NCBI RefSeq assembly: GCF_902506435.1
Contig: NZ_LR733215.1
Location: 1,759,467 to 1,823,466 of the forward strand
Direction: 5' to 3'
Length of the DNA: 64,000 bases
From: Nocardioides sp. AX2bis
GTDB lineage: Bacteria; Actinomycetota; Actinomycetes; Propionibacteriales; Nocardioidaceae
Position numbers and translations under genes: made by a program. How positions within the stretch are numbered: position 1 is the stretch's first letter; every line of letters begins with the position of its first letter. Of this stretch, positions 1 through 64,000 are shown one piece after another. A model generated the notes under the pieces. The model saw only the letters and a program-made list of their open reading frames with translations, made no database searches and was not told the DNA's origin.

Positions 1-1
1 C

Positions 2-2716
2 CCCGCTGCTCCGGCGGGCACGACCGCCCCGGCCCCCCAGCACTGGGAGGCCGACGTCCTGCTGCGCGACGGCCGCACCGCCCACGTGCGCCCGATCGTG
101 CCCGAGGACGCCGAGCTGCTGGTGTCCTTCTACGCCCGCGTCTCCGACCGGTCGAAGTACTACCGCTTCTTCAGCCCGATGCCGACGCTGAGCGCGCGCG
201 ACGTGCGGCGCTTCACCGAGGTCGACCACGTCGGCCGGGTGGCGCTGGTGATGCTGCTCCAGGGCCAGATGATCGCCGTCGGCCGTTTCGAGGCCCTCGG
301 CGACGGCGAGGCCGAGGTCGCCTTCCTGGTCGAGGACCGCCACCAGGGCCGCGGCATCGCCCAGCTGCTGCTCGAGCACCTCGCCGCCGCGGGGCGCGAG
401 CGCGGCCTGGAGCGGTTCACCGCGGAGGTCCTGCCCGACAACCACCGGATGATCCAGACCTTCCGCGACGCGGGCTACCGGGTGGCCAGCGGCTACGAGG
501 ACGGCGTGCTGAGCCTGGAGTTCCCGATCGACGCCACCGACACGGCGATCGGCGTGATGCGCGGGCGTGAGCAGCGTGCGGAGGCCGCCTCGATCGAGCG
601 GTTCTTCAACCCGCGCTCGGTCGCGGTGATCGGCGCCTCGCGCCGCCAGGACACGATCGGCCAGCAGCTGGTGCGCAACCTGGTCACCGGCGACTTCACC
701 GGCCGGGTCTACGTGGTCAACCCCAGCGCCGGCGCCGTCTCGGGGCTCCCGGCCTACCAGAGCGTCGGCGACATCCCCGACGAGGTCGACGTGGCCATCG
801 TCGCGGTCCCGGCCGAGGCCGTGACCGACGTGGTCCTCGACTGCGCGGCCAAGGGCGTGCACGGGCTGGTGGTGATCTCTTCGGGGTTCGCCGAGACCGG
901 CGAGGAGGGCCGGCAGCGCCAGCGGCACCTGGTCGGGCTGTCCCGCTCGTACGGCCTGCGGCTGATCGGCCCCAACTGCCTCGGCGTCATCAACACCGAC
1001 CCGGCCGTCTCGGTCAACGCCTCGCTGTCCTCGGTGATGCCCCCGCGCGGGCGGGCCGGGTTCTTCTGCCAGTCCGGCGCGCTCGGCTCGGCGATCCTGG
1101 AGAAGGTGCAGAACCGTGGCCTCGGGCTGTCCACCTTCGTCAGCGCCGGCAACCGCGCCGACGTGTCGGGCAACGACCTGCTGCAGTACTGGGAGGAGGA
1201 CGACTCCACCGAGGTCGTGCTGCTCTACCTGGAGTCCATCGGCAACCCGCGCAAGTTCTCCCGGATCGCGCGGCGGGTCTCGCTGCGCAAGCCGATCGTG
1301 GCGGTGCGCTCCGGGCGGAGCACCCAGGGCGTCCCGATGGGCCACACCGTGCGCCGGATCGGTGCGCCGCCGCAGGCCGTCGACGCGATGTTCCGCCAGG
1401 CCGGGGTGATCCAGGTCGACACCCTCGAGGAGATGTTCGACGTCGCCCAGCTGCTGGCCCACCAGCCGCTGCCGCGGGGCCGCCGGGTGGCGATCGTCGG
1501 CAACTCCGACGCCCTGGGCCTGCTCGCGGCCGACGCGGCCGCCCCCATCGGCCTCGAGGTCACCCGGGCCGTCGCGCTGGGAGCCGACGCCGGGGCCGAG
1601 GACTTCGAGGACGCCATCGACGCCGCCATCGACGACCCCGAGGTCGACGCGGTGATGGCGGTCTACATCCCGCCGCTCAACGTCTCCGGCGAGGACGTCG
1701 CCAACGTGCTGGCCGCCGTCGGCGAGCAGTCCGACAAGCCCCTGGTCTCCACCTTCCTCGGCGCCGAGGGCGTGCCCGAGCTGCTCCGCGTGCCGGACGT
1801 GGCCGGGTCCACCGCCGGTCGCGGGTCGGTGCCGTCCTACCCGGCGGTCGAGTCCGCCGTCCGCGCCCTGGCCCGGGTCGTGGAGTACGCGGTGTGGCTG
1901 CGCACCCCCGACGGGCCGCCGCCGGACCCGGCGCAGAGCGACGAGCCGGCCGCCCGGGCCGTCGTGCGCCGTGCCCTGCAGGCCGACCCGGACGGGGTCA
2001 ACCTCGGCGAGGACGCCCTGCGCGAGCTGCTCGCTGCCTACGGGATCGACCTGTGGCCCGTACGCCGGGTCGCCACGCTCGCCGAGGCGCGCGCCGCCGG
2101 GCACGACCTCGGCTGGGCCGGCGGCCACGACGTCGTGCTGAAGGCGACCGCGGAGCCGTTGCGCGAGCGCCCCGACCTGGCCCACGTGTGGCGCAACATC
2201 GCCGACGCCGACGAGATGGCCACCGCGTGGTCCTCCCTGGCGCACTCGGTGACCTCCGTGGCGGAGCCGGACTTCGTCGTCCAGCGCACCGCCCAGCCCG
2301 GCGTGCCGGTCTCGATCCGCAGCATCGAGGACCCGCTCTTCGGGCCGGTGGTCTCGTTCGGCATCGCCGGACCCGTCATCGAGCTGCTGTCCGACCTCTC
2401 CTACCGGATCCCGCCGCTCGGCGAGCGGGACGCCCGGGCGATGGTGCGGGAGGTGAAGAGCTCCCCGATGCTGTTCGGCTACCGCGGCGCGGAGGCCGTC
2501 GACGTGGCGCTGATCGAGCGGCTGATCGGCCAGGTCTCCCAGCTGCAGCTCGACTTCCCCGAGGTGGCCTCCCTCGAGCTCGGCCTCGTGGTCGCCGGCG
2601 CCGACCACCTCTCGGTGCTGACCGCCACGGCCCGCGTCCAGCGCGTGGCCACGCCCCGTTCCGACCTCTACGCCCGGCGGATGCCGGACCTGCCCGGCGA
2701 CACCGCCCCGGACTGA
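2..2716 (+). CDS. GNAT / NDP-forming acyl-CoA synthetase fusion (Pat-type protein acetyltransferase), 5' partial
   Basis: The frame is open from base 2, so the true start lies left of the window; 904 residues are visible, and the internal GTG at 86 is probably not the start. An N-terminal GNAT domain (about 170 residues, acetyl-CoA loop RHQGRGIAQLL) is followed by a CoA-binding Rossmann domain (SVAVIGASRR), a succinyl-CoA-ligase-like domain (FFCQSGALGSAI) and a C-terminal ATP-grasp domain. This is the order of Streptomyces PatA, the reverse of E. coli PatZ. Such proteins acetylate lysines, classically of AMP-forming acyl-CoA synthetases. A His sits in a GHT context where active ADP-forming synthetases have SHTG, so the ligase half may or may not be active. 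Confident on family; substrate unknown. Confidence 0.9.
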   Translation, partial: PAAPAGTTAPAPQHWEADVLLRDGRTAHVRPIVPEDAELLVSFYARVSDRSKYYRFFSPMPTLSARDVRRFTEVDHVGRVALVMLLQGQMIAVGRFEALGDGEAEVAFLVEDRHQGRGIAQLLLEHLAAAGRERGLERFTAEVLPDNHRMIQTFRDAGYRVASGYEDGVLSLEFPIDATDTAIGVMRGREQRAEAASIERFFNPRSVAVIGASRRQDTIGQQLVRNLVTGDFTGRVYVVNPSAGAVSGLPAYQSVGDIPDEVDVAIVAVPAEAVTDVVLDCAAKGVHGLVVISSGFAETGEEGRQRQRHLVGLSRSYGLRLIGPNCLGVINTDPAVSVNASLSSVMPPRGRAGFFCQSGALGSAILEKVQNRGLGLSTFVSAGNRADVSGNDLLQYWEEDDSTEVVLLYLESIGNPRKFSRIARRVSLRKPIVAVRSGRSTQGVPMGHTVRRIGAPPQAVDAMFRQAGVIQVDTLEEMFDVAQLLAHQPLPRGRRVAIVGNSDALGLLAADAAAPIGLEVTRAVALGADAGAEDFEDAIDAAIDDPEVDAVMAVYIPPLNVSGEDVANVLAAVGEQSDKPLVSTFLGAEGVPELLRVPDVAGSTAGRGSVPSYPAVESAVRALARVVEYAVWLRTPDGPPPDPAQSDEPAARAVVRRALQADPDGVNLGEDALRELLAAYGIDLWPVRRVATLAEARAAGHDLGWAGGHDVVLKATAEPLRERPDLAHVWRNIADADEMATAWSSLAHSVTSVAEPDFVVQRTAQPGVPVSIRSIEDPLFGPVVSFGIAGPVIELLSDLSYRIPPLGERDARAMVREVKSSPMLFGYRGAEAVDVALIERLIGQVSQLQLDFPEVASLELGLVVAGADHLSVLTATARVQRVATPRSDLYARRMPDLPGDTAPD

Positions 2717-2722
2717 GCCGCG

Positions 2723-3349
2723 GTGATCGTCTCCGACGCGGCGGGGCTGCTGTTCGTCCACGTCCAGAAGACCGGCGGGGTCAGCGTCGAGCGCTGGCTG
2801 CAGGAGGTGGCCCCGGACGCGCGCCGGGTGCCGGGCTGCGACCGGCACGCCGGCCTGCGGGCGATCCTGGCCGCCGAGCCGGCGCTGACCGACCACCTCG
2901 TCGTCGGGGTCGTGCGCAACCCCTGGGCGCGGTTGCTGTCGTGGCACCGGATGGTGCGCCGGTGGGTGTCCTGGGTGCCCGAGGGCGAGCCGCTGGAGTC
3001 GCTGGAGAACTTCCGCGGCAACGCCTTCGCGCGGCGGGTGGCCCTCGAGCTGCCCGACTTCGAGGACTTCGTGATGCGCGGGACCACCGAGATCCCCCGG
3101 CTGCGTCGCCCGCAGGTGGCCTACCTCGAGGCGCCGGGTCGCCGGGCCGACGTGGTGGCGCGCCAGGAGACCCTCGACGACGACCTGCGCGTGGTGGCGG
3201 CGCGCTGCGGCCTGCCGCCGCGCACGGGGGAGCGGTGGAACGCCGACGACGAGCGGGTCGACCACCGCAGGGCGTACACCCCGGCGATGCGCGACCGCGT
3301 GGGTGAGGTCTTCGCACGCGACGTCGCGACGTTCGGCTACGAGTTCTGA
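2723..3349 (+). CDS. Sulfotransferase family protein
   Basis: 208 residues from GTG, starting 6 nt after the preceding stop and probably co-transcribed with it. The N-terminal LLFVHVQKTGGVSVERWL matches the 5'-phosphosulfate loop of the sulfotransferase family 2 / SulfoT fold (consensus h.H.pKtGGtS), and VVGVVRNPWARLLSWH matches the 3'-phosphate-binding RNPw.R.lS motif of PAPS-dependent enzymes. No signal peptide or membrane segment is seen. The family transfers sulfate from PAPS to hydroxyl or amino groups of carbohydrates or other acceptors; the acceptor cannot be predicted. No sulfate-activation genes are nearby. Confidence 0.8.
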   Translation: MIVSDAAGLLFVHVQKTGGVSVERWLQEVAPDARRVPGCDRHAGLRAILAAEPALTDHLVVGVVRNPWARLLSWHRMVRRWVSWVPEGEPLESLENFRGNAFARRVALELPDFEDFVMRGTTEIPRLRRPQVAYLEAPGRRADVVARQETLDDDLRVVAARCGLPPRTGERWNADDERVDHRRAYTPAMRDRVGEVFARDVATFGYEF

Positions 3350-3381
3350 GCACCGCGGGACCCCGTGCGAGACTTCCTGGC

Positions 3382-3969
3382 ATGCGCAGCACCCGCACCG
3401 ACGACAGCGACCGCACCCGGGAGCTGCTCGGGGCCATCGAGCAGACCGGGTACTACCCCGAGGTGGTCGCCGACGGCGTCGCCGCCGCGGTGGCCGGCGA
3501 GCAGGTGGTCTCCTACTACGTCCACCACGAGCCGACCTTCGAGCACGACGAGGTGCGCCGCCACCAGAGCGTGGTCGTGCTGACGCCGAGCCGCCTCGTG
3601 CTGGCCCACACCGACGAGCACGCCCCCGACGACCTGCTCCCGGAGCCCTACACCTCGACCTCGACCGAGGCCGTGCGGCTGGACTCCGTGCGCTCGGTCG
3701 TGGTGACCCGGATGGTCGCGAACCCGACCCAGGGCCCCACCCCGCCGGCCGAGGCCGTGATGACGATCGGGTGGGGCGGGGTCAGCCACCTCGACCTCGA
3801 GCCCGCCGGCTGCAGCGACCCCGAGTGCGAGGCCGACCACGGCTACACCGGCTCGATGACCGCCGACGACTTCACCCTGCGGGTCTCGGCCACCGCCGAC
3901 GGCCCCGACGCCGTGGCGGGCCTGCTCTCCTTCGCCGAGTCGCTCTCGGCGCGCACCCACCTGCGGTGA
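3382..3969 (+). CDS. DUF5998 family protein
   Basis: 195 residues from ATG. The start follows a GAGACT hexamer (3369-3374) by 7 nt, so the message may be leaderless. The sequence is recognisable as DUF5998, an actinobacterial family of unknown function usually placed directly before a phosphodiesterase gene, exactly as here, where the GTGA overlap at 3966-3969 implies translational coupling. It has no membrane segment. A Cys pair near the C-terminus (CSDPEC) precedes a His and might bind metal. A regulatory or accessory role for the downstream enzyme is an inference from the conserved linkage only. Confidence 0.8.
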   Translation: MRSTRTDDSDRTRELLGAIEQTGYYPEVVADGVAAAVAGEQVVSYYVHHEPTFEHDEVRRHQSVVVLTPSRLVLAHTDEHAPDDLLPEPYTSTSTEAVRLDSVRSVVVTRMVANPTQGPTPPAEAVMTIGWGGVSHLDLEPAGCSDPECEADHGYTGSMTADDFTLRVSATADGPDAVAGLLSFAESLSARTHLR

Positions 3970-5120
3970 CGCTGCTGGAGCCGGAGTACGGCCGCCGCTC
4001 CCTCGGCGACGTCGTCCCGGCGGTCGCCCGTGCCCTGGGCCGCCCGCTCGACCCGGCCACCGACCGCGACCATCGCGCCGGGGGTGCGCCCGGCGCTGCG
4101 CCCGGGCTCGTGCTGCCCGACGCCGAGGCGTACGTGCTGTTCCTCGTCGACGGGCTCGGCGCCCGCCAGCTGGCCCGCTACGAGCACGCCGCGCCGTACC
4201 TCTCCTCGCTGCAGGTCGTCGATGCCGCCGCGACCGCAGGGGTGCCGTCCACGACCGCCACCAGCCTTACCTCGTTGGGCACCGGCCTCCCGCCGGGCGC
4301 CCACGGGGTCGTCGGCTACAGCTCGCGGATCCCCGGCACCGACCGGCTGCTGTTCGCCCTCGGCTGGGACGCCGCGGTCGACCCCCGCGAGTGGCAGCCG
4401 CACCCGACCGCCTTCACCCGCCTGCAGGCCGCGGGCGTCACGACCACCGTGGTCAACAAGCGCGAGTTCGAGGGCAGCGGCCTGACCGAGGCCGCCCACC
4501 GCGGCGCCGACTTCGTGGGCGCCGACAAGGTGGGGGAGCGGATCGCGGCGACCCAGCGCGTCTCGGCCCGCACCCCGTCGCTGACCTACCTCTACGACGG
4601 CGACCTCGACTGGACCGGGCACCGCCACGGCGTCGCCTCGACCGCCTGGCTCCAGCAGCTGGCGATGATCGACAGCGAGGCCGAGCAGCTGCGCGAGTCG
4701 TTGCCGGCCTCCGTACGCCTGCTCGTGGTCGCCGACCACGGCATGGTCGACGCCGACCCCGCGCAGCGCTTCGACGTCGACGCGCTGCCCGAGCTGTCCG
4801 CCGGGGTCAGCCTCTTCGGAGGCGAGGCCCGCTTCCGCCAGCTCTACTGCCAGCGCGGCGCGGTGGACGACGTCGTCGCTGCCTGGAGGGGGACGCTGGG
4901 GGACGCCGCCGAGGTGCTGACCCGGGAGGAGGCGGTGGCCCGGGGCTGGTTCGGCCCGGTCTCGCCCACGGTCGTGCCCCGATTGGGCGACGTCCTGGTG
5001 GCGTGCCGCGACCGGGCGTCGGTCGTCTCCACCGTCGGCTGGTCCTACGAGTCCCGGCTGGTCGGCCTGCACGGGTCGCTGACGCCCGACGAGATGCTGA
5101 TCCCGGTCCTCCTCGGCTGA
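3966..5120 (+). CDS. Alkaline phosphatase superfamily phosphodiesterase / nucleotide pyrophosphatase-like
   Basis: 384 residues from the GTG at 3966, which overlaps the DUF5998 stop; the open frame reaches upstream to 3303, but that part is a shadow. Type I phosphodiesterase/NPP fold: LFLVDGLGARQL carries the first metal Asp, PSTTATSLTSLGTG the catalytic Thr nucleophile, LYDGDLDWTGHRHG the second metal set and VVADHGM the Asp-His metal pair. The family hydrolyses phosphodiester or pyrophosphate bonds of nucleotides or similar substrates. No signal peptide is seen, so a cytoplasmic location is likely. Substrate unknown. Confidence 0.88.
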   Translation: MTLLEPEYGRRSLGDVVPAVARALGRPLDPATDRDHRAGGAPGAAPGLVLPDAEAYVLFLVDGLGARQLARYEHAAPYLSSLQVVDAAATAGVPSTTATSLTSLGTGLPPGAHGVVGYSSRIPGTDRLLFALGWDAAVDPREWQPHPTAFTRLQAAGVTTTVVNKREFEGSGLTEAAHRGADFVGADKVGERIAATQRVSARTPSLTYLYDGDLDWTGHRHGVASTAWLQQLAMIDSEAEQLRESLPASVRLLVVADHGMVDADPAQRFDVDALPELSAGVSLFGGEARFRQLYCQRGAVDDVVAAWRGTLGDAAEVLTREEAVARGWFGPVSPTVVPRLGDVLVACRDRASVVSTVGWSYESRLVGLHGSLTPDEMLIPVLLG

Positions 5121-5177
5121 GGCCCGGGCCGCGCTCGCGGGTCGGGCGTCCTGGGAGCGATAGGGTCGCCTGACCCG

Positions 5178-5978
5178 GTGACCCCGGGCACCGCCGACCG
5201 GAGGCAGCTCATCGACCGTCCCGCACACCCAGTGGACGCCCGCACCCGCGCGCGTGCGTTCCTGGACGCCCAGCCCCCGCCCCTACCTGGGCTGCCGCCC
5301 CTGCTCGACCGCGTGTGCTGTGCCGCGACGGAGGCGCTCGTGGCCGACGGTGCCACGGTGACGCTCGTCCCGGCGCGCGGCCTGGACCACGACGTCGCCG
5401 AGGTGCAGGTGGTGGCCGGCTCCTCCGGCGACCTCTACCGGCGCGCCGCCGAGGTCGAGCTGGACCTGGGGGAGGGGCCGGTCACCCAGGCGCTCCTGGG
5501 CGGGCACCCCGTCCTCGTGCCCGAGGTGGGCGCCTCCGACGGGTGGCGCTGGCCGGCGTGGGAGGCCCGTGTGCAGAACCTCGGCATCGGGGCGGTGCAC
5601 GCGTTCCCGCTCCAGCTGGGCGCGGCGCGGTTCGGGGCCCTGTCGGCCTTCCACGGCCGACCGTTCGCGCTGGTGCCGGCCGTGGCCGGCCTCGGGGTGG
5701 CGCTCGCGGCGCTGACCACCGAGCTGCTGCTCGACCGCGCGGCCCGGACCGACCGGAGCGGCCGGCCCGGGGGACTCCCGCCGCTCGGGGACGACCTCGA
5801 CCTCCGGATCGAGGTCTACCAGGCCCAGGGAATGGTGATGGCCGCGCTCGGCGTCACGATGGCCGAGGCGCTGGCCCGGATGCGCGCCCGTGCCTTCGCC
5901 ACGGGCAAGGACCTGCCGGCCGTGGCCGCCGAGATCGTCGCAGGTCGTCTCGACCTGTCCGGGGACGGCACACGTTGA
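5178..5978 (+). CDS. GAF and ANTAR domain protein
   Basis: 266 residues from GTG. A TAGGGT hexamer at 5161-5166 lies 11 nt upstream, suggesting a very short leader. A GAF-like sensor domain (about residues 35-180; GPVTQALLGGHPVLVPEV, GAVHAFPLQLG) precedes a C-terminal ANTAR domain (about 205-255; LRIEVYQAQGMVMAALGV). ANTAR domains bind paired RNA hairpins and act as transcription antiterminators, so the protein probably couples a small-molecule or redox cue to RNA-level control. A second GAF-ANTAR gene follows 22 nt downstream. Ligand and RNA targets are not visible. Confidence 0.85.
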   Translation: MTPGTADRRQLIDRPAHPVDARTRARAFLDAQPPPLPGLPPLLDRVCCAATEALVADGATVTLVPARGLDHDVAEVQVVAGSSGDLYRRAAEVELDLGEGPVTQALLGGHPVLVPEVGASDGWRWPAWEARVQNLGIGAVHAFPLQLGAARFGALSAFHGRPFALVPAVAGLGVALAALTTELLLDRAARTDRSGRPGGLPPLGDDLDLRIEVYQAQGMVMAALGVTMAEALARMRARAFATGKDLPAVAAEIVAGRLDLSGDGTR

Positions 5979-6000
5979 GCACCACCGAGAGGACCACGCC

Positions 6001-6711
6001 ATGATCGACCTCCACCGCATCCCCGAGCTGTTCGTCGACGTGGCCGACACCCTGGTCGCGGAGTTCGACCTGCTGGAGTTCCTGCACCGCCTCACCGAGC
6101 ACGCCGCCACCGTGAGCGGCGCCAGCGCGGTCGGGCTGATGATGCTCGACCAGAACGACGTCCTGCGCTACATGGCCTCGACCAGCGAGAGCGCCCGGAT
6201 GCTCGAGCTGCTGCAGCTGCAGACCGAGGAGGGGCCCTGCTTCGACTGCTCCCGCACCGGGCAGGCCGTGGTCAACGCCGAGCTCGCCGAGGCGACCGGT
6301 CGGTGGCCCGTCTTCGCCCGGGCCGCCCTCGACGCCGGGTTCCGGTCGGTGCACGCCTTCCCGATGCGGCTGCGGGACGAGTCCATCGGCGCGCTCAACC
6401 TGCTCGGCGACGAGGACGGCACGTTCGAGCCCGAGGAGGTCCGCCTGGTGCAGGCGCTGGCCGACGTCGCCACGATCGCGCTCCTCCAGGAGCGCCAGCT
6501 CTCCCGTGCCGGCGCGGTGACCGAGCAGCTCCAGGGCGCGCTGAACAGCCGGATCGTGCTCGAGCAGGCCAAGGGAGTGCTCGCCCAGCAGATGGGCAGC
6601 ACGCCCGACGCGGCCTTCGAGATCCTGCGTCGACGCGCTCGCTCCGAGCAGGTCCGACTGTCCGACCTCGCCCGCTCCATCGTCGACGAGGTCGAGCGCC
6701 GCGCCCGCTGA
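6001..6711 (+). CDS. GAF and ANTAR domain transcription antiterminator
   Basis: 236 residues. I chose the ATG at 6001, preceded by GAGAGGA, over a longer frame from 5890 that overlaps the previous gene. The GAF domain (about 15-160) contains the common actinobacterial signature EEGPCFDCSRTGQAV and FPMRLRDESIGALNLL; the ANTAR domain (about 175-230) is RIVLEQAKGVLAQQMG followed by two more helices. It is the second of a tandem pair in one transcription unit. The two are diverged (the first is longer and lacks the GPCFDC motif), so they may read different cues. A hairpin at 6833-6874 closes the unit. Confidence 0.9.
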   Translation: MIDLHRIPELFVDVADTLVAEFDLLEFLHRLTEHAATVSGASAVGLMMLDQNDVLRYMASTSESARMLELLQLQTEEGPCFDCSRTGQAVVNAELAEATGRWPVFARAALDAGFRSVHAFPMRLRDESIGALNLLGDEDGTFEPEEVRLVQALADVATIALLQERQLSRAGAVTEQLQGALNSRIVLEQAKGVLAQQMGSTPDAAFEILRRRARSEQVRLSDLARSIVDEVERRAR

Positions 6712-6832
6712 CCGACCAGTCTCGTGTCGTCTGGCCCGCCGGGCCCGCCTCTGCTACTTTCTCCGCTGACCGCCCCAGACCCCGGTGGTCCGCACCCTTG
6801 CCGGCATCCGCGTCGTGACGACGCCCCGCTCT

Positions 6833-6874
6833 CCGGACGGTGCTGTCCCCGGGGGGAGCGACAGCGCCGTCCGG
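6833..6874. terminator. Bidirectional terminator hairpin
   Basis: A 15-bp stem (CCGGACGGTGCTGTC pairing with GACAGCGCCGTCCGG, one wobble) encloses a G-rich loop of about 12 nt. It lies between the convergent GAF-ANTAR gene and the alpha-hydroxy-acid oxidase gene and could serve both. There is no T-tract, as is common in high-GC actinobacteria. Confidence 0.65.
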
Positions 6875-6892
6875 TCCCGGTGTCCGCGCCGC

Positions 6893-8179
6893 TCAGGCGT
6901 GCTGCGCCACCAGCGCGTCGCGGGTGATCGAGCCGAGGTCGGGCGTCCCCGCCAGGGCCATCGTCAGGTCGAGCTCGGCGACGACGTTGCCGAGCACCTC
7001 CTCCAGGCCCCGCTGACCGGCCACGGCCAGGCCGTAGATCGGCGAGCGGCCGAGCAGCACCGCGTCGGCGCCCAGCGCGCGGGCCACGAAGACGTCGGCG
7101 CCGGTGCGCACCCCGCTGTCCAGCAGCAGCGTGGGGTCCGGGCCCACCGCCTCCCGGACCTGCACCAGCGCGTCCAGGGAGGCCACGGCGTTGTCGACCT
7201 GCCGGCCGCCGTGGTTGGAGACCACCAGGGCGTCGGCCCCGAGGTCCAGGGCGCGTCGGGCGTCGTCGGGGTGCAGGACGCCCTTCAGGACCACGGGCAG
7301 CGAGGTGCGCGAGCGCAGCGTCGCGAGGTGGTCCCAGGACAGACCGGGGTTGGAGTAGACGTCGAGGAAGGTCTCCACGCTCGCGCGCGGCTCGGGGGCC
7401 CGCAGGTTGTCGCGGAAGCGCCCCGGGTGGTGCCGGGCGATGTCCAGCAGGGTGCGGACGGCGCCGACGGTGACCTCGACGGCGTCCCGCCCCTCGCGTG
7501 CGGCCGCAGCCACCCGGGTCCGCACGATCTCGGTGAAGCGGTCGTCGGAGGTGTACTGCGCGATCCCGATGCCCCGGCTGAAGGGGAGCGAGCCGAGGTC
7601 CAGGTCCTGCGGCCGCCAGCCCAGCACCGTGGTGTCGAGGGTGACGACCAGGGCCTGCGCCCCGGTGGCCTCCGCCCGCCCGATCAGGCTGTCGACCAGG
7701 CCCTCGTCCTTGCTCCAGTACAGCTGGAACCAGTGCGGGCTGCCGCCGAGCTCGGCGACGACCTGCTCCATCGGGCTGCTGGCCTGGTTGGAGAGGACGT
7801 ACGTCGTGCCGGTCGCCGCCGCGGCCCGGGCGACCGCCAGGTCGGCGTCGCGGCGGACCAGACCGGCAGCTCCCACCGGGGCGAGCAGGACGGGGGCGGC
7901 GAGCCGGTGACCGAGGACGTCGAGCGAGAGGTCACGGACCGCATGGCCGTGCGCCATCCGTGGGAGCACGCCCCAGGCGTCGAAGGCCCGCCGGTTGCGC
8001 GTCATCGTGCGGCCCTGGCCGGCCCCGCCGGCGACGTAGGCCCACGCCCGGTCGCTCATCGCCCGGCGGGCGGCGCGTTCCAGGGCCGCGTCGTCGGTCG
8101 GGACCGCCGGGCGCCGCCCGAGCGCCCCCTGGCGGTAGACGTGACCCTGGCGTAGACGTCCGACCCCGGTGCTGACCAT
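6893..8179 (-). CDS. FMN-dependent alpha-hydroxy-acid oxidizing enzyme (lactate dehydrogenase/oxidase family)
   Basis: 428 residues from ATG; a TAGGGT hexamer 6 nt upstream (8186-8191, minus strand) implies a leaderless message. TIM-barrel FMN enzyme of the lldD / glycolate oxidase / lactate 2-monooxygenase family: MSDRAWAYVAGGAG near the N-terminus, [27 protein letters not shown] with the flavin-contacting Lys, and SNHGGRQ with the catalytic His and Arg. It oxidises an L-2-hydroxy acid to the 2-oxo acid. The length and MTRNRRAFDAW segment resemble actinobacterial lactate 2-monooxygenase-like members, but substrate and electron acceptor cannot be fixed from sequence. Confidence 0.9.
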   Translation of the reverse strand: MVSTGVGRLRQGHVYRQGALGRRPAVPTDDAALERAARRAMSDRAWAYVAGGAGQGRTMTRNRRAFDAWGVLPRMAHGHAVRDLSLDVLGHRLAAPVLLAPVGAAGLVRRDADLAVARAAAATGTTYVLSNQASSPMEQVVAELGGSPHWFQLYWSKDEGLVDSLIGRAEATGAQALVVTLDTTVLGWRPQDLDLGSLPFSRGIGIAQYTSDDRFTEIVRTRVAAAAREGRDAVEVTVGAVRTLLDIARHHPGRFRDNLRAPEPRASVETFLDVYSNPGLSWDHLATLRSRTSLPVVLKGVLHPDDARRALDLGADALVVSNHGGRQVDNAVASLDALVQVREAVGPDPTLLLDSGVRTGADVFVARALGADAVLLGRSPIYGLAVAGQRGLEEVLGNVVAELDLTMALAGTPDLGSITRDALVAQHA

Positions 8180-8185
8180 GGCCCG

Positions 8186-8191
8186 ACCCTA
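8186..8191 (-). promoter_or_regulatory. -10-like hexamer TAGGGT, leaderless start of hydroxy-acid oxidase gene
   Basis: On the minus strand TAGGGT is followed by 6 nt and then the ATG at 8179. This is the spacing expected if transcription begins at the start codon itself; no Shine-Dalgarno fits in between. Confidence 0.5.
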
Positions 8192-8218
8192 GGAGACCGG
8201 ACCCTGGGCGCGTGCTTG

Positions 8219-8773
8219 TCAGCCGGCGAACGCCGCCACGGAGGCCTCGACGAAGGCGTCCAGGTCGTCGGGGTTGCGGCTGGTCACCAGGGTCCAGCCG
8301 TTGGCCGGGCAGGTGAAGGACTGCTCGTCGACCCAGGTCGCGCCGGCGTTCTTGAGGTCGGTGCGGATGCTGGGGAAGCTGGTGAGGGTCTTGCCCCCCA
8401 GGACGTCGGCCTCGGCTAGGGTCCAGGGGCCGTGGCAGATGGCGGCGACGGGCTTGCCGGCGTCGACCAGCGTGCGGACGAGGGCCACCGCGGCCTCGTC
8501 GAGCCGCAGCTGGTCGGGGTTGGTCGTGCCGCCGGGCAGCACGAGCGCGTCGACCGTGGTCGGGTCGAGCTCGGCCACGGTGGTGTCGACGTCGAACGTG
8601 TCGGCCTTGTCGACGTCGTTCTCGAACGCCTGGACGGTCCCGGCCTCGGGCGCCACCAGCACGCACCGTGCACCGGCGGCCCGCAGCCCCTCCCAGGGCC
8701 GGGTCAGCTCGACCTGCTCGACGCCGGAGTTGGCGGTGAGGAAAACGATCGTCTTGCCGTCGAGCTGTGCCAC
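8219..8773 (-). CDS. DJ-1/PfpI family protein (type 1 glutamine amidotransferase-like)
   Basis: 184 residues from ATG. The PfpI/YhbO fold is clear: KTIVFLTANSGVEQVELTRP at the N-terminus, DALVLPGGTTNPDQLR, and AAICHGPWTLAEAD with the nucleophilic-elbow Cys followed by the His of the Cys-His pair. Family members include proteases, chaperones and deglycase-like stress proteins; the role here is probably protein or metabolite repair. It sits between the oxidase gene, same strand and 39 nt away, and a divergent response regulator, so it may be stress-induced, although no operator is obvious. Confidence 0.88.
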   Translation of the reverse strand: MAQLDGKTIVFLTANSGVEQVELTRPWEGLRAAGARCVLVAPEAGTVQAFENDVDKADTFDVDTTVAELDPTTVDALVLPGGTTNPDQLRLDEAAVALVRTLVDAGKPVAAICHGPWTLAEADVLGGKTLTSFPSIRTDLKNAGATWVDEQSFTCPANGWTLVTSRNPDDLDAFVEASVAAFAG

Positions 8774-8864
8774 GGTGGGTGACTCCTGGGGTGCGAGGTG
8801 GGTGGGTGGTCGTGCTCCTCCACCTCACTAGGCGCTCCGACGCCACCCAACACCCGCACGGGTG

Positions 8865-8886
8865 ACGTGCCCGGGACGTGCCCGGG
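8865..8886 (+). repeat. Tandem 11-bp repeat upstream of response regulator
   Basis: Two perfect copies of ACGTGCCCGGG lie back to back, ending 11 nt before the TAGGAT hexamer of the response-regulator gene, over the expected -35 region. An 11-bp period is typical of direct-repeat sites of winged-helix or response-regulator dimers. Site function is inferred. Confidence 0.45.
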
Positions 8887-8897
8887 CGCGCTTCTCG

Positions 8898-8903
8898 TAG
8901 GAT
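8898..8903 (+). promoter_or_regulatory. -10-like hexamer TAGGAT, leaderless start of response regulator
   Basis: The hexamer is followed by 7 nt and the ATG at 8911. The spacing favours 8911 over the in-frame starts at 8902, which lies inside the hexamer, and 8878. Confidence 0.5.
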
Positions 8904-8910
8904 GGCGCTC

Positions 8911-9588
8911 ATGTCCTCCTCGCCCGTGCGCATCGCCGTGGTCAACGACTACGCCATCGTGGTGGCCGGGACCGCGCGGGTCCTCGAGCCCTTCGCCGGG
9001 CGGGTCGAGGTCGTGGAGCTGGACAGCCGCAAGCCGGTCGCGAGCGACGTCGACGTCGTCCTCTACGACACCTTCGGCAAGCCGCAGGGTTCCGCGTGCC
9101 ACCCCGAGCAGCTGATGGGTGCCGGCGGCCGGTTCCTGGTGTTCAGCTGGAACACCGACCCCGACCAGGTGCGCGCGGCGCTCGACCGCGGGGCGCACGG
9201 CTACGTGTCGAAGGCGTGCAGCGCCGAGGAGCTGGTCGAGGCGATCGAGCGGGTCCACCGCGGCGAGCGGGTCACGCCCGGCGGGGACACCGACCCCGAG
9301 CGCGGGGAGATGTTCGGCCGCTGGCCCGGGGACGAGCACGGTCTGAGCGCCCGGGAGTCCGAGGTGCTCGCCCTGATCTGCCAGGGCCTGAGCAACGTCG
9401 AGATCTCCCAGCGCGCCTACATCGGCATCAACACCGTCAAGACCTACATCCGCTCGGCCTACCGCAAGATCGGCGCCACCACTCGTCCGCAGGCCGTGAT
9501 CTGGGGCCTCTCGCACGGCTTCGAGCCGGACCGCGTCCGGCGCGTGCTGCAGGACCGCACCCCGCCGTCGGCGTCGTCGGCCGGCTGA
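8911..9588 (+). CDS. LuxR/NarL-family response regulator
   Basis: 225 residues from the ATG at 8911; longer in-frame starts at 8878 and 8902 are less likely given the promoter. The receiver-like domain (about 1-120) starts VRIAVVNDYAIVVAG and has VDVVLYDTFG at the phospho-acceptor strand and YVSKACS with the conserved Lys; the acidic pair is reduced to Asn-Asp. A LuxR helix-turn-helix follows (about 145-205: LSARESEVLALICQGLSNVE then INTVKTYIRSAYRKIG). No sensor kinase is adjacent, so it is an orphan. Tandem repeats just upstream may be a binding site for this or another regulator. Confidence 0.88.
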   Translation: MSSSPVRIAVVNDYAIVVAGTARVLEPFAGRVEVVELDSRKPVASDVDVVLYDTFGKPQGSACHPEQLMGAGGRFLVFSWNTDPDQVRAALDRGAHGYVSKACSAEELVEAIERVHRGERVTPGGDTDPERGEMFGRWPGDEHGLSARESEVLALICQGLSNVEISQRAYIGINTVKTYIRSAYRKIGATTRPQAVIWGLSHGFEPDRVRRVLQDRTPPSASSAG

Positions 9589-9641
9589 CCCCGGCCACCT
9601 GACCTCGGCCGGCCGAGGACGCGGCCGCAGCGACAGCGGGC

Positions 9642-11111
9642 TCAGGTCCCGCAGAACGTCCGGAACCCGGCGCCGCCGTCCGGGTCCGGCTGGGCGAAGC
9701 GCTCCAGCCCCGGGCGCTCGTCGTACGGCGCGGCGAGGACGTCGATCAGCGTCCGCACCGGGCCGAGGTCGCCGCCCGTGGCCGCGGTCAGCGCCTCCTC
9801 GACCAGGTGGTTGCGGGGGACGTAGACCGGGTTGTGCCGGTCCATGACCGCGGGGTCCGGGTCAACCGCGCGCCAGCGCTCGCACCACGCGTCGAAGGCG
9901 GCGAGGTCGAGGACCATCGCGCGGGCCGGCTCGGCGTCGCCGCGGGCGGCGGCCGAGAGCCGACGCCAGAAGGAGGTGTGGTCGACACCGGTCTCGCGCA
10001 TCAGTGCGAGCAGGTCGGCGGCCAGGGCGTTCGCGACGTCGTCGGCCAGACCCTCCGGCAGGCCGAGCTTGCGCCGCATCCCGGCGTCGAGGCGCGCGGT
10101 GTAGGTGGCGCTGTAGCCCTCCAGGGAGGCGGTGGCCAGGGCGACGGCCTGCTCCTCGTCGTCGTCGATGAGGGGCAGCAGGGCCTCGGCGAGGCGGGCC
10201 AGGTTCCACAACGTCACCGTGGGCTGCTGGCCGTAGGCGTAGCGGCCGCCCTCGTCGATGGAGCTGAACGACGTCGCGGGGTCGTAGGCGTCGAGGAAGG
10301 CGCAGGGCCCGTAGTCGATGGTCTCCCCGGAGATCGTGACGTTGTCGGTGTTGAGCACGCCGTGCACGAAGCCGACCAGCATCCACTGCGCCACCAGGGC
10401 GGCCTGGGCGGCGGTGACGGCCTCGAGCAGGGCGAGGTAGGGCCGCTCGGCGGTGCGCGCGTCGGGGTGGTGGCGGTCGATCGCCTGGTCGGCCAGGCGC
10501 CGCAGGAGGGCGGGGTCGCCGAGCGAGCGCGCGTACTGGAAGCTGCCGACCCGCAGGTGGCTGGCGGCGGTCCGGGCCAGCAGGGCGCCGGGCAGCAGCG
10601 TCTCGCGGCGCACCTCGCGCCCGGTGGCGACCACCGCCAGGGCCCGGGTGGTGGGGATGCCGAGGTGGTGCAGGGCCTCGCTGACGACGTGCTCGCGCAG
10701 CATCGGGCCGACCGCGGCCAGCCCGTCGCCCCCGCGGGCGAACGGGGTCCGGCCCGAGCCCTTGAGGTGCAGGTCGCGCATCCGGCCGTCGGGCAGCGCG
10801 AGCTCACCCAGGAGCAGCGCTCGGCCGTCGCCGAGGCGGGGGGACCAGCCGCCGAACTGGTGCCCGGCGTAGGCCTGCGCCACCGGGGTCGCCCCGGCGG
10901 GCACGACGGTCCCCGTGAGCAGGCCCAGCCCGGCCGGGCTGCGCAGGTGGGCGGGGTCCAGGCCGAGCTCGAGCGCGTGCTCCTCGTTGAGGGTCAGCAA
11001 CGTCGCGGCCGGGACGTCCTCGGCCTGCCAGGCCATGGCCAGCTCGGGCAGGGCGTCGGCGAAGCGGTGCTCGAGGTGGACGTCGAGGGGGGTGGGGGCG
11101 GTGGTGCTCAC
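9642..11111 (-). CDS. selO: Protein adenylyltransferase SelO (UPF0061/YdiU family)
   Basis: 489 residues from the GTG at 11111. A TACGCT hexamer 6 nt upstream (11118-11123, minus strand) supports this start over the longer frame to 11366. SelO pseudokinases transfer AMP to Ser/Thr/Tyr of target proteins during redox stress. Seen here: [20 protein letters not shown] and [17 protein letters not shown] in the nucleotide-binding half, [13 protein letters not shown] with the catalytic-loop Asn/Asp, and DYGPCAFLD at the metal-binding DFG-like position. Length fits the family. The C-terminus ends FRTFCGT, close to the redox-active Cys region of other SelO proteins. Confidence 0.93.
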
Positions 11112-11148
11112 CGCTTCAGCGTAGGCCGGGGGGAGGTCGCCGCCCGGT

Positions 11149-11191
11149 GTCACCTCGACGAAACAACCCCGACACCGGAGCCGCCTACCGT
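11149..11191 (+). promoter_or_regulatory. GlnR-type box and -10 of the type III glutamine synthetase gene
   Basis: GTCAC (11149-11153), 6 nt, GAAAC (11160-11164), 6 nt, GACAC (11171-11175), 10 nt, TACCGT (11186-11191). The alternating GTnAC/GAAAC half-sites on an 11-bp period match the actinobacterial GlnR consensus. Box-to-hexamer spacing is identical to that at glnA. The gene starts at 11242 after CGAGGAG, so unlike its neighbours it has a real leader and ribosome-binding site. Confidence 0.75.
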
Positions 11192-11241
11192 CGTGGTCGA
11201 GCGTCGGCGCCCGGCGGCGCCGCGTCCGTACGAGGAGTCCC

Positions 11242-13428
<2,187 letters not shown>

Positions 13429-13533
13429 GCCTCACCGCCGGCGAGGTCCCGTCGTCCCGTCGCTTCGGGGCCGGGGCCGGGGCCGGGGCGCGGCCGAGCT
13501 ACCGTACGGGCGCAATGGCGGACGTGTGACGCA

Positions 13534-13547
13534 TTACTGGCCGGTAA
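13534..13547. promoter_or_regulatory. Isolated operator-like palindrome between convergent genes
   Basis: TTACTGGCCGGTAA is a 14-bp near-perfect inverted repeat (one wobble pair) resembling TetR-family operators. Unusually, it lies in the gap between two genes that both end here (13429-13605). The rest of this gap holds four tandem GGGGCC-like units (about 13469-13494) and a TACCGT hexamer near 13500, with no credible ORF. Confidence 0.3.
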
Positions 13548-13605
13548 CCCTGCAGGAACCACGCAATTGTGCCAGTTCAGCAACCCCGGCGGTACGCCCG
13601 CCGCG

Positions 13606-14604
13606 TCACCGCCCGGCGCCGCCGGCCAGCACCCGGACCGCGAGGTCGGTGGTCGAGGGGACGCCGAGGTAGTCGACCGCGCGGGCGACGCGGTCGGCTG
13701 CCACCGGCAGCAGCCCGGGGGAGCCCGGCACCTCCGGGGTCAGGCCCAGGTCGACCTCGGTGCGCCCGGCCATGATGCCCAGGTTGAAGTCGAACCGCTC
13801 CCGGGCGCCCGCGGCGGACAGCTTGCGGACCAGTCCGGCGCCGGCACGGCGGCGGCCCTCCTCGCGGCACTGGTCGTCGACGGCCGCGGCCAGGGTCGCC
13901 CCGTCGCAGTGCTCGAGGTCGGCCCACACCTCCCGCATCGAGCCCACCTGCGCCAGCAGCAGCGAGGCCGCCTTCTCGCCGATGCCGGGCACGCCCGGCA
14001 GGTTGTCGCTGGCGTCGCCGCGCAGGGCGGCGTACTCGAGGTACTGCTCGGCGCGCACGCCGTACATCGCGTGCAGGCGGGCCGGTGTGAGCAGCGGGGA
14101 GCCGTCGACGCCGCCGGTGATCAGGCGCAGCACGTGCGTGCGCTCGCTGATGTGGGCGAAGGCGTCGCGGTCGGAGGTGACGACCACGCAGCGCCAGTCC
14201 CGCTCCTCGGCCCAGGCGGCGGCCGACGCGCTGACGTCGTCGGCCTCGAGCCCGGCCGGCGTCACCGCGCGCAGGCCCAGGGCCCCGAGCAGGGGCCCCG
14301 ACCGCTCAAGCTGCTCGACCAGCGCGGCGTCCTTCTCCGCGCGCCCGGCCTTGTAGTCGGGGTAGGCCTCCCGGCGCACCGAGGCCTCCCGGTCGTCCAG
14401 GCCGAAGACGACGGCGTCGGGCGCGAAGCTCTCGACCGTCTCCAGGATCTGCAGCAGCATCCCGTGCAGCGCCCACGCCGGGCGGCCGCCCCGGTCGCGG
14501 AGGTCGGTCGAGGCCCGGGCGTGGTGGTGGCGGTGCAGCAACGAGGGCGCGTCGACGGCGAGCAGCAGTGGACGCTCGCGCGGCTCGTCGGTCGGGGTGG
14601 TCAC
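13606..14604 (-). CDS. 5'-3' exonuclease (PIN/FEN-like, DNA polymerase I N-domain homologue)
   Basis: 332 residues from the GTG at 14604; the longer open frame to 14805 is a shadow. PIN-like FEN nuclease: PLLLAVDAPSLLHRHHHA supplies the first metal Asp, VFGLDDREASVRREAYPDYKAGR the arch region, GLEADDVSASAAA and VVVTSDRDAFAHI further metal Asp residues, and RGDASDNLPGVPGIGEKAA the helix-3-turn-helix DNA-binding motif. It would remove RNA primers or flaps during replication and repair and is a stand-alone homologue of the polymerase I exonuclease domain, as is usual in actinobacteria. Confidence 0.92.
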   Translation of the reverse strand: MTTPTDEPRERPLLLAVDAPSLLHRHHHARASTDLRDRGGRPAWALHGMLLQILETVESFAPDAVVFGLDDREASVRREAYPDYKAGRAEKDAALVEQLERSGPLLGALGLRAVTPAGLEADDVSASAAAWAEERDWRCVVVTSDRDAFAHISERTHVLRLITGGVDGSPLLTPARLHAMYGVRAEQYLEYAALRGDASDNLPGVPGIGEKAASLLLAQVGSMREVWADLEHCDGATLAAAVDDQCREEGRRRAGAGLVRKLSAAGARERFDFNLGIMAGRTEVDLGLTPEVPGSPGLLPVAADRVARAVDYLGVPSTTDLAVRVLAGGAGR

Positions 14605-14717
14605 GGTGCCCTCAGGGTACGCAGCACCGCGGTGGTCCGCCCTCAAGACGACGGTGCCCGCGACCGATACCACTCCAGGTGCCGCCGCGCCGCCCCGCCA
14701 GCCTCCTGGGAGCTCTC

Positions 14718-15713
14718 GTGCCTCGTCCCCGCCGCCGCCTGCTCGCCGTGCTCCCGGGGGCCCCCGTGCTCGCGGCCGCGGCCCTCGTCCTCGGGCTGCT
14801 CGCACCGTCCGGCGCCGCCGCCGCGGGGGCCGGTCGCACCGCCGCCGTCGTCGGCGCCACCGACCACGTCGTCGGCCTGGCCACCGCCGGGGCCCCGAGC
14901 GACCTCTCCGAGGTCACCGCCCTCGAGTCGGCCACCGGCGCGCAGGTCGACCAGGTCACCTTCTACGCCGCCTGGGCGCGCGGAGGCGACTTCCCGGCAG
15001 CCGACGCCAGCCGGATCGCCGGCATCGGCGCCGTCCCCGAGCTCACGTGGGAGCCGTGGGACCCCGCCGGCGGGCTGGTGCAGCCGGCGTACTCCCTGGA
15101 CCGGATCGCCGCCGGCGCCCACGACGCGTACGTGACCCGCTGGGCCCGCCAGGTCAAGGCGTGGGGACGCCCGGTCGTGATCCGGTTCGCGCACGAGATG
15201 AACGGCGACTGGTACCCCTGGGCCCAGGGCGTCAACGGCAACGGTCCCGGCGACCACGCCGCCGCCTGGCGTCACGTGGTGAACGTCTTCACCAAGGTCA
15301 AGGCCACCAACGTCACGTGGAGCTGGTCGGCGAACGTGCCCTACCCGGGCTCGACGTCGCTGGCCTCGCTCTACCCGGGGGACCGGTACGTCGGCCGGGT
15401 CGGCCTCGACGGCTACAACTGGGGCACCACGCAGTCGTGGTCGACCTGGCAGTCGTTCGGCGAGGTCTTCGGTGCCGGTGTCGACGAGCTCACGGCGTTG
15501 AGCGCCCGCCCGGTGCACGTCACCGAGACCGCCGCCCCCGAGGGTGCCGGTGGCGACAAGGCGGCCTGGATCACCGACATGTACGCCTGGCTCGACGCGC
15601 ACCCGGAGGTCGGCGGCGTCACCTGGTTCTCCCTGCTCAAGGAGGCCGACTGGCGCATCGACAGCTCGCCCGGGTCGCTGGCCGCCTGGGGCGAGGGCGC
15701 CCGCCTGCGGTGA
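14718..15713 (+). CDS. Secreted GH26-like glycoside hydrolase
   Basis: 331 residues from the GTG at 14718, preceded by GGGAG; upstream in-frame sequence is a shadow. The signal peptide has an Arg-rich n-region, a hydrophobic core at about 12-30 and an AAAAG cleavage region near 36. The catalytic domain resembles family GH26 (beta-mannanase/endoglucanase, TIM barrel): FAHEMNGDWYPW supplies the acid/base Glu (about residue 160) and HVTETAAP the nucleophile Glu (about 270), with conserved WSANVPYPG between. It is exported and probably acts on an extracellular beta-linked polysaccharide. No binding module is fused. Substrate uncertain. Confidence 0.85.
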   Translation: MPRPRRRLLAVLPGAPVLAAAALVLGLLAPSGAAAAGAGRTAAVVGATDHVVGLATAGAPSDLSEVTALESATGAQVDQVTFYAAWARGGDFPAADASRIAGIGAVPELTWEPWDPAGGLVQPAYSLDRIAAGAHDAYVTRWARQVKAWGRPVVIRFAHEMNGDWYPWAQGVNGNGPGDHAAAWRHVVNVFTKVKATNVTWSWSANVPYPGSTSLASLYPGDRYVGRVGLDGYNWGTTQSWSTWQSFGEVFGAGVDELTALSARPVHVTETAAPEGAGGDKAAWITDMYAWLDAHPEVGGVTWFSLLKEADWRIDSSPGSLAAWGEGARLR

Positions 15714-15764
15714 CGGGCCACCCGCGGTTCGCGGGCCGGTCGGCAGCAGGAGGAGAGTCCTGGT

Positions 15765-16844
15765 GTGACCCTGGAGGCCCCGCGCTCCCCACCGACCGAC
15801 CCGCCCCGTCCGGCGGGGCGCGGCTGGCTGGTGGCCTTCTGGGCCCTGGTCGCGACGTTCGTGCTCGTCACCCTGGTCCGCTCCGCCCAGGTCGGGGTGC
15901 CGCTCCGCGACCCCGGCGGGGCCTGGTTCGCCGCCAGGATCGCCTCGTCGACGGTGGTCTTCGCGGTCCTCGCGCTGGCTGACGCCCACCACCGCACCGA
16001 GCGCGGGCACCGTGACCTCCGCGGCACGCTCGCGACGCTGCGCGGGCGGTGGTCGCCGCGCCGCCTGGTGCTCGCCGCCACCGGGGTGACGGGCTACTAC
16101 GTCGTCTACGCCTGCTACCGCAACCTGAAGAGCTGGGTCGCCTTCCAGGAGCCGCAGGACGGGACGCTCCTGGCCTGGGACCGCTGGCTGTTCCTGGGGC
16201 ACAGCCCGGCAGGGCTGCTGCACGACCTGCTGGGCGTGCAGGTCTCGGCGTACGTCCTGGTCGCGGTCTACGAGTCCTTCAGCACGCTGATCCGGGTCGC
16301 CGTGGTGGCGGCGGTGGTGCTCCCCGAGCGGGTGCGCGAGGGGTACGTGCTGCTCTCCTCGGCCGCGTGGGTCTGGATCCTGGGCGTCTGCTCCTACTAC
16401 CTGGTCCCGTCGCTGGGACCGTTCTCCTCCGAGCCCGCGCAGTTCGCCGACCTGCCGGACACCGTCGTCACCGAGACGCAGCGTCGGTTCCTGGCCGAGC
16501 GGGCCGACTTCCTGGCCGACCCCGGCGCCCCGGGCGCGCTCTCGCAGGTCGCGGCGTTCGGGAGCCTGCACGTCGCGGTGACCTGCATGCTCCTGCTGAT
16601 GGCGTACCACTACGGCCTGCGACGCACCCGCCGCGTGATGGTCGCGTTCGTGCTCACCACCATGGTGGCGACGGTCTACCTCGGCTGGCACTTCGCCGTC
16701 GACGACGTCGCCGGGGTGCTGATCGCCGTCGTCGCGGTGCTCCTCGGGCGGGCCACGACGGGGAAGCCCGTCACGCCAGGGCGAGGAAGAGCTTCTCCAT
16801 CTTCTTCACGTCGACGCCGTCGAGGCCCTCGTCGGTCTCGGTGA
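15765..16844 (+). CDS. PAP2-type integral membrane phosphatase/transferase
   Basis: 359 residues from the GTG at 15765, with a strong AGGAGGAGAG ribosome-binding site. At least five membrane segments, for example residues 20-40, 62-78, 100-120 and 165-190. PAP2_3 (inositolphosphotransferase/Aur1-like) signatures are FGSLHVAVTCM with one catalytic His and GWHFAVDDVAGVL with the second His and Asp. Likely a lipid phosphate phosphatase or phosphotransferase acting on the outer face. The last 27 residues are a low-complexity basic tail overlapping the 3' end of the convergent cstR-like gene by 74 bp, so the real fold probably ends near 330. Confidence 0.82.
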   Translation: MTLEAPRSPPTDPPRPAGRGWLVAFWALVATFVLVTLVRSAQVGVPLRDPGGAWFAARIASSTVVFAVLALADAHHRTERGHRDLRGTLATLRGRWSPRRLVLAATGVTGYYVVYACYRNLKSWVAFQEPQDGTLLAWDRWLFLGHSPAGLLHDLLGVQVSAYVLVAVYESFSTLIRVAVVAAVVLPERVREGYVLLSSAAWVWILGVCSYYLVPSLGPFSSEPAQFADLPDTVVTETQRRFLAERADFLADPGAPGALSQVAAFGSLHVAVTCMLLLMAYHYGLRRTRRVMVAFVLTTMVATVYLGWHFAVDDVAGVLIAVVAVLLGRATTGKPVTPGRGRASPSSSRRRRRGPRRSR

Positions 16845-17037
16845 GGCACTGCTGCAGCCCGGTGGCCACGATCGCGTAGCCGGCGCGCGACAGCGCCTTG
16901 TTGACCGCGGCGAGCTGGGTGAGGACGGCCTCGCAGTCGGAGCCCTCCTCCATCATCCGGATGACGCTGGCGAGGTGGCCGTTGGCCCGCTTCATGCGGG
17001 TGATGATCGGCTTGATGTCGGTCGGCTCGAGCTCCAT
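16771..17037 (-). CDS. CsoR/FrmR-family repressor with CstR-type cysteine pair
   Basis: 88 residues from ATG; the start overlaps the DUF302 stop (TGATG). DUF156 four-helix repressor: IKPIITRMKRANGHLASVIR and LTQLAAVNKALSRAGYAIVA. It has exactly two Cys, C35 and C64, 29 residues apart, as in the persulfide sensor CstR (C31/C60). The Cu(I)-binding His of CsoR would fall at residue 60, which is Gly. It therefore probably senses reactive sulfur by forming a C35-C64 di- or trisulfide, and represses this island through the AACCCCC/GGGGGTT palindromes at 17519 and 22573-22624. Identification rests on Cys spacing plus neighbours; formaldehyde or copper sensing is less likely. Confidence 0.85.
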   Translation of the reverse strand: MELEPTDIKPIITRMKRANGHLASVIRMMEEGSDCEAVLTQLAAVNKALSRAGYAIVATGLQQCLTETDEGLDGVDVKKMEKLFLALA

Positions 17038-17459
17038 CAGGCGTCCACCTCGACGGCGTCGAGCGCGGTGAGCACGGTGGTGAGCCGGGCGCGGGCGTCG
17101 GTGGCCACGCTCCGCAGCGCCTCACCGGCCTCGCCCTCGCCGGCGAAGGACATCATCACGTCCGGGTCCAAGGCCTCGACCACCGTGCTGGTGTCGTCCA
17201 CCCCGTGTACGACCACGTTGCACGGCAGCATCGCGGCGATCGACGGCTCGACCTGGAGTGCCTGGTGCGCCAGCTGCGGGCGACAGGCCCCGAGGATGAT
17301 CTGGGGTGCGACGTCGACGTCGAGCTTCTTCTTCAGTGTCGCCCGCAGGTCGATCTCGGTCAGCACGCCGAACCCGGCGTCCACCAGGCCGTCGCGCACG
17401 GCCTGGACGGTCTCCTCGTAGGGCCGTGCGACGGTGGTCCGCATCGTGTACTCCGCCAT
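17037..17459 (-). CDS. DUF302 domain protein
   Basis: 140 residues from ATG after GAGGAC. The DUF302 fold is recognisable from TVARPYEETVQAVRDGLVDAGFGVLTEIDL, split here by its conserved loop, and from ILGACRPQLAHQAL with PCNVVVHG. DUF302 proteins are small, cytosolic, of unknown biochemical role, and often linked to sulfur or redox genes. It is the first gene of a two-gene operon with the CstR-type regulator, and its promoter carries one of the palindromic operators, so autoregulation by reactive sulfur is expected. C-A-C-R-P and P-C-N hold its conserved cysteines. Confidence 0.85.
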   Translation of the reverse strand: MAEYTMRTTVARPYEETVQAVRDGLVDAGFGVLTEIDLRATLKKKLDVDVAPQIILGACRPQLAHQALQVEPSIAAMLPCNVVVHGVDDTSTVVEALDPDVMMSFAGEGEAGEALRSVATDARARLTTVLTALDAVEVDA

Positions 17460-17511
17460 CGCGGGTCCTCCTCGGGCTGGTGGCTGCGGCCGGGCGCCGC
17501 TGCCGGGGTCG

Positions 17512-17534
17512 AGCATACAACCCCCTGGGGGGTT
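17512..17534 (-). promoter_or_regulatory. CstR-type operator and -10 of the DUF302-cstR operon
   Basis: AACCCCCTGGGGGGTT (17519-17534) is an inverted repeat with 7-bp arms AACCCCC/GGGGGTT. On the minus strand it abuts a -10-like TATGCT (17517-17512) and so covers the -35/-10 spacer, a repressor position. It has the same core as the two sites upstream of the rhodanese gene. Confidence 0.7.
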
Positions 17535-17557
17535 TCCTCCGGGTGCTGCGCCCAGGA

Positions 17558-17725
17558 TCACGACCGCCTCCCGCGCAGACGGTCCAGGAGCCCGGCGCGG
17601 GCCTCCTTCGGGTGGCCGTCGCACCGGTCGGCGCGGGGCACGCGGGCCAGGACCTGGTCGACGTGCTGGCCGCAGCCGGCCCAGGTCGTCTTGCCGCACT
17701 TCTTGCAGGTGACTGCTCGGCACAT
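17558..17725 (-). CDS. Cys-rich microprotein (zinc-ribbon-like), 55 aa
   Basis: A short gene starting at the ATG at 17725 with an AAGGAG ribosome-binding site 9 nt upstream. The product begins MCRAVTCKKCGKTTWAGCG and continues with HVDQVLARVP, a further Cys, and a basic tail. Cys and His pairs (CKKC, GCGQH, RCDGH) suggest a zinc-ribbon-like knuckle. Very similar short proteins are common and unnamed in actinobacteria; I know of no assigned function. It follows the MMPL gene by 50 nt and is the last gene before the DUF302-cstR promoter, so it is probably in the sulfide operon. Confidence 0.75.
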   Translation of the reverse strand: MCRAVTCKKCGKTTWAGCGQHVDQVLARVPRADRCDGHPKEARAGLLDRLRGRRS

Positions 17726-17775
17726 GGTGGTGCTCCTTCTCGAGACGGGTGGGGTGGTGGTGGTGGTGGGCAGGG

Positions 17776-19971
17776 TCAGCCGTGGCTGAACGTGATCGTG
17801 GGCAGCACCCGCCGGAGCCAGGCCGGCGACCACCAGGCGGCCCGTCCGGTCAGCCGCAGCATCACCGGCAGCAGCACCAGGCGGACCAGGAAGGCGTCGA
17901 GGAGGACGGCGACGCCGAGCACGATGCCCATCTCCTTGGGCGGCAGCGGGCCGGAGAGCGCGAAGGTGAGGAACACCGCGACCATGACGGCGCCCGCCGC
18001 AAAGATCACCCGGCCGGAGTGGGCCAGGGAGCCGACCATCGCGTCCTTCGGGTCGCCGGAGCGCTCGTAGTGCTCCTTGGCCGAGGCCAGCAGGAAGACC
18101 GTGTAGTCCATCGCGATCGCGAAGATCATCGCGAAGAAGAACACCGGCGCCCAGGCGTCCAGGAAGCCCTGCGGTTCGAAGCCGAGCAGCCCCGAGCCGT
18201 ACCCCTCCTGGAAGACCAGGCGGGCGACGCCGAACGCCGCGGCGGTGGACAGCAGGCTGGCCAGGGTGCCGAGCAGGGAGATGAGCGGTGCCTGCAGCGC
18301 GACCAGCAGGAGCAGGAAGCCGAGCACGAGCACGACGCCGATGACCAGCGGGGTGGACTCGTCGAGCTGGGTCTTCAGGTCGAGGTTCTCCACGGCGGCA
18401 CCGCCGACGAGCGCGCTCGTCGGGAGGTCGGACCGGAGCCGGTCGACGGTCGCGCCGAGCGCGGGGTCGGACGGGTCGACGGTGGGGACGGCCTGGATCA
18501 TCACCAGCCCGCTGTCGTCGGAGGCCGGCACGGCGGGCATGGCCCCGGCGATGCCGGCGTCCGAGGCGAGCACCGCGGACGCGGCGTCCGCGTCCTGCTC
18601 GCCGGCCACGACCTGCAGCGTGCCCGGTGCGCCCTCGCCGAAGGCCTCCTGCACGAGGTCGTAGCCGACCCGGGCGCTGGAGTCCTCGGGCAGGACCTTG
18701 ATCGAGGGCATGGCGGTCGTGAGTCCGACGATCGGCGCGGCCAGGACCGCCAGCACCACCAGGGAGCCCAGGCCCCAGACGACCGGCCGCCTCCAGAGCC
18801 GCTCGCCCCACGCGGCGAAGCGGGCCGAGCGGTGCTCGCCGCTGTTCACCCAGGGCAGGGAGAGCTTGTTGATCTTGTGGTCGAGCTTGAACAGGACCAG
18901 TGGCAGCAGGGTGAGTGTGGCGGCAAGGACAAAGACGACGGAGAGCATGATCCCGCCGGCCATCGAGCGGAAGGACGGTGACGGCACGAGCATCACGGCC
19001 GACAGCGAGATCAGCACGGTCGCTCCGGAGAGGAGGACCGCCTTGCCGGCGGTGTCCATGGTCTCGGCGACGGCATCGCGGGCCGACCTGCCGGCCCCCA
19101 TCCGGGACGCGCGGTAGCGGACGACCAGGAACAGCGCGTAGTCGATGCCGAGCGCCAGGGCGAACATCATCGCGAAGTTCATCGCCCAGATCGAGACCGG
19201 CACGAGCTCGTTGATGAGCACCAGGGACCCCGCGGAGGCGACCAGGCCGGCCAGGGTGAGCAGCAGGGGGAGGCCGGCGGCGACGAGGGCGCCGAAGGCG
19301 AGCACGAGGATCGCCATCGTGACCGGCCACGAGATCATCTCGGAGGTCAGCATCGCCTCGAGGTTGGCCTCGTTGAAGTCCGACCACAGCAGCGAGGACC
19401 CGGTCGGGTTGACCTGGACGCCCTCGACCGAGAGGTCCTGCAGATCGCCCTTGAGGTCGGTGGCGACCCGCACCATCTCGTTGGTGTCGGTGCCGGCGCC
19501 GGCGAGGACGATCGCGGTGGTCCCGTCCTGGCTGAGGGTCGCGCCGGGCATCGGCGCGACCACGTCGGCGATGCGGGGCTCGTCCTCGAGGACCGCGGTG
19601 ACCTGGGCGAGCACCTCGGCACCCGCGCCGTCGGTCACCGGGCCGTCCGTCGAGTGGACGACGACCTGGATCGCCGAGGACGCGTTGCCGCCGAAGCTCT
19701 CCTGGGCCAGCTCGCGGGCGGCGACGGACTCGGAGCCGTCGGCCTGCCACCCGGCCCCGGAGAGGTTCTGCTCGACCTGGGGGGCGAACGCGCCGAGGCC
19801 GATGATCAGGATCAGCCACACCCCGGTGACGCCCTTGGCGTTGTCGGTGACCCAGACGCCGAGGCGCCCGAGGGGTCCGGGGCGTACGCCTGCCGCGGTG
19901 CCGGGTGCCGGGTCGGAGGCGCCGGCGCGCTGGGTGGCGGTGGTGGTGGTGGTGGTGGTGGTGGTGCTCAT
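17776..19971 (-). CDS. MMPL-family RND transporter
   Basis: 731 residues from the ATG at 19971; the frame is open further upstream, but that part is a shadow of the TauE gene. The N-terminus is a run of nine Thr coded by a repeated ACC microsatellite. Two MMPL repeats follow, each with a periplasmic porter domain and about six membrane segments; FALALGIDYALFLVVRYRASR and FFAMIFAIAMDYTVFLLASAKEHY carry the GxDY-type proton-relay Asp-Tyr motifs. These transporters usually export lipids or hydrophobic compounds. Here it is 38 nt downstream of TauE/SafE in a persulfide-detoxification operon, an unusual association that suggests export of an oxidised or lipidic sulfur species (inference). Confidence 0.9.
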   Translation of the reverse strand: MSTTTTTTTTTATQRAGASDPAPGTAAGVRPGPLGRLGVWVTDNAKGVTGVWLILIIGLGAFAPQVEQNLSGAGWQADGSESVAARELAQESFGGNASSAIQVVVHSTDGPVTDGAGAEVLAQVTAVLEDEPRIADVVAPMPGATLSQDGTTAIVLAGAGTDTNEMVRVATDLKGDLQDLSVEGVQVNPTGSSLLWSDFNEANLEAMLTSEMISWPVTMAILVLAFGALVAAGLPLLLTLAGLVASAGSLVLINELVPVSIWAMNFAMMFALALGIDYALFLVVRYRASRMGAGRSARDAVAETMDTAGKAVLLSGATVLISLSAVMLVPSPSFRSMAGGIMLSVVFVLAATLTLLPLVLFKLDHKINKLSLPWVNSGEHRSARFAAWGERLWRRPVVWGLGSLVVLAVLAAPIVGLTTAMPSIKVLPEDSSARVGYDLVQEAFGEGAPGTLQVVAGEQDADAASAVLASDAGIAGAMPAVPASDDSGLVMIQAVPTVDPSDPALGATVDRLRSDLPTSALVGGAAVENLDLKTQLDESTPLVIGVVLVLGFLLLLVALQAPLISLLGTLASLLSTAAAFGVARLVFQEGYGSGLLGFEPQGFLDAWAPVFFFAMIFAIAMDYTVFLLASAKEHYERSGDPKDAMVGSLAHSGRVIFAAGAVMVAVFLTFALSGPLPPKEMGIVLGVAVLLDAFLVRLVLLPVMLRLTGRAAWWSPAWLRRVLPTITFSHG

Positions 19972-20009
19972 GGGAGGTCCGTCCTGTGAGGAGCGAGCAT
20001 GGGTCAGGG

Positions 20010-20831
20010 TCAGAAGAGGGCGGGCAGGGCCTGGGCGGCGGTGTAGGCGGCGACGCCGAGCACCAGGGCCGTGAAGGCGGCCGCGAGGTGCCGGGTGTCG
20101 ACCCGGCAGGCGAGCCGGGCGCCGCCGACGGCGGCCAGCGCCGAGGCGAGGGTGAGGACCAGGACGACGCCCCAGTCTGGAGCGGCGCCGACGCCGGCGC
20201 GCGTGGCCAGGGCCGCGGCGCTGGTGATCGTGATGACCACCAGCGAGGTGCCGGCGGCGTACGGCAGGGGGAGCGCGAGCGCGACCAGCAGCGCCGGGAC
20301 GACCAGGAACCCGCCGCCCACCCCGAGGAAGCCGGTGAGCAGGCCGACGAGCGTGGCGGTGACCAGCACCTTGAGGGCACGGGGGCAGGCGCAGGCGAAG
20401 GTCGGGCTGAAGGTGAGGATCGGGTCGTCCAGCGTCGGTCGTGCGGCGTGGGCGGGCCCGTCGCCGTCGCGCGGCAGCAGCCGCCACGCCATCAGCGCGC
20501 CGACCAGCAGCATCAGCACCGAGAAGGCGGCGAGCAGCAGGTCCTCGTCGACGTGGGCCGAGGCCTTGGCCCCGAGGACGGCACCCCCGGTGGCCACGAC
20601 CCCGAAGGTCGCGCCCCGGGCGAGGAGGACGGCCCCGGCCCGTCGGGCCGCCACCGCCCCGGTCAGCGACGTGAGCCCGACGACCACCAGCGACCCGGTG
20701 GTCGCCTGGGCGGGGGACTGGTCGAGCAGGTAGACGAGGACCGGCACGGCCAGGATCGAGCCGCCGCCGCCGAGCGCGCCCAGGCTGAGCCCGATCAGGG
20801 CACCGGCCGCGACCGCGAGGAGGAGCGTCAC
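20010..20831 (-). CDS. TauE/SafE family sulfite/sulfonate exporter
   Basis: 273 residues, about eight membrane segments, arranged as two halves that each start with the family's glycine-rich motif: IGLSLGALGGGGSILAVPVL and LLTGFLGVGGGFLVVPALL. The start overlaps the stop of the dioxygenase gene by 4 nt. In CstR-controlled operons of Firmicutes a TauE protein accompanies the persulfide dioxygenase and is thought to export sulfite or thiosulfate made from persulfides; the same role is likely here. A Cys pair (ACACP) in the central loop is noticeable. Confidence 0.9.
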   Translation of the reverse strand: MTLLLAVAAGALIGLSLGALGGGGSILAVPVLVYLLDQSPAQATTGSLVVVGLTSLTGAVAARRAGAVLLARGATFGVVATGGAVLGAKASAHVDEDLLLAAFSVLMLLVGALMAWRLLPRDGDGPAHAARPTLDDPILTFSPTFACACPRALKVLVTATLVGLLTGFLGVGGGFLVVPALLVALALPLPYAAGTSLVVITITSAAALATRAGVGAAPDWGVVLVLTLASALAAVGGARLACRVDTRHLAAAFTALVLGVAAYTAAQALPALF

Positions 20832-22201
20832 GCCGCCGGCCCGACGAGGTGCAGACCCACCTCCTCGGCGTGGGCGAAGGAGTCGTCGATCGCGACCGGC
20901 GTACGACCGTGGGCGTCGAGCATCGAGGCGGCGACCGACGCGCGGTAGCCGCCCGCGCAGTGCACCCAGACCTCCCCGGCCGGGACGTCGTCGAGGCGGG
21001 TCATGAGCTCGTGGAGGGGGATGTTGACGGAGCCCCGGATCGCGGCGGCGTCGTGCTCGTCGGCGCGGCGCACGTCGAGGACCACCACGTCGCGGTGGTG
21101 GCGGACGAGGGCGAGGTCGGCGAAGGTCGCGGTCGCGAACCCCGTCGGCTCGCCGACGGCCCAGTTAGCAGGCGAGCCCGTCGCGTGGGCGGCGGGACGG
21201 TCGATGCCGATCCGGACCAGCTCGCGCTGCGCCTCAGCGACGTCGTCGGCGGTCGCGCCGAGCAGCGTGAGCGGGGTGCCCCAGGGGATCAGCCAGCCGA
21301 GGTACGTCGCGAAGCCGCCGTCGAGGCCGAAGTTGAGCGTGCCGCGGGCGTGCCCGGCCGCGAAGGCGGTGCGGTCGCGCAGGTCGACGACCCACTCGCC
21401 GGCCTCGATGCGGCGGCGCAGCTCCGCGGCGTCGGCCCGCGCCGGGGGACTGAGGTCGGGCGCCGCGGGACCCGCGGCGTTCGCCGGGGCCATGTGCGCG
21501 TAGTACGCCGGCCAGGGGCCGAGACCCGCGAGCAGCGCGCGTACGTAGGTCTGCTCGTCCTGGGTCAGCACCGGGTTGGTCTCACGCTCGCGTCCGATCG
21601 TCGAGGAGGTCGCGTCGGACTGGGTGGCCGAGCAGAACGAGCCGAACCCGTGGGTGGGGAACACCGCTGCGTCGTCGGGCAGCAGTGCGGCCAGTCGGTG
21701 CGCGGAGGCGTGCTGGTGGTGGACCAGGGCGTCGGTGTGGTCGTGACCGAGCAGGTCGGGCCGCCCGGTCGCGCCGAAGAGCATCGAGCCACCGGAGAAG
21801 ACGCCCACGTCCGTGCCGGTGGCGGTGTCGCGCAGGGCGTAGGAGAGGTGGGTGAAGGTGTGTCCGGGGGTCGCCAGGGCGGTGAGCAGCATCCGGTCGC
21901 CGATGGCGAGCTGCTCGCCGTCGCTGACGGGCGTGCGGTCGAAGGAGACGTCGTCGGCGCCGTTGACGACGTACGCCGCGCCGGTCGCGGCGGCCAGGGC
22001 GAACCCGCCGGTGACGTAGTCGTTGTGGAGGTGGGTCTCGAGCACGTGGGTCAGGCGTACGTCGTGCTCGGCCAGCAGGGTCAGCACCCGGTCGATGTCG
22101 CGCTGCGGGTCGACGACGAACGCGACCTCGCCGTCGTGGACGAGGTAGCTGCGGTCGCCCAGGGTCGGGGTCTCGATCGCGACCACGGTCAGGTCCTTCA
22201 T
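20828..22201 (-). CDS. CstB-like persulfide dioxygenase-rhodanese fusion
   Basis: 457 residues from ATG, overlapping the rhodanese gene by 4 nt. The N-terminal metallo-beta-lactamase domain (1-240) has ETHLHNDYVTGG (H57, H59, D61), PGHTFTH (H114) and FPTHGFG (H184), the mononuclear-iron ETHE1/persulfide dioxygenase pattern. A first rhodanese domain (about 255-345) lacks an active-site Cys. The second (about 355-457) has it: VHCAGGYRAS, C415. This PDO / inactive / active rhodanese order is that of staphylococcal CstB, which turns low-molecular-weight persulfides into thiosulfate. Operon position and adjacent TauE and CstR-type genes agree. Confidence 0.93.
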   Translation of the reverse strand: MKDLTVVAIETPTLGDRSYLVHDGEVAFVVDPQRDIDRVLTLLAEHDVRLTHVLETHLHNDYVTGGFALAAATGAAYVVNGADDVSFDRTPVSDGEQLAIGDRMLLTALATPGHTFTHLSYALRDTATGTDVGVFSGGSMLFGATGRPDLLGHDHTDALVHHQHASAHRLAALLPDDAAVFPTHGFGSFCSATQSDATSSTIGRERETNPVLTQDEQTYVRALLAGLGPWPAYYAHMAPANAAGPAAPDLSPPARADAAELRRRIEAGEWVVDLRDRTAFAAGHARGTLNFGLDGGFATYLGWLIPWGTPLTLLGATADDVAEAQRELVRIGIDRPAAHATGSPANWAVGEPTGFATATFADLALVRHHRDVVVLDVRRADEHDAAAIRGSVNIPLHELMTRLDDVPAGEVWVHCAGGYRASVAASMLDAHGRTPVAIDDSFAHAEEVGLHLVGPAA

Positions 22202-22536
22202 CGGGACTCCTCCGTCCCGGCGCCGGTTCCCGCGCCGTGGGCGACCGGGCGCCCGGAGCGGAGCCAGGCGCTGGTGCCACCGACGACGTTCACGGCGTCG
22301 AACCCCTGGGCGAGCAGCACCTCGGCCATCGCGGCGCTGCGGTTCCCGCTGGCGCAGATCACGTGCACCGGGGCGGTGCGGTCGAGCTCGTGGAGCCGGG
22401 AGGTCAGGCGGCCCATGGGGATGTTGACGGCCCCCGGGACGTGGGCGTCGGCGTACTCGGTGGTCTCCCGGACGTCGACGACCGTCACGTCCTCCTCGAG
22501 CACCGCGGCGAGCTGGTCGGTGTCGATCTCACGCAT
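22198..22536 (-). CDS. Single-domain rhodanese sulfurtransferase
   Basis: 112 residues from ATG with an AGGAAGGA ribosome-binding site. PspE/GlpE-type rhodanese: VVDVRETTEYADAHVPGAVNIP, active-site loop ICASGNRSA (C61) and the closing GGTSAWLRSG. It moves sulfane sulfur between thiols and would feed persulfides to the overlapping downstream dioxygenase. First gene of the minus-strand sulfide operon; two palindromic operators and a TACCGT hexamer lie between 22573 and 22624, so it is the promoter-proximal, strongly controlled gene. Confidence 0.92.
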   Translation of the reverse strand: MREIDTDQLAAVLEEDVTVVDVRETTEYADAHVPGAVNIPMGRLTSRLHELDRTAPVHVICASGNRSAAMAEVLLAQGFDAVNVVGGTSAWLRSGRPVAHGAGTGAGTEESR

Positions 22537-22572
22537 GGGATGTCCTTCCTGGCCTGTCCGGGCCGGTCGCGG

Positions 22573-22624
22573 TAACCCCCTGGGGGGTTATGTGCAGGAC
22601 GGTAGCAGAACCCCCCGGGGGGTT
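22573..22624 (-). promoter_or_regulatory. Two CstR-type operators flanking the -10 of the sulfide operon
   Basis: Site 1, AACCCCCCGGGGGGTT (22609-22624), is a perfect 16-bp palindrome. Site 2, TAACCCCCTGGGGGGTTA (22573-22590), has 8-bp arms around TG. Between them on the minus strand is TACCGT (22604-22599), a -10-like hexamer; site 1 would cover the -35/spacer and site 2 the start of transcription. Core arms match the operator at 17519. Confidence 0.72.
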
Positions 22625-22733
22625 CCAAGTCGTGTGACTCGTCCCTGACTCGGCTGTTCTGCTGCGCGTCGGTCGGCGCGCGGGTGAGGATGCGGCGTCA
22701 CCCGTCGCCGTCGCGGAGAAGGTCTTGAAACCC

Positions 22734-23150
22734 ATGCGCTCGCTCACCTACGTCAGCTCCGCCCGCACCCTGTGGACCGAGGCCGAGCTCGACGGGCTGC
22801 TCGGCGCCGCCCGGGCGTGGAACGAGCCGCGCGGGCTGACCGGGATGCTGCTGTACAGCGGGGGCAACTTCATGCAGGCGGTCGAGGGCCCGGACGACGA
22901 GGTCTCGCAGGTGTTCGACCGGATCAGTGCCGACCGCCGGCACCGTGGCCTGCTCGTGGTGATGGACGACCAGGTCGAGGAGCGTGCCTTCCCGGGGTGG
23001 ACGATGGGCTACCGGCGTAAGGACGCGGGCGCGCTCGGGCTCGACGGGCACACCGACTTCCTGCGCGACCCCTCCGGCGCGGCCGGCGCCGGCGCCGCCG
23101 GCTCGGCGCCGATGGTCGTGCTCGACAGCTTCCGGACGACGATGCGCTGA
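22734..23150 (+). CDS. BLUF-domain blue-light sensor protein
   Basis: 138 residues. I chose the ATG at 22734: GGAGAAGG (22715-22722) lies 11 nt before it but only 2 nt before the in-frame TTG at 22725. The BLUF FAD-binding domain (about 1-95) keeps every photocycle residue by alignment with PixD: Tyr in SLTYVSS, Asn in AWNEPRGLTG, Gln in FMQAVEG, and the Trp-Met pair in GWTMGYR. A short Ala/Gly-rich tail follows with no output domain, so it is a short BLUF protein acting through a partner. The gene is divergent from the sulfide operon and shares its 197-bp intergenic region. Confidence 0.92.
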   Translation: MRSLTYVSSARTLWTEAELDGLLGAARAWNEPRGLTGMLLYSGGNFMQAVEGPDDEVSQVFDRISADRRHRGLLVVMDDQVEERAFPGWTMGYRRKDAGALGLDGHTDFLRDPSGAAGAGAAGSAPMVVLDSFRTTMR

Positions 23151-23253
23151 GCGCGCCAGGAGCGGGCCGCACGACGGCCCGCCGGGGCCCGCGAGCCGCT
23201 AGCCTGCGAGCGGACCAGGCCGTCGAGGGACGGTCACCAGGGGAGGCTGCGCC

Positions 23254-24003
23254 GTGACGACGACCGAGGTCGGGACCGTTCCGGTCCGGCGCGGCCTCGA
23301 GCGCCGGCGCCGGTGGTGGGCCGGGGTGGCGTGGGTGCTCCTGCTGGCGCACCTCGTGGCTGTCGCCGCGGTCCTCCTGACGGGCCAGCGTCCGGCCCCG
23401 CTGGGAGAGCTCCGCGAGCGCCTGGAGTCGGGCGAGGTGGGTTCGGTGGTCCTTCGCGGCGGCCTGCCGCCGGGGTCGACCGGCTTCTCGGTGGTGGAGG
23501 TTTCCTGGCGCGACGGGCTGTTCGAGCGCGTCACCGAGGTCAAGGAGCAGCGGAGCAGGTCGGACCGGGCCCCACGGACCGACCGGGCGTGGTCCTCGAC
23601 CCTCGTCGACAGCGGGGTGCCGGTCGTCCGTGGATCGCTCGAGCAGGACCTGCTCGCCCGGCAACCGGGCCTCGAGGTCATCAGGGCCGACCCGGAGAGC
23701 GGCGCGCACGCCGCGGTCCTGGGCCTGCGGGTGAACGGCCCCCTCGCGCCCGCCCTGCTGGGGCTGGTCCTCGCCGACCTGCTGCTGCTCGCCCTCGGGC
23801 CCGAGCCCGTGCGGGCGACGCGGTGGGGGTGGGCGTGGCTGCTGTTCTCCCCGGCGGGCCTGATCGTCGGGGTGGCTCTGCTGCTGCTGGGCGGCCACCT
23901 GCGGCTGGTGCCGCGCCCGGCGCCGGGGTCGCGGCGCCTGACCGGCGGCTGGGCGTTCCTGCTGTTCCTCGTCCTGGTGCAGGTCCTCGGCAGCGACGTC
24001 TGA
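23254..24003 (+). CDS. Unknown membrane protein
   Basis: 249 residues from GTG with GGGGAGG upstream. I recognise no family. There is one membrane segment near residues 24-42 after an Arg-rich stretch, a soluble domain of about 115 residues with a mixed hydrophobic pattern (LRERLESGEVGSVVLRGGLP, EVSWRDGLFERVTEV), then three further hydrophobic segments (about 165-180, 192-212, 230-247). The central part starts like a beta-strand-rich sensor or PH-like fold. It precedes a shared terminator with convergent glnA, with no operon partner. Function unknown. Confidence 0.7.
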   Translation: MTTTEVGTVPVRRGLERRRRWWAGVAWVLLLAHLVAVAAVLLTGQRPAPLGELRERLESGEVGSVVLRGGLPPGSTGFSVVEVSWRDGLFERVTEVKEQRSRSDRAPRTDRAWSSTLVDSGVPVVRGSLEQDLLARQPGLEVIRADPESGAHAAVLGLRVNGPLAPALLGLVLADLLLLALGPEPVRATRWGWAWLLFSPAGLIVGVALLLLGGHLRLVPRPAPGSRRLTGGWAFLLFLVLVQVLGSDV

Positions 24004-24028
24004 CCGGGACGCGTCAGCGGCCCAGGAC

Positions 24029-24071
24029 GAATCGAGGCCCCGCCGAGCAGTGCTCGGCGGGGCCTCGATTC
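24029..24071. terminator. Bidirectional terminator hairpin, 20-bp stem
   Basis: GAATCGAGGCCCCGCCGAGC pairs perfectly with its reverse complement across a 3-nt AGT loop. It lies between the convergent unknown membrane-protein gene and glnA, 10 nt from the glnA stop, and can terminate both. Confidence 0.85.
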
Positions 24072-24080
24072 GGTCAGGAC

Positions 24081-25496
24081 TCAGATGTCGTAGTAGAGCT
24101 CGAACTCGTGCGGGTGCGGCCGCAGCTGCACGGGCAGGATCTCGTTGGTGCGCTTGTACTCGACCCAGTTCTCGATCAGGTCGGGCGTGAAGACGTTGCC
24201 CACCGTGAGGAACTCGTGGTCGCGCTCGAGGTTGTCGAGCACGGCGTTGAGCGAGGTCGGCACCTGGTCGATGTCGGCCATCTCGTCCGGCGGGAGCTCG
24301 TAGATGTCCTTGTCGATCGGGGCGGGCGGCTCGAGCTTGTTCTTGATGCCGTCCAGGCCGGCCAGCAGCAGCGCCGAGAAGGCGAGGTAGGGGTTGGCCG
24401 AGGGGTCGGGGCAACGGAACTCGATGCGCTTGGCCTTCGGGTTCGCACCCGTGATCGGGATGCGCACGCAGGCCGAGCGGTTGCGCTGGCTGTAGACCAG
24501 CGAGATCGGGGCCTCGAAGCCGGGCACCAGGCGGTGGTAGGAGTTCACCGTGGGGTTGGTGAAGGCCAGCAGCGACGGGGCGTGCTTCAGGATGCCGCCG
24601 ATGTACCAGCGGGCCATGTCGGACAGGCCGCCGTACCCGGTCTCGTCGTAGAACAGGGGCTCGCCCTCGTTCCAGATCGACTGGTGGCAGTGCATGCCGG
24701 AGCCGTTGTCGCCGAAGAGCGGCTTGGGCATGAAGGTCGCCGAGCGACCGTTGCGCCAGGCCACGTTCTTGACGATGTACTTGAACTTCATCACGTCGTC
24801 GGCGGCCTGGAGCAGCTCGGCGAACTTGTAGTTGATCTCCGCCTGGCCGCCGGTGCCGACCTCGTGGTGGGCACGCTCGACCAGCAGGCCGGACTTCTCC
24901 AGCTCGATGACCATCTCGTCGCGCAGCTCACCGAAGTGATCGGTCGGCGCGACGGGGAAGTAGCCGCCCTTGTAGGGTGTCTTGTAGCCCAGGCTGCCCT
25001 CGGCGCCGGTGTTCCAGGCGCCCTCGATCGAGTCGAGCTCGTAGTAGCCCTTGTTCTGTTTGGTCTCGAAGCGTGCCTCGTCGAAGACGTAGAACTCGGC
25101 CTCGGGGGCGAAAAAGGCGGTGTCGCCGACGCCGGTCGTGGTGAGGTAGGACATCGCCTTGCGGGCAATGTTGCGCGGGTCGCGCGAGTAGGCCTCACCG
25201 GTGATCGGGTCGTGGATGAAGAAGTTGACGATCAGCGTCTTTGCGGTCCGGAACGGGTCCAGGTAGGCCGTCGTCGGGTCCGGGAACAGCGACATGTCGG
25301 ACTCGTGGATGGCCTGGAACCCGCGGATCGAGGACCCGTCGAAGCTCAGCCCGTCGTCGAAGACGCTCTGGTCGAACGACGACACCGGCACGGTGAAGTG
25401 CTGCATGACGCCGGGCAGGTCGCAGAAGCGGACGTCGACCATCTCGACGCCTTCGTCCTTGACGTACTTGAGCAGCTCTTCGCTGTTCTGGAACAT
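24081..25496 (-). CDS. glnA: Type I glutamine synthetase
   Basis: 471 residues from ATG with AAGGAGG upstream; the longer frame to 25760 is a shadow. Complete GSI-beta: [86 protein letters not shown] and [15 protein letters not shown]. The adenylylation site Tyr is present in [10 protein letters not shown], so activity is probably controlled by GlnE. The enzyme assimilates ammonia as a cytosolic dodecamer. Four GlnR half-sites 103-140 nt upstream predict transcriptional activation in nitrogen limitation. Confidence 0.98.
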
Positions 25497-25582
25497 TCGG
25501 CCTCCTTGGTCACGCGCGCGCGTCGACCGGTGGATGAGTGCGAGGGGGTGCCCGGGCGGTTCGTACCCCGGGCTGGAGCCCG

Positions 25583-25636
25583 AACCTAGGCACGGGTGGT
25601 TTCTCGACCGTATCGTGATTGTTTCCCCCGTGTTAC
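25583..25636 (-). promoter_or_regulatory. Four-part GlnR box and -10 of glnA
   Basis: On the minus strand: GTAAC (25636-25632), 6 nt, GAAAC (25625-25621), 6 nt, GATAC (25614-25610), 6 nt, GAAAC (25603-25599), 10 nt, TAGGTT (25588-25583). This reproduces the full two-repeat GlnR consensus (GTnAC-n6-GAAAC, twice) and places the box at about -33 to -70, an activator position. Confidence 0.85.
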
Positions 25637-25664
25637 AGGTCGTCCCGGGGTGGGACGCCCTCAC

Positions 25665-25670
25665 TAGGGT
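25665..25670 (+). promoter_or_regulatory. -10-like hexamer TAGGGT, leaderless start of RDD gene
   Basis: The hexamer is followed by 7 nt and the GTG at 25678. It shares the divergent intergenic region with the GlnR box of glnA, which ends 29 nt away. Confidence 0.5.
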
Positions 25671-25677
25671 TGGGGTC

Positions 25678-26100
25678 GTGCCCGTCCAGACCCCGCCCTT
25701 CCCCACCGCGTCCTGGGGGCGCCGGATCCTCGCGCTGCTCGTCGACTGGTTCGCCTGCACGCTGGCGGTGATCGGCGTCGTCGGGCTCGACGCCTACACC
25801 GAGCCGGGCAGCACCGCCTCGTTCGCCGTGCTCGGCCTGTACGTCGCGGAGACGACGCTGCTGACCTGGCTGGCGGGCGGGTCCTTCGGCAAGCTGGCCA
25901 CCCGGCTGCGGGTCGTCTGGGCCGGCGGGGGTACGCGCCCGATGAACCCGCTGCGACTGCTGGTGCGTCAGGTGCTGGTCGTCCTCGTCGTCCCGCCCCT
26001 GGTGTGGCGCCCCGACGGCCGCGGGCTGCACGACCTGGCCGCCGGGACCTGCACGATCACGCTGGACACGTACCGGAGCCTGGGCGCCGGCCGCGCCTGA
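25678..26100 (+). CDS. RDD family membrane protein
   Basis: 140 residues from the GTG at 25678, chosen from the leaderless promoter; the longer frame from 25294 lies within antisense glnA. RDD-domain proteins are small membrane proteins named for an Arg-Asp-Asp signature; here [20 protein letters not shown] gives the first segment, with further membrane segments at about 45-65 and 85-110, then [15 protein letters not shown]. Function is generally unknown, with a possible role in transport. RDD genes commonly lie beside glnA in actinobacteria, as here, divergently. Confidence 0.85.
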
Positions 26101-26159
26101 CGGAGGCCGCTGGTCGAGGTGTGAGTGCCGCTGGGCCGGAGCCTCGGGACCGGGCGCTG

Positions 26160-26257
26160 GGTCTCGTGACGCTCGCTTCGCTCGCTCCTCGACCACCGGG
26201 GTGGCGGTCGTTCGTGGTCCACCGGGGTGACGCTCGCTTCGCTCGCTCCTCGACCAC
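26160..26257 (+). repeat. Two copies of dispersed 38-39 bp repeat (reverse orientation)
   Basis: One full copy (26160-26197: GGTCTCGTGACGCTCGC through CTCGACCACC) and one copy lacking the first 6 bases (about 26226-26257), in the gap between convergent RDD and DUF4191 genes. They are the same family as the block at 41.6-42.3 kb. Confidence 0.8.
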
Positions 26258-26290
26258 CGGGGTGGTCGTTGTTCGAGCACCCCTGGAGGG

Positions 26291-27025
26291 TCAGCGGCCG
26301 CGCATGTTGCCGCGCATGCCCTTCATGTTCTGCGGGACCGGGCCCTTGGGCATCGGCACGGCGGAGCGGCGGGCGTCGAGCGCCTTGAGGCGGTGCAGCA
26401 CGTCGGTGATCTCGGCCGGCTTGACCTTGCGGCCGAGCTTCCTGACCTTCTTGACCAGCTGGGGGAGCGGGACCTGACCCTCGGCGTTGCCGCACTGCAT
26501 CTCGTGCACGGGCGTGCCGGCGGCGACGCGCTCGTGCTTGCGGCGCTCCTCGTTGAGCATCCCGCGCAGGCGGGTGGGGTTGCCCTCGCCGACCAGGACG
26601 ATGCCCGGGGGGCCGACCACGCGGTGCACGACGTCCTGCTGACGGTTGAACGCGACCATCGGGTCGGTCTTCCACCCCCGGCGCAGCATCGTCAGCGCGC
26701 TCGCGCCGGCGCCGGTCTGGCCCTCCATCCGGGCGTATGCCGCGGCCTGGGCGCGGCGGCCGAAGACGAGCAGGGCCCCGAGGATGCCGAGCAGGATCCC
26801 GCCGACCACGGCGAAGACCGTGCTGATGGTGCCGTCGCCGGGGAGCAGCCAGAAGAGCGCGAAGCCGACCAGACCGGCGAGCAGGAACGACCCGAGCAGC
26901 CACAGGCCGATCTTCGGGTCGGTCTGCTTGGTCATCGAGTAGGTCGCCACGATCTGCTGACGGCGGCTCATCGTCGACGGGTCGTTCGGGTCGATCGCCT
27001 GCTTCTGCTTCTTCTTGCGGGCCAT
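26291..27025 (-). CDS. DUF4191 family membrane protein
   Basis: 244 residues from the ATG at 27025; the frame extends to 27241, but the Lys-rich MARKKKQKQAIDPNDPSTMS start is typical of the family. Two adjacent membrane segments (about 42-62 and 68-90) are followed by a cytoplasmic domain with LRRGWKTDPMVAFNRQQDVV and VVGPPGIVLVGEG, ending in a basic GMRGNMRGR tail. DUF4191 has no assigned function but is usually encoded directly downstream of lipA in actinobacteria, as here (62 nt). Confidence 0.87.
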   Translation of the reverse strand: MARKKKQKQAIDPNDPSTMSRRQQIVATYSMTKQTDPKIGLWLLGSFLLAGLVGFALFWLLPGDGTISTVFAVVGGILLGILGALLVFGRRAQAAAYARMEGQTGAGASALTMLRRGWKTDPMVAFNRQQDVVHRVVGPPGIVLVGEGNPTRLRGMLNEERRKHERVAAGTPVHEMQCGNAEGQVPLPQLVKKVRKLGRKVKPAEITDVLHRLKALDARRSAVPMPKGPVPQNMKGMRGNMRGR

Positions 27026-27087
27026 GGTCGGGCTGGTCCTCGAGTTCCTCGCGCGGGTGGGTCGGTCAGGCCCGGTCGGGCCGAGCG

Positions 27088-28032
27088 TCAGACGGTGGCG
27101 CCCTGGCGGGCGTCCATCGCCTGACGGTACAGCCGTCCGGCGCGGTAGGACGAGCGGACGAGCGGGCCCGACAGGACGCCGGAGAACCCGATCTCCTCGG
27201 CCTCGGTCGCCAGCTCCACGAACTCCTCGGGCTTGACCCACCGCTCGACGGGGTGGTGGCGGGCCGAGGGGCGCAGGTACTGCGTGATCGTGATCAGCTC
27301 GCAGCCGGCCTCGTGGAGGTCGCGCAGCGCCTGCGAGACCTCCTCGCGGGTCTCGCCCATCCCCAGGATCAGGTTGGACTTGGTGACCAGGCCGAAGTCG
27401 CGGGCGGAGGTCAGCACGCCCAGCGAGCGCTCGTAGCGAAAGGCCGGGCGGATCCGCTTGAAGATCCGCGGCACGGTCTCGACGTTGTGCGCCAGCACCT
27501 CGGGACGGGACTCGAAGACCTCGGCGAGCTGCTCGGGCACGGCGTTGAAGTCCGGGATCAGGTTCTCGACACCGGTGCCGGGGTTGAGCTCGTGGATCTG
27601 CTTGACCGTCTCGGCGTAGAGCCAGGCGCCGCCGTCGGGGAGGTCGTCACGGGCGACGCCGGTGATGGTGGCGTACCGCAGACCCATCGTCCGCACCGAC
27701 TCGGCGACGCGGCGCGGCTCGTCGCGATCGAGCGCCTGCGGCTTGCCGGTGTCGATCTGGCAGAAGTCGCAGCGGCGGGTGCACTGGTCACCGCCGATGA
27801 GGAAGGTGGCCTCGCGGTCCTCCCAGCACTCGTAGATGTTGGGGCAGCCGGCCTCCTGGCACACCGTGTGGAGGCCCTCGGCCTTCACCAGCTTCTTCAG
27901 CTCGGTGTACTCCGGGCCCATCGAGGCCTTCGTCTTGATCCACTCGGGCTTGCGCTCGATGGGGGTCTCGGCGTTGCGGACCTCCAGACGCAGGAGCTTG
28001 CGACCGTCGGGGGCGGTGGAAGAGGTCGTCAC
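27088..28032 (-). CDS. lipA: Lipoyl synthase
   Basis: Radical SAM enzyme inserting two sulfurs into octanoyl-protein to form lipoyl groups. Both clusters are visible: auxiliary [12 protein letters not shown] and SAM-binding [11 protein letters not shown] (CX3CX2C); [20 protein letters not shown] and the C-terminal SGPLVRSSY serine region are also present. An in-frame TTG at 28041 would give 317 residues, but a TACAGT hexamer (28046-28041) lies 8 nt before the GTG at 28032, so a leaderless start there (314 residues) is preferred. It works with lipB (30.2 kb) and modifies the E2 encoded at 32.7-34.5 kb. Confidence 0.95.
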
Positions 28033-28077
28033 GTCGGTCAACTGTACGCCCGGGGGCCCGACCCTCCGGGTGCGGAC

Positions 28078-29103
28078 TCAGGCCACGTCGCGACGACCGA
28101 AGGAGACCAGCGACGCGCCGCCGGCGATCAGGAGGAGCCCGCCGAGGTAGACCACCGCGTCGGTGCGGTCGACGACCACGACGCACCCCGCGGCCACCCG
28201 GGCGTCCCGGTCGCCGCGGACGTCCTGGCAGGACGCGTCGAACTGCGGGAACGACAGCGGACCGGTCAGCCAGGCCAGCGCGTTGTACTGCGGCTGCAGG
28301 CGCTCGTTGCCGTCGATCCCGCTGACCGACAGCAGCAGCGGCACGACGACCGCGGCGACGAAGAGCAGCCCCAGCGTGGCCACCGTGCTGCGCATCAGCA
28401 TGGTGAGGAAGTACCCGCCGAGGCCGGCCCCGGCCACCAGGAGCACCCCGCGCCACGACTGCGACCACACCAGGCCGGGGACGGCGTCGCCGACCGGCTC
28501 CCCGCGCAGCGAGGCCAGGCCGGCCAGCCCGCCCCAGAACGCGGCGAGCACGACGGCGGCGAGGACCAGCCCGACCAGCAGGACCGCGAGCCCCTTCGCG
28601 GCCCAGGTACGGGTGCGCCGGCTCTCCACGAGCAGCTGGTTGCCCATCGAGCCGGTGTTCCAGTCGTGGCCGGCGAAGGTGGCGCCGACCAGGATCATCA
28701 GCAGGCCCAGCACCGTGACGACCGCGACCCCGACGGTGTCGGCGTAGACCCGACCCAGGTCGAGCGGGCTGCGCTGCAGGAACCAGTCGACCTGGGGCAG
28801 GCTCTGCTCCTCGCAGGCCGCGGCCACCGCGGCCGGGTCGTCGAGGTCCGCGACGCGGGGGCCCACGCCGTACCGCTCGGGGCGCTCGGTGCAGCGCTCG
28901 AGCTGCCGCTGGTAGTAGGGCTGCTCGACCTCGCGCGCGACCTGCTGCTCGGCGCGCTCCAGCTCCGCGTCGGTGACCGGACGGGTCTGCCAGCCGATGA
29001 CCACCGCGATGGCCAGCGGGACGACGACGGCGGCCACCAGCAGCAGGACGACCGCGCGGCGCCACCGCAGCCGCGTCAGCTCCACCCGGGTCGCGCGGAT
29101 CAC
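28078..29103 (-). CDS. ABC-2 type transporter permease
   Basis: 341 residues from the GTG at 29103, overlapping the ATPase stop by 4 nt. Six hydrophobic segments; one near 20-38, then a large extracytoplasmic domain of about 90 residues (ELERAEQQVAREVEQPYYQR, Cys-containing) before the remaining five, starting VAVVTVLGLLMILVGATFAG. ABC-2 fold resembling bacitracin-export-type permeases with the GHDWNTGSMGNQLLVESRR coupling region. It pairs with the upstream ATPase. Substrate unknown. Confidence 0.87.
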   Translation of the reverse strand: MIRATRVELTRLRWRRAVVLLLVAAVVVPLAIAVVIGWQTRPVTDAELERAEQQVAREVEQPYYQRQLERCTERPERYGVGPRVADLDDPAAVAAACEEQSLPQVDWFLQRSPLDLGRVYADTVGVAVVTVLGLLMILVGATFAGHDWNTGSMGNQLLVESRRTRTWAAKGLAVLLVGLVLAAVVLAAFWGGLAGLASLRGEPVGDAVPGLVWSQSWRGVLLVAGAGLGGYFLTMLMRSTVATLGLLFVAAVVVPLLLSVSGIDGNERLQPQYNALAWLTGPLSFPQFDASCQDVRGDRDARVAAGCVVVVDRTDAVVYLGGLLLIAGGASLVSFGRRDVA

Positions 29104-30107
29104 TGGACGCCCCCGTCCGTCGTGGTGCCGTCCGTCGTGGTGCCGCCCTGCGTGCCGCCCAGCGTGTCGGCGGAGGTGAGCTCGAGGAACACCGTCTCCA
29201 GGTCGCGGCGCAGCGGGACCAGCTCGGTGAGCCACACCCCGGCCCCGCCCAGCGCCCGGTTGAGGGCGGCGGGGTCGTCGGCCTCGACGACCCGGGCGGC
29301 GGGGTCGGTGTCGGGGCGGGCGCTGTAGCCGCCGGCCGCCAGGGCCCGGTCGAGCTGGTCGGTCCCGGCCGCCCGCACCCGCCAGGTCGACGTGCCGGTG
29401 CCGGCGACGAGGTCGTCGACACGGCCGCTGGCCAGCATCCGGCCCCGGCCGATGATGGTGGCCGCGTCGCACACCTGCTGCACCTCGGCCAGGATGTGGC
29501 TGGAGAGCAGCACCGTGACCCCGCTGCTGCCGAGGTCGCGGATGGTCTCGCGGATCTCCCGGATGCCGGCGGGGTCGAGGCCGTTGGTGGGTTCGTCCAG
29601 GATCAGCAGCTCGGGCTCCTTGAGCAGGGTCGCGGCGATGGCCAGGCGCTGCTTCATGCCCAGGGAGTAGCCGCGGTAGCGGTCCGTGCCGCGCTGACCG
29701 AGACCGACGGTCTCCATGGCCTCGTCGACGCGAGCGTCGGGGGCACCGATCCCACGGGAGAGCAGCAGCAGGTTCTGGCGTCCGGTGAACCCGGGGGAGA
29801 ACTTCGGCGACTCCACCACCGCGCCGACCCGACCCATCACGACCGGCAGCCGGCTCGGCACCGGCTCCCCGAGCAGGCGCATCGTCCCGGCGGTGGGTCG
29901 GGCCAGCCCCAGCAGCATCCGGATCGTGGTGGTCTTGCCCGAGCCGTTGGGGCCGAGGAAGCCGTGGACGCCGCCCCGGGGGACCGCGAGGTCGAGGTCC
30001 TGCACCGCCACGTGGTGGCCGTGCCGCAGGCTGCGGAACTCCTTGCGCAGACCGCGCGTGGCGATCACCAGGTCCCCGGTGTCGCCCGGGTCGGCGAGGT
30101 CGCTCAC
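29100..30107 (-). CDS. ABC transporter ATP-binding protein
   Basis: 335 residues from the GTG at 30107. Walker A is GPNGSGKTTT, signature YSLGMKQRLAI, Walker B LLILDEPTNGLDP, followed by the switch His in LLSSHILAEV. This is the CcmA/DrrA-type ATPase of ABC-2 exporters, with an extra C-terminal domain of about 100 residues. The last residues include a short tandem duplication (TDGTTTDGG). It is transcribed with its permease and lies between lipB and lipA, although no link to lipoylation is evident. Confidence 0.93.
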   Translation of the reverse strand: MSDLADPGDTGDLVIATRGLRKEFRSLRHGHHVAVQDLDLAVPRGGVHGFLGPNGSGKTTTIRMLLGLARPTAGTMRLLGEPVPSRLPVVMGRVGAVVESPKFSPGFTGRQNLLLLSRGIGAPDARVDEAMETVGLGQRGTDRYRGYSLGMKQRLAIAATLLKEPELLILDEPTNGLDPAGIREIRETIRDLGSSGVTVLLSSHILAEVQQVCDAATIIGRGRMLASGRVDDLVAGTGTSTWRVRAAGTDQLDRALAAGGYSARPDTDPAARVVEADDPAALNRALGGAGVWLTELVPLRRDLETVFLELTSADTLGGTQGGTTTDGTTTDGGVQ

Positions 30108-30195
30108 GGCTGCTCCGTCCCGCCCGGGCGCCCGCCCGGGTCCGGCGCGAGTCAAGCAGCCCGGGACCCCGGACCCGCTGCGACGCGCGGACGGG

Positions 30196-30921
30196 TCAGA
30201 GGCTGAGGACCTGCACCCGTGGCCCGCGGCCGGGCTCGGGGCGCGGCTCGTAGTCGGGCGTCGGCTCGTAGGCCTCCCACGCGAGGAGGTCGCTCAGGTG
30301 CCGCTCGACGTGGGGGAGGACCTCGTCGATGCCGACGTGCCGGTCGAGCTCGCGGCTCAGGCTGGTGACCCCGGCGTCGGCGATGCCGCAGGGGACGAAC
30401 CGGTCGTACCAGCCGAGGTCGACGTCGGCGTTGAGGGAGAAGCCGTGCATGGTCACCCCGCGCGAGACGCGGATGCCGAGGGCGGCGACCTTGCGCTCCG
30501 GGCCGCGGTCGTCGGCGCGCAGCCACACGCCGCTGCGGCCCGGGATGCGGGCCGTGGTGACGCCGAGCTCCCCGCAGGCGCGGATCAGCGCCTCCTCGAC
30601 GCGTCGCACGTAGTCGACGACCTTGACGTGGTCGGGCAGCCGCACCACCGGGTAGCCGACCAGCTGGCCCGGGCCGTGGAAGGTGATCTTGCCGCCGCGG
30701 TCGACGTCGATCACGTCGGCGCCCCCCGCGTCGACGGGCTTCTCGTGCTCGTCGGTGCGCTTGCCGCAGGTGAAGACCGGCGGGTGCTCCAGGAGCCAGA
30801 CGGTGTCGGGCAGCGACCCGTCGACGACCGCGGCGTGCAGCACGCGCTGGCGGTCCCAGGCGGCGCGGTAGTCCACGGCGTCGGGTCCGAGGCCGTCGCG
30901 GAGGTACGCAGGGGTGCTCAC
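30196..30921 (-). CDS. lipB: Octanoyl-[acyl-carrier-protein]:protein transferase
   Basis: 241 residues from the GTG at 30921; a TAGCCT hexamer 8 nt upstream supports a near-leaderless start. LipB transfers octanoate from ACP to lipoyl domains. The signature RGGKITFHGPGQLVGYPV is complete; KVAALGIRVSRGVTMHG carries the catalytic Lys and FVPCGIADAGVTSL the catalytic Cys. It supplies octanoyl-E2 for LipA, and its cluster also encodes E2 and the dihydrolipoyl dehydrogenase. Confidence 0.96.
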   Translation of the reverse strand: MSTPAYLRDGLGPDAVDYRAAWDRQRVLHAAVVDGSLPDTVWLLEHPPVFTCGKRTDEHEKPVDAGGADVIDVDRGGKITFHGPGQLVGYPVVRLPDHVKVVDYVRRVEEALIRACGELGVTTARIPGRSGVWLRADDRGPERKVAALGIRVSRGVTMHGFSLNADVDLGWYDRFVPCGIADAGVTSLSRELDRHVGIDEVLPHVERHLSDLLAWEAYEPTPDYEPRPEPGRGPRVQVLSL

Positions 30922-31013
30922 GTCGGTCGAGGCTACTCCGCGGACGAGGGGTGCCCGCGGGGCCTGTGGAGAGCCGCAGCGGCGTCGGCCGCGTCCGGGG
31001 TAGGAACGGGGGC

Positions 31014-31703
31014 ATGCGCCACGTCGCCCGCCGTCCGAGCACCCACGTGCGGTCCTGGGCGCCCCGGCTCGCCCTGCTCGGCTCCGGCCTGGCCGCGCTC
31101 GTCGTGGCCGGGGTGGTGCTGCTGTCCGCGACCGGGACGCCGGGAGGGGCGGGGTTCCTCGGGCTCGGCGCGGGGGAGCCCGAGCCCCGGCTGGCCGCCG
31201 CGGACGGTCCGGTCCCGCCGGAGGAGGAGGACGAGCCCGAGGGCCGGCAGGCGCTCGCCGCCGGCGCCGCCCCGGTCCGCGCACCGCCGCCCGGCGGAGC
31301 CGCCGCCCCGAGCGCCGTGCGGTGGTCGGCCGGGCTGCTGAGGACGTGGGACCAGGCCCGGGAACGGGCCTGGCAGGCCGCCGACGCCGGCGCCCTGGCA
31401 GCGCTCTACGTCCCCGGGTCGACCGCCGGGGAACGCGACGCCGCGCTGCTGGAGCGGTGGCGGGCGGCCGGGGTCGAGGTCCGGTCGCTGCGGCTGCGGG
31501 TCGACGCGCTCGAGGTGGTCGCCCTCGACCGGCGGCGCGCCGTGCTGGAGGTCACCGACCGGCTCCGCGTGCACGCGGTGGCCGACGCGGCGCCGGGGGT
31601 GCTGCGGCTGGGGCGGGACCGCCCGAGCACGCGGGTCGTGGAGCTGCGCCGTGACGGCACCACCTGGCAGGTGGCCGAGGTGGTGCCGGCCGGGACCCCG
31701 TGA
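31014..31703 (+). CDS. Unknown membrane-anchored protein
   Basis: 229 residues from the ATG at 31014, 7 nt after a TAGGAA hexamer (leaderless pattern); the frame opens at 30951. One N-terminal membrane segment (about 17-40), a Pro/Ala/Glu-rich linker (about 50-100), then a compact domain (about 100-225) with LLRTWDQARERAWQAADAGA and VEVRSLRLRVDALEVVALD. The domain pattern, with an alpha helix followed by beta strands ending in TRVVELRRDGTTWQVAEV, resembles SnoaL/NTF2-like lipoprotein domains, but I cannot assign a family. Probably extracytoplasmic. Convergent with the epimerase gene. Confidence 0.68.
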   Translation: MRHVARRPSTHVRSWAPRLALLGSGLAALVVAGVVLLSATGTPGGAGFLGLGAGEPEPRLAAADGPVPPEEEDEPEGRQALAAGAAPVRAPPPGGAAAPSAVRWSAGLLRTWDQARERAWQAADAGALAALYVPGSTAGERDAALLERWRAAGVEVRSLRLRVDALEVVALDRRRAVLEVTDRLRVHAVADAAPGVLRLGRDRPSTRVVELRRDGTTWQVAEVVPAGTP

Positions 31704-31745
31704 GGGGCCCCGGCCGGACCACGCCGTCGACGGGTCAGCGGCAGG

Positions 31746-32663
31746 TCAGCGCCGGCGGGCCAGCCCGCTGGCGACCACCGCGGTGACGTCGGGGTCGGCG
31801 AAGGTGAAGCCGCTGTCGAGCAGCGCCTGCGGGCGCACGTTGAGCGAGTTCAGCAGCTCGGTCGACAGGTCGCCCGCACCGACCTTGAGCAACGGCGCCG
31901 GCACGGCCGCGAACGACGGCCGGTGCAGGGCCGAGGCCAGGGCCCGGGTGAACGCGGCGTTGGTCGGGGTGTCGACGCAGCACAGGTTGACCGGGCCGGA
32001 GACCGAGTCGTGCTCGGCCAGGTGGACCACCGCGCCCACCCAGTCGCGCAGCGAGATCATCGCCATGTGCTGGCGCCCGCTGCCCAGGCGTCCGCCGAGG
32101 CCGAGCTTGAACAACGGCCTCAGCAGGCTCAGCGGCGGTGCGGCCGCGTCCATCACCGGGGCCGTGCGCAGCACGCACACCCGGGACCCGGCCGCCCGCG
32201 CCGGCTCGGCCGCCGCCTCCCACTCCCGGGTCACCTCGGTCAGCAGGCCGTGCCCGCGGGAGTCCGAGGACTCCGTGAGCAGGGCGTCACCGTGGTCGCC
32301 GTAGTAGGAGATCCCGTTGCCGGCCAGGAACGCCGGGGGAGCGGCGCCGCCCGCCGCCGCGGAGGCGACGGCCTCGGCCAGCACCGTGGTCGTGGTGATC
32401 CGGCTCTCCCGCAGGTCCCGGGCCCACTTCTTGGAGTGCGGGTTGCCGGCGGTGGGCGAGCCCGCGAGGTTGATCACCACGTCGGACGCGGAGACCACCG
32501 CGGCGTCGACCTCGCCGGCGTACGGGTCCCAGGTGGACTCCCCGGGACCCTCCGCGGGGCGCCGGACCAGCCGGGTGACCGTGTGGCCCCGGGTGGTCAG
32601 CGCCTCGCGGAGCTGGGTGCCGAGGAAGCCGGAGCCCCCGGCGAGGACGACGCGCAGCGTCAT
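31746..32663 (-). CDS. TIGR01777 family epimerase-like NAD(P)-binding protein (YfcH/SulA-type)
   Basis: 305 residues from ATG. Extended short-chain dehydrogenase fold: VVLAGGSGFLGTQL gives the dinucleotide-binding glycine motif, GNGISYYGDHGD the Tyr region where YxxxK would be expected (Lys not evident), and a C-terminal DUF1731 domain is seen as RPQALLDSGFTFADPD. The family is widespread, with uncertain substrate. It lies 1 nt after the E2 gene stop, so it is co-transcribed with lpd and E2. Confidence 0.87.
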   Translation of the reverse strand: MTLRVVLAGGSGFLGTQLREALTTRGHTVTRLVRRPAEGPGESTWDPYAGEVDAAVVSASDVVINLAGSPTAGNPHSKKWARDLRESRITTTTVLAEAVASAAAGGAAPPAFLAGNGISYYGDHGDALLTESSDSRGHGLLTEVTREWEAAAEPARAAGSRVCVLRTAPVMDAAAPPLSLLRPLFKLGLGGRLGSGRQHMAMISLRDWVGAVVHLAEHDSVSGPVNLCCVDTPTNAAFTRALASALHRPSFAAVPAPLLKVGAGDLSTELLNSLNVRPQALLDSGFTFADPDVTAVVASGLARRR

Positions 32664-32664
32664 C

Positions 32665-34455
32665 TCAGACCTCGAACTGACCGGACTGGAGCCGGGCCTT
32701 GACGTCGGCCAGGAAGCGGCCGGCGTCAGCGCCGTCGACGAGGCGGTGGTCGTAGGTCAGCGCCAGGTAGACCATGTGGCGCACCGCGATGGTCTCGCCG
32801 AGGTTGGCGTCGTCGATGACGACCGGCCGCTTCACGACCGCACCCGGGCCGAGGATCGCGACCTGGGGCTGGTTGATGATCGGGGTGTCCCACAGGGCCC
32901 CGACGCTGCCCAGGTTCGTGATCGTGAACGTGCCGCCGGACAGCTCGTCGGGACCGATCTTGTTGGTCCGGGTGCGCTGCGCGACGTCGGCGATCTTCTT
33001 CGACAGGCCGGCGATCGAGAGGTCGCCGGCGTCCTTGACCACCGGGGTCAGCAGACCCTTGTCGGTGTCCACCGCGAACGCGACGTTCTCGCGGTCGAAG
33101 TAGGTCACCTCGCCCTTCTCGGCGTCGATCGTCGCGTTCAGCTTCGGGTGCTCCTTGAGCGCGTCGATCGCAGCCTTGGCGAAGAACGGCAGGTAGGACA
33201 GCTTCACGCCCTCGCGGGCCAGGAAGTCGGCCTTCACCGCGTCGCGCAGGCGCGCGATGTTGGTGACGTCGACCTCGACCACCTGGGTCAGCTGGGCCGA
33301 GGTGTGCAGCGAGTCCAGCATCCGCTCGGAGATGATCTTGCGCAGCCGCGTGATCTTCTCCGTGGTGCCGCGCAGCGGCGAGGGGGTCGGCTTCGCACCG
33401 GACGCCGCCGGGGCGGAGGCGGCGGCCGGGGCGGCGGGCGCCGCCGCGGGTGCGGGCTCCTCGGCCTTCTTGGCGGCGTCCAGGACGTCCTGCTTGCGGA
33501 TCCGTCCGCCGACGCCGGAGCCGGTCACCGAGGACAGGTCGACGTCGTGCTGGGCGGCGAGCTTGCGCACGAGCGGGGTGACGTACTGGCCCGGGTCCTC
33601 GCTGCGCGAGGGCTTCTCGGCGGCGGGCTCGGACGGCTCGGTCTGCTTCGTCGGCGCGGGCGCCTCCTCGGTGGCCGTCTTCTTCTGCTCCGGCTCGGGC
33701 TCGGGGGCCTTCTCCTGCGGGGTCTCCTTCGCCTCGGGCTCGGGCTCCGGCTCCGGCTCGGGCTCCGGCTCCGGCTCCGGCTCGGGCTCGGGGGAGCTCT
33801 GCGCGGGCTCGCCGGAGCCGACGAGGGCCAGCTCGGCGCCGATCTCGACGGTCTCGTCCTCGGCGACCTTCTGCTCCAGCAGGGTGCCGGCCACGGGCGA
33901 GGGGACCTCGGTGTCGACCTTGTCGGTCGAGACCTCCAGCAGCGCGTCGTCGACGGCGACCTCGTCACCGACCTGCTTCAGCCAACGGGTGACGGTGCCC
34001 TCGGTGACGGACTCGCCCAGCTCGGGGAGCTTCACGACGGTCGCGTCGCCGCCCCCGCCGGAGGACGGCTTCGCGGCGGGCGCCTCGGCGGGCTCGTCGG
34101 CCTCGTCGGACGAGGCCTGCGGCTCCTCGGTGCTGGGCTCCGGCTCCGGCTCGGGCTCGGGCTCGGGCTCCGGCTCGGGGTCGCTCGACCCACCGTCGTC
34201 GGAGGAGGACGCCTCGTCGGAGTCGCCGACGAGGGCGAGCAGGCCGCCCACCTCGACGGTGTCGTCCTCGGCGACCTTCTGCTCCAGCAGGGTGCCGGCC
34301 ACGGGGGAGGGGATCTCGGTGTCGACCTTGTCGGTCGAGACCTCGAGGAGGGCGTCGTCGACGGCGACCTCGTCACCGACCTGCTTCAGCCAGCGGGTGA
34401 CGGTGCCCTCGGTGACGGACTCGCCCAGCTCGGGGAGGTTGACTTCGGTGGCCAT
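32665..34455 (-). CDS. sucB: 2-oxoacid dehydrogenase E2, dihydrolipoamide acyl/succinyltransferase (two lipoyl domains)
   Basis: 596 residues from ATG with AAGGAAC upstream. Two almost identical lipoyl domains (about 1-78 and 143-220), each with the modified Lys in [10 protein letters not shown], are separated by acidic Glu-Pro linkers; a peripheral subunit-binding domain follows (about 285-325: [17 protein letters not shown]), then the catalytic core with [14 protein letters not shown] carrying the active-site His and Asp. In actinobacteria this E2 can serve both pyruvate and 2-oxoglutarate dehydrogenases. Neighbouring lpd, lipA and lipB supply E3 and lipoyl groups. The EPEP linkers are coded by simple repeats. 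Confidence 0.94.
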
Positions 34456-34512
34456 GGGGTTCCTTCGGTGCAGTGGGTACGGGTGGCTCGTGGCGGTCGG
34501 GTGGGCGGTGGC

Positions 34513-35892
34513 TCAGCCGTGCGCGTGCAGCGGCTTGCCGGCGAGGGCGAGGTGGGCCTCGCCGAGCGCCTCGTTCTGGGTGGGGTGGGCGTGCACCAGC
34601 GGGGCGACGTCCTCGGCGTGCGCCTCCCAGCCGTAGATCAGCTGGGCCTCGCCGATCAGCTCGCCGACGCGCTCGCCGACGAGGTGGACGCCGACGACGG
34701 GTCCGTCGGTGCGGCGGACGAGCTTGACGAAGCCCTGGGTCTTGAGGATCTGGCTCTTGCCGTTGCCCCCGAGGTCGTAGGTCAGGGTCTCGACGCCGTC
34801 GGCGCCGTGCTGCGCGACGGCCTGCTCCTCGGTGAGCCCGACCGAGGCGACCTCGGGGTGGGAGTAGGTCACGCGGGGCACGGCGAGCTCGTCGACCGGG
34901 GCCGGGTCGAGGCCCGCGATCTCCTCGGCCACGAACATGCCCTGCGCGAAGCCGCGGTGGGCCAGCTGGAGGCCGGGCACGATGTCGCCGACGGCCCACA
35001 GGCCCTCGACGCCGGTGCGGCAGCGCTCGTCGGTGACCACGAAGCCCCGGTCGAGGGTGACGCCGTGCTCCTCGTAGCCGAGGTCCTCGGTGACGGGCGC
35101 GCGGCCGACGGCGACGAGGACCAGCTCGGCCTCGATGACGTCACCGCCCTCGACGGTGACCGCGACGCCGTCGTCGGTCTCCTTCAGGCTCTGGAACGGG
35201 GTCGAGGTGCGCACGGTGATCCCGCGCTTGCGGAAGGCGCGCTGCAGCGCGGCCGACGACGCGGCCTCCTCGCCGGCGACGAGCCGCGGCAGGGCCTCGA
35301 GGATCGTCACCTCGGCGCCGAAGCTGCGCCAGACGCTGGCGAACTCGCAGCCGATCACGCCGCCGCCGAGCACCACGACCGAGGCCGGCACGTGCCCGAG
35401 GCGCAGGGCGTCCTCGGAGGTCAGCACCCGGGTGCCGTCGACCTCGAGGCCGGGCAGGACGCGGGGGCGGGAGCCGGAGGCCAGCACGACGTGGCGGGCG
35501 GTGTACGCCGTGCCGTCGACCGTGACCTCGTGCGGGCCGGTCAGCCGGCCGGTCCCGGCGACGGTGGTGATGCCGCGACCCTTCACCAGCCCGGTCAGGC
35601 CCTTGTGCAGGCGGGAGACGACGCCGTCGCGGTAGGTGTTGACCGCCGGCACGTCGATGCCCTCGAGCGTGGCGCGCACGCCGAACTGGCCGGCGTCGCG
35701 CGCGGAGTCGGCGACCTCGGCGGCGTGCAGCAGCGCCTTGGTGGGGATGCAGCCCACGTGGAGGCAGGTGCCGCCGACCTTGTCCTTCTCGACCAGGGCG
35801 ACGGTGAGTCCGAGCTGGGCGGCCCGCAACGCGCAGGCGTACCCCCCCGAGCCCGCGCCGAGGACGAGCACGTCGAAGTCCGGTCCGGGCAC
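34513..35892 (-). CDS. lpdA: Dihydrolipoyl dehydrogenase (E3)
   Basis: 459 residues from the GTG at 35892; the open frame to 36396 is a shadow. FAD-binding VLVLGAGSGGYACALRAAQ, redox disulfide GGTCLHVGCIPTKAL (CX4C), NAD-binding VVVLGGGVIGCEFASVW, and the dimer-interface catalytic HAHPTQNEALGEA with His and Glu. It reoxidises dihydrolipoyl E2 with NAD+. First gene of an lpdA-sucB-epimerase operon, 57 nt before sucB. Confidence 0.96.
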   Translation of the reverse strand: MPGPDFDVLVLGAGSGGYACALRAAQLGLTVALVEKDKVGGTCLHVGCIPTKALLHAAEVADSARDAGQFGVRATLEGIDVPAVNTYRDGVVSRLHKGLTGLVKGRGITTVAGTGRLTGPHEVTVDGTAYTARHVVLASGSRPRVLPGLEVDGTRVLTSEDALRLGHVPASVVVLGGGVIGCEFASVWRSFGAEVTILEALPRLVAGEEAASSAALQRAFRKRGITVRTSTPFQSLKETDDGVAVTVEGGDVIEAELVLVAVGRAPVTEDLGYEEHGVTLDRGFVVTDERCRTGVEGLWAVGDIVPGLQLAHRGFAQGMFVAEEIAGLDPAPVDELAVPRVTYSHPEVASVGLTEEQAVAQHGADGVETLTYDLGGNGKSQILKTQGFVKLVRRTDGPVVGVHLVGERVGELIGEAQLIYGWEAHAEDVAPLVHAHPTQNEALGEAHLALAGKPLHAHG

Positions 35893-36045
35893 GCTGGTCC
35901 TCTCGCTGCGGGCGGTGGGCGCCGGCCGCCAGGGTCGGCGGGGCCCATCCTTGCACTTCCCACCAGGGTCCTGACCAGGGGCCGCAGGGGTGTGGCGTGC
36001 GGCGTTGCGCGCGGATGACCTGGGGCGGCAGGGCAGACTGGGGGC

Positions 36046-36435
36046 ATGGCGATCTGGGACCGCTTCCGCGGCGGTGGGCGTACGAAGATGAGCAGACCCG
36101 CCAAGGACGGCGCACGCACGGGCTCGACCCGGGTGCGTGCGGCGTCCCGCGTCGACGAGCAGCACCTGCTCGAGTTCGTCACCGCACGCCACGGCGTCGA
36201 GGGCTTCGTCGAGCCGCGCACCGCGGTCAGCGAGGTGACGCTGCTGCTCGTCGCGCACGACGGCGAGTGGACCCGGCGCCGGGTGCCGTCGATCGGGTGG
36301 GCGCACGACTTCTGCAACCACCACCAGGTCCCGTCGTACGACGCCGGCCTGGTCGGCATCCCGCAGCGGATGCGCGACTGGAACTCGCGCGAGCACAAGC
36401 GCCAGAAGGAGCAGCGCCGCCAGCTCGGCCTCTGA
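36046..36435 (+). CDS. Conserved hypothetical protein
   Basis: 129 residues from ATG; a CAGACT hexamer lies 6 nt upstream, consistent with a leaderless start. Soluble and basic, with RVDEQHLLEFVTARHGVEGFVEPRTAV, split by family convention, VTLLLVAHDGEWTRRRVPS and a helical basic tail REHKRQKEQRRQLGL. Homologues occur between lpd and pepA in other actinobacteria, so the placement is conserved, but I know no function. It is divergent from lpdA and convergent with pepA. Confidence 0.75.
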   Translation: MAIWDRFRGGGRTKMSRPAKDGARTGSTRVRAASRVDEQHLLEFVTARHGVEGFVEPRTAVSEVTLLLVAHDGEWTRRRVPSIGWAHDFCNHHQVPSYDAGLVGIPQRMRDWNSREHKRQKEQRRQLGL

Positions 36436-36456
36436 GGGCCGAGCCGGCGGCCGGTC

Positions 36457-37989
36457 TCAGCCCTGGTCGGCCAGGCCGCGGACCAGCTCGACGAGGGTCG
36501 AGACGCCGTACCCGGTGCCGCCGGCGGTGACGTGGCCGTGCGCGGAGCTGCCGAAGGCGGGCCCGGCGATGTCGAGGTGCGCCCAGGGGCGCCCGGCGAC
36601 GAACTCGCGCAGGAAGGCCGCGGCGTAGAGCCCGCCGCCCCAGCGCACCCAGTCGACCTGCGCGAGGTCGGCGACCTTGCTGGTGCGGACCCGCTCGTGC
36701 ATCTCCTCGGGGATCGGCATCGGCCAGGACTCCTCGCCGGCGGCCAGCGCGGCCGCGCGCATCCGGGCCACGACCTCGTCGTCGCCCATCACCCCGGCGA
36801 CCTTGTCGCCGAGCGCGACGACCATGGCGCCGGTCAGGGTGGCGACGTCGACGACGAGGTCGGGCTCGCCCTCCCCGGCCTTGACCAGGGCGTCGGCCAG
36901 CACCATCCGGCCCTCGGCGTCGGTGTTGAGGACCTCGACGGTGCGCCCGCCGTAGATCGTCACGACGTCGCCGGGGCGGGTCGCGTCGGAGCCGAGCATG
37001 TTCTCGGCCATCGCGGCGTACGCCGTGACCCGCACCGGCAGCCGCAGCGCGGCGACCGCGAGCGTGGCGGCGACGACCGCGGCGGCGCCGGCCATGTCGG
37101 ACTTCATCTCGTGCATGCCCTGGGCCGGCTTGATGGACAGCCCGCCCGAGTCGAAGGTGATGCCCTTGCCGACCAGGGCCAGGTGGGTGGTGGCGCCCTT
37201 GGGGGCGTAGCTCAGCTCGACCAGGCGCGGCGGCTCGGAGGAACCGCGGCCGACGCTGATCAGGCCGCCGAAGCCCTGCGCGGCGAGCTGCTCCTCGTCC
37301 CAGACGGTGACCCCGACCTTGGGGGTCCCGCGGCCGTGGGCGTGCTCCTTGACGAAGTCGCTGCCGGCGGCCTCCACGGCGCGGGCGAAGGTGGGCGGGC
37401 GGAGGTCGCCGGGGGGCGTGTTCACCCAGTCGCGGGCGGTGGCCACGGCGGCGGCCACGACGCGGGCCTCCTCGAAGGCGGTGACGGTCGGCTTCTTGCG
37501 GGCGTCGGCGGTCAGGACCACCACGTCGGCCGGGTTGTCGTCGGTCTTCGCGGCGGTGCCGTCCTTGCCGGTGCCCTTGTAGGCGGTGAAGGCGTAGGAG
37601 CCGAGGAGGTAGCCCTCGGTGACCGCGCGGACCTCGGCGGGGCTCGTGGCCGGCAGGGCCAGGGCGAGGGACACGGCGTTGGTCGCGGCGCGGGCGGCGC
37701 TGCCCGCGGCGGCGCGGAGCGCGGTGGTCGAGACCTCGGGTCCGAGCCCGACCAGCAGTAGGACGGGGGAGGAGATGGTGCCCGCGGTGGGGATCCGGGT
37801 GACCTCCCCGGCCTTGCCGGTCACGCCGAGCGAGGCCAGCATCGGGCTGAGCTTGCGGCCCCAGGCCTTGGCGACGTCCTCGCCGCCGGGGGCGACCTCG
37901 GGACGGTCGTCGCCCTGGACCAGGCCGACCACCACGACGTCGGCTCGGGTCTTGGCGGGGCTGGCGGAGCGGAGGGTGTAGGTCGTCAC
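36457..37989 (-). CDS. pepA: Leucyl aminopeptidase (M17 family)
   Basis: 510 residues from the GTG at 37989, 6 nt after a TATCCT hexamer (38001-37996), leaderless. The M17 signature [14 protein letters not shown] is intact; metal and catalytic residues lie in [16 protein letters not shown], with the active-site Lys, and [14 protein letters not shown]. The Ala-rich N-terminal domain is typical. It cleaves N-terminal residues from peptides in the cytoplasm as a two-metal hexamer. The C-terminal [20 protein letters not shown] is as expected for the family. Confidence 0.96.
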
Positions 37990-38050
37990 CGACGAAGGAT
38001 AGCGGGGGCGCCCTGCACCGCCGCAGGGCTCCGGGGGGTGCCCGCTGCGC

Positions 38051-38056
38051 TAGGTT
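38051..38056 (+). promoter_or_regulatory. -10-like hexamer TAGGTT, leaderless start of gcvT
   Basis: The hexamer is followed by 7 nt and the ATG at 38064; there is no room for a glycine riboswitch or other leader in front of gcvT. Confidence 0.5.
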
Positions 38057-38063
38057 TCCGGGC

Positions 38064-39173
38064 ATGTCCGACGACGCATCGCTGCTCTCCCCGCTGCACG
38101 ACCGGCACCTCGCGCTGGGCGCCAAGCTCTCGGAGTTCGGGGGGTGGAGCATGCCGCTGGAGTACCCCACCGGCGTCGTCGCCGAGCACACCGCGGTGCG
38201 CACCGGCGTGGGCCTCTTCGACGTCAGCCACCTCGGCAAGGCCACCGTGACCGGGCCGGGCGCGGCGGCGTACCTGAACGCGACCCTCAGCAACGACCTC
38301 GGCCGGATCGGGCCGGGCCGGGCGCAGTACACGCTGTGCTGCGATGACGAGACCGGCGGCGTGGTCGACGACCTGATCGTCTACTACCGCAGCGACGAGG
38401 ACCTCCTGCTCGTCCCGAACGCCGCCAACACCGCCGAGGTGGTGCGCCGGCTCCGCGCCGGCGCGCCCGCCGGGGTCGAGGTCACCGACCGGCACCGCGA
38501 CTACGCCGTGCTGGCCCTGCAGGGCCCGCGCAGCGACGAGGTGCTGGCCGCGGTCGGCCTGCTCGGTGGCTTCCCCTACATGAGCTTCGGCGAGCAGCAC
38601 CTCGCCGGTGGTCCGGTCACGGTCTGCCGCACCGGCTACACCGGCGAGCGCGGCTACGAGCTGGTGGCCCCGAACGAGGTCGCCGGCGACCTGTGGGACG
38701 CGCTGCTGGCGGCCGGGGAGGCGTACGGCATCACGCCCTGCGGCCTCGGCGCCCGCGACACCCTGCGCACCGAGATGGGCTACCCGCTGCACGGCCAGGA
38801 CGTCTCGATGGACATCACGCCGGTCCAGGCCCGCCTGGGCTGGGCCGTCGGGTGGAAGAAGGAGGCGTTCTGGGGCCGCGACGTGCTGCTCGCCGAGCGC
38901 GAGGCCGGCCCGCGTCGGCGCCTGTACGGCCTGCGGGCCACCGGCCGCGGCATCCCACGCCCGGGCATGGGCGTCTCGCTGACCGCCGACGTCCTGCTCG
39001 GCCAGGTCACCTCGGGCACCTTCTCGCCCACCCTGCGCACCGGCATCGGCCTCGCGCTGCTGTCCACGGTCGTCGAGGACGGCGGCCAGGTCGGCGTCGA
39101 CGTGCGCGGCCGCCGCGAGGTCTTCGACGTGGTGCGCCCGCCCTTCGTCGCCACGACGGTCCGGGAGGACTGA
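38064..39173 (+). CDS. gcvT: Glycine cleavage T-protein (aminomethyltransferase)
   Basis: 369 residues from [57 protein letters not shown] and [20 protein letters not shown] are the folate-binding GcvT motifs, followed by the C-terminal barrel domain. It transfers the methylene group from aminomethyl-lipoyl GcvH to tetrahydrofolate. gcvH and gcvP are not in the window. It is followed without a gap (TGATG overlap) by a small hypothetical gene and then PhzF, thyA and folA, so a folate/one-carbon theme runs through the strand. Confidence 0.96.
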
Positions 39174-39430
39174 TGAACCTGCCCGAGCAGCCCGCGACCT
39201 TCCGCCCCGCCGTCGAGGGCGACCGCGCCTGGTGGTGGCGCTTCGAGGACGCTGCCGGCGCCGAGGTCGACGTGCCCGAGGAGTACGCCGGTCAGCGGTT
39301 CGCCAACCAGGGCGACGCCGAGTCCTGGGTCGGCGAGGTGTTCGCCGCGCTCGCCGCCGAGGGTGTCGAAGCGGTGACGCTGCTCGAGGACCAGCGGCGG
39401 GTCTACGGCCCGATGTCGCTGCATCCCTGA
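39173..39430 (+). CDS. Small conserved hypothetical protein
   Basis: 85 residues from the ATG at 39173, which overlaps the gcvT stop, so it is translationally coupled. Acidic and aromatic-rich (RAWWWRFEDAAG, VEAVTLLEDQRRVYGPMSL), with no membrane segment. No family recognised. Tight coupling on both sides suggests a real gene in the gcvT unit. Confidence 0.7.
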   Translation: MNLPEQPATFRPAVEGDRAWWWRFEDAAGAEVDVPEEYAGQRFANQGDAESWVGEVFAALAAEGVEAVTLLEDQRRVYGPMSLHP

Positions 39431-39434
39431 CCCG

Positions 39435-40313
39435 GTGCGCGCCGTGGGGTCGTACCGCTTCTCCCAGGTCGACGTCTTCTCCGACGCCCCGCTGCTCGGC
39501 AACCCGGTGGCGGTGGTCCACGACGCCGACGACCTGAGCGAGGAGCAGATGGCCGCGTTCGCGCGGTGGACCAACCTGTCCGAGACGACCTTCCTGCTGC
39601 GCCCGACGGTCGCCGGCGCGGACTACCGGCTGCGGATCTTCACCCCGGGCGCGGAGCTGCCGTTCGCCGGGCACCCGACGCTCGGCTCGGCCCACGCCTG
39701 GCTCGAGGCCGGTGGGGTCGCGGCCGCGCCCGGCAGGGTGGTGCAGGAGTGCGGCGCCGGGCTGGTGGTCGTGCACCGCGGTGCCGGTGACGACGGTGGT
39801 GGGGGACGGCTGGCCTTCGAGGCCCCGCCGCTGCTGCGGTCGGGGCCGGTCTCGGCCGATGACCTGGCCCGGGTACGCCGCGCGCTGCGGCTGGACGAGG
39901 CCGCCGTCGTCGACGCGGCGTGGGTGGACAACGGCCCCGGCTGGGTCGGGGTGCTGCTGGGCAGCGCGGCGGAGGTGCTCGCGGTCGAGCCGGACTGGTC
40001 GGTCTTCGGCGACCTCGACGTCGGGGTCGTGGGGGCGTACCCGCCCGGCGCGGAGGCCGCCGTCGAGGTGCGCGCGTTCTGCCCCGGGCTGGGCGTGGTG
40101 GAGGACCCGGTGACCGGCAGCCTGAACGCCGGGCTGGGGCAGTGGCTCGCCGGGGACGTGCTCCCCGCGTCGTACGTCGCCTCGCAGGGCACCGCCCTCG
40201 GCCGCCGCGGGCGCGTGCACGTCGACCGGGTCGGCGAGGTGGTGCGGGTCGGCGGTGCGACGCGGACCACCGTGGCCGGGCACGTGGACCTCGGCGGGCC
40301 CGCCGCGGAGTAA
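39435..40313 (+). CDS. PhzF family isomerase-like protein
   Basis: 292 residues from the GTG at 39435, 4 nt after the preceding stop. Diaminopimelate-epimerase-like fold: [20 protein letters not shown] with the signature GNP, the catalytic Glu in [27 protein letters not shown] and the second-half [16 protein letters not shown]. PhzF proteins isomerise a dihydro-anthranilate in phenazine synthesis, but most bacterial homologues, like this one without other phz genes, have unknown substrates. Its TAA stop doubles as part of the thyA -10 hexamer. Confidence 0.9.
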
Positions 40314-40316
40314 TCT
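40311..40316 (+). promoter_or_regulatory. -10-like hexamer TAATCT of thyA overlapping the PhzF stop codon
   Basis: TAATCT begins at the PhzF TAA stop and is followed by 7 nt and the thyA ATG at 40324, which fits a leaderless promoter embedded in the end of the upstream gene. Confidence 0.5.
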
Positions 40317-40323
40317 CGGGCGC

Positions 40324-41136
40324 ATGCAGGCCTACCTCGACCTCCTCACGCGCGTGCTCGACGAGGGCGTCGAGAAGTCCGACCGGACCGGGACCGGCAC
40401 CCGCAGCGTCTTCGGCCACCAGCTGCGCTTCGACCTGACCGCGGGGTTCCCGCTGGTCACCACGAAGAAGGTGCACACCCGCTCGGTGTTCGGCGAGCTG
40501 ATCTGGTTCCTGCGCGGCGACACGAACGTGAAGTGGCTCCAGGACCGCGGGATCTCGATCTGGGACGAGTGGGCCGACGAGCACGGCGACCTCGGCCCGG
40601 TCTACGGCGCGCAGTGGCGCAGCTGGCCCACCCCGGACGGCCACCACGTCGACCAGCTCGCCCGCGTCGTCGAGCAGCTGCGGGCCGACCCCGACTCGCG
40701 ACGCCACGTCGTGTCGGCCTGGAACGTCGCCGACATCCCGCAGATGGCGCTCGCGCCCTGCCACGCGCTGTTCCAGTTCTACGTCGCACCGGCCGACGAC
40801 GGCGGCCCGGCGCGGCTGTCGTGCCAGCTCTACCAGCGCTCGGCCGACGTGTTCCTCGGCGTGCCGTTCAACATCGCGTCGTACGCCCTGCTGACCCACC
40901 TGGTCGCGCAGGTCGTCGGGCTGCGGGTGGGCGACTTCGTGCACACGATGGGCGACGCGCACCTCTACTCCAACCACCTCGAGCAGGCCCGCCTCCAGCT
41001 GACCCGCGAGCCGCGCCCGCTGCCGACGCTGCGGCTGGACCCGTCGGTGACCACGCTCGACGGCTTCGACCTCGAGCACGTCGCGGTCGAGGGCTACGAC
41101 CCGCACCCGGGGATCAAGGCGCCGATCGCCGTATGA
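40324..41136 (+). CDS. thyA: Thymidylate synthase
   Basis: 270 residues from [52 protein letters not shown] and [12 protein letters not shown] with the catalytic Cys, then [15 protein letters not shown] and [12 protein letters not shown] are all present. It methylates dUMP to dTMP with methylene-tetrahydrofolate, producing dihydrofolate for the overlapping folA product (ATGA overlap at 41133-41136). Full length. Confidence 0.97.
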
Positions 41137-41642
41137 CCCCCGGTGGCAGGAGGGTCGTCCTAGTCGCCGCTGTGGCGCAGAACGGCGTCATCGGCGACGG
41201 CCCCGACATCCCGTGGCGGATCCCGGGGGAGCAGGCCACGTTCAAGCGGCTGACGCTCGGCCACGTGCTGCTGATGGGGCGTACGACGTACGAGTCGATC
41301 GGCCGCCCGCTGCCCGGGCGCACCACCGTCGTGCTCACGCGCGACCCGTCCTGGACCGCCGACGGCGTCCTGGTCGCCCACGACCTCGACCAGGCGCTGG
41401 CCCTGGCCGACGGCGTCGCCGGGCCGGGCCCCGACGGCGGGGACGTCGAGGTGATGGTCGCCGGCGGAGCCCAGGTCTACGCCGCCGCGCTGCCGGTCGC
41501 CGACGCCCAGGTGCTGACCGAGGTGCGGCAGTCGCCACCCGGCGACGTCCACTACCCGGCCTTCGACCGGACCGTCTGGCACGAGGAGCGCCGCGAGCCC
41601 CTCGACGGCTTCGACCGCGTGTGGTGGACCCGCCGCCCCTAG
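41133..41642 (+). CDS. folA: Dihydrofolate reductase
   Basis: 169 residues from the ATG overlapping the thyA stop. [26 protein letters not shown] contains the substrate-binding Asp before IPW (shown here in two parts: NGVIGDG and DIPWRIPGE); [21 protein letters not shown] and [14 protein letters not shown] are the NADPH-binding motifs. It regenerates tetrahydrofolate after thymidylate synthesis. The dispersed-repeat block begins 6 nt after the stop codon. Confidence 0.95.
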
Positions 41643-41647
41643 CCCCC

Positions 41648-42314
41648 GGTGGTCGAGGAGCGAGCGGTGGCGCCGGTGGTCGAGGAGCGAGCGCCAGCGA
41701 GCGTCACGAGACCAGGTCTCCCCGGTGGTCGAGGAGCGAGCGCCAGCGAGCGTCACGAGACCGGGCACGCCGCGGGGCCGGTCAGGTCGTGATCCGATGT
41801 CACCAGGTGGCACCAGATCGCGAGCTGGGTCTCGTGACGCTCGCTTCGCTCGCTCCTCGACCACCGGTGGTTGGCGCTTGTTCCTCGACCACCGGTGGCT
41901 GACCCTCGCTCCTCGACCACCGGTGGCTGACGAGGGCGTCGGCCCGGTGGCCCCGGTGGTCGAGGAGCGAGCGCCAGCGAGCGTCACGAGACCTCGACCT
42001 GCGGATTTCACGTACCTGGTGCGTGAAACGGTCAGGTCGACGAGCGGGCGGTGGCCCCGGTGGTCGAGGAGCGAGCGCCAGCGAGCGTCACGAGACCAGG
42101 CACGCCGCGGGGCCGGTCAGGTCGTGATCCGGTGTCACCAGGTGGCACCAGATCGCGAGCTGGGTCTCGTGACGCTCGCTTCGCTCGCTCCTCGACCACC
42201 GACGCTGGTGCGGCCGGTGGGGTCCCCGGTGCGGCGGTACGGCTGCTGCTGGGGTCTCGTGACGCTCGCTTCGCTCGCTCCTCGACCACCGGGGCTGGCG
42301 CTCGCTCCTCGACC
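41648..42314. repeat. Block of dispersed 38-39 bp inverted repeats, gene-free
   Basis: Between folA and the nitrogen cluster (41643-42442) there is no gene. Forward units (GGTGGTCGAGGAGCGAGC through GTCACGAGACC) lie at 41675-41713, 41724-41762, 41955-41993 and 42059-42097; reverse units (GGTCTCGTGACGCTCGC through CTCGACCACC) at 41828-41865, 42163-42200 and 42253-42290, with partial units at 41648, 41881, 41906 and 42299. A segment of about 145 bp, forward unit plus 66-bp core plus reverse unit, is duplicated almost exactly at 41724-41868 and 42059-42203. ORFs across it are artefacts. The family recurs at 26.2 kb. Confidence 0.9.
41994..42040. repeat. Nested inverted repeat within the repeat block
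   Basis: Outer arms TCGACCTG/CAGGTCGA enclose inner arms TTTCACG/CGTGAAA around a 9-nt TACCTGGTG centre that is itself nearly palindromic. It is more AT-rich than its surroundings and could fold as an RNA hairpin or extruded cruciform. Confidence 0.65.
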
Positions 42315-42403
42315 GCCGCCGCGGGGGCGGTAGGCGCCGGAAACGTGGGCGGGGGACAGGTCACACGATCCTTACGTCCCCGGTCCGGCTCCGCATTCCT
42401 CTC

Positions 42404-42435
42404 GAAACCATTCCGAAACGATCGGCGCGCAGTGT
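42404..42435 (+). promoter_or_regulatory. GlnR-type half-sites and leaderless promoter of the Nit1 cluster
   Basis: GAAAC (42404-42408), 6 nt, GAAAC (42415-42419), 10 nt, CAGTGT (42430-42435), 7 nt, ATG at 42443. Half-site period and distance to the hexamer equal those at the two glutamine synthetase promoters. The first half-site is GAAAC rather than GTnAC but fits the looser GnnAC-n6-GnnAC form. Confidence 0.6.
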
Positions 42436-42442
42436 CGTCGTC

Positions 42443-43267
42443 ATGGGGAAGCACATCGACGACGCGCACCGCCACATCGGCGTGCTGCCGGCGTACCCGT
42501 TCTACGGCGGGCCGCCGGTCCGGCCGGACACGACCGCCAAGGCCACGGTCCGGGACTTCCTGGCCTCGCTCGACGCCGAGGGCGTCGAGCGGGCGCTGGT
42601 GCTGCCGAACTACGGCGTGCCCGACCCGCAGGTCGCCTTCGACCTGAACGCCCTGGCGCTCGAGGCGGCGCAGGCCGACGACCGGGTGCGGTGCGGCCTG
42701 TGGGTCTCGCCGAAGGCCTCGGACGCGGCGCGCAACGACGACGCCCTCGCCCTCGTCGGCGAGGAGGGGGTGGCCGCGCTCAAGACCAGCTTCCTGCTCG
42801 GCGGCGACCCCGACGACCCGGACTGCGCCGAGCAGCTCGACCGGATCTTCACGACCGCGGCCGCGCACGACCTCGTCGTGCACGTGCACACCAGCCCCGG
42901 CGCCGCCTCCGACGTCGACCGGATCGGCCACCTGGTCGACCGCTACGGCGACGACACCCGGATCCACCTCGTGCACCTCGGGGGCGGGATGAGCGGTCAC
43001 CTCAAGCTCATCGGTGGCCGGCTCTTCGACTGGATCGAGGCCGGCAAGCAGGTCTACACCGACACCTCGTGGGCCATCGGCTTCGCCCCGACCTGGCTGG
43101 TCGCCGAGATCGAGCGGCGCGGGGTCGGCCACGACCGCGTCCTGTTCGCCACGGACACCCCCTGGGGCGACTTCGCCGGCGAGCACGCCCGCCTGAGCGC
43201 GGCCGCCGGCGACGGCGACCTCGCCCGCACCTTCTTCACCGAGAACTTCGAAGCCCTCTACGGCTGA
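42443..43267 (+). CDS. Amidohydrolase family protein (Nit1 cluster)
   Basis: 274 residues from ATG. Amidohydrolase-2-type TIM barrel: DDAHRHIGV supplies the HxH metal ligands, LVVHVHTSPG the strand-5 His, IHLVHLGGG the strand-6 His, and FATDTPWGDF the strand-8 Asp. The family hydrolyses C-N or C-C bonds with one or two divalent metals. It is the first gene of the nitrogen cluster and carries its GlnR-type promoter; the next gene follows 55 nt later with its own AGGAG site. It may act on an amide or carboxylate intermediate of the pathway (inference). Confidence 0.85.
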   Translation: MGKHIDDAHRHIGVLPAYPFYGGPPVRPDTTAKATVRDFLASLDAEGVERALVLPNYGVPDPQVAFDLNALALEAAQADDRVRCGLWVSPKASDAARNDDALALVGEEGVAALKTSFLLGGDPDDPDCAEQLDRIFTTAAAHDLVVHVHTSPGAASDVDRIGHLVDRYGDDTRIHLVHLGGGMSGHLKLIGGRLFDWIEAGKQVYTDTSWAIGFAPTWLVAEIERRGVGHDRVLFATDTPWGDFAGEHARLSAAAGDGDLARTFFTENFEALYG

Positions 43268-43322
43268 GAGCAGCACCACCCGGCCCCACCCACCAGCACC
43301 GACCCGACCCACAGGAGAAGCG

Positions 43323-43847
43323 ATGCCCGCGTTCGACGACGAGATCATGGCCAACATCGAGAAGTCCGTGGGGGAGATCCCGCACCCCTCGCAGGCCAAG
43401 GGGACGAACCTCTACGGCTCGACCAAGATCTTCCCCGACTACCAGGCCTCCGAGGGCCAGAGCTACCTGACGCTGGTGCACGGCATCCCGCACGAGTCGT
43501 CGGTCAGCTTCGTCGCCGTCCTCCAGGCCACCCGAGCGCTGCGCAAGGGCTTCGAGTCGGCGCTCTACTTCTACGGCCCCGGCGCCCTGGCCTGCATGGA
43601 CACCCGCGGCTTCCCGACCACCGGGGACGTGGCCTTCCCCGGCAACCAGAACATGAACGACTCCGTGAAGACCTTCATCGCCGAGGGCGGCACGGTCTTC
43701 TGCTGCCGCTTCGGGCTCGCCCTGCACGGCTGCCGCGAGGAGGACGTGATCGAGGGCGTCATCCCGGCGCACCCGCTCGACGTCCAGGACGCGGTCATCC
43801 ACTACGCCAACAAGGGCGCCATCATCAACTCCGTCTACAACCTCTGA
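43323..43847 (+). CDS. MSMEG_0572/Sll0783 family nitrogen starvation response protein
   Basis: 174 residues from ATG after CAGGAG. Recognisable as the Sll0783/MSMEG_0572 family: IEKSVGEIPHPSQAKGTNLY, ESALYFYGPGALACMDTRGF, FCCRFGLALHGCREEDVIEG and the conserved C-terminus GAIINSVYNL. The fold resembles small DsrE-type proteins with several conserved Cys, but the biochemical role is not established. It is induced by nitrogen starvation in Synechocystis and marks the Nit1 gene cluster. Placed 9 nt before the radical SAM gene. Confidence 0.92.
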   Translation: MPAFDDEIMANIEKSVGEIPHPSQAKGTNLYGSTKIFPDYQASEGQSYLTLVHGIPHESSVSFVAVLQATRALRKGFESALYFYGPGALACMDTRGFPTTGDVAFPGNQNMNDSVKTFIAEGGTVFCCRFGLALHGCREEDVIEGVIPAHPLDVQDAVIHYANKGAIINSVYNL

Positions 43848-43855
43848 GGCGCGAG

Positions 43856-44953
43856 ATGGCCGCGCCGCACACCCCGTCCCCGCGCTCGACCCGCGTCGAC
43901 GTCGCGATCCAGGGCATCCGCCTGCTCGACGCGCCCGTCGCGCGTCGCGCCGGCGCAGGCCCCAGCGACGACGGTCACGTGCTCCTCGACGGCGTCGGCG
44001 CGGCCGTCCCGCTCAACCCCCGCAGCCCCTACTCCGTGAGCGGTGGGCGCCTCCTGCTCGACGGTGCCGACACCGGGATGGGCGTCGAGTCGGTGGCCCG
44101 CCCCCGGTTCTACGACCTCACCACCGCCGACGGCGTGCCCTACGAGAAGCTCGCCCGCCTGCACTCCGCCAACGTGCTGGCCACCACGGTCGTGCAGACC
44201 TGCGTGCGCTACGAGGAGGCCGAGCGCTGCCGGTTCTGCGCGATCGAGGAGTCGCTGCGCCAGGGCTCGACCGTCGCGGTCAAGACACCGGCCCAGGTCG
44301 CGGAGGTGGCCCAGGCGGCGTACCAGCTCGACGGCATCCGCCAGATGGTGATGACCACCGGCACCTCCAACGGCCGCGACCGCGGCGCCACCCACCTCGC
44401 CCGCTGCGTGCGCGCGGTCCGCGAGGTGCTGCCCGACCTGCCGATCCAGGTGCAGTGCGAGCCGCCCGGCGACCTCGCCACGATCCAGGAGCTGTACGAC
44501 GCCGGTGCCCGCTCGATCGGCATCCACGTCGAGTCGCTCGACGACGACGTACGCCGCCGCTGGATGCCCTCCAAGGGCGTCGTGCCGATGGCCGAGTACC
44601 GCGCGGCCTGGGCCGAGGCCGTCCGCGTCTTCGGCTGGAACCAGGTCTCGACCTACCTGCTGATCGGGCTCGGCGAGGACCCCGACGAGCTCGTCGCCGG
44701 CGCCCGCGAGCTGATCGCCCTGGGTGTCTACCCCTTCGTCGTGCCGTTCCGTCCCCTGGCCGGCACGCTGGCCACCGATGTCGACGGCGTCGGCGCCCCG
44801 CCCCACGAGCTGGTCTACGACGTCACCTCCCGCGTCGCCGAGGCCCTGCGCGAGGCCGGGATGGCCGGGGCCGACCAGGCCGCCGGCTGCGCGGCCTGCG
44901 GCGCCTGCTCGGCCCTCGGCGCCTGCCCGTCGGCCGCGGAGCAGGCGTCGTGA
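43856..44953 (+). CDS. MSMEG_0568 family radical SAM enzyme
   Basis: 365 residues from ATG. The SAM-cluster cysteines lie in VVQTCVRYEEAERCRFCAIE, spaced C-x8-C-x2-C instead of the usual C-x3-C-x2-C. Biotin-synthase-like TIM-barrel segments follow (MVMTTGTSNGRDRGA, GARSIGIHVESLDDDV, VSTYLLIGLGEDPDELV). The C-terminus holds a second Cys group, GCAACGACSALGAC (C-x2-C-x2-C-x5-C), probably for an auxiliary Fe-S cluster. It is a Nit1-cluster enzyme of unknown reaction; the stop overlaps the GNAT-AIRS gene by 4 nt. Odd Cys spacing may be a family trait. Confidence 0.92.
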   Translation: MAAPHTPSPRSTRVDVAIQGIRLLDAPVARRAGAGPSDDGHVLLDGVGAAVPLNPRSPYSVSGGRLLLDGADTGMGVESVARPRFYDLTTADGVPYEKLARLHSANVLATTVVQTCVRYEEAERCRFCAIEESLRQGSTVAVKTPAQVAEVAQAAYQLDGIRQMVMTTGTSNGRDRGATHLARCVRAVREVLPDLPIQVQCEPPGDLATIQELYDAGARSIGIHVESLDDDVRRRWMPSKGVVPMAEYRAAWAEAVRVFGWNQVSTYLLIGLGEDPDELVAGARELIALGVYPFVVPFRPLAGTLATDVDGVGAPPHELVYDVTSRVAEALREAGMAGADQAAGCAACGACSALGACPSAAEQAS

Positions 44954-46422
44954 CCGGGCTGGTCGGCGACGTCGTCCTCACCGGACGCCCGCGCACCCCC
45001 GCCGCCGTCGACCCCGAGGCGTACGTCGTCGTGCCCGCCGCCGGCGCCGACCTCGCCGCCTACCGCCGGCTGCGCCACGACGTGTTCGTGGCCGAGCAGG
45101 GCCTCTTCGCCACGACCGACGCGGACGACGTCGACGACGACCCCCGCACCCGCGTGCTCGTCGCCCGCTCCCCGGACGGCGACGTGCTCGGCGGGGTCCG
45201 GGTCCACCCCGCGCACCACCCTGCGGTCGCCCCGGGACGCGACCCGGGATGGTGGCGGGGCTCGCGCCTGGTCGTCGCCCCCGGCGCCCGCCTCGGGCTG
45301 GGGGTCGGTGCCTCCCTCGTGCGCGCGGCCTGCGCCGAGGCCGAGTCGGCCGGGGCCCTGCGCTTCGACGCCACCGTGCAGGCGCAGAACGAGGTGCTGT
45401 TCCGCCGCCTCGGCTGGCAGGTCCGCGGCCACACCCACCTGCACGGCCACCCCCACGTCGAGGTCGACTGGCCGGTCGCCCGGGTGCAGCGGCTGGTGGC
45501 CTCGACCAAGGCCGCGCTCGGCGGGCTGCTCGACGGCCTCGTCGCGAGCCCGGCCGGGTTCCTCGGCGACGACGCCTCACCGGTGCCCGGCAGCGACCTG
45601 GTGGCCGCCTGCGACGCGATCCTGCCCGCGATGGTCGAGCGCGACCCGGAGTGGGCCGGCTGGTGCGCGGTCCTGGTCAACGTCAACGACCTCTGCGCGA
45701 TGGGCGCCACGCCCGTCGGGCTGCTCGACGCCGTCGCCGGGCGCGACGCCTCCTTCACCCGCCGCATCCTGCGCGGGCTCGGCGAGGCCTCCCGCGCCTG
45801 GGGCGTGCCGGTCCTCGGGGGGCACACCCAGACCGGTGTCCCCGCCGCCCTCTCGGTCACCGCGCTGGGCCGCGTCGCCTCGCCCGTCCCCGGCGCCGGC
45901 GGTCGCCCCGGCCACGCGGTGCGGGTCACCGCCGACCTCGGCGGCGGCTGGCGACCGGGCTACACCGGCGCCCAGTGGGACTCCTCCTCCCACCGCACGT
46001 CCGCCGAGCTGCAGTCGCTGGCCGGGGTCGTCCCGACCTTGGCCCCGGCCGCCGCCAAGGACGTCTCCATGGCCGGTCTCGTCGGCACGGTGGGCATGCT
46101 CGCCGAGGCCGGCGGCTGCCGCGCCGTGCTCGACGTCGCCGACGTCCCCGCCCCGGCCGACGCCGCGGCCGGCGACTGGCTGACCTGCTTCCCCGGCTTC
46201 GCCGTCGTCACCACCGACGCCCCGTCCCGCACGCCCGGCGCGCCCGGCGACGCCCTCCCCGGCTTCCTCACCTCCGCGACCTGCGGCGCGCTCGAGGCCG
46301 GTACGGGCGTCGGCCTGCGCTGGCCCGACGGCGTGGTCACCGAGGCCGTGGCCGCCGGGGTCACCGGGCTCGGCGCGGCCGGCCGTACGACCCTCCACCC
46401 CCATCGAGAGGACCACCGATGA
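44950..46422 (+). CDS. GNAT acetyltransferase-AIR synthase-like fusion (MSMEG_0567 / Sll0786-Sll0787)
   Basis: 490 residues from the GTG at 44950, overlapping the previous stop. The N-terminal GNAT domain (about 1-175; YRRLRHDVFVAEQGLF, RLVVAPGARLGLGVGASLV) corresponds to Sll0786. The C-terminal PurM-like domain (about 195-490; GDDASPVPG, VNVNDLCAMGATPVGLLDAV, AAKDVSMAGLVGTVGML) corresponds to Sll0787 and the AIR-synthase ATP-binding superfamily. In Synechocystis these are two genes; fusion is usual in mycobacterial-type clusters. It probably activates and acylates a pathway intermediate; substrates unknown. Confidence 0.92.
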   Translation: MTGLVGDVVLTGRPRTPAAVDPEAYVVVPAAGADLAAYRRLRHDVFVAEQGLFATTDADDVDDDPRTRVLVARSPDGDVLGGVRVHPAHHPAVAPGRDPGWWRGSRLVVAPGARLGLGVGASLVRAACAEAESAGALRFDATVQAQNEVLFRRLGWQVRGHTHLHGHPHVEVDWPVARVQRLVASTKAALGGLLDGLVASPAGFLGDDASPVPGSDLVAACDAILPAMVERDPEWAGWCAVLVNVNDLCAMGATPVGLLDAVAGRDASFTRRILRGLGEASRAWGVPVLGGHTQTGVPAALSVTALGRVASPVPGAGGRPGHAVRVTADLGGGWRPGYTGAQWDSSSHRTSAELQSLAGVVPTLAPAAAKDVSMAGLVGTVGMLAEAGGCRAVLDVADVPAPADAAAGDWLTCFPGFAVVTTDAPSRTPGAPGDALPGFLTSATCGALEAGTGVGLRWPDGVVTEAVAAGVTGLGAAGRTTLHPHREDHR

Positions 46423-47285
46423 GCACCAGCGTGGCGGCTGTCGCCGCCGGTTTCAGCCGGGACCTGGAGGCCGACCTGGCCCAGGTCGAGACCCTCACCG
46501 CCCAGGCCAGGGCACGCGGGGTGTCCGTCCTGGCGCTGCCCGAGGCCTGCCTCGGCGGCTACCTCTCGGCCCTGGGGCGGGGCCGCGACGGCACCCACGA
46601 TGAGGCGCCCGACTCGCTGCCCCCGGTCCTCGAGCTCGACGGACCCGAGCTGCGGCGCGTCGCCGCGGCCGCGCGGGAGATGACGCTGGTGGTCGGGTTC
46701 TGCGAGGCGGACGGGCCCCGGCGCTACAACAGCGCCGCCGTCGTCAGCGGCGAGGGCGTGCTCGGGGTGCACCGCAAGGTCCACCAGCCGCTGGGGGAGG
46801 ACCTGCACTACGAGGCTGGGGAGGACCTGCGCGCCTTCGACACGCCGGCCGGCCGGGTCGGGGCCCTGATCTGCTACGACAAGGCGTTCCCCGAGTCGGC
46901 CCGCGCCCTGGCCCTCGACGGCGCCGGGATCATCGCCTGCATCTCGGCCTGGCCGGCCTCGCGCACCGCCACCGCCGGCTCGATCGTCGAGGACCGGTGG
47001 ACCCACCGCTTCAACATCTTCGACCAGGCCCGCGCCCTGGAGAACCAGGTCGTGTGGCTGGCCTCCAACCAGGCCGGCACGTTCGGCTCGCTGCGCTTCG
47101 TCTCCCACGCCAAGGTCGTCGGCCCGGGCGGGGACGTGCTCGCCTCCACGGGCGCCGACGCCGGGATGGCCGTGGCCACCCTGGACGTCGACGACGTCCT
47201 CGGCACCGCGCGCCGCTCGATGTTCCACCTCGGCGACCGCCGCCCGGAGCTCTACGACTACGACCGGGTGGCCGCGCATGCCTGA
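46419..47285 (+). CDS. Nitrilase-superfamily carbon-nitrogen hydrolase (Nit1 cluster, catalytic triad intact)
   Basis: 288 residues from the ATG overlapping the previous stop. The nitrilase triad is complete: Glu42 in LALPEACLGGY, Lys120 in VHRKVHQP and Cys152 in GALICYDKAFPES. Shorter than Synechocystis Nit6803 (about 346), so closer to the amidase/CN-hydrolase type found in MSMEG-like clusters. Likely hydrolyses a nitrile, cyanide-derived group or amide of the cluster's metabolite; Nit1C clusters have been linked to cyanide assimilation in pseudomonads. An inactive-looking paralogue lies three genes downstream. Confidence 0.92.
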   Translation: MSTSVAAVAAGFSRDLEADLAQVETLTAQARARGVSVLALPEACLGGYLSALGRGRDGTHDEAPDSLPPVLELDGPELRRVAAAAREMTLVVGFCEADGPRRYNSAAVVSGEGVLGVHRKVHQPLGEDLHYEAGEDLRAFDTPAGRVGALICYDKAFPESARALALDGAGIIACISAWPASRTATAGSIVEDRWTHRFNIFDQARALENQVVWLASNQAGTFGSLRFVSHAKVVGPGGDVLASTGADAGMAVATLDVDDVLGTARRSMFHLGDRRPELYDYDRVAAHA

Positions 47286-47580
47286 GATGAGCTTCGCCGT
47301 CCGCTGGCCCGACGGCCGGGTGGAGGAGTGCTACTCGCCGTCGCTGGTGGTGCACGACCACCTCGCCGCGGGCGCGACCTACACCGTCACCGAGCTGACC
47401 GACCGTGCCGCCCGCGCGATGGCCACCGCCAGCGACCGGGTCCGCGAGCGGTACGGGTTCGCCTGCACGTCCGCGGCCGCCACCACCGCCCAGGTCCGTC
47501 GTTCCGCCGCGGCCTACGACCCCACCGCCCTCGTCGAGGTGGTCGCGATGTGGCCACCGCTCCCGGAGGAGACCCGATGA
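47278..47580 (+). CDS. MSMEG_0570 family nitrogen starvation response protein
   Basis: 100 residues from the ATG at 47278, overlapping the nitrilase end by 8 nt. Typical family start FAVRWPDGRVEECYSPSLVV and mid-region AGATYTVTELTDRAARAM, ending in MWPPLPEETR. Small soluble protein of unknown function found only in Nit1-type clusters. Its stop overlaps the flavoprotein start by 4 nt. Confidence 0.92.
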   Translation: MPEMSFAVRWPDGRVEECYSPSLVVHDHLAAGATYTVTELTDRAARAMATASDRVRERYGFACTSAAATTAQVRRSAAAYDPTALVEVVAMWPPLPEETR

Positions 47581-48890
47581 CCCCGTCCCACCAGACCGGC
47601 CCGTCCGACCGGACCGGCCCGACCGAGCACCACGAGGTCGTCGTCGTCGGCGGTGGCCAGGCGGGGCTGTCCACCAGCTGGTGCCTGACCCGCGACGGCG
47701 TCGACCACGTCGTGCTCGAGGCCCGCACCCTGACGCACGAGTGGACCGACAGCCGCTGGGACTCCTTCACCCTGGTCACGCCCAACTGGCAGTGCCGGCT
47801 GCCGGGCTACGCCTACGACGGCCCCGACCCCGACGGCTTCATGACCCGCGAGGAGGTCGTGGCCTGGCTGGCCGGCTACCCCGCCACCTTCGGCCCGCCG
47901 GTGCGCGAGCACACGGCGGTGACCCGGCTCGCCGAGCGTGACGGCGGCGGGTTCGAGCTCACCGCCCACGGTCCCGACGGCCCGGCGACCATGACCGCCG
48001 ACCACGTCGTGGTGGCCACCGGCGGCTACCACCTGCCGATCGTCCCGCCCTGGGCGCCCGCGCTCGACCCGGCGGTCACCCAGCTGCAGTCGGCGGACTA
48101 CCGCCACCCCGGCCAGCTGCCCGACGGCGCCGTCCTGGTCGTCGGCTCCGGGCAGTCCGGCGCCCAGATCGCCGAGGACCTCCACCTCGCCGGCCGCCAG
48201 GTCCACCTCGCGGTCGGCGACGCGCCCCGGGTGGCGCGCCGCTACCGCGGCCGCGACGTCATGACCTGGCTCTGCGACATGGGGCTCTACGACACCCCGG
48301 TCGCCTCCTACCCCGGCGGCTCCGCCGCGCGGGAGAAGACCAACCACTACGTCACCGGCCGCGACGGTGGCCGCGACATCGACCTCCGCGCGTTCGCCGC
48401 CGACGGGATGCGCCTCTACGGCCTGCTCGAGGGCGGCGAGGACACCCAGGTCCGCTTCCTGCCCACGCTCACCGCGGCGCTCGACGCGGCCGACGCGACG
48501 TACCGCTCCATCAACCGCGACGTCGACCGGTTCGTCGAGCGGGAGGGCCTCGACGCGCCCCCGGCCTCCTCCTACGAGCCCGTCTGGGCGCCGGAGGAGG
48601 ACCCGGCCGTCCTCGACCTGGTGGCCGAGGGCGTCACCAGCATCGTGTGGGCCATCGGCTACCGCGCCGACTACCGCTGGGTGGACGTCGGCGTCTTCGC
48701 CGGCAACGGCCGCCCCGCCCACACCCGCGGCGTCACCGCCGTGCCCGGCCTCTACTTCCTCGGCCTGCCCTGGCTGCACACGTGGGGCTCGGGGCGGTTC
48801 TTGGGCATCGCCGCGGACGCCGAGCACGTCGTCTCCTGCATCACCGGGTCCCGCCGTACGGCCGCGCCCGCGACGGCCCGGGTCGGCTGA
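47577..48890 (+). CDS. MSMEG_0569 family flavin-dependent oxidoreductase
   Basis: 437 residues from the ATG at 47577. Two Rossmann motifs mark an FMO-like two-dinucleotide-binding flavoprotein: VVVVGGGQAGLSTSW for FAD and VLVVGSGQSGAQIAEDL for NADPH, with HVVVATGGYHLP between and a C-terminal GLPWLHTWGSGRFLGI. It resembles Baeyer-Villiger/N-hydroxylating monooxygenases and probably oxidises an N- or C-centre of the cluster's metabolite using O2 and NADPH. Substrate unknown. Followed 3 nt later by the second nitrilase homologue. Confidence 0.93.
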   Translation: MTPSHQTGPSDRTGPTEHHEVVVVGGGQAGLSTSWCLTRDGVDHVVLEARTLTHEWTDSRWDSFTLVTPNWQCRLPGYAYDGPDPDGFMTREEVVAWLAGYPATFGPPVREHTAVTRLAERDGGGFELTAHGPDGPATMTADHVVVATGGYHLPIVPPWAPALDPAVTQLQSADYRHPGQLPDGAVLVVGSGQSGAQIAEDLHLAGRQVHLAVGDAPRVARRYRGRDVMTWLCDMGLYDTPVASYPGGSAAREKTNHYVTGRDGGRDIDLRAFAADGMRLYGLLEGGEDTQVRFLPTLTAALDAADATYRSINRDVDRFVEREGLDAPPASSYEPVWAPEEDPAVLDLVAEGVTSIVWAIGYRADYRWVDVGVFAGNGRPAHTRGVTAVPGLYFLGLPWLHTWGSGRFLGIAADAEHVVSCITGSRRTAAPATARVG

Positions 48891-48893
48891 GAC

Positions 48894-49754
48894 GTGCCCG
48901 CGCTCCGGATCGGCGCGGTCGCGGGCCACTTCGGGAGGGACGTGGGCAGGGCCCTGGACAAGGTGGAGGGCGTCGTCGGCGCCGCCCGCCAGGCCGGGGT
49001 CGGGCTGCTGGTCCTGCCCGACGCCACGCTCGGCGGCTACCTCTCGGACCTGCGCCGGCCCGACCCCGACTCGCTGCCGCCCGGTCTGTCCGAGGACGGC
49101 CCGGAGGTGGCCCGGGTGCGCGCCGCCGCCCGCGACATGGTGGTCTGCCTGGGGTACGCCGAGGAGGTCCCCGTCGGCGACCGGACCCTGCTCTACAACG
49201 CCGCGGTGTGCGTGCACGGCGACGGCGTCCTGGGCCGGCACCGCAAGGTCCACCAGCCGGCCGGCGAGGCGCTCGTCTACGCCGCCGGCGACACCTTCCG
49301 CGCCTTCGACACCCCGGTCGGCCGGCTCGGGATGCTCATCGACTACGACAAGACCTTCCCCGAGACCGCGCGCACCCTGGCCCTCGGCGGAGCGGAGACC
49401 GTCGCCTGCCTGTCCGCGTGGCCGGCCTCGGTCACCGACCGCGCCTCGAGGCTCCCGCGCGATCGCCAGGCCCGGCTCTTCGACCTGTACGACCAGGCCC
49501 GCGCCGCGGAGAACCAGGTCGTGTGGGCGTCGTCGAACCAGACCGGCGTGACGGGCGGGCTGCGGTTCCTCGGCCAGGCCAAGGTGGTCGGTCCGGGCGG
49601 TGACGTCCTGGCCCGGACCGGGGCCAAGGGCGGCCTGGCCGTCGCCGAGGTCGATGTCGCCGCCGAGGTCGCGCGCGCCCGCCGCGTGCTGCACCACCTC
49701 GACGAGCTCGTGCCCGCCGCCTACCGCGCGTCGGCAGCGGAGGTGCGCCCGTGA
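48894..49754 (+). CDS. Nitrilase-superfamily pseudoenzyme (catalytic Cys and Glu replaced)
   Basis: 286 residues from GTG. Close paralogue of the intact enzyme at 46419 (shared HRKVHQP, LRAFDTP-type and SAWPAS segments), but two triad residues differ: Glu42 is Asp43 (LVLPDATLGGYL) and Cys152 is Asp150 (GMLIDYDKTFPET; codon GAC at 49341-49343). Lys118 remains. Without the Cys nucleophile normal nitrilase/amidase chemistry is not possible, so it may be a structural partner, a substrate-binding regulator or an enzyme with new chemistry. The frame is undisturbed and translationally coupled to the next gene, arguing against decay. Confidence 0.9.
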   Translation: MPALRIGAVAGHFGRDVGRALDKVEGVVGAARQAGVGLLVLPDATLGGYLSDLRRPDPDSLPPGLSEDGPEVARVRAAARDMVVCLGYAEEVPVGDRTLLYNAAVCVHGDGVLGRHRKVHQPAGEALVYAAGDTFRAFDTPVGRLGMLIDYDKTFPETARTLALGGAETVACLSAWPASVTDRASRLPRDRQARLFDLYDQARAAENQVVWASSNQTGVTGGLRFLGQAKVVGPGGDVLARTGAKGGLAVAEVDVAAEVARARRVLHHLDELVPAAYRASAAEVRP

Positions 49755-50887
49755 TCGTCTCCGGCCCGGCCGTCGGCACCACACCGCCCCGGGTGGCCCT
49801 GCTGACCTACTCCACCCGCCCCCGCGGCGGGGTCGTCCACACGCTCGCGCTGGCCGAGGCGCTGGTCGCGCTCGGCGTCCGCGTCGACGTGTGGACCCTG
49901 GCCCGCGGCGGTGACGCCGCGTTCTTCCGCCCGGTCGACCCGAGGGTCGGCGTCCGCGCCGTGCCCTTCCCCGAGGTCGCCGACGAGACGGTGGGGGAGC
50001 GGATCGTGCGATCGATCGCCGTCCTCGGCGACGTCTTCGACGCGGCGCGGGAGGCGTACGACGTGGTGCACGCCCAGGACTGCATCTCGGCCAACGCCGC
50101 GCTGCCCTGCGTCCGCACGGTGCACCACCTCGACACCTTCACCACCCCCGAGCTGGCCGCCTGCCACGACCGCGCCGTCGCGGCGCCGAGCGACCTGGTC
50201 TGCGTGTCGGCCGCGGTGGCCGGCGAGGTGCGCGACGGGTGGGGCCGCGTGGCCACCGTCATCCCCAACGGCGTCGACGCCGCCCGGTTCGCGGCCGGGG
50301 CCCAGGACGCCGCCGGCCGGTCGCGGTGGGCCGACCGGCTCGGTCGCTACGTCCTGGCCCTCGGCGGCATCGAGCCGCGCAAGGCCAGCCTCGACCTGCT
50401 CGAGGTGTACGCCGCGCTGCCGCCCGACCTGCGCGCCACGCGCCGGCTCGTCCTCGGTGGCGGCGAGACGCTCTTCGACTACCGCGACTACCGCGCGGCC
50501 TTCGACCGGCGCTGTGCCGAGCTCGGCGTCGAGCCGGTCGTCCTCGGCACGCTCGGCGAGGACGAGCTGCCGGCGCTCGTGGCGCAGGCCGACGTGCTGG
50601 CGATGGTCTCGACCAAGGAGGGGTTCGGGCTGGCCGCGATGGAGGCGCTGGCCGCGGGCGTGCCCGTGGTCGCGCGGGACCTCCCGGTGCTGCGCGAGGT
50701 CCTCGGCGACGCCGTCGCCTACGCCGCGGACCCGCCGGGCACCACCGCGGCGCTGACCGGGGTGCTGGCCGGGGTGCTGTCCGCGCCGCCGGACCCGGCG
50801 CCGGGACGCGCGGTGGCGGCGTCCTACACCTGGGACCGCGCGGCGCGCGCGCACCTCGTGCTCTACGAGCGGCTGCTCGGGCGATAA
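49751..50887 (+). CDS. MSMEG_0565 family glycosyltransferase
   Basis: 378 residues from the GTG overlapping the previous stop. GT4-type GT-B fold: VALLTYSTRPRGGVVHTLAL at the N-terminus, a mid IPNGVDAARF, YVLALGGIEPRKASLDLLEV, and the C-terminal donor site EGFGLAAMEALAAGVPVVARD with the conserved E-x7-E pattern. It probably attaches a sugar to the cluster's small-molecule product. Last gene of the Nit1 unit; its TAA stop is part of the dapA -10 hexamer. Confidence 0.92.
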   Translation: MIVSGPAVGTTPPRVALLTYSTRPRGGVVHTLALAEALVALGVRVDVWTLARGGDAAFFRPVDPRVGVRAVPFPEVADETVGERIVRSIAVLGDVFDAAREAYDVVHAQDCISANAALPCVRTVHHLDTFTTPELAACHDRAVAAPSDLVCVSAAVAGEVRDGWGRVATVIPNGVDAARFAAGAQDAAGRSRWADRLGRYVLALGGIEPRKASLDLLEVYAALPPDLRATRRLVLGGGETLFDYRDYRAAFDRRCAELGVEPVVLGTLGEDELPALVAQADVLAMVSTKEGFGLAAMEALAAGVPVVARDLPVLREVLGDAVAYAADPPGTTAALTGVLAGVLSAPPDPAPGRAVAASYTWDRAARAHLVLYERLLGR

Positions 50888-50890
50888 CGT
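50885..50890 (+). promoter_or_regulatory. -10-like hexamer TAACGT of dapA overlapping the glycosyltransferase stop
   Basis: TAACGT starts at the TAA stop codon; 6 nt later comes the dapA ATG at 50897. It separates dapA-rnj transcription from the nitrogen cluster and suggests a leaderless message. Confidence 0.45.
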
Positions 50891-50896
50891 GCCGCC

Positions 50897-51789
50897 ATGA
50901 CCTCCACCCCCGCGGCCCCGTTCGGCAGGGTCCTCACGGCGATGGCCACGGCGTTCGACGCGGACGGCGGGGTCGACCTCGAGGGCACCGCACGGATCGC
51001 GGTGCACCTGGTCGAGCACGGCCACGACGGCGTCGTCGTCTCCGGCACCACGGGGGAGTCCCCGACGACCACGGTCCGCGAGGACGGCGCGATCCTGGCT
51101 GCGGTCAAGGACGCCGTCGGCGACCGTGCCGTGGTGGTCGCCGGCGTCGGCACCAACGACACCGCCCACTCGGTGCAGCTGGCCCGCCAGGCCGCCGAGG
51201 TCGGCGCCGACGGCCTGCTGCTGGTCACGCCGTACTACAACAAGCCCTCGCCGGCCGGGGTGCTGCTGCACTTCCGCAGCGTGGTCGAGGCCACCGACGT
51301 GCCGGTGATGCTCTACGACGTGCCCGGGCGCACCGCCACGACCATCTCGATGGACGTCTACGAGCAGGCGATCGCCTGGGACCCCGTCGTCGCGGTCAAG
51401 GACGCGACCGCCGACCTCGCCCGGGGGCTGCGGCTGCGGCAGCTCGGCTACGCCGTCTACTCCGGCGACGACGCCATGAACCTGGCCTGGCTGGCCCACG
51501 GCGCGGCCGGCGTCGTCAGCGTCGCGGGCCACGTGGTCGGCGAGCAGCTGGCCGAGATGGTGCGCGCCTTCCACGCCGGCGACCCCGCCCGCGCGCTCGA
51601 GCTCCACGCCGCCATGCAGCCCGCGGTCGACGCCGTGATGGGGCCGGCCAACTACGGCGCCACCACCGCCAAGGCCGCGCTCGAGCTGCTCGGCGTCCTG
51701 GACAACCGCCGCGTACGACCCCCGCTGGCCGCCCTCGACGACGACGAGATGTCCGCGCTGCGTGCCGGGCTCGAGGCCGCCGGGGGTGA
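50897..51789 (+). CDS. dapA: 4-hydroxy-tetrahydrodipicolinate synthase with apparent 3' frameshift
   Basis: About 297 residues of normal DapA from ATG: HLVEHGHDGVVVSGTTGESP, VVVAGVGTNDT, LLVTPYYNKPSPAGVL with the active-site Tyr, VMLYDVPGRTATT, AVKDATADL with the Schiff-base Lys and YSGDDAM. It condenses pyruvate and aspartate semialdehyde in lysine/diaminopimelate synthesis. The frame does not stop where it should: at 51782-51786 there are five G; six would give GGG-GGG-TGA, with TGA overlapping the RNase J start. As written the frame runs on to 52687 as an out-of-frame reading of rnj. A sequencing indel, or a -1 slip on the G run, would restore the end shown. Confidence 0.88.
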
Positions 51790-53432
51790 GCGCAGGCGGC
51801 CTCCGTGTCGTCCCGCTGGGCGGCCTGGGCGACATCGGTCGCAACATGACCGTCTTCGAGCACGAGGGACGTCTCCTCCTCGTCGACTGCGGCGTGCTCT
51901 TCCCCGAGGAGCACCAGCCCGGGGTGGACCTGGTCCTGCCCGACTTCTCCTGGATCCGCGACCGCCTCGACGACGTCGAGGCGCTGGTGCTGACGCACGG
52001 CCACGAGGACCACGTCGGCGCGACGCCGTACCTGCTGCGCGAGCGTCCCGACATCCCGCTCGTCGGCTCGCGGCTGACCCTGGCGCTGCTCGAGCCCAAG
52101 CTGCGCGAGCACCGGCTGCGCCAGAGCGTCCAGCACGTCGTCGCCGAGGGCGACACGATCTCCTTCGGCCCCTTCGAGCTCGAGCTGGTCGCGGTGAACC
52201 ACTCGATCCCCGACGCGCTCGCCGTCGCGATCCGCACCACCGCCGGCCTGGTGCTGCACACCGGCGACTTCAAGATGGACCAGCTGCCCCTCGACGGCCG
52301 GCTCACCGACCTGCGCGCCTTCGCGCGGCTGGGGGAGGAGGGCGTCGACCTCTTCCTCACCGACTCCACCAACGCCGAGACCCCGGGCTTCACCACGGCG
52401 GAGACCAGCATCACCCCGGTGCTCGACCAGGTCTTCCAGCAGGCGCAGGGCCGGCTCGTGGTGGCCTGCTTCGCCTCCCACGTCCACCGCGTCCAGCAGG
52501 TCCTCGACGCCGCGGTCGCCCACGGACGCAAGGTCGGCTACGTCGGCCGCTCGATGGTGCGGAACATGGCCATCGCCCGCGACCTGGGCTACCTGCGGGT
52601 CCCCGAGGGCGTGGTCGTCGAGGCCAAGGAGCTCGCCGGCCTCCCGCCGGAGCGTCAGGTGCTGGTCTCCACCGGGTCCCAGGGTGAGCCGATGAGCGCG
52701 CTCAGCCGGATGGCCCAGGGCACCCACCAGCTCGTGCAGGTCGGCGAGGAGGACACGGTGGTGCTGGCCTCCAGCCTGATCCCGGGCAACGAGACGGCGG
52801 TCTACCGGGTGATCAACGGGTTGGCCGGGCTCGGCGCGCGGGTGGTGCACCAGGGCAACGCGCTGGTGCACGTCTCGGGTCACGCCAGTGCCGGCGAGCT
52901 GCTCTACTGCTACAACATCGTCCGCCCGCGCGCCGTCATGCCGGTGCACGGCGAGGTCCGCCACCTGCGCGCCAACGCCGAGCTGGTGCGGCGTGCCGGG
53001 GTCCCCGACGTCGTCGTGGCCGGGGACGGCGTGGTCGTCGACCTGGTCGACGGACGCGTCGACGTCGTGGGCCGGGTGCCCTGCGAGTACGTCTACGTCG
53101 ACGGGTCCTCGGTGGGGCAGGTCACCGAGGCCGACCTCAAGGACCGCCGGATCCTCGGCGAGGAGGGCTTCCTCTCGGTGGTGGTCGTCGTCGACCTGGC
53201 CCGGGCCGCGGTGCTGGCCGAGCCGGAGGTGCACGCGCGGGGCAACGCGCTCCAGCACGTCGACCTCGGCGACGTCCGGGCGGAGGTCGTCGCCGCCCTG
53301 ACCGGGGCGCTCGCGGACGGCACGACGGACGTCCAGCAGCTGCAGCAGGTGCTGCGCCGGACGCTGGGACGGTGGGTCAGCCGCACCCACCGCCGACGTC
53401 CGATGATCGTGCCCGTCGTGGTCGTCGCCTGA
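51786..53432 (+). CDS. rnj: Ribonuclease J
   Basis: 548 residues from the GTG at 51786, placed over the expected dapA stop. Metallo-beta-lactamase/beta-CASP nuclease: VLTHGHEDHVGATPYLL metal-binding motif, LHTGDFKMD, LTDSTNAETPGFT, beta-CASP STGSQGEPMSALSRMA and HVSGHASAGEL, then VMPVHGEVRHLRANAEL and a C-terminal RNase J domain. It performs 5'-3' exo- and endonucleolytic mRNA and rRNA processing. dapA-rnj linkage is conserved in actinobacteria. The ending, RPMIVPVVVVA, is typical. Confidence 0.96.
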   Translation: MSAGGLRVVPLGGLGDIGRNMTVFEHEGRLLLVDCGVLFPEEHQPGVDLVLPDFSWIRDRLDDVEALVLTHGHEDHVGATPYLLRERPDIPLVGSRLTLALLEPKLREHRLRQSVQHVVAEGDTISFGPFELELVAVNHSIPDALAVAIRTTAGLVLHTGDFKMDQLPLDGRLTDLRAFARLGEEGVDLFLTDSTNAETPGFTTAETSITPVLDQVFQQAQGRLVVACFASHVHRVQQVLDAAVAHGRKVGYVGRSMVRNMAIARDLGYLRVPEGVVVEAKELAGLPPERQVLVSTGSQGEPMSALSRMAQGTHQLVQVGEEDTVVLASSLIPGNETAVYRVINGLAGLGARVVHQGNALVHVSGHASAGELLYCYNIVRPRAVMPVHGEVRHLRANAELVRRAGVPDVVVAGDGVVVDLVDGRVDVVGRVPCEYVYVDGSSVGQVTEADLKDRRILGEEGFLSVVVVVDLARAAVLAEPEVHARGNALQHVDLGDVRAEVVAALTGALADGTTDVQQLQQVLRRTLGRWVSRTHRRRPMIVPVVVVA

Positions 53433-53533
53433 CCGGTCGCGCCAAATACCGCCCGCGGCCGCGTCCCGGTGCCTAGACTCCGGTGTGCCACCTGGTCCGT
53501 CGGCGGTCCAGATCACTCTCGGGAGTCCGTTCC

Positions 53534-55288
53534 ATGAACGTCGCTGCGTCGTCGCGACCGGAGGTGCTGACCCGTCTCTACCGGCTGATGCAGCGTGTCA
53601 ACGCCTCGCCGGACCTCTCCGAGGTGCTCGACGAGATCGCCCACGGCGTGGTGGAGGTGCTCGGCTTCGGGGTGGCCGCGATCTCCCGGCTCGACGGCGA
53701 CACGCTGGTGATGACGAACGTCGCGGCCCCGGGGCACGTGCGTGACCTGCTGCTGGGGCGGCGGACACCGGTGGCCTCGCTGGTCAACGAGTTCGACCTC
53801 GCCGACGAGTGGGGCGTGCTGCGCTTCCTGCCCCACGACCGGCTCCCGGCCCCCCTCGAGGAGGCCGCCTGGGTGCCCGACCTCGAGCCCAGCCCGGTCG
53901 AGGGGGCCTGGCACCCCCTGGACACGCTGTACGCCCCGCTGTGGTCGGCCACCGGCCGGCTCCTGGGCAACATGTCCGTGGACCTGCCCGCCGACGGCAT
54001 GGTGCCGGCCGAGCTCGAGCGCGAGCTGCTCGAGATGTTCGTGGTGCAGGCCGGCCTGGCGATGGACAACGCCCAGCAGCGCGAGCGGCTGGCCGTCCAG
54101 GTGCGGATGGGCGAGGTCCTCAGTGCGGCCTCCGCGGCTGCCCGGCTGGCCGACCTCGACCTGACCCTGGAGGGTGTCGGCCACGCCGTGGCGGAGGGGT
54201 TCGACGTCGAGGAGGTCGCCATCCGCTGCGTCACCTCCGGCGACCTGGAGCGGCTCGAGGACTCCCACTTCTTCTCCACCCACGCCGGTGGCTCGATCGG
54301 CCTGGCCAGGGTCGCGGCCGGGATCGCGGTCGGTGCGGCACGCTCCGGCCACCCCGCCGTGCTGGGACCGGCCGAGCTCTCACGCGTCTCGGGGCTGGCC
54401 CGGGAGAAGTGCGACGCCACCGTGCTGCTGGCCCCGGTGGGCGAGCGCGAGGCGTCGGGCTACCTGCTGGTGGCACGTCGGCCCGGGTCGAGCACCTGGA
54501 GCGATCTGGAGCAGGAGACGGTCGGCGAGATCGGGCGGCTGCTGGGCCGGGTGGTCCTGGACGCCCGCGTCCTCGAGCGCGAGCGGCACCTCGTCGGCGA
54601 GCTCCAGGAGCTCGACCGCTACAAGGGGGAGCTGATCGCCACCATCTCCCACGAGCTGAAGACCCCGTTGAGCTCGATCGTCGGGCACGCCGAGCTGCTC
54701 ACCGACCTCGACACCGGCATCGGCTCGGTCGAGGCGATCGCGCGCAACGCGCGACGGCTCGACCGGCTGGTGCAGAACCTCCTGGACTACTCCGCCCTGC
54801 AGGAGTCGCGGGTCCACGTCCCGCGCCCGGTCGACCTGCGCGCGCTCGCCGCCGCCAGCGTCGAGCTGATCGCGGTCCAGGCCGAGCGCGGGGGACTGGT
54901 GCTCAACCTCGACGTGCCCAGCGACACGGTGCCGGTCGACGCCGACCCCGACGAGCTGGGGACCGTGGTCGACAACCTGCTCGGCAACGCGGTCAAGTAC
55001 ACCCCTCGCGGTGGCGAGGTCACCGTGGGCGTGGGGTCCGACGAGGCCGGCGGGGTCTGGCTGGAGTGCACCGACACCGGTCTCGGCATCTCCGTCGCCG
55101 ACCAGGTGCACCTGTTCTCCGCCTTCCACCGCTCGACCAACCCCGAGGCCCTGTCGCTGCCGGGCTCGGGGCTGGGACTGGCCATCTCGCGGCGCATCGT
55201 GCACCTGCACGGCGGGCGGATCATGGTGCGGTCCGACCTCGGCGCCGGCAGCACCTTCCGGGTCTGCCTGCCCCGCGGGCGCGGCTGA
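53534..55288 (+). CDS. Orphan GAF-domain sensor histidine kinase
   Basis: 584 residues from the ATG at 53534; TAGACT at 53473-53478 could be its -10. Two GAF-like domains (about 20-180, with FGVAAISRLDGDTLVM and LLGNMSVDLPADGM; about 200-350), a short coiled helix (RVLERERHLVGELQELDRYK), then HisKA with ATISHELKTPLSSIVGH (phosphorylated His) and an HATPase domain (NLLGNAVKYTP, DTGLGISVAD, GSGLGLAISRRIV). No membrane segments, so a cytosolic sensor. No response regulator is adjacent. Signal unknown. Confidence 0.92.
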   Translation: MNVAASSRPEVLTRLYRLMQRVNASPDLSEVLDEIAHGVVEVLGFGVAAISRLDGDTLVMTNVAAPGHVRDLLLGRRTPVASLVNEFDLADEWGVLRFLPHDRLPAPLEEAAWVPDLEPSPVEGAWHPLDTLYAPLWSATGRLLGNMSVDLPADGMVPAELERELLEMFVVQAGLAMDNAQQRERLAVQVRMGEVLSAASAAARLADLDLTLEGVGHAVAEGFDVEEVAIRCVTSGDLERLEDSHFFSTHAGGSIGLARVAAGIAVGAARSGHPAVLGPAELSRVSGLAREKCDATVLLAPVGEREASGYLLVARRPGSSTWSDLEQETVGEIGRLLGRVVLDARVLERERHLVGELQELDRYKGELIATISHELKTPLSSIVGHAELLTDLDTGIGSVEAIARNARRLDRLVQNLLDYSALQESRVHVPRPVDLRALAAASVELIAVQAERGGLVLNLDVPSDTVPVDADPDELGTVVDNLLGNAVKYTPRGGEVTVGVGSDEAGGVWLECTDTGLGISVADQVHLFSAFHRSTNPEALSLPGSGLGLAISRRIVHLHGGRIMVRSDLGAGSTFRVCLPRGRG

Positions 55289-55339
55289 GTCCCACCGCCC
55301 CGGGCGGCGACCACCCGAACGGCGAGGGCCCCGAACGGC

Positions 55340-55375
55340 AAGGGCCCCGCCGGACGATCGTCCGGCGGGGCCCTT
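55340..55375. terminator. Perfect 36-bp palindromic bidirectional terminator
   Basis: AAGGGCCCCGCCGGACGA is followed immediately by its exact reverse complement; the ends read AA...TT. It lies between the convergent kinase and metalloprotease genes, 20 nt from the latter's stop. Confidence 0.85.
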
Positions 55376-55394
55376 CCTGGTGCTGGAGCTGAGG

Positions 55395-58300
55395 TCAGCG
55401 GCGCACGACGCGCACCGTGAACTCGTCCGAGCTGCTCTCCTGCAGCTCGTCACCCACGAAGGTCGCGGTCATCGTGCGCGACCCGGCCTTCGCGAAGCGC
55501 TTCCTCGACTCGATCAGGGCCACGCCGTTGTCGTTCAGGCGACCCTGGCCGACGGTGGCGTCCTTGAACATCAGCTGGACGGGACCGGTGGGGACGGTGT
55601 CGCCGTCGGCGGCGACCTTCACCTTGGCCACGAACGGCTTGCCGGTACGCACCGGCTGCGGGATCGTCCGCTTGAAGGTCGTCGTGGTGGCCGTGGGCTC
55701 CACCGGGACCTCCTCGCAGAGCGAGACCGTGATGTTGTCGACGTTCCAGCCGAAGAAGCTGGCGCCGCCGCACCCGTCGCGGCCCATCGCGAAGCGGACC
55801 TGGATGGTGTCGCCCGGCGCGACGCCGGCCTCGCCCAGGTCGACGACCGAGGTGCCCCAGCTGCCGAACACGGTGCCGCCGTCGGTGCCGGTGAAGCCCG
55901 GCTGGCCGGCGAGCGGGTTGGTGTTGCCCTCCTCCACGGTCGAGATCTGGTCGGGGGCGTTGAAGGCGAAGGCGTCCGCCGGGACGGGGGCGAACTCGCC
56001 GCCGTCGACGGCGACCTGCACGTTGCCGCCGTCGTAGCCGACCTCGGTGGCGACGTAGTGCTCGAACGACATCCGCGGCGTGGTGCCGTCCGCGGGCAGC
56101 TCGATGTCACCGCTGGTCATCCAGTCCACCGAGGAGATGTCGGTGGGGGTCCCGGAGCAGTCACCCTCGTCCGGGCCGGGGGCGAAGGCCACCGTGGACT
56201 CGTGGTCGCCGCGGTAGGTGCGGGTCGTGGTCCAGGGGAAGGTCTCCCCGCCGTAGACGTTCTCGCCCTCGAGGGTCCAGGCGTCCAGGCCGTTCTCGAA
56301 GTCCTCCGAGAACACCTCGGTGCCGGTGAAGCCCTCACCGCAGGTGCCCGGGTCGCCCGGGGCGAGCAGCGGCTCGAAGTTGCACTTGTCGGTCGGGTCG
56401 AGACGCAGCTCGACGGCCTGGGCCATCGCCGCGACCTGGGCGCAGTCGTCGGCGGTGATCTTGTCGACCGCCCGGGCCGCGTCGTTGGGCGCGGTGGACA
56501 GCTCGTTGATCGCCTTCCCGGTCAGGTCGGCGCACGAGGCCTCCAGCGAGTTCGCGTGGTCCACGAAGTCGCTGGCCGGCGTCTGGTAGTCGAGCATCGC
56601 CTTGTAGTAGATGTTCAGCGACTTGTCGAGGCCGAGGCCGTCGACGGCGACGCCGTTGTAGGTGCCGCCGTCCACGAGCAGGGAGTAGCCGCGGTTGACC
56701 ACGCCGGAGTTGGAGTGCACGCCGCCGTTGTCGTCGGTGGAGCACTTGTACTCGGCGTCGCTGACCTTGCCCGGGTCGCCGTAGCAGGTGGGGCTCCACA
56801 TGTCGCGGATCGCGCCGCCGAAGGCGGTGGACTTCTCACCCACGAGCCAGCGGAACGAGCTGGTGCGCTCGCCGCCGGCGTCCTTCATGGTCACGTTGAC
56901 GGTCTCGCCGCCGGTGAGGGCGGTACGGATGGCCTCGCGGTCGGTGAGACCGATCGAGACGGTGGTGACCAGGGTCTGGTCGTCGCCGGACATCCCGATC
57001 GGGGCGTCGTCGCGGTTGCCGATGATCAGCGCGGCCGCGCCCTCCTCGGTGGCCATCTCGGCCTTCTCGGTGAAGGCGCACAGGCCGCGGTCGACCAGCA
57101 CGACCTGGCCGGTGACGTCCTGGTCGTAGGGCGAGCAGCCGTCGAGGGCGGTCCCGCCGCCCGCCTCCACGGCGTCGGTGGGGGCGACGACGTCGCCGGT
57201 GATGCCCTGGGCGGTGAGCTGCTTGCCGAACGACGCGCCGCCGGTGAGGCAGTCACGGGCGATGGAGCTCGGCGAGTTGATCGTGAGCACCGGCTTGGCC
57301 GGCGAGTTGGTGGAGCACGTGTCGACCGGGCGCGGGGAGGTGATGTCACCCTCGCCCTCGTCCTCGCGACCGTTGATCAGGTCGAGGGTCTCGCCGAAGA
57401 CGTCTGAGTAGCCCTCGTTGAGCGCACCCGGCTGCCACTGGTAGATCAGGCCGTGGGTGTACTCGGTGTAGGCGTGGCCCCACTCGTGGGACACGACGTC
57501 GTCGGAGGTGACGCCGTCGCAGTAGTTGGTCGTCGTGCCGTTCCAGTTCGCGTTCGGGCACGAGATGGCGGGGTCGTTGTTGATGGTGCGCATCGTCGCG
57601 CCGGCGCCGTCGTAGCTGTCACGGTCGAAGGCGTTCTTGAACAGCCAGTACGACTCGCCCGTGGAGCGGACGAGGTTCTCCTGGTCCTGGTTCAGGTCGC
57701 CCGGCAGCGGGTCGCCCTCCTCCCAGACCAGCTCCAGGTTGCGGTCCTGGTCGGCCTCGTAGAGCTCGCGCTCGAGCGCTCCGTGGATCAGGGAGTAGCG
57801 GTTGAGGATCTTGCCGGTCTGCGCGTCGACGAAGACCATGTCGCGCACGTTCGCGTCGTTGCCGACCTCGATCGAGTACGCCAGCTCGTTCTCGCCGCCG
57901 GCGACGCCCTGGGCCAGGCCCGAGCGGTAGACCAGCAGGGAGGGGTCCTTGGCCTCGATGCCGGCGACCGAGCCGGCCTTGCCCTCGTCGTCGGTGGGCG
58001 GCTGCGCCTTGACCATCGCGACCGCGGCCCGACCGGCCTCGGCGGCCGAGAGCGCCGGGTCGGTGCTGAGGCCCTCGACCGGCACGAGCTCGCCGTTGAC
58101 GGCGGTGAGGTCGCCCTGGTCGTCGAGGTGCGCCTTGAGCATGGAGCCGAAGACGGGGACACCGTCGTACTCCTGGGTCCAGGTGACGACGGTGCCCAGC
58201 TTGTCGCGGGTGACGCCCTCGCGCACCAGCTGCTCGCTCGGGGCACCGAAGGCCGGGGCGAACTCGTCGACGTAGGCCTCGGCCTTGGCCACGGCCGAGA

Positions 58301-58541
58301 CCGCGGAGTCGGCGGCCGTGCCGGGCAGCAGGTCGCTGCCGGCGCCGGCGGCGCGGATGAAGCTGATCTTGCCGGTGGCGCGCTCGTCCGAGACCCGGAC
58401 CTGGCCGCTGGCGTCGTCCTGCATGCGCTGGACGAGCGTGCGGTCGGGTGCGGTCGGTGCCGCGGTGGCCGTGAGCGGCGACACCGCCGTGAGCCCTGCC
58501 CCGAGAACGGCGAGGGCCAAGCCCTGCCTGAGGATCTTCAC
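55395..58541 (-). CDS. Secreted M4-type metalloprotease with inserted PA domain
   Basis: 1048 residues from GTG with GGAGGG upstream. Signal peptide (about 1-28, ending TATAAP), FTP/PepSY-like propeptide (about 40-220), then a thermolysin-type catalytic domain: SHEWGHAYTEYTHGL near residue 350 has the HExxH zinc motif and GALNEGYSDVFGE the third ligand Glu. A protease-associated (PA) domain with DGCSPYDQDVTGQVVLVDRG, split by an insertion, interrupts the catalytic domain (about 430-560) before the C-terminal part, HSNSGVVNRGYSLLVDGG. Downstream, about 735-940 forms a MAM/jelly-roll-like binding region and the last 85 residues an Ig-like domain. Exported protein digestion is likely. Confidence 0.9.
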   Translation of the reverse strand: MKILRQGLALAVLGAGLTAVSPLTATAAPTAPDRTLVQRMQDDASGQVRVSDERATGKISFIRAAGAGSDLLPGTAADSAVSAVAKAEAYVDEFAPAFGAPSEQLVREGVTRDKLGTVVTWTQEYDGVPVFGSMLKAHLDDQGDLTAVNGELVPVEGLSTDPALSAAEAGRAAVAMVKAQPPTDDEGKAGSVAGIEAKDPSLLVYRSGLAQGVAGGENELAYSIEVGNDANVRDMVFVDAQTGKILNRYSLIHGALERELYEADQDRNLELVWEEGDPLPGDLNQDQENLVRSTGESYWLFKNAFDRDSYDGAGATMRTINNDPAISCPNANWNGTTTNYCDGVTSDDVVSHEWGHAYTEYTHGLIYQWQPGALNEGYSDVFGETLDLINGREDEGEGDITSPRPVDTCSTNSPAKPVLTINSPSSIARDCLTGGASFGKQLTAQGITGDVVAPTDAVEAGGGTALDGCSPYDQDVTGQVVLVDRGLCAFTEKAEMATEEGAAALIIGNRDDAPIGMSGDDQTLVTTVSIGLTDREAIRTALTGGETVNVTMKDAGGERTSSFRWLVGEKSTAFGGAIRDMWSPTCYGDPGKVSDAEYKCSTDDNGGVHSNSGVVNRGYSLLVDGGTYNGVAVDGLGLDKSLNIYYKAMLDYQTPASDFVDHANSLEASCADLTGKAINELSTAPNDAARAVDKITADDCAQVAAMAQAVELRLDPTDKCNFEPLLAPGDPGTCGEGFTGTEVFSEDFENGLDAWTLEGENVYGGETFPWTTTRTYRGDHESTVAFAPGPDEGDCSGTPTDISSVDWMTSGDIELPADGTTPRMSFEHYVATEVGYDGGNVQVAVDGGEFAPVPADAFAFNAPDQISTVEEGNTNPLAGQPGFTGTDGGTVFGSWGTSVVDLGEAGVAPGDTIQVRFAMGRDGCGGASFFGWNVDNITVSLCEEVPVEPTATTTTFKRTIPQPVRTGKPFVAKVKVAADGDTVPTGPVQLMFKDATVGQGRLNDNGVALIESRKRFAKAGSRTMTATFVGDELQESSSDEFTVRVVRR

Positions 58542-58600
58542 GTGTTGTTCCCTCCGAGTGGGTGTGGTGTGCGGTCCGGGGTCGCCGTTCCGCCAGTCGC

Positions 58601-58606
58601 ACCCTA
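58601..58606 (-). promoter_or_regulatory. -10-like hexamer TAGGGT of the metalloprotease gene
   Basis: Minus-strand TAGGGT, giving an expected leader of about 50 nt with a GGAGGG ribosome-binding site before the GTG at 58541. The rest of the 274-nt divergent region (58542-58815) shows no further gene. Confidence 0.4.
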
Positions 58607-58802
58607 AGGACGGGGGAGGGATTGGTCCATACCTCTGCGTAACAAGTCGGTGTCACCCCGACGTCACCAGCGCGTCGACGCGACGACACCGTCGCGTGGT
58701 CGCCCTGTGGGGCCTCCGTGGACGGATCGGTGGTCCCGGGACCGTCCGACCGGTCCCAAGACACGCACTCCTGTGGTCCGTGGGACGCATGTGACGCAGA
58801 AC

Positions 58803-58808
58803 TAGGGT
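58803..58808 (+). promoter_or_regulatory. -10-like hexamer TAGGGT, leaderless start of ftsK
   Basis: The hexamer is followed by 7 nt and the ATG at 58816, favouring this start over the GTG at 58807, which overlaps the hexamer. Confidence 0.5.
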
Positions 58809-58815
58809 GTCGACC

Positions 58816-61485
58816 ATGGCGACCCGTACGTCTTCCCCGCCGGGGTCGCGGAGCAAGAGCACGTCCTCGTCCACGTCGACCAGCACCAGCCGGTCCACGA
58901 GTGGCAAGGGCTCCTCGACTCCTCGTACCCGGAGCACGCGGAAGCCCCCCAGCCCCTCCTCCCGCTCGACCTCCCGCTCGACCCCGAAGAAGCGGCCCGC
59001 CCCCCGTGCGGTCCGCTCCGGACCGAGCCCGGTCGTGCGCGTGGCAGGCGTCGGGGCCCGCGGGGTCGCGGCCACCTGGAGCGCGGTGGCCGGCGGCGTC
59101 GGCGCCGCCGCCCGCGGGGTCGGTCACACCGCCCGCGACCTCGAGCCCGAGCACCGTCGCGACGGAGCCGGCCTCGTCCTGCTCGGCCTCGCGCTGGTCT
59201 CGGCCGCCGCGGTCTGGTTCGAGGTGCCCGGTGGCGCGATGGAGCTGGCCCGCACCCTGGTCACCGGCAGCGTCGGGCAGGTCGGCTGGCTGGTGCCGCT
59301 GGCCCTGGTCGTCGCCGGGTGGCGCGTCATGCGCGACCCGGTCCGCAACGGCCCCGCCGGCCGGCAGGTCATCGGCTGGTCGGCGCTGTCCTTCGGCGTG
59401 CTCGGCGTCGTCCACGTCGCCGCCGGCGACCCGCAGCCGCTGGCCGGCGACACCTCGCCGCTGCGCCAGGGCGGGGGAGCGGTCGGCTACGTCGTCGCCT
59501 CGCTCCTGCTCGACCTGCTCCGTACCCCGTTCGTCGTGGTGCCGGTGCTGCTGCTGCTCTGCTTCTTCGGCGTCCTGGTCATCACCGCCACGCCGGTCTA
59601 CCGGGTGCCCGAGCGCCTCGCCGACCTGCGCGACCTCCTCCTGGGCCGCGGCCCGGTCGACGAGGACGGCCTCGACGACGGCGCCCCCACCCAGCCGATC
59701 CGCACCCGCCGGACGGCCGCCGAGATCGACCCCGACGCGGGCGACCCGCCGTACGACAGCCCGGTCCTCTCCGACCGCGAGATCCGCAAGCGGGCGAGAA
59801 AGGCCGCGCCCGCGGAGGACGCGCCCTACGACGTCGACGCGGACTCCGAGGACACCCAGCTCGGGATGCCGCCCACCCCGGACGAGGCGCCGGCGGCGCG
59901 CACCCCGCGCCGCCGCCCCGCGCCGGCTCCGGACCCCGAGCCCGAGCAGGCCGAGCTCGTCCCGCCGCCGCACGCCGACCTGCCGGCCCGCGTCGAGCAG
60001 CTCGCGCTGTCCGGCGACGTGGTCTACAGCCTGCCGACCAGCGAGGTCCTCAAGCCCGGCTCGGTCCACAAGGCCCGCTCCAAGGCCAGCGACGCGGTCG
60101 TCGACCGGCTGACCCAGGTCCTCGACGAGTTCGCGATCGACGCGCAGGTCACCGGCTACACCCGGGGCCCCACGGTGACGCGCTACGAGGTCGAGCTCGG
60201 CCCCGCGGTCAAGGTCGAGAAGGTCACCGCGCTGAGCAAGAACATCGCCTACGCCGTCGCCTCGGCCGACGTCCGGATCCTCAGCCCGATCCCGGGCAAG
60301 TCCGCGATCGGCATCGAGATCCCGAACCTGGACAAGGAGATTGTCTCGCTCGGCGACGTCCTGCGCTCCAACGTCGCCCGCAACGACCACCACCCGATGG
60401 TCGCCGGGCTCGGCAAGGACGTCGAGGGCGGCTTCGTGGTCGCCAACCTGGCCAAGATGCCGCACCTGCTGGTGGCCGGCGCGACCGGCTCGGGCAAGAG
60501 CTCCTTCATCAACTCGATGATCACCTCGGTGCTGATGCGCTCCACGCCCGACGAGGTCCGGATGATCATGGTCGACCCCAAGCGGGTCGAGCTGAACGCC
60601 TACGAGGGCGTGCCGCACCTGATCACCCCGATCATCACCAGCCCGAAGAAGGCCGCCGAGGCGCTGGCCTGGGTCGTGCGCGAGATGGACCTGCGCTACG
60701 ACGACCTCGCCAACTTCGGGTTCCGCCACATCGACGACTTCAACAAGGCCGTGCGGGCCGGCAAGGTCGAGCTGCCCGCGGGCAGCGAGCGGGTGCTCGC
60801 GCCGTACCCGTACCTGTTGGTCATCGTCGACGAGCTGGCCGACCTGATGATGGTCGCCCCGCGCGACGTCGAGGACGCGGTCGTACGGATCACCCAGCTG
60901 GCCCGGGCCGCCGGCATCCACCTGGTGCTGGCCACCCAGCGCCCCTCGGTGGACGTCGTGACCGGCCTGATCAAGGCCAACGTGCCGTCGCGGCTCGCCT
61001 TCGCCACCTCGTCGCTGGCCGACAGCCGCGTCATCCTCGACCAGCCGGGGGCCGAGAAGCTCGTCGGCCAGGGTGACGGGCTGTTCCTGCCGATGGGCGC
61101 CTCCAAGCCCGCGCGCATCCAGGGTGCCTGGGTGACCGAGGCCGAGATCGCCCAGGTCGTGGCCCACTGCAAGACCCAGCTGCAGCCGACGTACCGCGAG
61201 GACGTCACCGTCCCCGCGGCCGCCAAGCGTGACCTCGACGACGACATCGGTGACGACCTGGACCTCGTGGTCCAGGCGATCGAGCTCGTCGTCTCCACGC
61301 AGTTCGGCTCGACCTCGATGCTCCAGCGCAAGCTGCGCGTGGGCTTCGCCAAGGCCGGGCGCCTGATGGACATCCTCGAGAGCCGCGGGGTGGTGGGCCC
61401 CAGCGAGGGGTCCAAGGCCCGCGACGTCTTGGTCAAGCCCGACGAGGTCGACGGCGTCATCGCCATCATCCAGGGGGAACAGTGA
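58816..61485 (+). CDS. ftsK: FtsK/SpoIIIE DNA translocase
   Basis: 889 residues from the ATG at 58816. A Ser/Thr/Arg-rich N-terminal tail (1-65) precedes four membrane segments (about 110-270), a charged Pro/Asp/Glu-rich linker (about 280-390), the alpha and RecA-like beta motor domains (Walker [15 protein letters not shown], Walker [34 protein letters not shown]) and the gamma winged-helix domain ([19 protein letters not shown]) that reads KOPS-type sequences. It moves chromosome ends through the septum at division. Its stop overlaps the downstream RodZ-like gene. Confidence 0.97.
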
Positions 61486-63251
61486 ACGACGTGCAGCTGA
61501 TCGAGTCCGGGGTCGAGGACGGCCAGGGCCGTGCCGAGGTCGAGGTGCGCCGCCGCGGCGCGGTCACCGGGGCGGTCGGCGTCGCCGGCTGCATGGTCGC
61601 CCTGGCCTGGCTGGCGCGGGCGATGGCCTCGGGCGCGCCGCTGGACTGGGCGCTGTGCCTGGCGATGGGCGCGGTCGGGATCGTGAACCTGCTCGCCTTC
61701 GTCGACGCCCGCACCCCGGTGCTCGTGGCCGACGACCAAGGCGTGCGGGTGCGCCGCGGGCAGACCTGGCACGGCCTCACCTGGGACCAGGTCGACCGCG
61801 TCGAGCACCGCCCCCGCCGAGGGCCCGCCCGCGACGGCTCGCTGTCCTTCGTGGGCGCCGCCGCTGACGACGACCCGCTCACGGTGCCGCTGAGCCTGAC
61901 CACCCGCGTGGTCGGCACCGACGACCTGCCCGGGGCCCTGCGTGCGCTGGCCGACGGTGCGACCGAGGTGGTCGAGCCCGTCGCCGAGCCGGTCGAGCCG
62001 GTCGCGGTGCAGGTCGACGAGGAGCCGGACGAGCAGGACGTGGCCGAGCACGACCTGGTCCAGGAGGACGACGACCAGGACGACGTGCAGGACGAGGCCC
62101 GCGAGGGCCTGGCCGCACGGCTGCGACGCTGGGTCGACGAGCGTCGTCCGGTGCGCGCCGAGCGCGAGGACGAGGACGAGGTTGCGGAGGGTGCCGGCGC
62201 CGGGGACACGGGTCGCCCGGGTTCCCGACGCGACGACGCGGGGCTGCCGGCACCGACGCCGACCGTGGTCGCCAGCAGCACGCCGCTGCCGTGGCGCGAC
62301 CTGTCCAGCGGCACCCGTGCCGACGTGGTGCTCGGCGCGGCTGCGCTGCGGCTCGACACCTCCGAGACCGACGACGAGGACGACCGCCCCCGTCTGCCCG
62401 AGGCCCGCGAGCTGCGTCGCGACGGCAGCGTGAACCTGGTCGAGGAGACCTCGGTGTGGGGCGACCGGGTCCGCCCGATCGCCAAGCCCGGCGAGGCCGT
62501 CGCCCCGCTGGTCCTCGACGACTACGCACCGCTGCCGGTCGTCGACCCGGTGATCGGGCCCGAGCTCGCCGCGGCCCGTACCCGGCTGGGCCTCAGCGTC
62601 GACCAGCTGGCCGACCGCACCCGGATCCGCCCCCACGTGATCGAGTCGATCGAGGTCGACGACTTCGCGCCCTGCGGCGGCGACTTCTACGCCAAGGGCC
62701 ACCTGCGCACCCTGGCCCGCGTGCTCGGCACCGACTCGGCCCCGCTGCTGGCCACCTACGACGAGCGCTACGCCGACGCGCCGATCGACGCGCGCCGGGT
62801 CTTCGAGGCCGAGCTGGCCACCGGCGCCGGCGGCTCGATCCGCGGCACCCGCGGCGGCCCGAACTGGTCGGTCCTGGTCGCGGCGGCGATGACCCTGATC
62901 CTGGTCTGGTCGGTGGCCCGGCTGGTCGTCGACCGCCCGGCCGACCTGGCCCCCCCGACGCCCCGGCTCAACAACAGCGGTGGCGTCGACAACGGTGCGT
63001 CCACCGGCACGGGCGCGGCGGTGCCGGTCGAGCTGACCGCCGCCGGGGGCGGTGCCCAGGTCACCGTGCGGAGCGGCTCGCAGGTCGTCTTCGACGACCA
63101 GCTGGCCTTCATGCAGACCATCCAGCTCGACGTCGCCCCGCCCGTCCGCATCGGCTCCTCCGACGGCGGCCTGCTGGTCACCGTCGACGGCACCGAGGAG
63201 GGCCCCCTCGGCGCCACCGGTCAGCAGGCCGAGGACGTCTTCGTCCCCTGA
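61482..63251 (+). CDS. RodZ-like helix-turn-helix membrane protein
   Basis: 589 residues from the GTG overlapping the ftsK stop. N-terminal region with two membrane segments (about 28-45 and 50-70) and a PH-like strand pattern ([17 protein letters not shown]); a long acidic linker (about 165-250); then an HTH_25 domain (about 360-425: [29 protein letters not shown]), one membrane segment (about 465-485) and a C-terminal DUF4115-like beta domain. The HTH-TM-DUF4115 half matches RodZ cell-shape proteins; here it is fused to an extra N-terminal membrane/PH-like part. Likely cell-envelope or division associated given ftsK coupling. Confidence 0.83.
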
Positions 63252-63301
63252 CCCGGGGTGTCCCCGGCTCACCGACCGCCCCGTGCGCCCCACCTGTCCC
63301 A

Positions 63302-63389
63302 GGAATCCCCGCCTGAGCGGTGATCCCCGGTGTTCGCGTGCCTTGCAAGGCGCGCGAAGTCCGGGAATCCCCGCCCGAGCGGGGATTCC
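63302..63389. repeat. Composite repeat: two related hairpins around a 26-bp palindrome
   Basis: GGAATCCCCGCCTGAGCGG (from 63302, imperfect hairpin) and its relative at 63364-63389 (perfect 11-bp stem GGAATCCCCGC with CCGA loop) flank a palindrome at 63333-63358 (TTCGCGTGCCTTG and near-complement, one mismatch). It lies between the convergent RodZ-like and response-regulator genes, so the last hairpin can act as a terminator; the symmetric three-part layout is more than a terminator needs. Confidence 0.7.
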
Positions 63390-63452
63390 TGGGGCTACTG
63401 GGACTGCCGGTGCTGTCGGGGCGGCGTACGGGTGCTGGCCCGGTCAGCCTGG

Positions 63453-64000
63453 TCAGGCGCGGCGGTAGCGCCGCTCGGGGCGGCCGCTGCCGCCGTACTG
63501 CAGCCGCACCAGCGCCTGGCCGTCGGCCACGAAGTGCTCGAGGTAGCGGCGGGCGCTGACGCGGGAGACGCCGACCAGCTCGGCGCACTCGGCGGCCGAC
63601 CGTTCGGCGCCGTCGTCCAGGGCGGCCAGCACGGTGCCGGCGGTCTCGCGGCTCAGCCCCTTGGGCAGCGGGGCCGGGGTGGTCCGCGCACCCGGTCCGA
63701 ACGCCGCGTCGATCTGCTCCTGCGCGGGGCGCGAGGACCCGTCGAGCGCGGCGCGGGCCGCCCGGAAGGCCTCGAGGCGCCACAGCAGGTCGTCGGCCTC
63801 GAACGGCTTGACCAGGTAGTGCGCCGCCCCGCCGGCCACCGCGGCGCGCACGGTGTCGGCCTCGCGGGCGGCGGTCACCATCACCACGCCCACGTCGTTG
63901 CCGGTCGCGCGCAGCCGGCGCAGCACCTCGATGCCGTCCACGTCCGGCAGGTGGACGTCCAGCAGCACCAGGTCGGGCGCGAGCCGCTCGACCTCGGCCA
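63453..64000 (-). CDS. CitB/DcuR-type response regulator, 5' partial
   Basis: The gene runs off the right edge; 182 residues are visible. The receiver part contains the phospho-acceptor Asp in VLLDVHLPDVDGIEVL, the Thr in VVMVTAA and the Lys in YLVKPFEADDL. The C-terminal helix-turn-helix is of the citrate/malate class (SAAECAELVGVSRVSARRYLEHF, shown in two parts: SAAECAELVGVS and RVSARRYLEHF), ending LQYGGSGRPERRYR. Such regulators answer to DcuS/CitA-type kinases sensing di- or tricarboxylates; the partner kinase would lie beyond the window. Confidence 0.9.
   Translation of the reverse strand, partial: AEVERLAPDLVLLDVHLPDVDGIEVLRRLRATGNDVGVVMVTAAREADTVRAAVAGGAAHYLVKPFEADDLLWRLEAFRAARAALDGSSRPAQEQIDAAFGPGARTTPAPLPKGLSRETAGTVLAALDDGAERSAAECAELVGVSRVSARRYLEHFVADGQALVRLQYGGSGRPERRYRRA

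Follow-up and report, generated by a model that had tools for sequence, protein, structure and literature searches.

A very likely GlnR-activated promoter in front of a gpr-type nitrogen-starvation operon in Nocardioides

Gene content of the operon

Within the window, the 64-kb stretch of DNA analysed here, a forward-strand operon opens with an amidohydrolase (PF04909; 42443–43267), whose ATG at 42443 is a probable leaderless start. It continues with an MSMEG_0572/Sll0783 family nitrogen starvation response protein (43323–43847; TIGR04044, 233.5 bits against a cut-off of 109.9), an MSMEG_0568 family radical SAM protein (43856–44953; TIGR04043, 505 bits) and an MSMEG_0567 family GNAT and AIR-synthase-like fusion (44950–46422; TIGR04050, 441 bits; TIGR04045, 95 bits), whose AIRS part matches the MSMEG_0567 model and lies below the sll0787 cut-off. 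Further downstream lie a carbon-nitrogen hydrolase at the MSMEG_0571 position (46419–47285; PF00795), an MSMEG_0570 family nitrogen starvation response protein (47278–47580; TIGR04042, 118 bits), an MSMEG_0569 family flavin-dependent oxidoreductase with an approximate start (47580–48890; TIGR04046, 639 bits), a second carbon-nitrogen hydrolase at the MSMEG_0566 position (48894–49754; PF00795 and synteny) and an MSMEG_0565 family glycosyltransferase (49751–50887; TIGR04047, 419 bits). The gpr set 0565–0572 is complete, with six NCBIfam models above cut-off and a PF00795 protein in each of the 0566 and 0571 positions. A DHDPS-family gene (50897–52687) follows the operon and has no comparable conservation with it across relatives.

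The first-pass annotation had called this a Nit1 cluster, a name that fits in part. The Nit1C cluster of cyanobacteria and proteobacteria, linked to cyanotrophy, shares the 0572/Sll0783 (ORF1), radical SAM, GNAT, AIR-synthase-like, 0570-type (ORF6) and flavoprotein genes with the operon, but in the strict sense it is defined by a subfamily 1 (Nit6803-type) nitrilase (PMC1199592), which is missing here. The hydrolase at 46419–47285 is not of the Nit6803 type and reaches 41 bits against TIGR04048 with a cut-off of 502.6, so the label is loose; the profile search reported no TIGR04048 match for 48894–49754. Unlike Nit1C, the operon also has GNAT and AIRS fused, and it adds two other carbon-nitrogen hydrolases, the glycosyltransferase and the amidohydrolase.

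The same orthologous families make up MSMEG_0565–0572 (gpr) of M. smegmatis, where a GlnR box likewise stands before the operon and direct control is proven. The present operon differs from its mycobacterial counterpart in being led by the amidohydrolase, in its order (0572-0568-0567-CN-hydrolase-0570-0569-CN-hydrolase-0565), and in having the box before the amidohydrolase with a probably leaderless start.

Architecture of the promoter

The GlnR box occupies 42404–42419 of the forward strand and is supported by sequence, conservation and shuffles. It consists of two half-sites, GAAAC at 42404–42408 and GAAAC at 42415–42419, separated by the 6-nt spacer cattcc. A 10-nt gap (gatcggcgcg) leads to the -10-like hexamer CAGTGT (42430–42435), which agrees with TANNNT at only two bases, and a further 7 nt (cgtcgtc) lead to ATG 42443. 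Each element of the first-pass description, GAAAC-n6-GAAAC, 10 nt, hexamer, 7 nt and ATG, is exact in the window sequence. The element GAAACcattccGAAAC fits the actinobacterial GlnR box AC-n9-AC, that is, GNNAC-n6-GNAAC (PMC3662644, PMC10704036). With 10 nt to the hexamer, as at glnA1 and GSIII, the box is predicted to overlap the -35 region. With the ATG placed so tightly, 7 nt past the hexamer, the transcript is probably leaderless, starting at or beside 42443.

The box is one part of a wider conserved footprint, which enlarges the initial picture of the site. On its 5' side, a conserved TTCC (42396–42399) occupies the position where a third direct half-site would otherwise fall, as seen in the alignment of 44 promoters described below, and a half-site pair GTCAC-n6-CTTAC (42360–42375), corresponding to columns -41 and -30, lies further upstream in the same 11-bp register. 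Upstream of the promoter, repeated GTGACGCTCGCTTCGCTCGCTCCTCGACCACC units occur at 42165–42315.

Two glutamine synthetase promoters in the window provide references: GTCAC-n6-GAAAC-n6-GACAC-n10-TACCGT before the type III synthetase gene GSIII (PF12437), at 11149–11191 on the forward strand, and GTAAC-n6-GAAAC-n6-GATAC-n6-GAAAC-n10-TAGGTT before the type I synthetase gene glnA1 (TIGR00653, 666 bits), at 25583–25636 on the reverse strand. The 11-bp half-site period and the 10-nt gap are common to glnA1, GSIII and the 42404 site, in agreement with the equality that had been claimed for them. Across the family, the 10-nt gap recurs in almost every glnA1 promoter (11 nt in two, unreadable in one), which validates the geometric comparison; the GSIII promoters of relatives (5 loci) are too sparse and variable to add weight. 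Like GlnR promoters of glnA and amtB in general (gTnAC-n6-GaAAC arrays), the 42404 site has 11-bp head-to-tail half-sites with a GAAAC b-site, and its 10-nt distance to the -10 hexamer is that of the window's own glnA1. Whereas glnA1 combines a leader with an unbroken run of four direct half-sites, the 42404 site has two contiguous direct half-sites, TTCC at the third position, a skipped register and then the upstream pair. The leaders measure about 50 and 86 nt at the two synthetase promoters against essentially none at 42443.

Rarity of the box and matrix scores

Genome-wide statistics are pattern searches. The box is the sole exact GAAAC-n6-GAAAC in the window, and none of 100 dinucleotide shuffles contains one; the 4.2-Mb genome holds 3 exact matches, and the reversed control gives 0. 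The second match (contig C8, 446916–446931) falls across the start codon of a MoaD-like gene that points away from the adjacent, divergent glnR, reflecting either autoregulation or chance, and the third sits before a ribosomal-protein region. Since these two other matches have no evident regulatory role, the exact word alone is no proof. The 32-bp composite GNNAC-n6-GNAAC-n10-YANNNT likewise occurs 3 times in the genome (control 0), and two of these matches, the glnA1 promoter and the 42404 site, fall inside the window. A search allowing two mismatches found 11 matches with 11 expected.

A GlnR matrix built from 38 Streptomyces venezuelae ChIP-chip sites (PMC3087709), applied here to a Nocardioides host, gives the box 14.5 bits and rank 5 of about 128,000 positions (P 2.6e-6 per position); ranks 1 and 2 in the window are the two synthetase promoters. 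For the reading of the site as GlnR-like, put forward in the first-pass annotation with such a scan in view, this result cuts both ways: the rank and score stand in its favour, and 0.33 matches of that score are expected by chance per 64-kb random sequence. Sites at 58652 and 13533, with no clear nitrogen link, score as high as the box. The matrix score by itself is thus suggestive rather than decisive, and it is comparative conservation that settles the 42404 site.

The two other high-scoring regions have features of their own. A GTAAC/GTCAC-type 11-bp repeat array (58628–58667; matrix 14.9, slightly above the box) lies about 140 nt upstream of an ftsK-like gene (58807–61485) and might be a site of the MtrA or PhoP type. 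A GTTAC/GTAAT/GTAAC cluster (13533–13559; matrix 14.7) sits just past the type III synthetase gene and has no obvious promoter role.

Conservation across relatives

Conservation was sampled among related lineages, with amidohydrolase relatives from 80 named loci classed by linkage of the operon genes; one locus (L098) was left out, its contig ending before the operon front. In all 43 loci where the amidohydrolase gene leads the operon (43/43), a box lies no more than 75 nt from the start of that gene. Upstream of the amidohydrolase it occurs in 0/23 loci where the flavoprotein gene comes first and in 0/13 unlinked homologues, and the background rate is 1.3% at other ORF starts (27/2069) and 1.7% in random 85-nt windows. 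Within the genus, 15 of 98 sampled genomes have the cluster, and all 15 have the box. A leave-one-out promoter matrix scores the 42404 site at 54.5, the next best position in the window reaching -13.6.

The flavoprotein-first loci were scanned over their full length with a matrix from the amidohydrolase-first promoters. In 21/23 of them the top match falls immediately upstream of the flavoprotein gene or of the 0570 gene paired with it; in L077 the top match precedes the amidohydrolase and the second lies at the operon front, and in L091 the full-locus scan gave no match. The element therefore tracks the operon front (43/43 against 0/23 and 0/13) and is a feature of the operon, not of the amidohydrolase gene as such. 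A plasmid of Rhodococcus qingshengii likewise carries the element ahead of the operon, as do loci whose genes are arranged as in M. smegmatis. Among the 13 unlinked loci, 11 show no match and two a weak one, at about -1 to -2. These two, L093 and L104 of Actinomycetospora, carry a weak GCAGC-n6-GAAAC-n10-CAGGGT at the start of the unlinked amidohydrolase. The flavoprotein-first locus L125 has a promoter-like element ahead of each of two genes, the flavoprotein gene and the amidohydrolase, the latter element being the stronger.

Alignment of 44 promoters, comprising the 43 loci and the window, defines the footprint. All of them end the -10 hexamer in T (44/44), and counting from the first box base puts the start codon at 38–40 nt in every promoter (20, 23 and 1 cases, respectively). 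The fourth base of the half-site is conserved at 11-bp steps, in columns -41 (A in 34/44), -30 (A in 27/44), +3 and +14; columns +3 and +14 were fixed by the search pattern, and -41, -30, T31, C5, A6 and TTCC were not.

The TTCC element

Positions -8 to -5 read TTCC in 38/44 promoters, with RTTCC in 33/44, and TTCC is also present in differently ordered operons. The glnA1 promoters lack it at that place and have a direct half-site there instead. This conserved TTCC replacing one half-site is the sole open novelty of the promoter. A pan-actinobacterial composite promoter, in which TTCC serves as an inverted GlnR half-site or as the site of a second regulator and makes the GlnR response differ from that of glnA and amtB, is a tentative proposal. 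Taken by itself, and as an addition to GlnR activation, the idea that a second factor reads TTCC or the upstream pair is rather unlikely. It draws on the distribution of TTCC just described and on the SoxR box reported at the M. smegmatis promoter (PMC6039565), where, however, the SoxR effect is only about 2-fold; moreover, RTTCC can be read from its letters as an inverted GlnR half-site, GGAAY, in the same 33/44 promoters.

GlnR and other candidate regulators

The genome encodes one clear GlnR, recognised by PF21695 GlnR_1st (145.9 bits) and PF00486, with 8hih, 8hig and 4o1h as its best PDB matches; 4o1h is named GlnR in the table of matches, and 8hih and 8hig are GlnR structures too. The protein is 63% identical to an M. 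tuberculosis sequence. GlnR control of the orthologous operon is documented in M. smegmatis, where the MSMEG_0572 promoter coincides with GlnR ChIP-seq peak 4 (peak 27.1) and shows 263-fold GlnR dependence (PMC3662644), the operon promoter is bound by GlnR in gel shift (EMSA; PMC4222082), and the operon undergoes >500-fold GlnR-dependent induction and is linked to peroxide resistance and NADPH balance (PMC6039565). A search of open-access papers returned no account of GlnR acting on this operon in non-mycobacterial species; with such restricted coverage, that absence carries little weight.

Other OmpR-family regulators bind similar sequences. MtrA recognises sites much like those of GlnR and represses Streptomyces nitrogen genes (PMC9045223); at glnA, glnII and amtB the sites of PhoP overlap those of GlnR (PMC10704036), and the genome has several further OmpR-type regulators. 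By analogy, MtrA may compete for the 42404 site. That MtrA or PhoP is the main binder, with GlnR secondary or competing and the operon repressed or tuned by other signals, is very improbable, for the operon in M. smegmatis is almost wholly GlnR-dependent (PMC6039565), and the half-sites here are of the GAAAC b-site type, in keeping with glnA1. Still less credible is a functionless GAAAC-n6-GAAAC that resembles a GlnR box by chance, a reading allowed by the 0.33 matrix matches expected per window and the two apparently non-regulatory matches among three in the genome but contradicted by the 43/43 and 15/15 conservation, the transfer with the operon front and the invariant spacing to the -10 hexamer and ATG.

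Proposed mechanism and significance

The preferred reading is a GlnR-activated promoter of a gpr-type (MSMEG_0565–0572) nitrogen-starvation operon. GlnR regulation is very likely in view of the M. smegmatis control and a promoter footprint kept across actinobacterial families. The first-pass proposal of a direct mechanism for nitrogen-starvation induction gains support here: GlnR is encoded, the box, gap and ATG are conserved, the element follows the operon front, and the M. smegmatis ortholog is a proven target. For Nocardioides, we infer nitrogen-starvation induction, GlnR binding, the start site and cotranscription. Under nitrogen limitation, GlnR would bind the 11-bp-spaced head-to-tail half-sites covering the -35 region and recruit RNA polymerase to the weak -10 hexamer exactly 10 nt downstream. 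The probably leaderless transcript would begin at or beside ATG 42443 and span the amidohydrolase, 0572, 0568, 0567, CN-hydrolase, 0570, 0569, CN-hydrolase and 0565 genes.

The finding is well supported but largely expected, since GlnR control of the equivalent M. smegmatis genes has been proven before. It implies that GlnR control of the gpr/Nit1C-like operon is probably no mycobacterial oddity, the element being kept in sampled Nocardioidaceae, Geodermatophilaceae, Streptosporangiaceae and Pseudonocardiaceae and in Kribbella and Rhodococcus. The amidohydrolase gene, which lies within the operon in many sampled families, is a new candidate enzyme for the gpr pathway, and the promoter yields a clear prediction, namely that the operon would be induced by nitrogen starvation.
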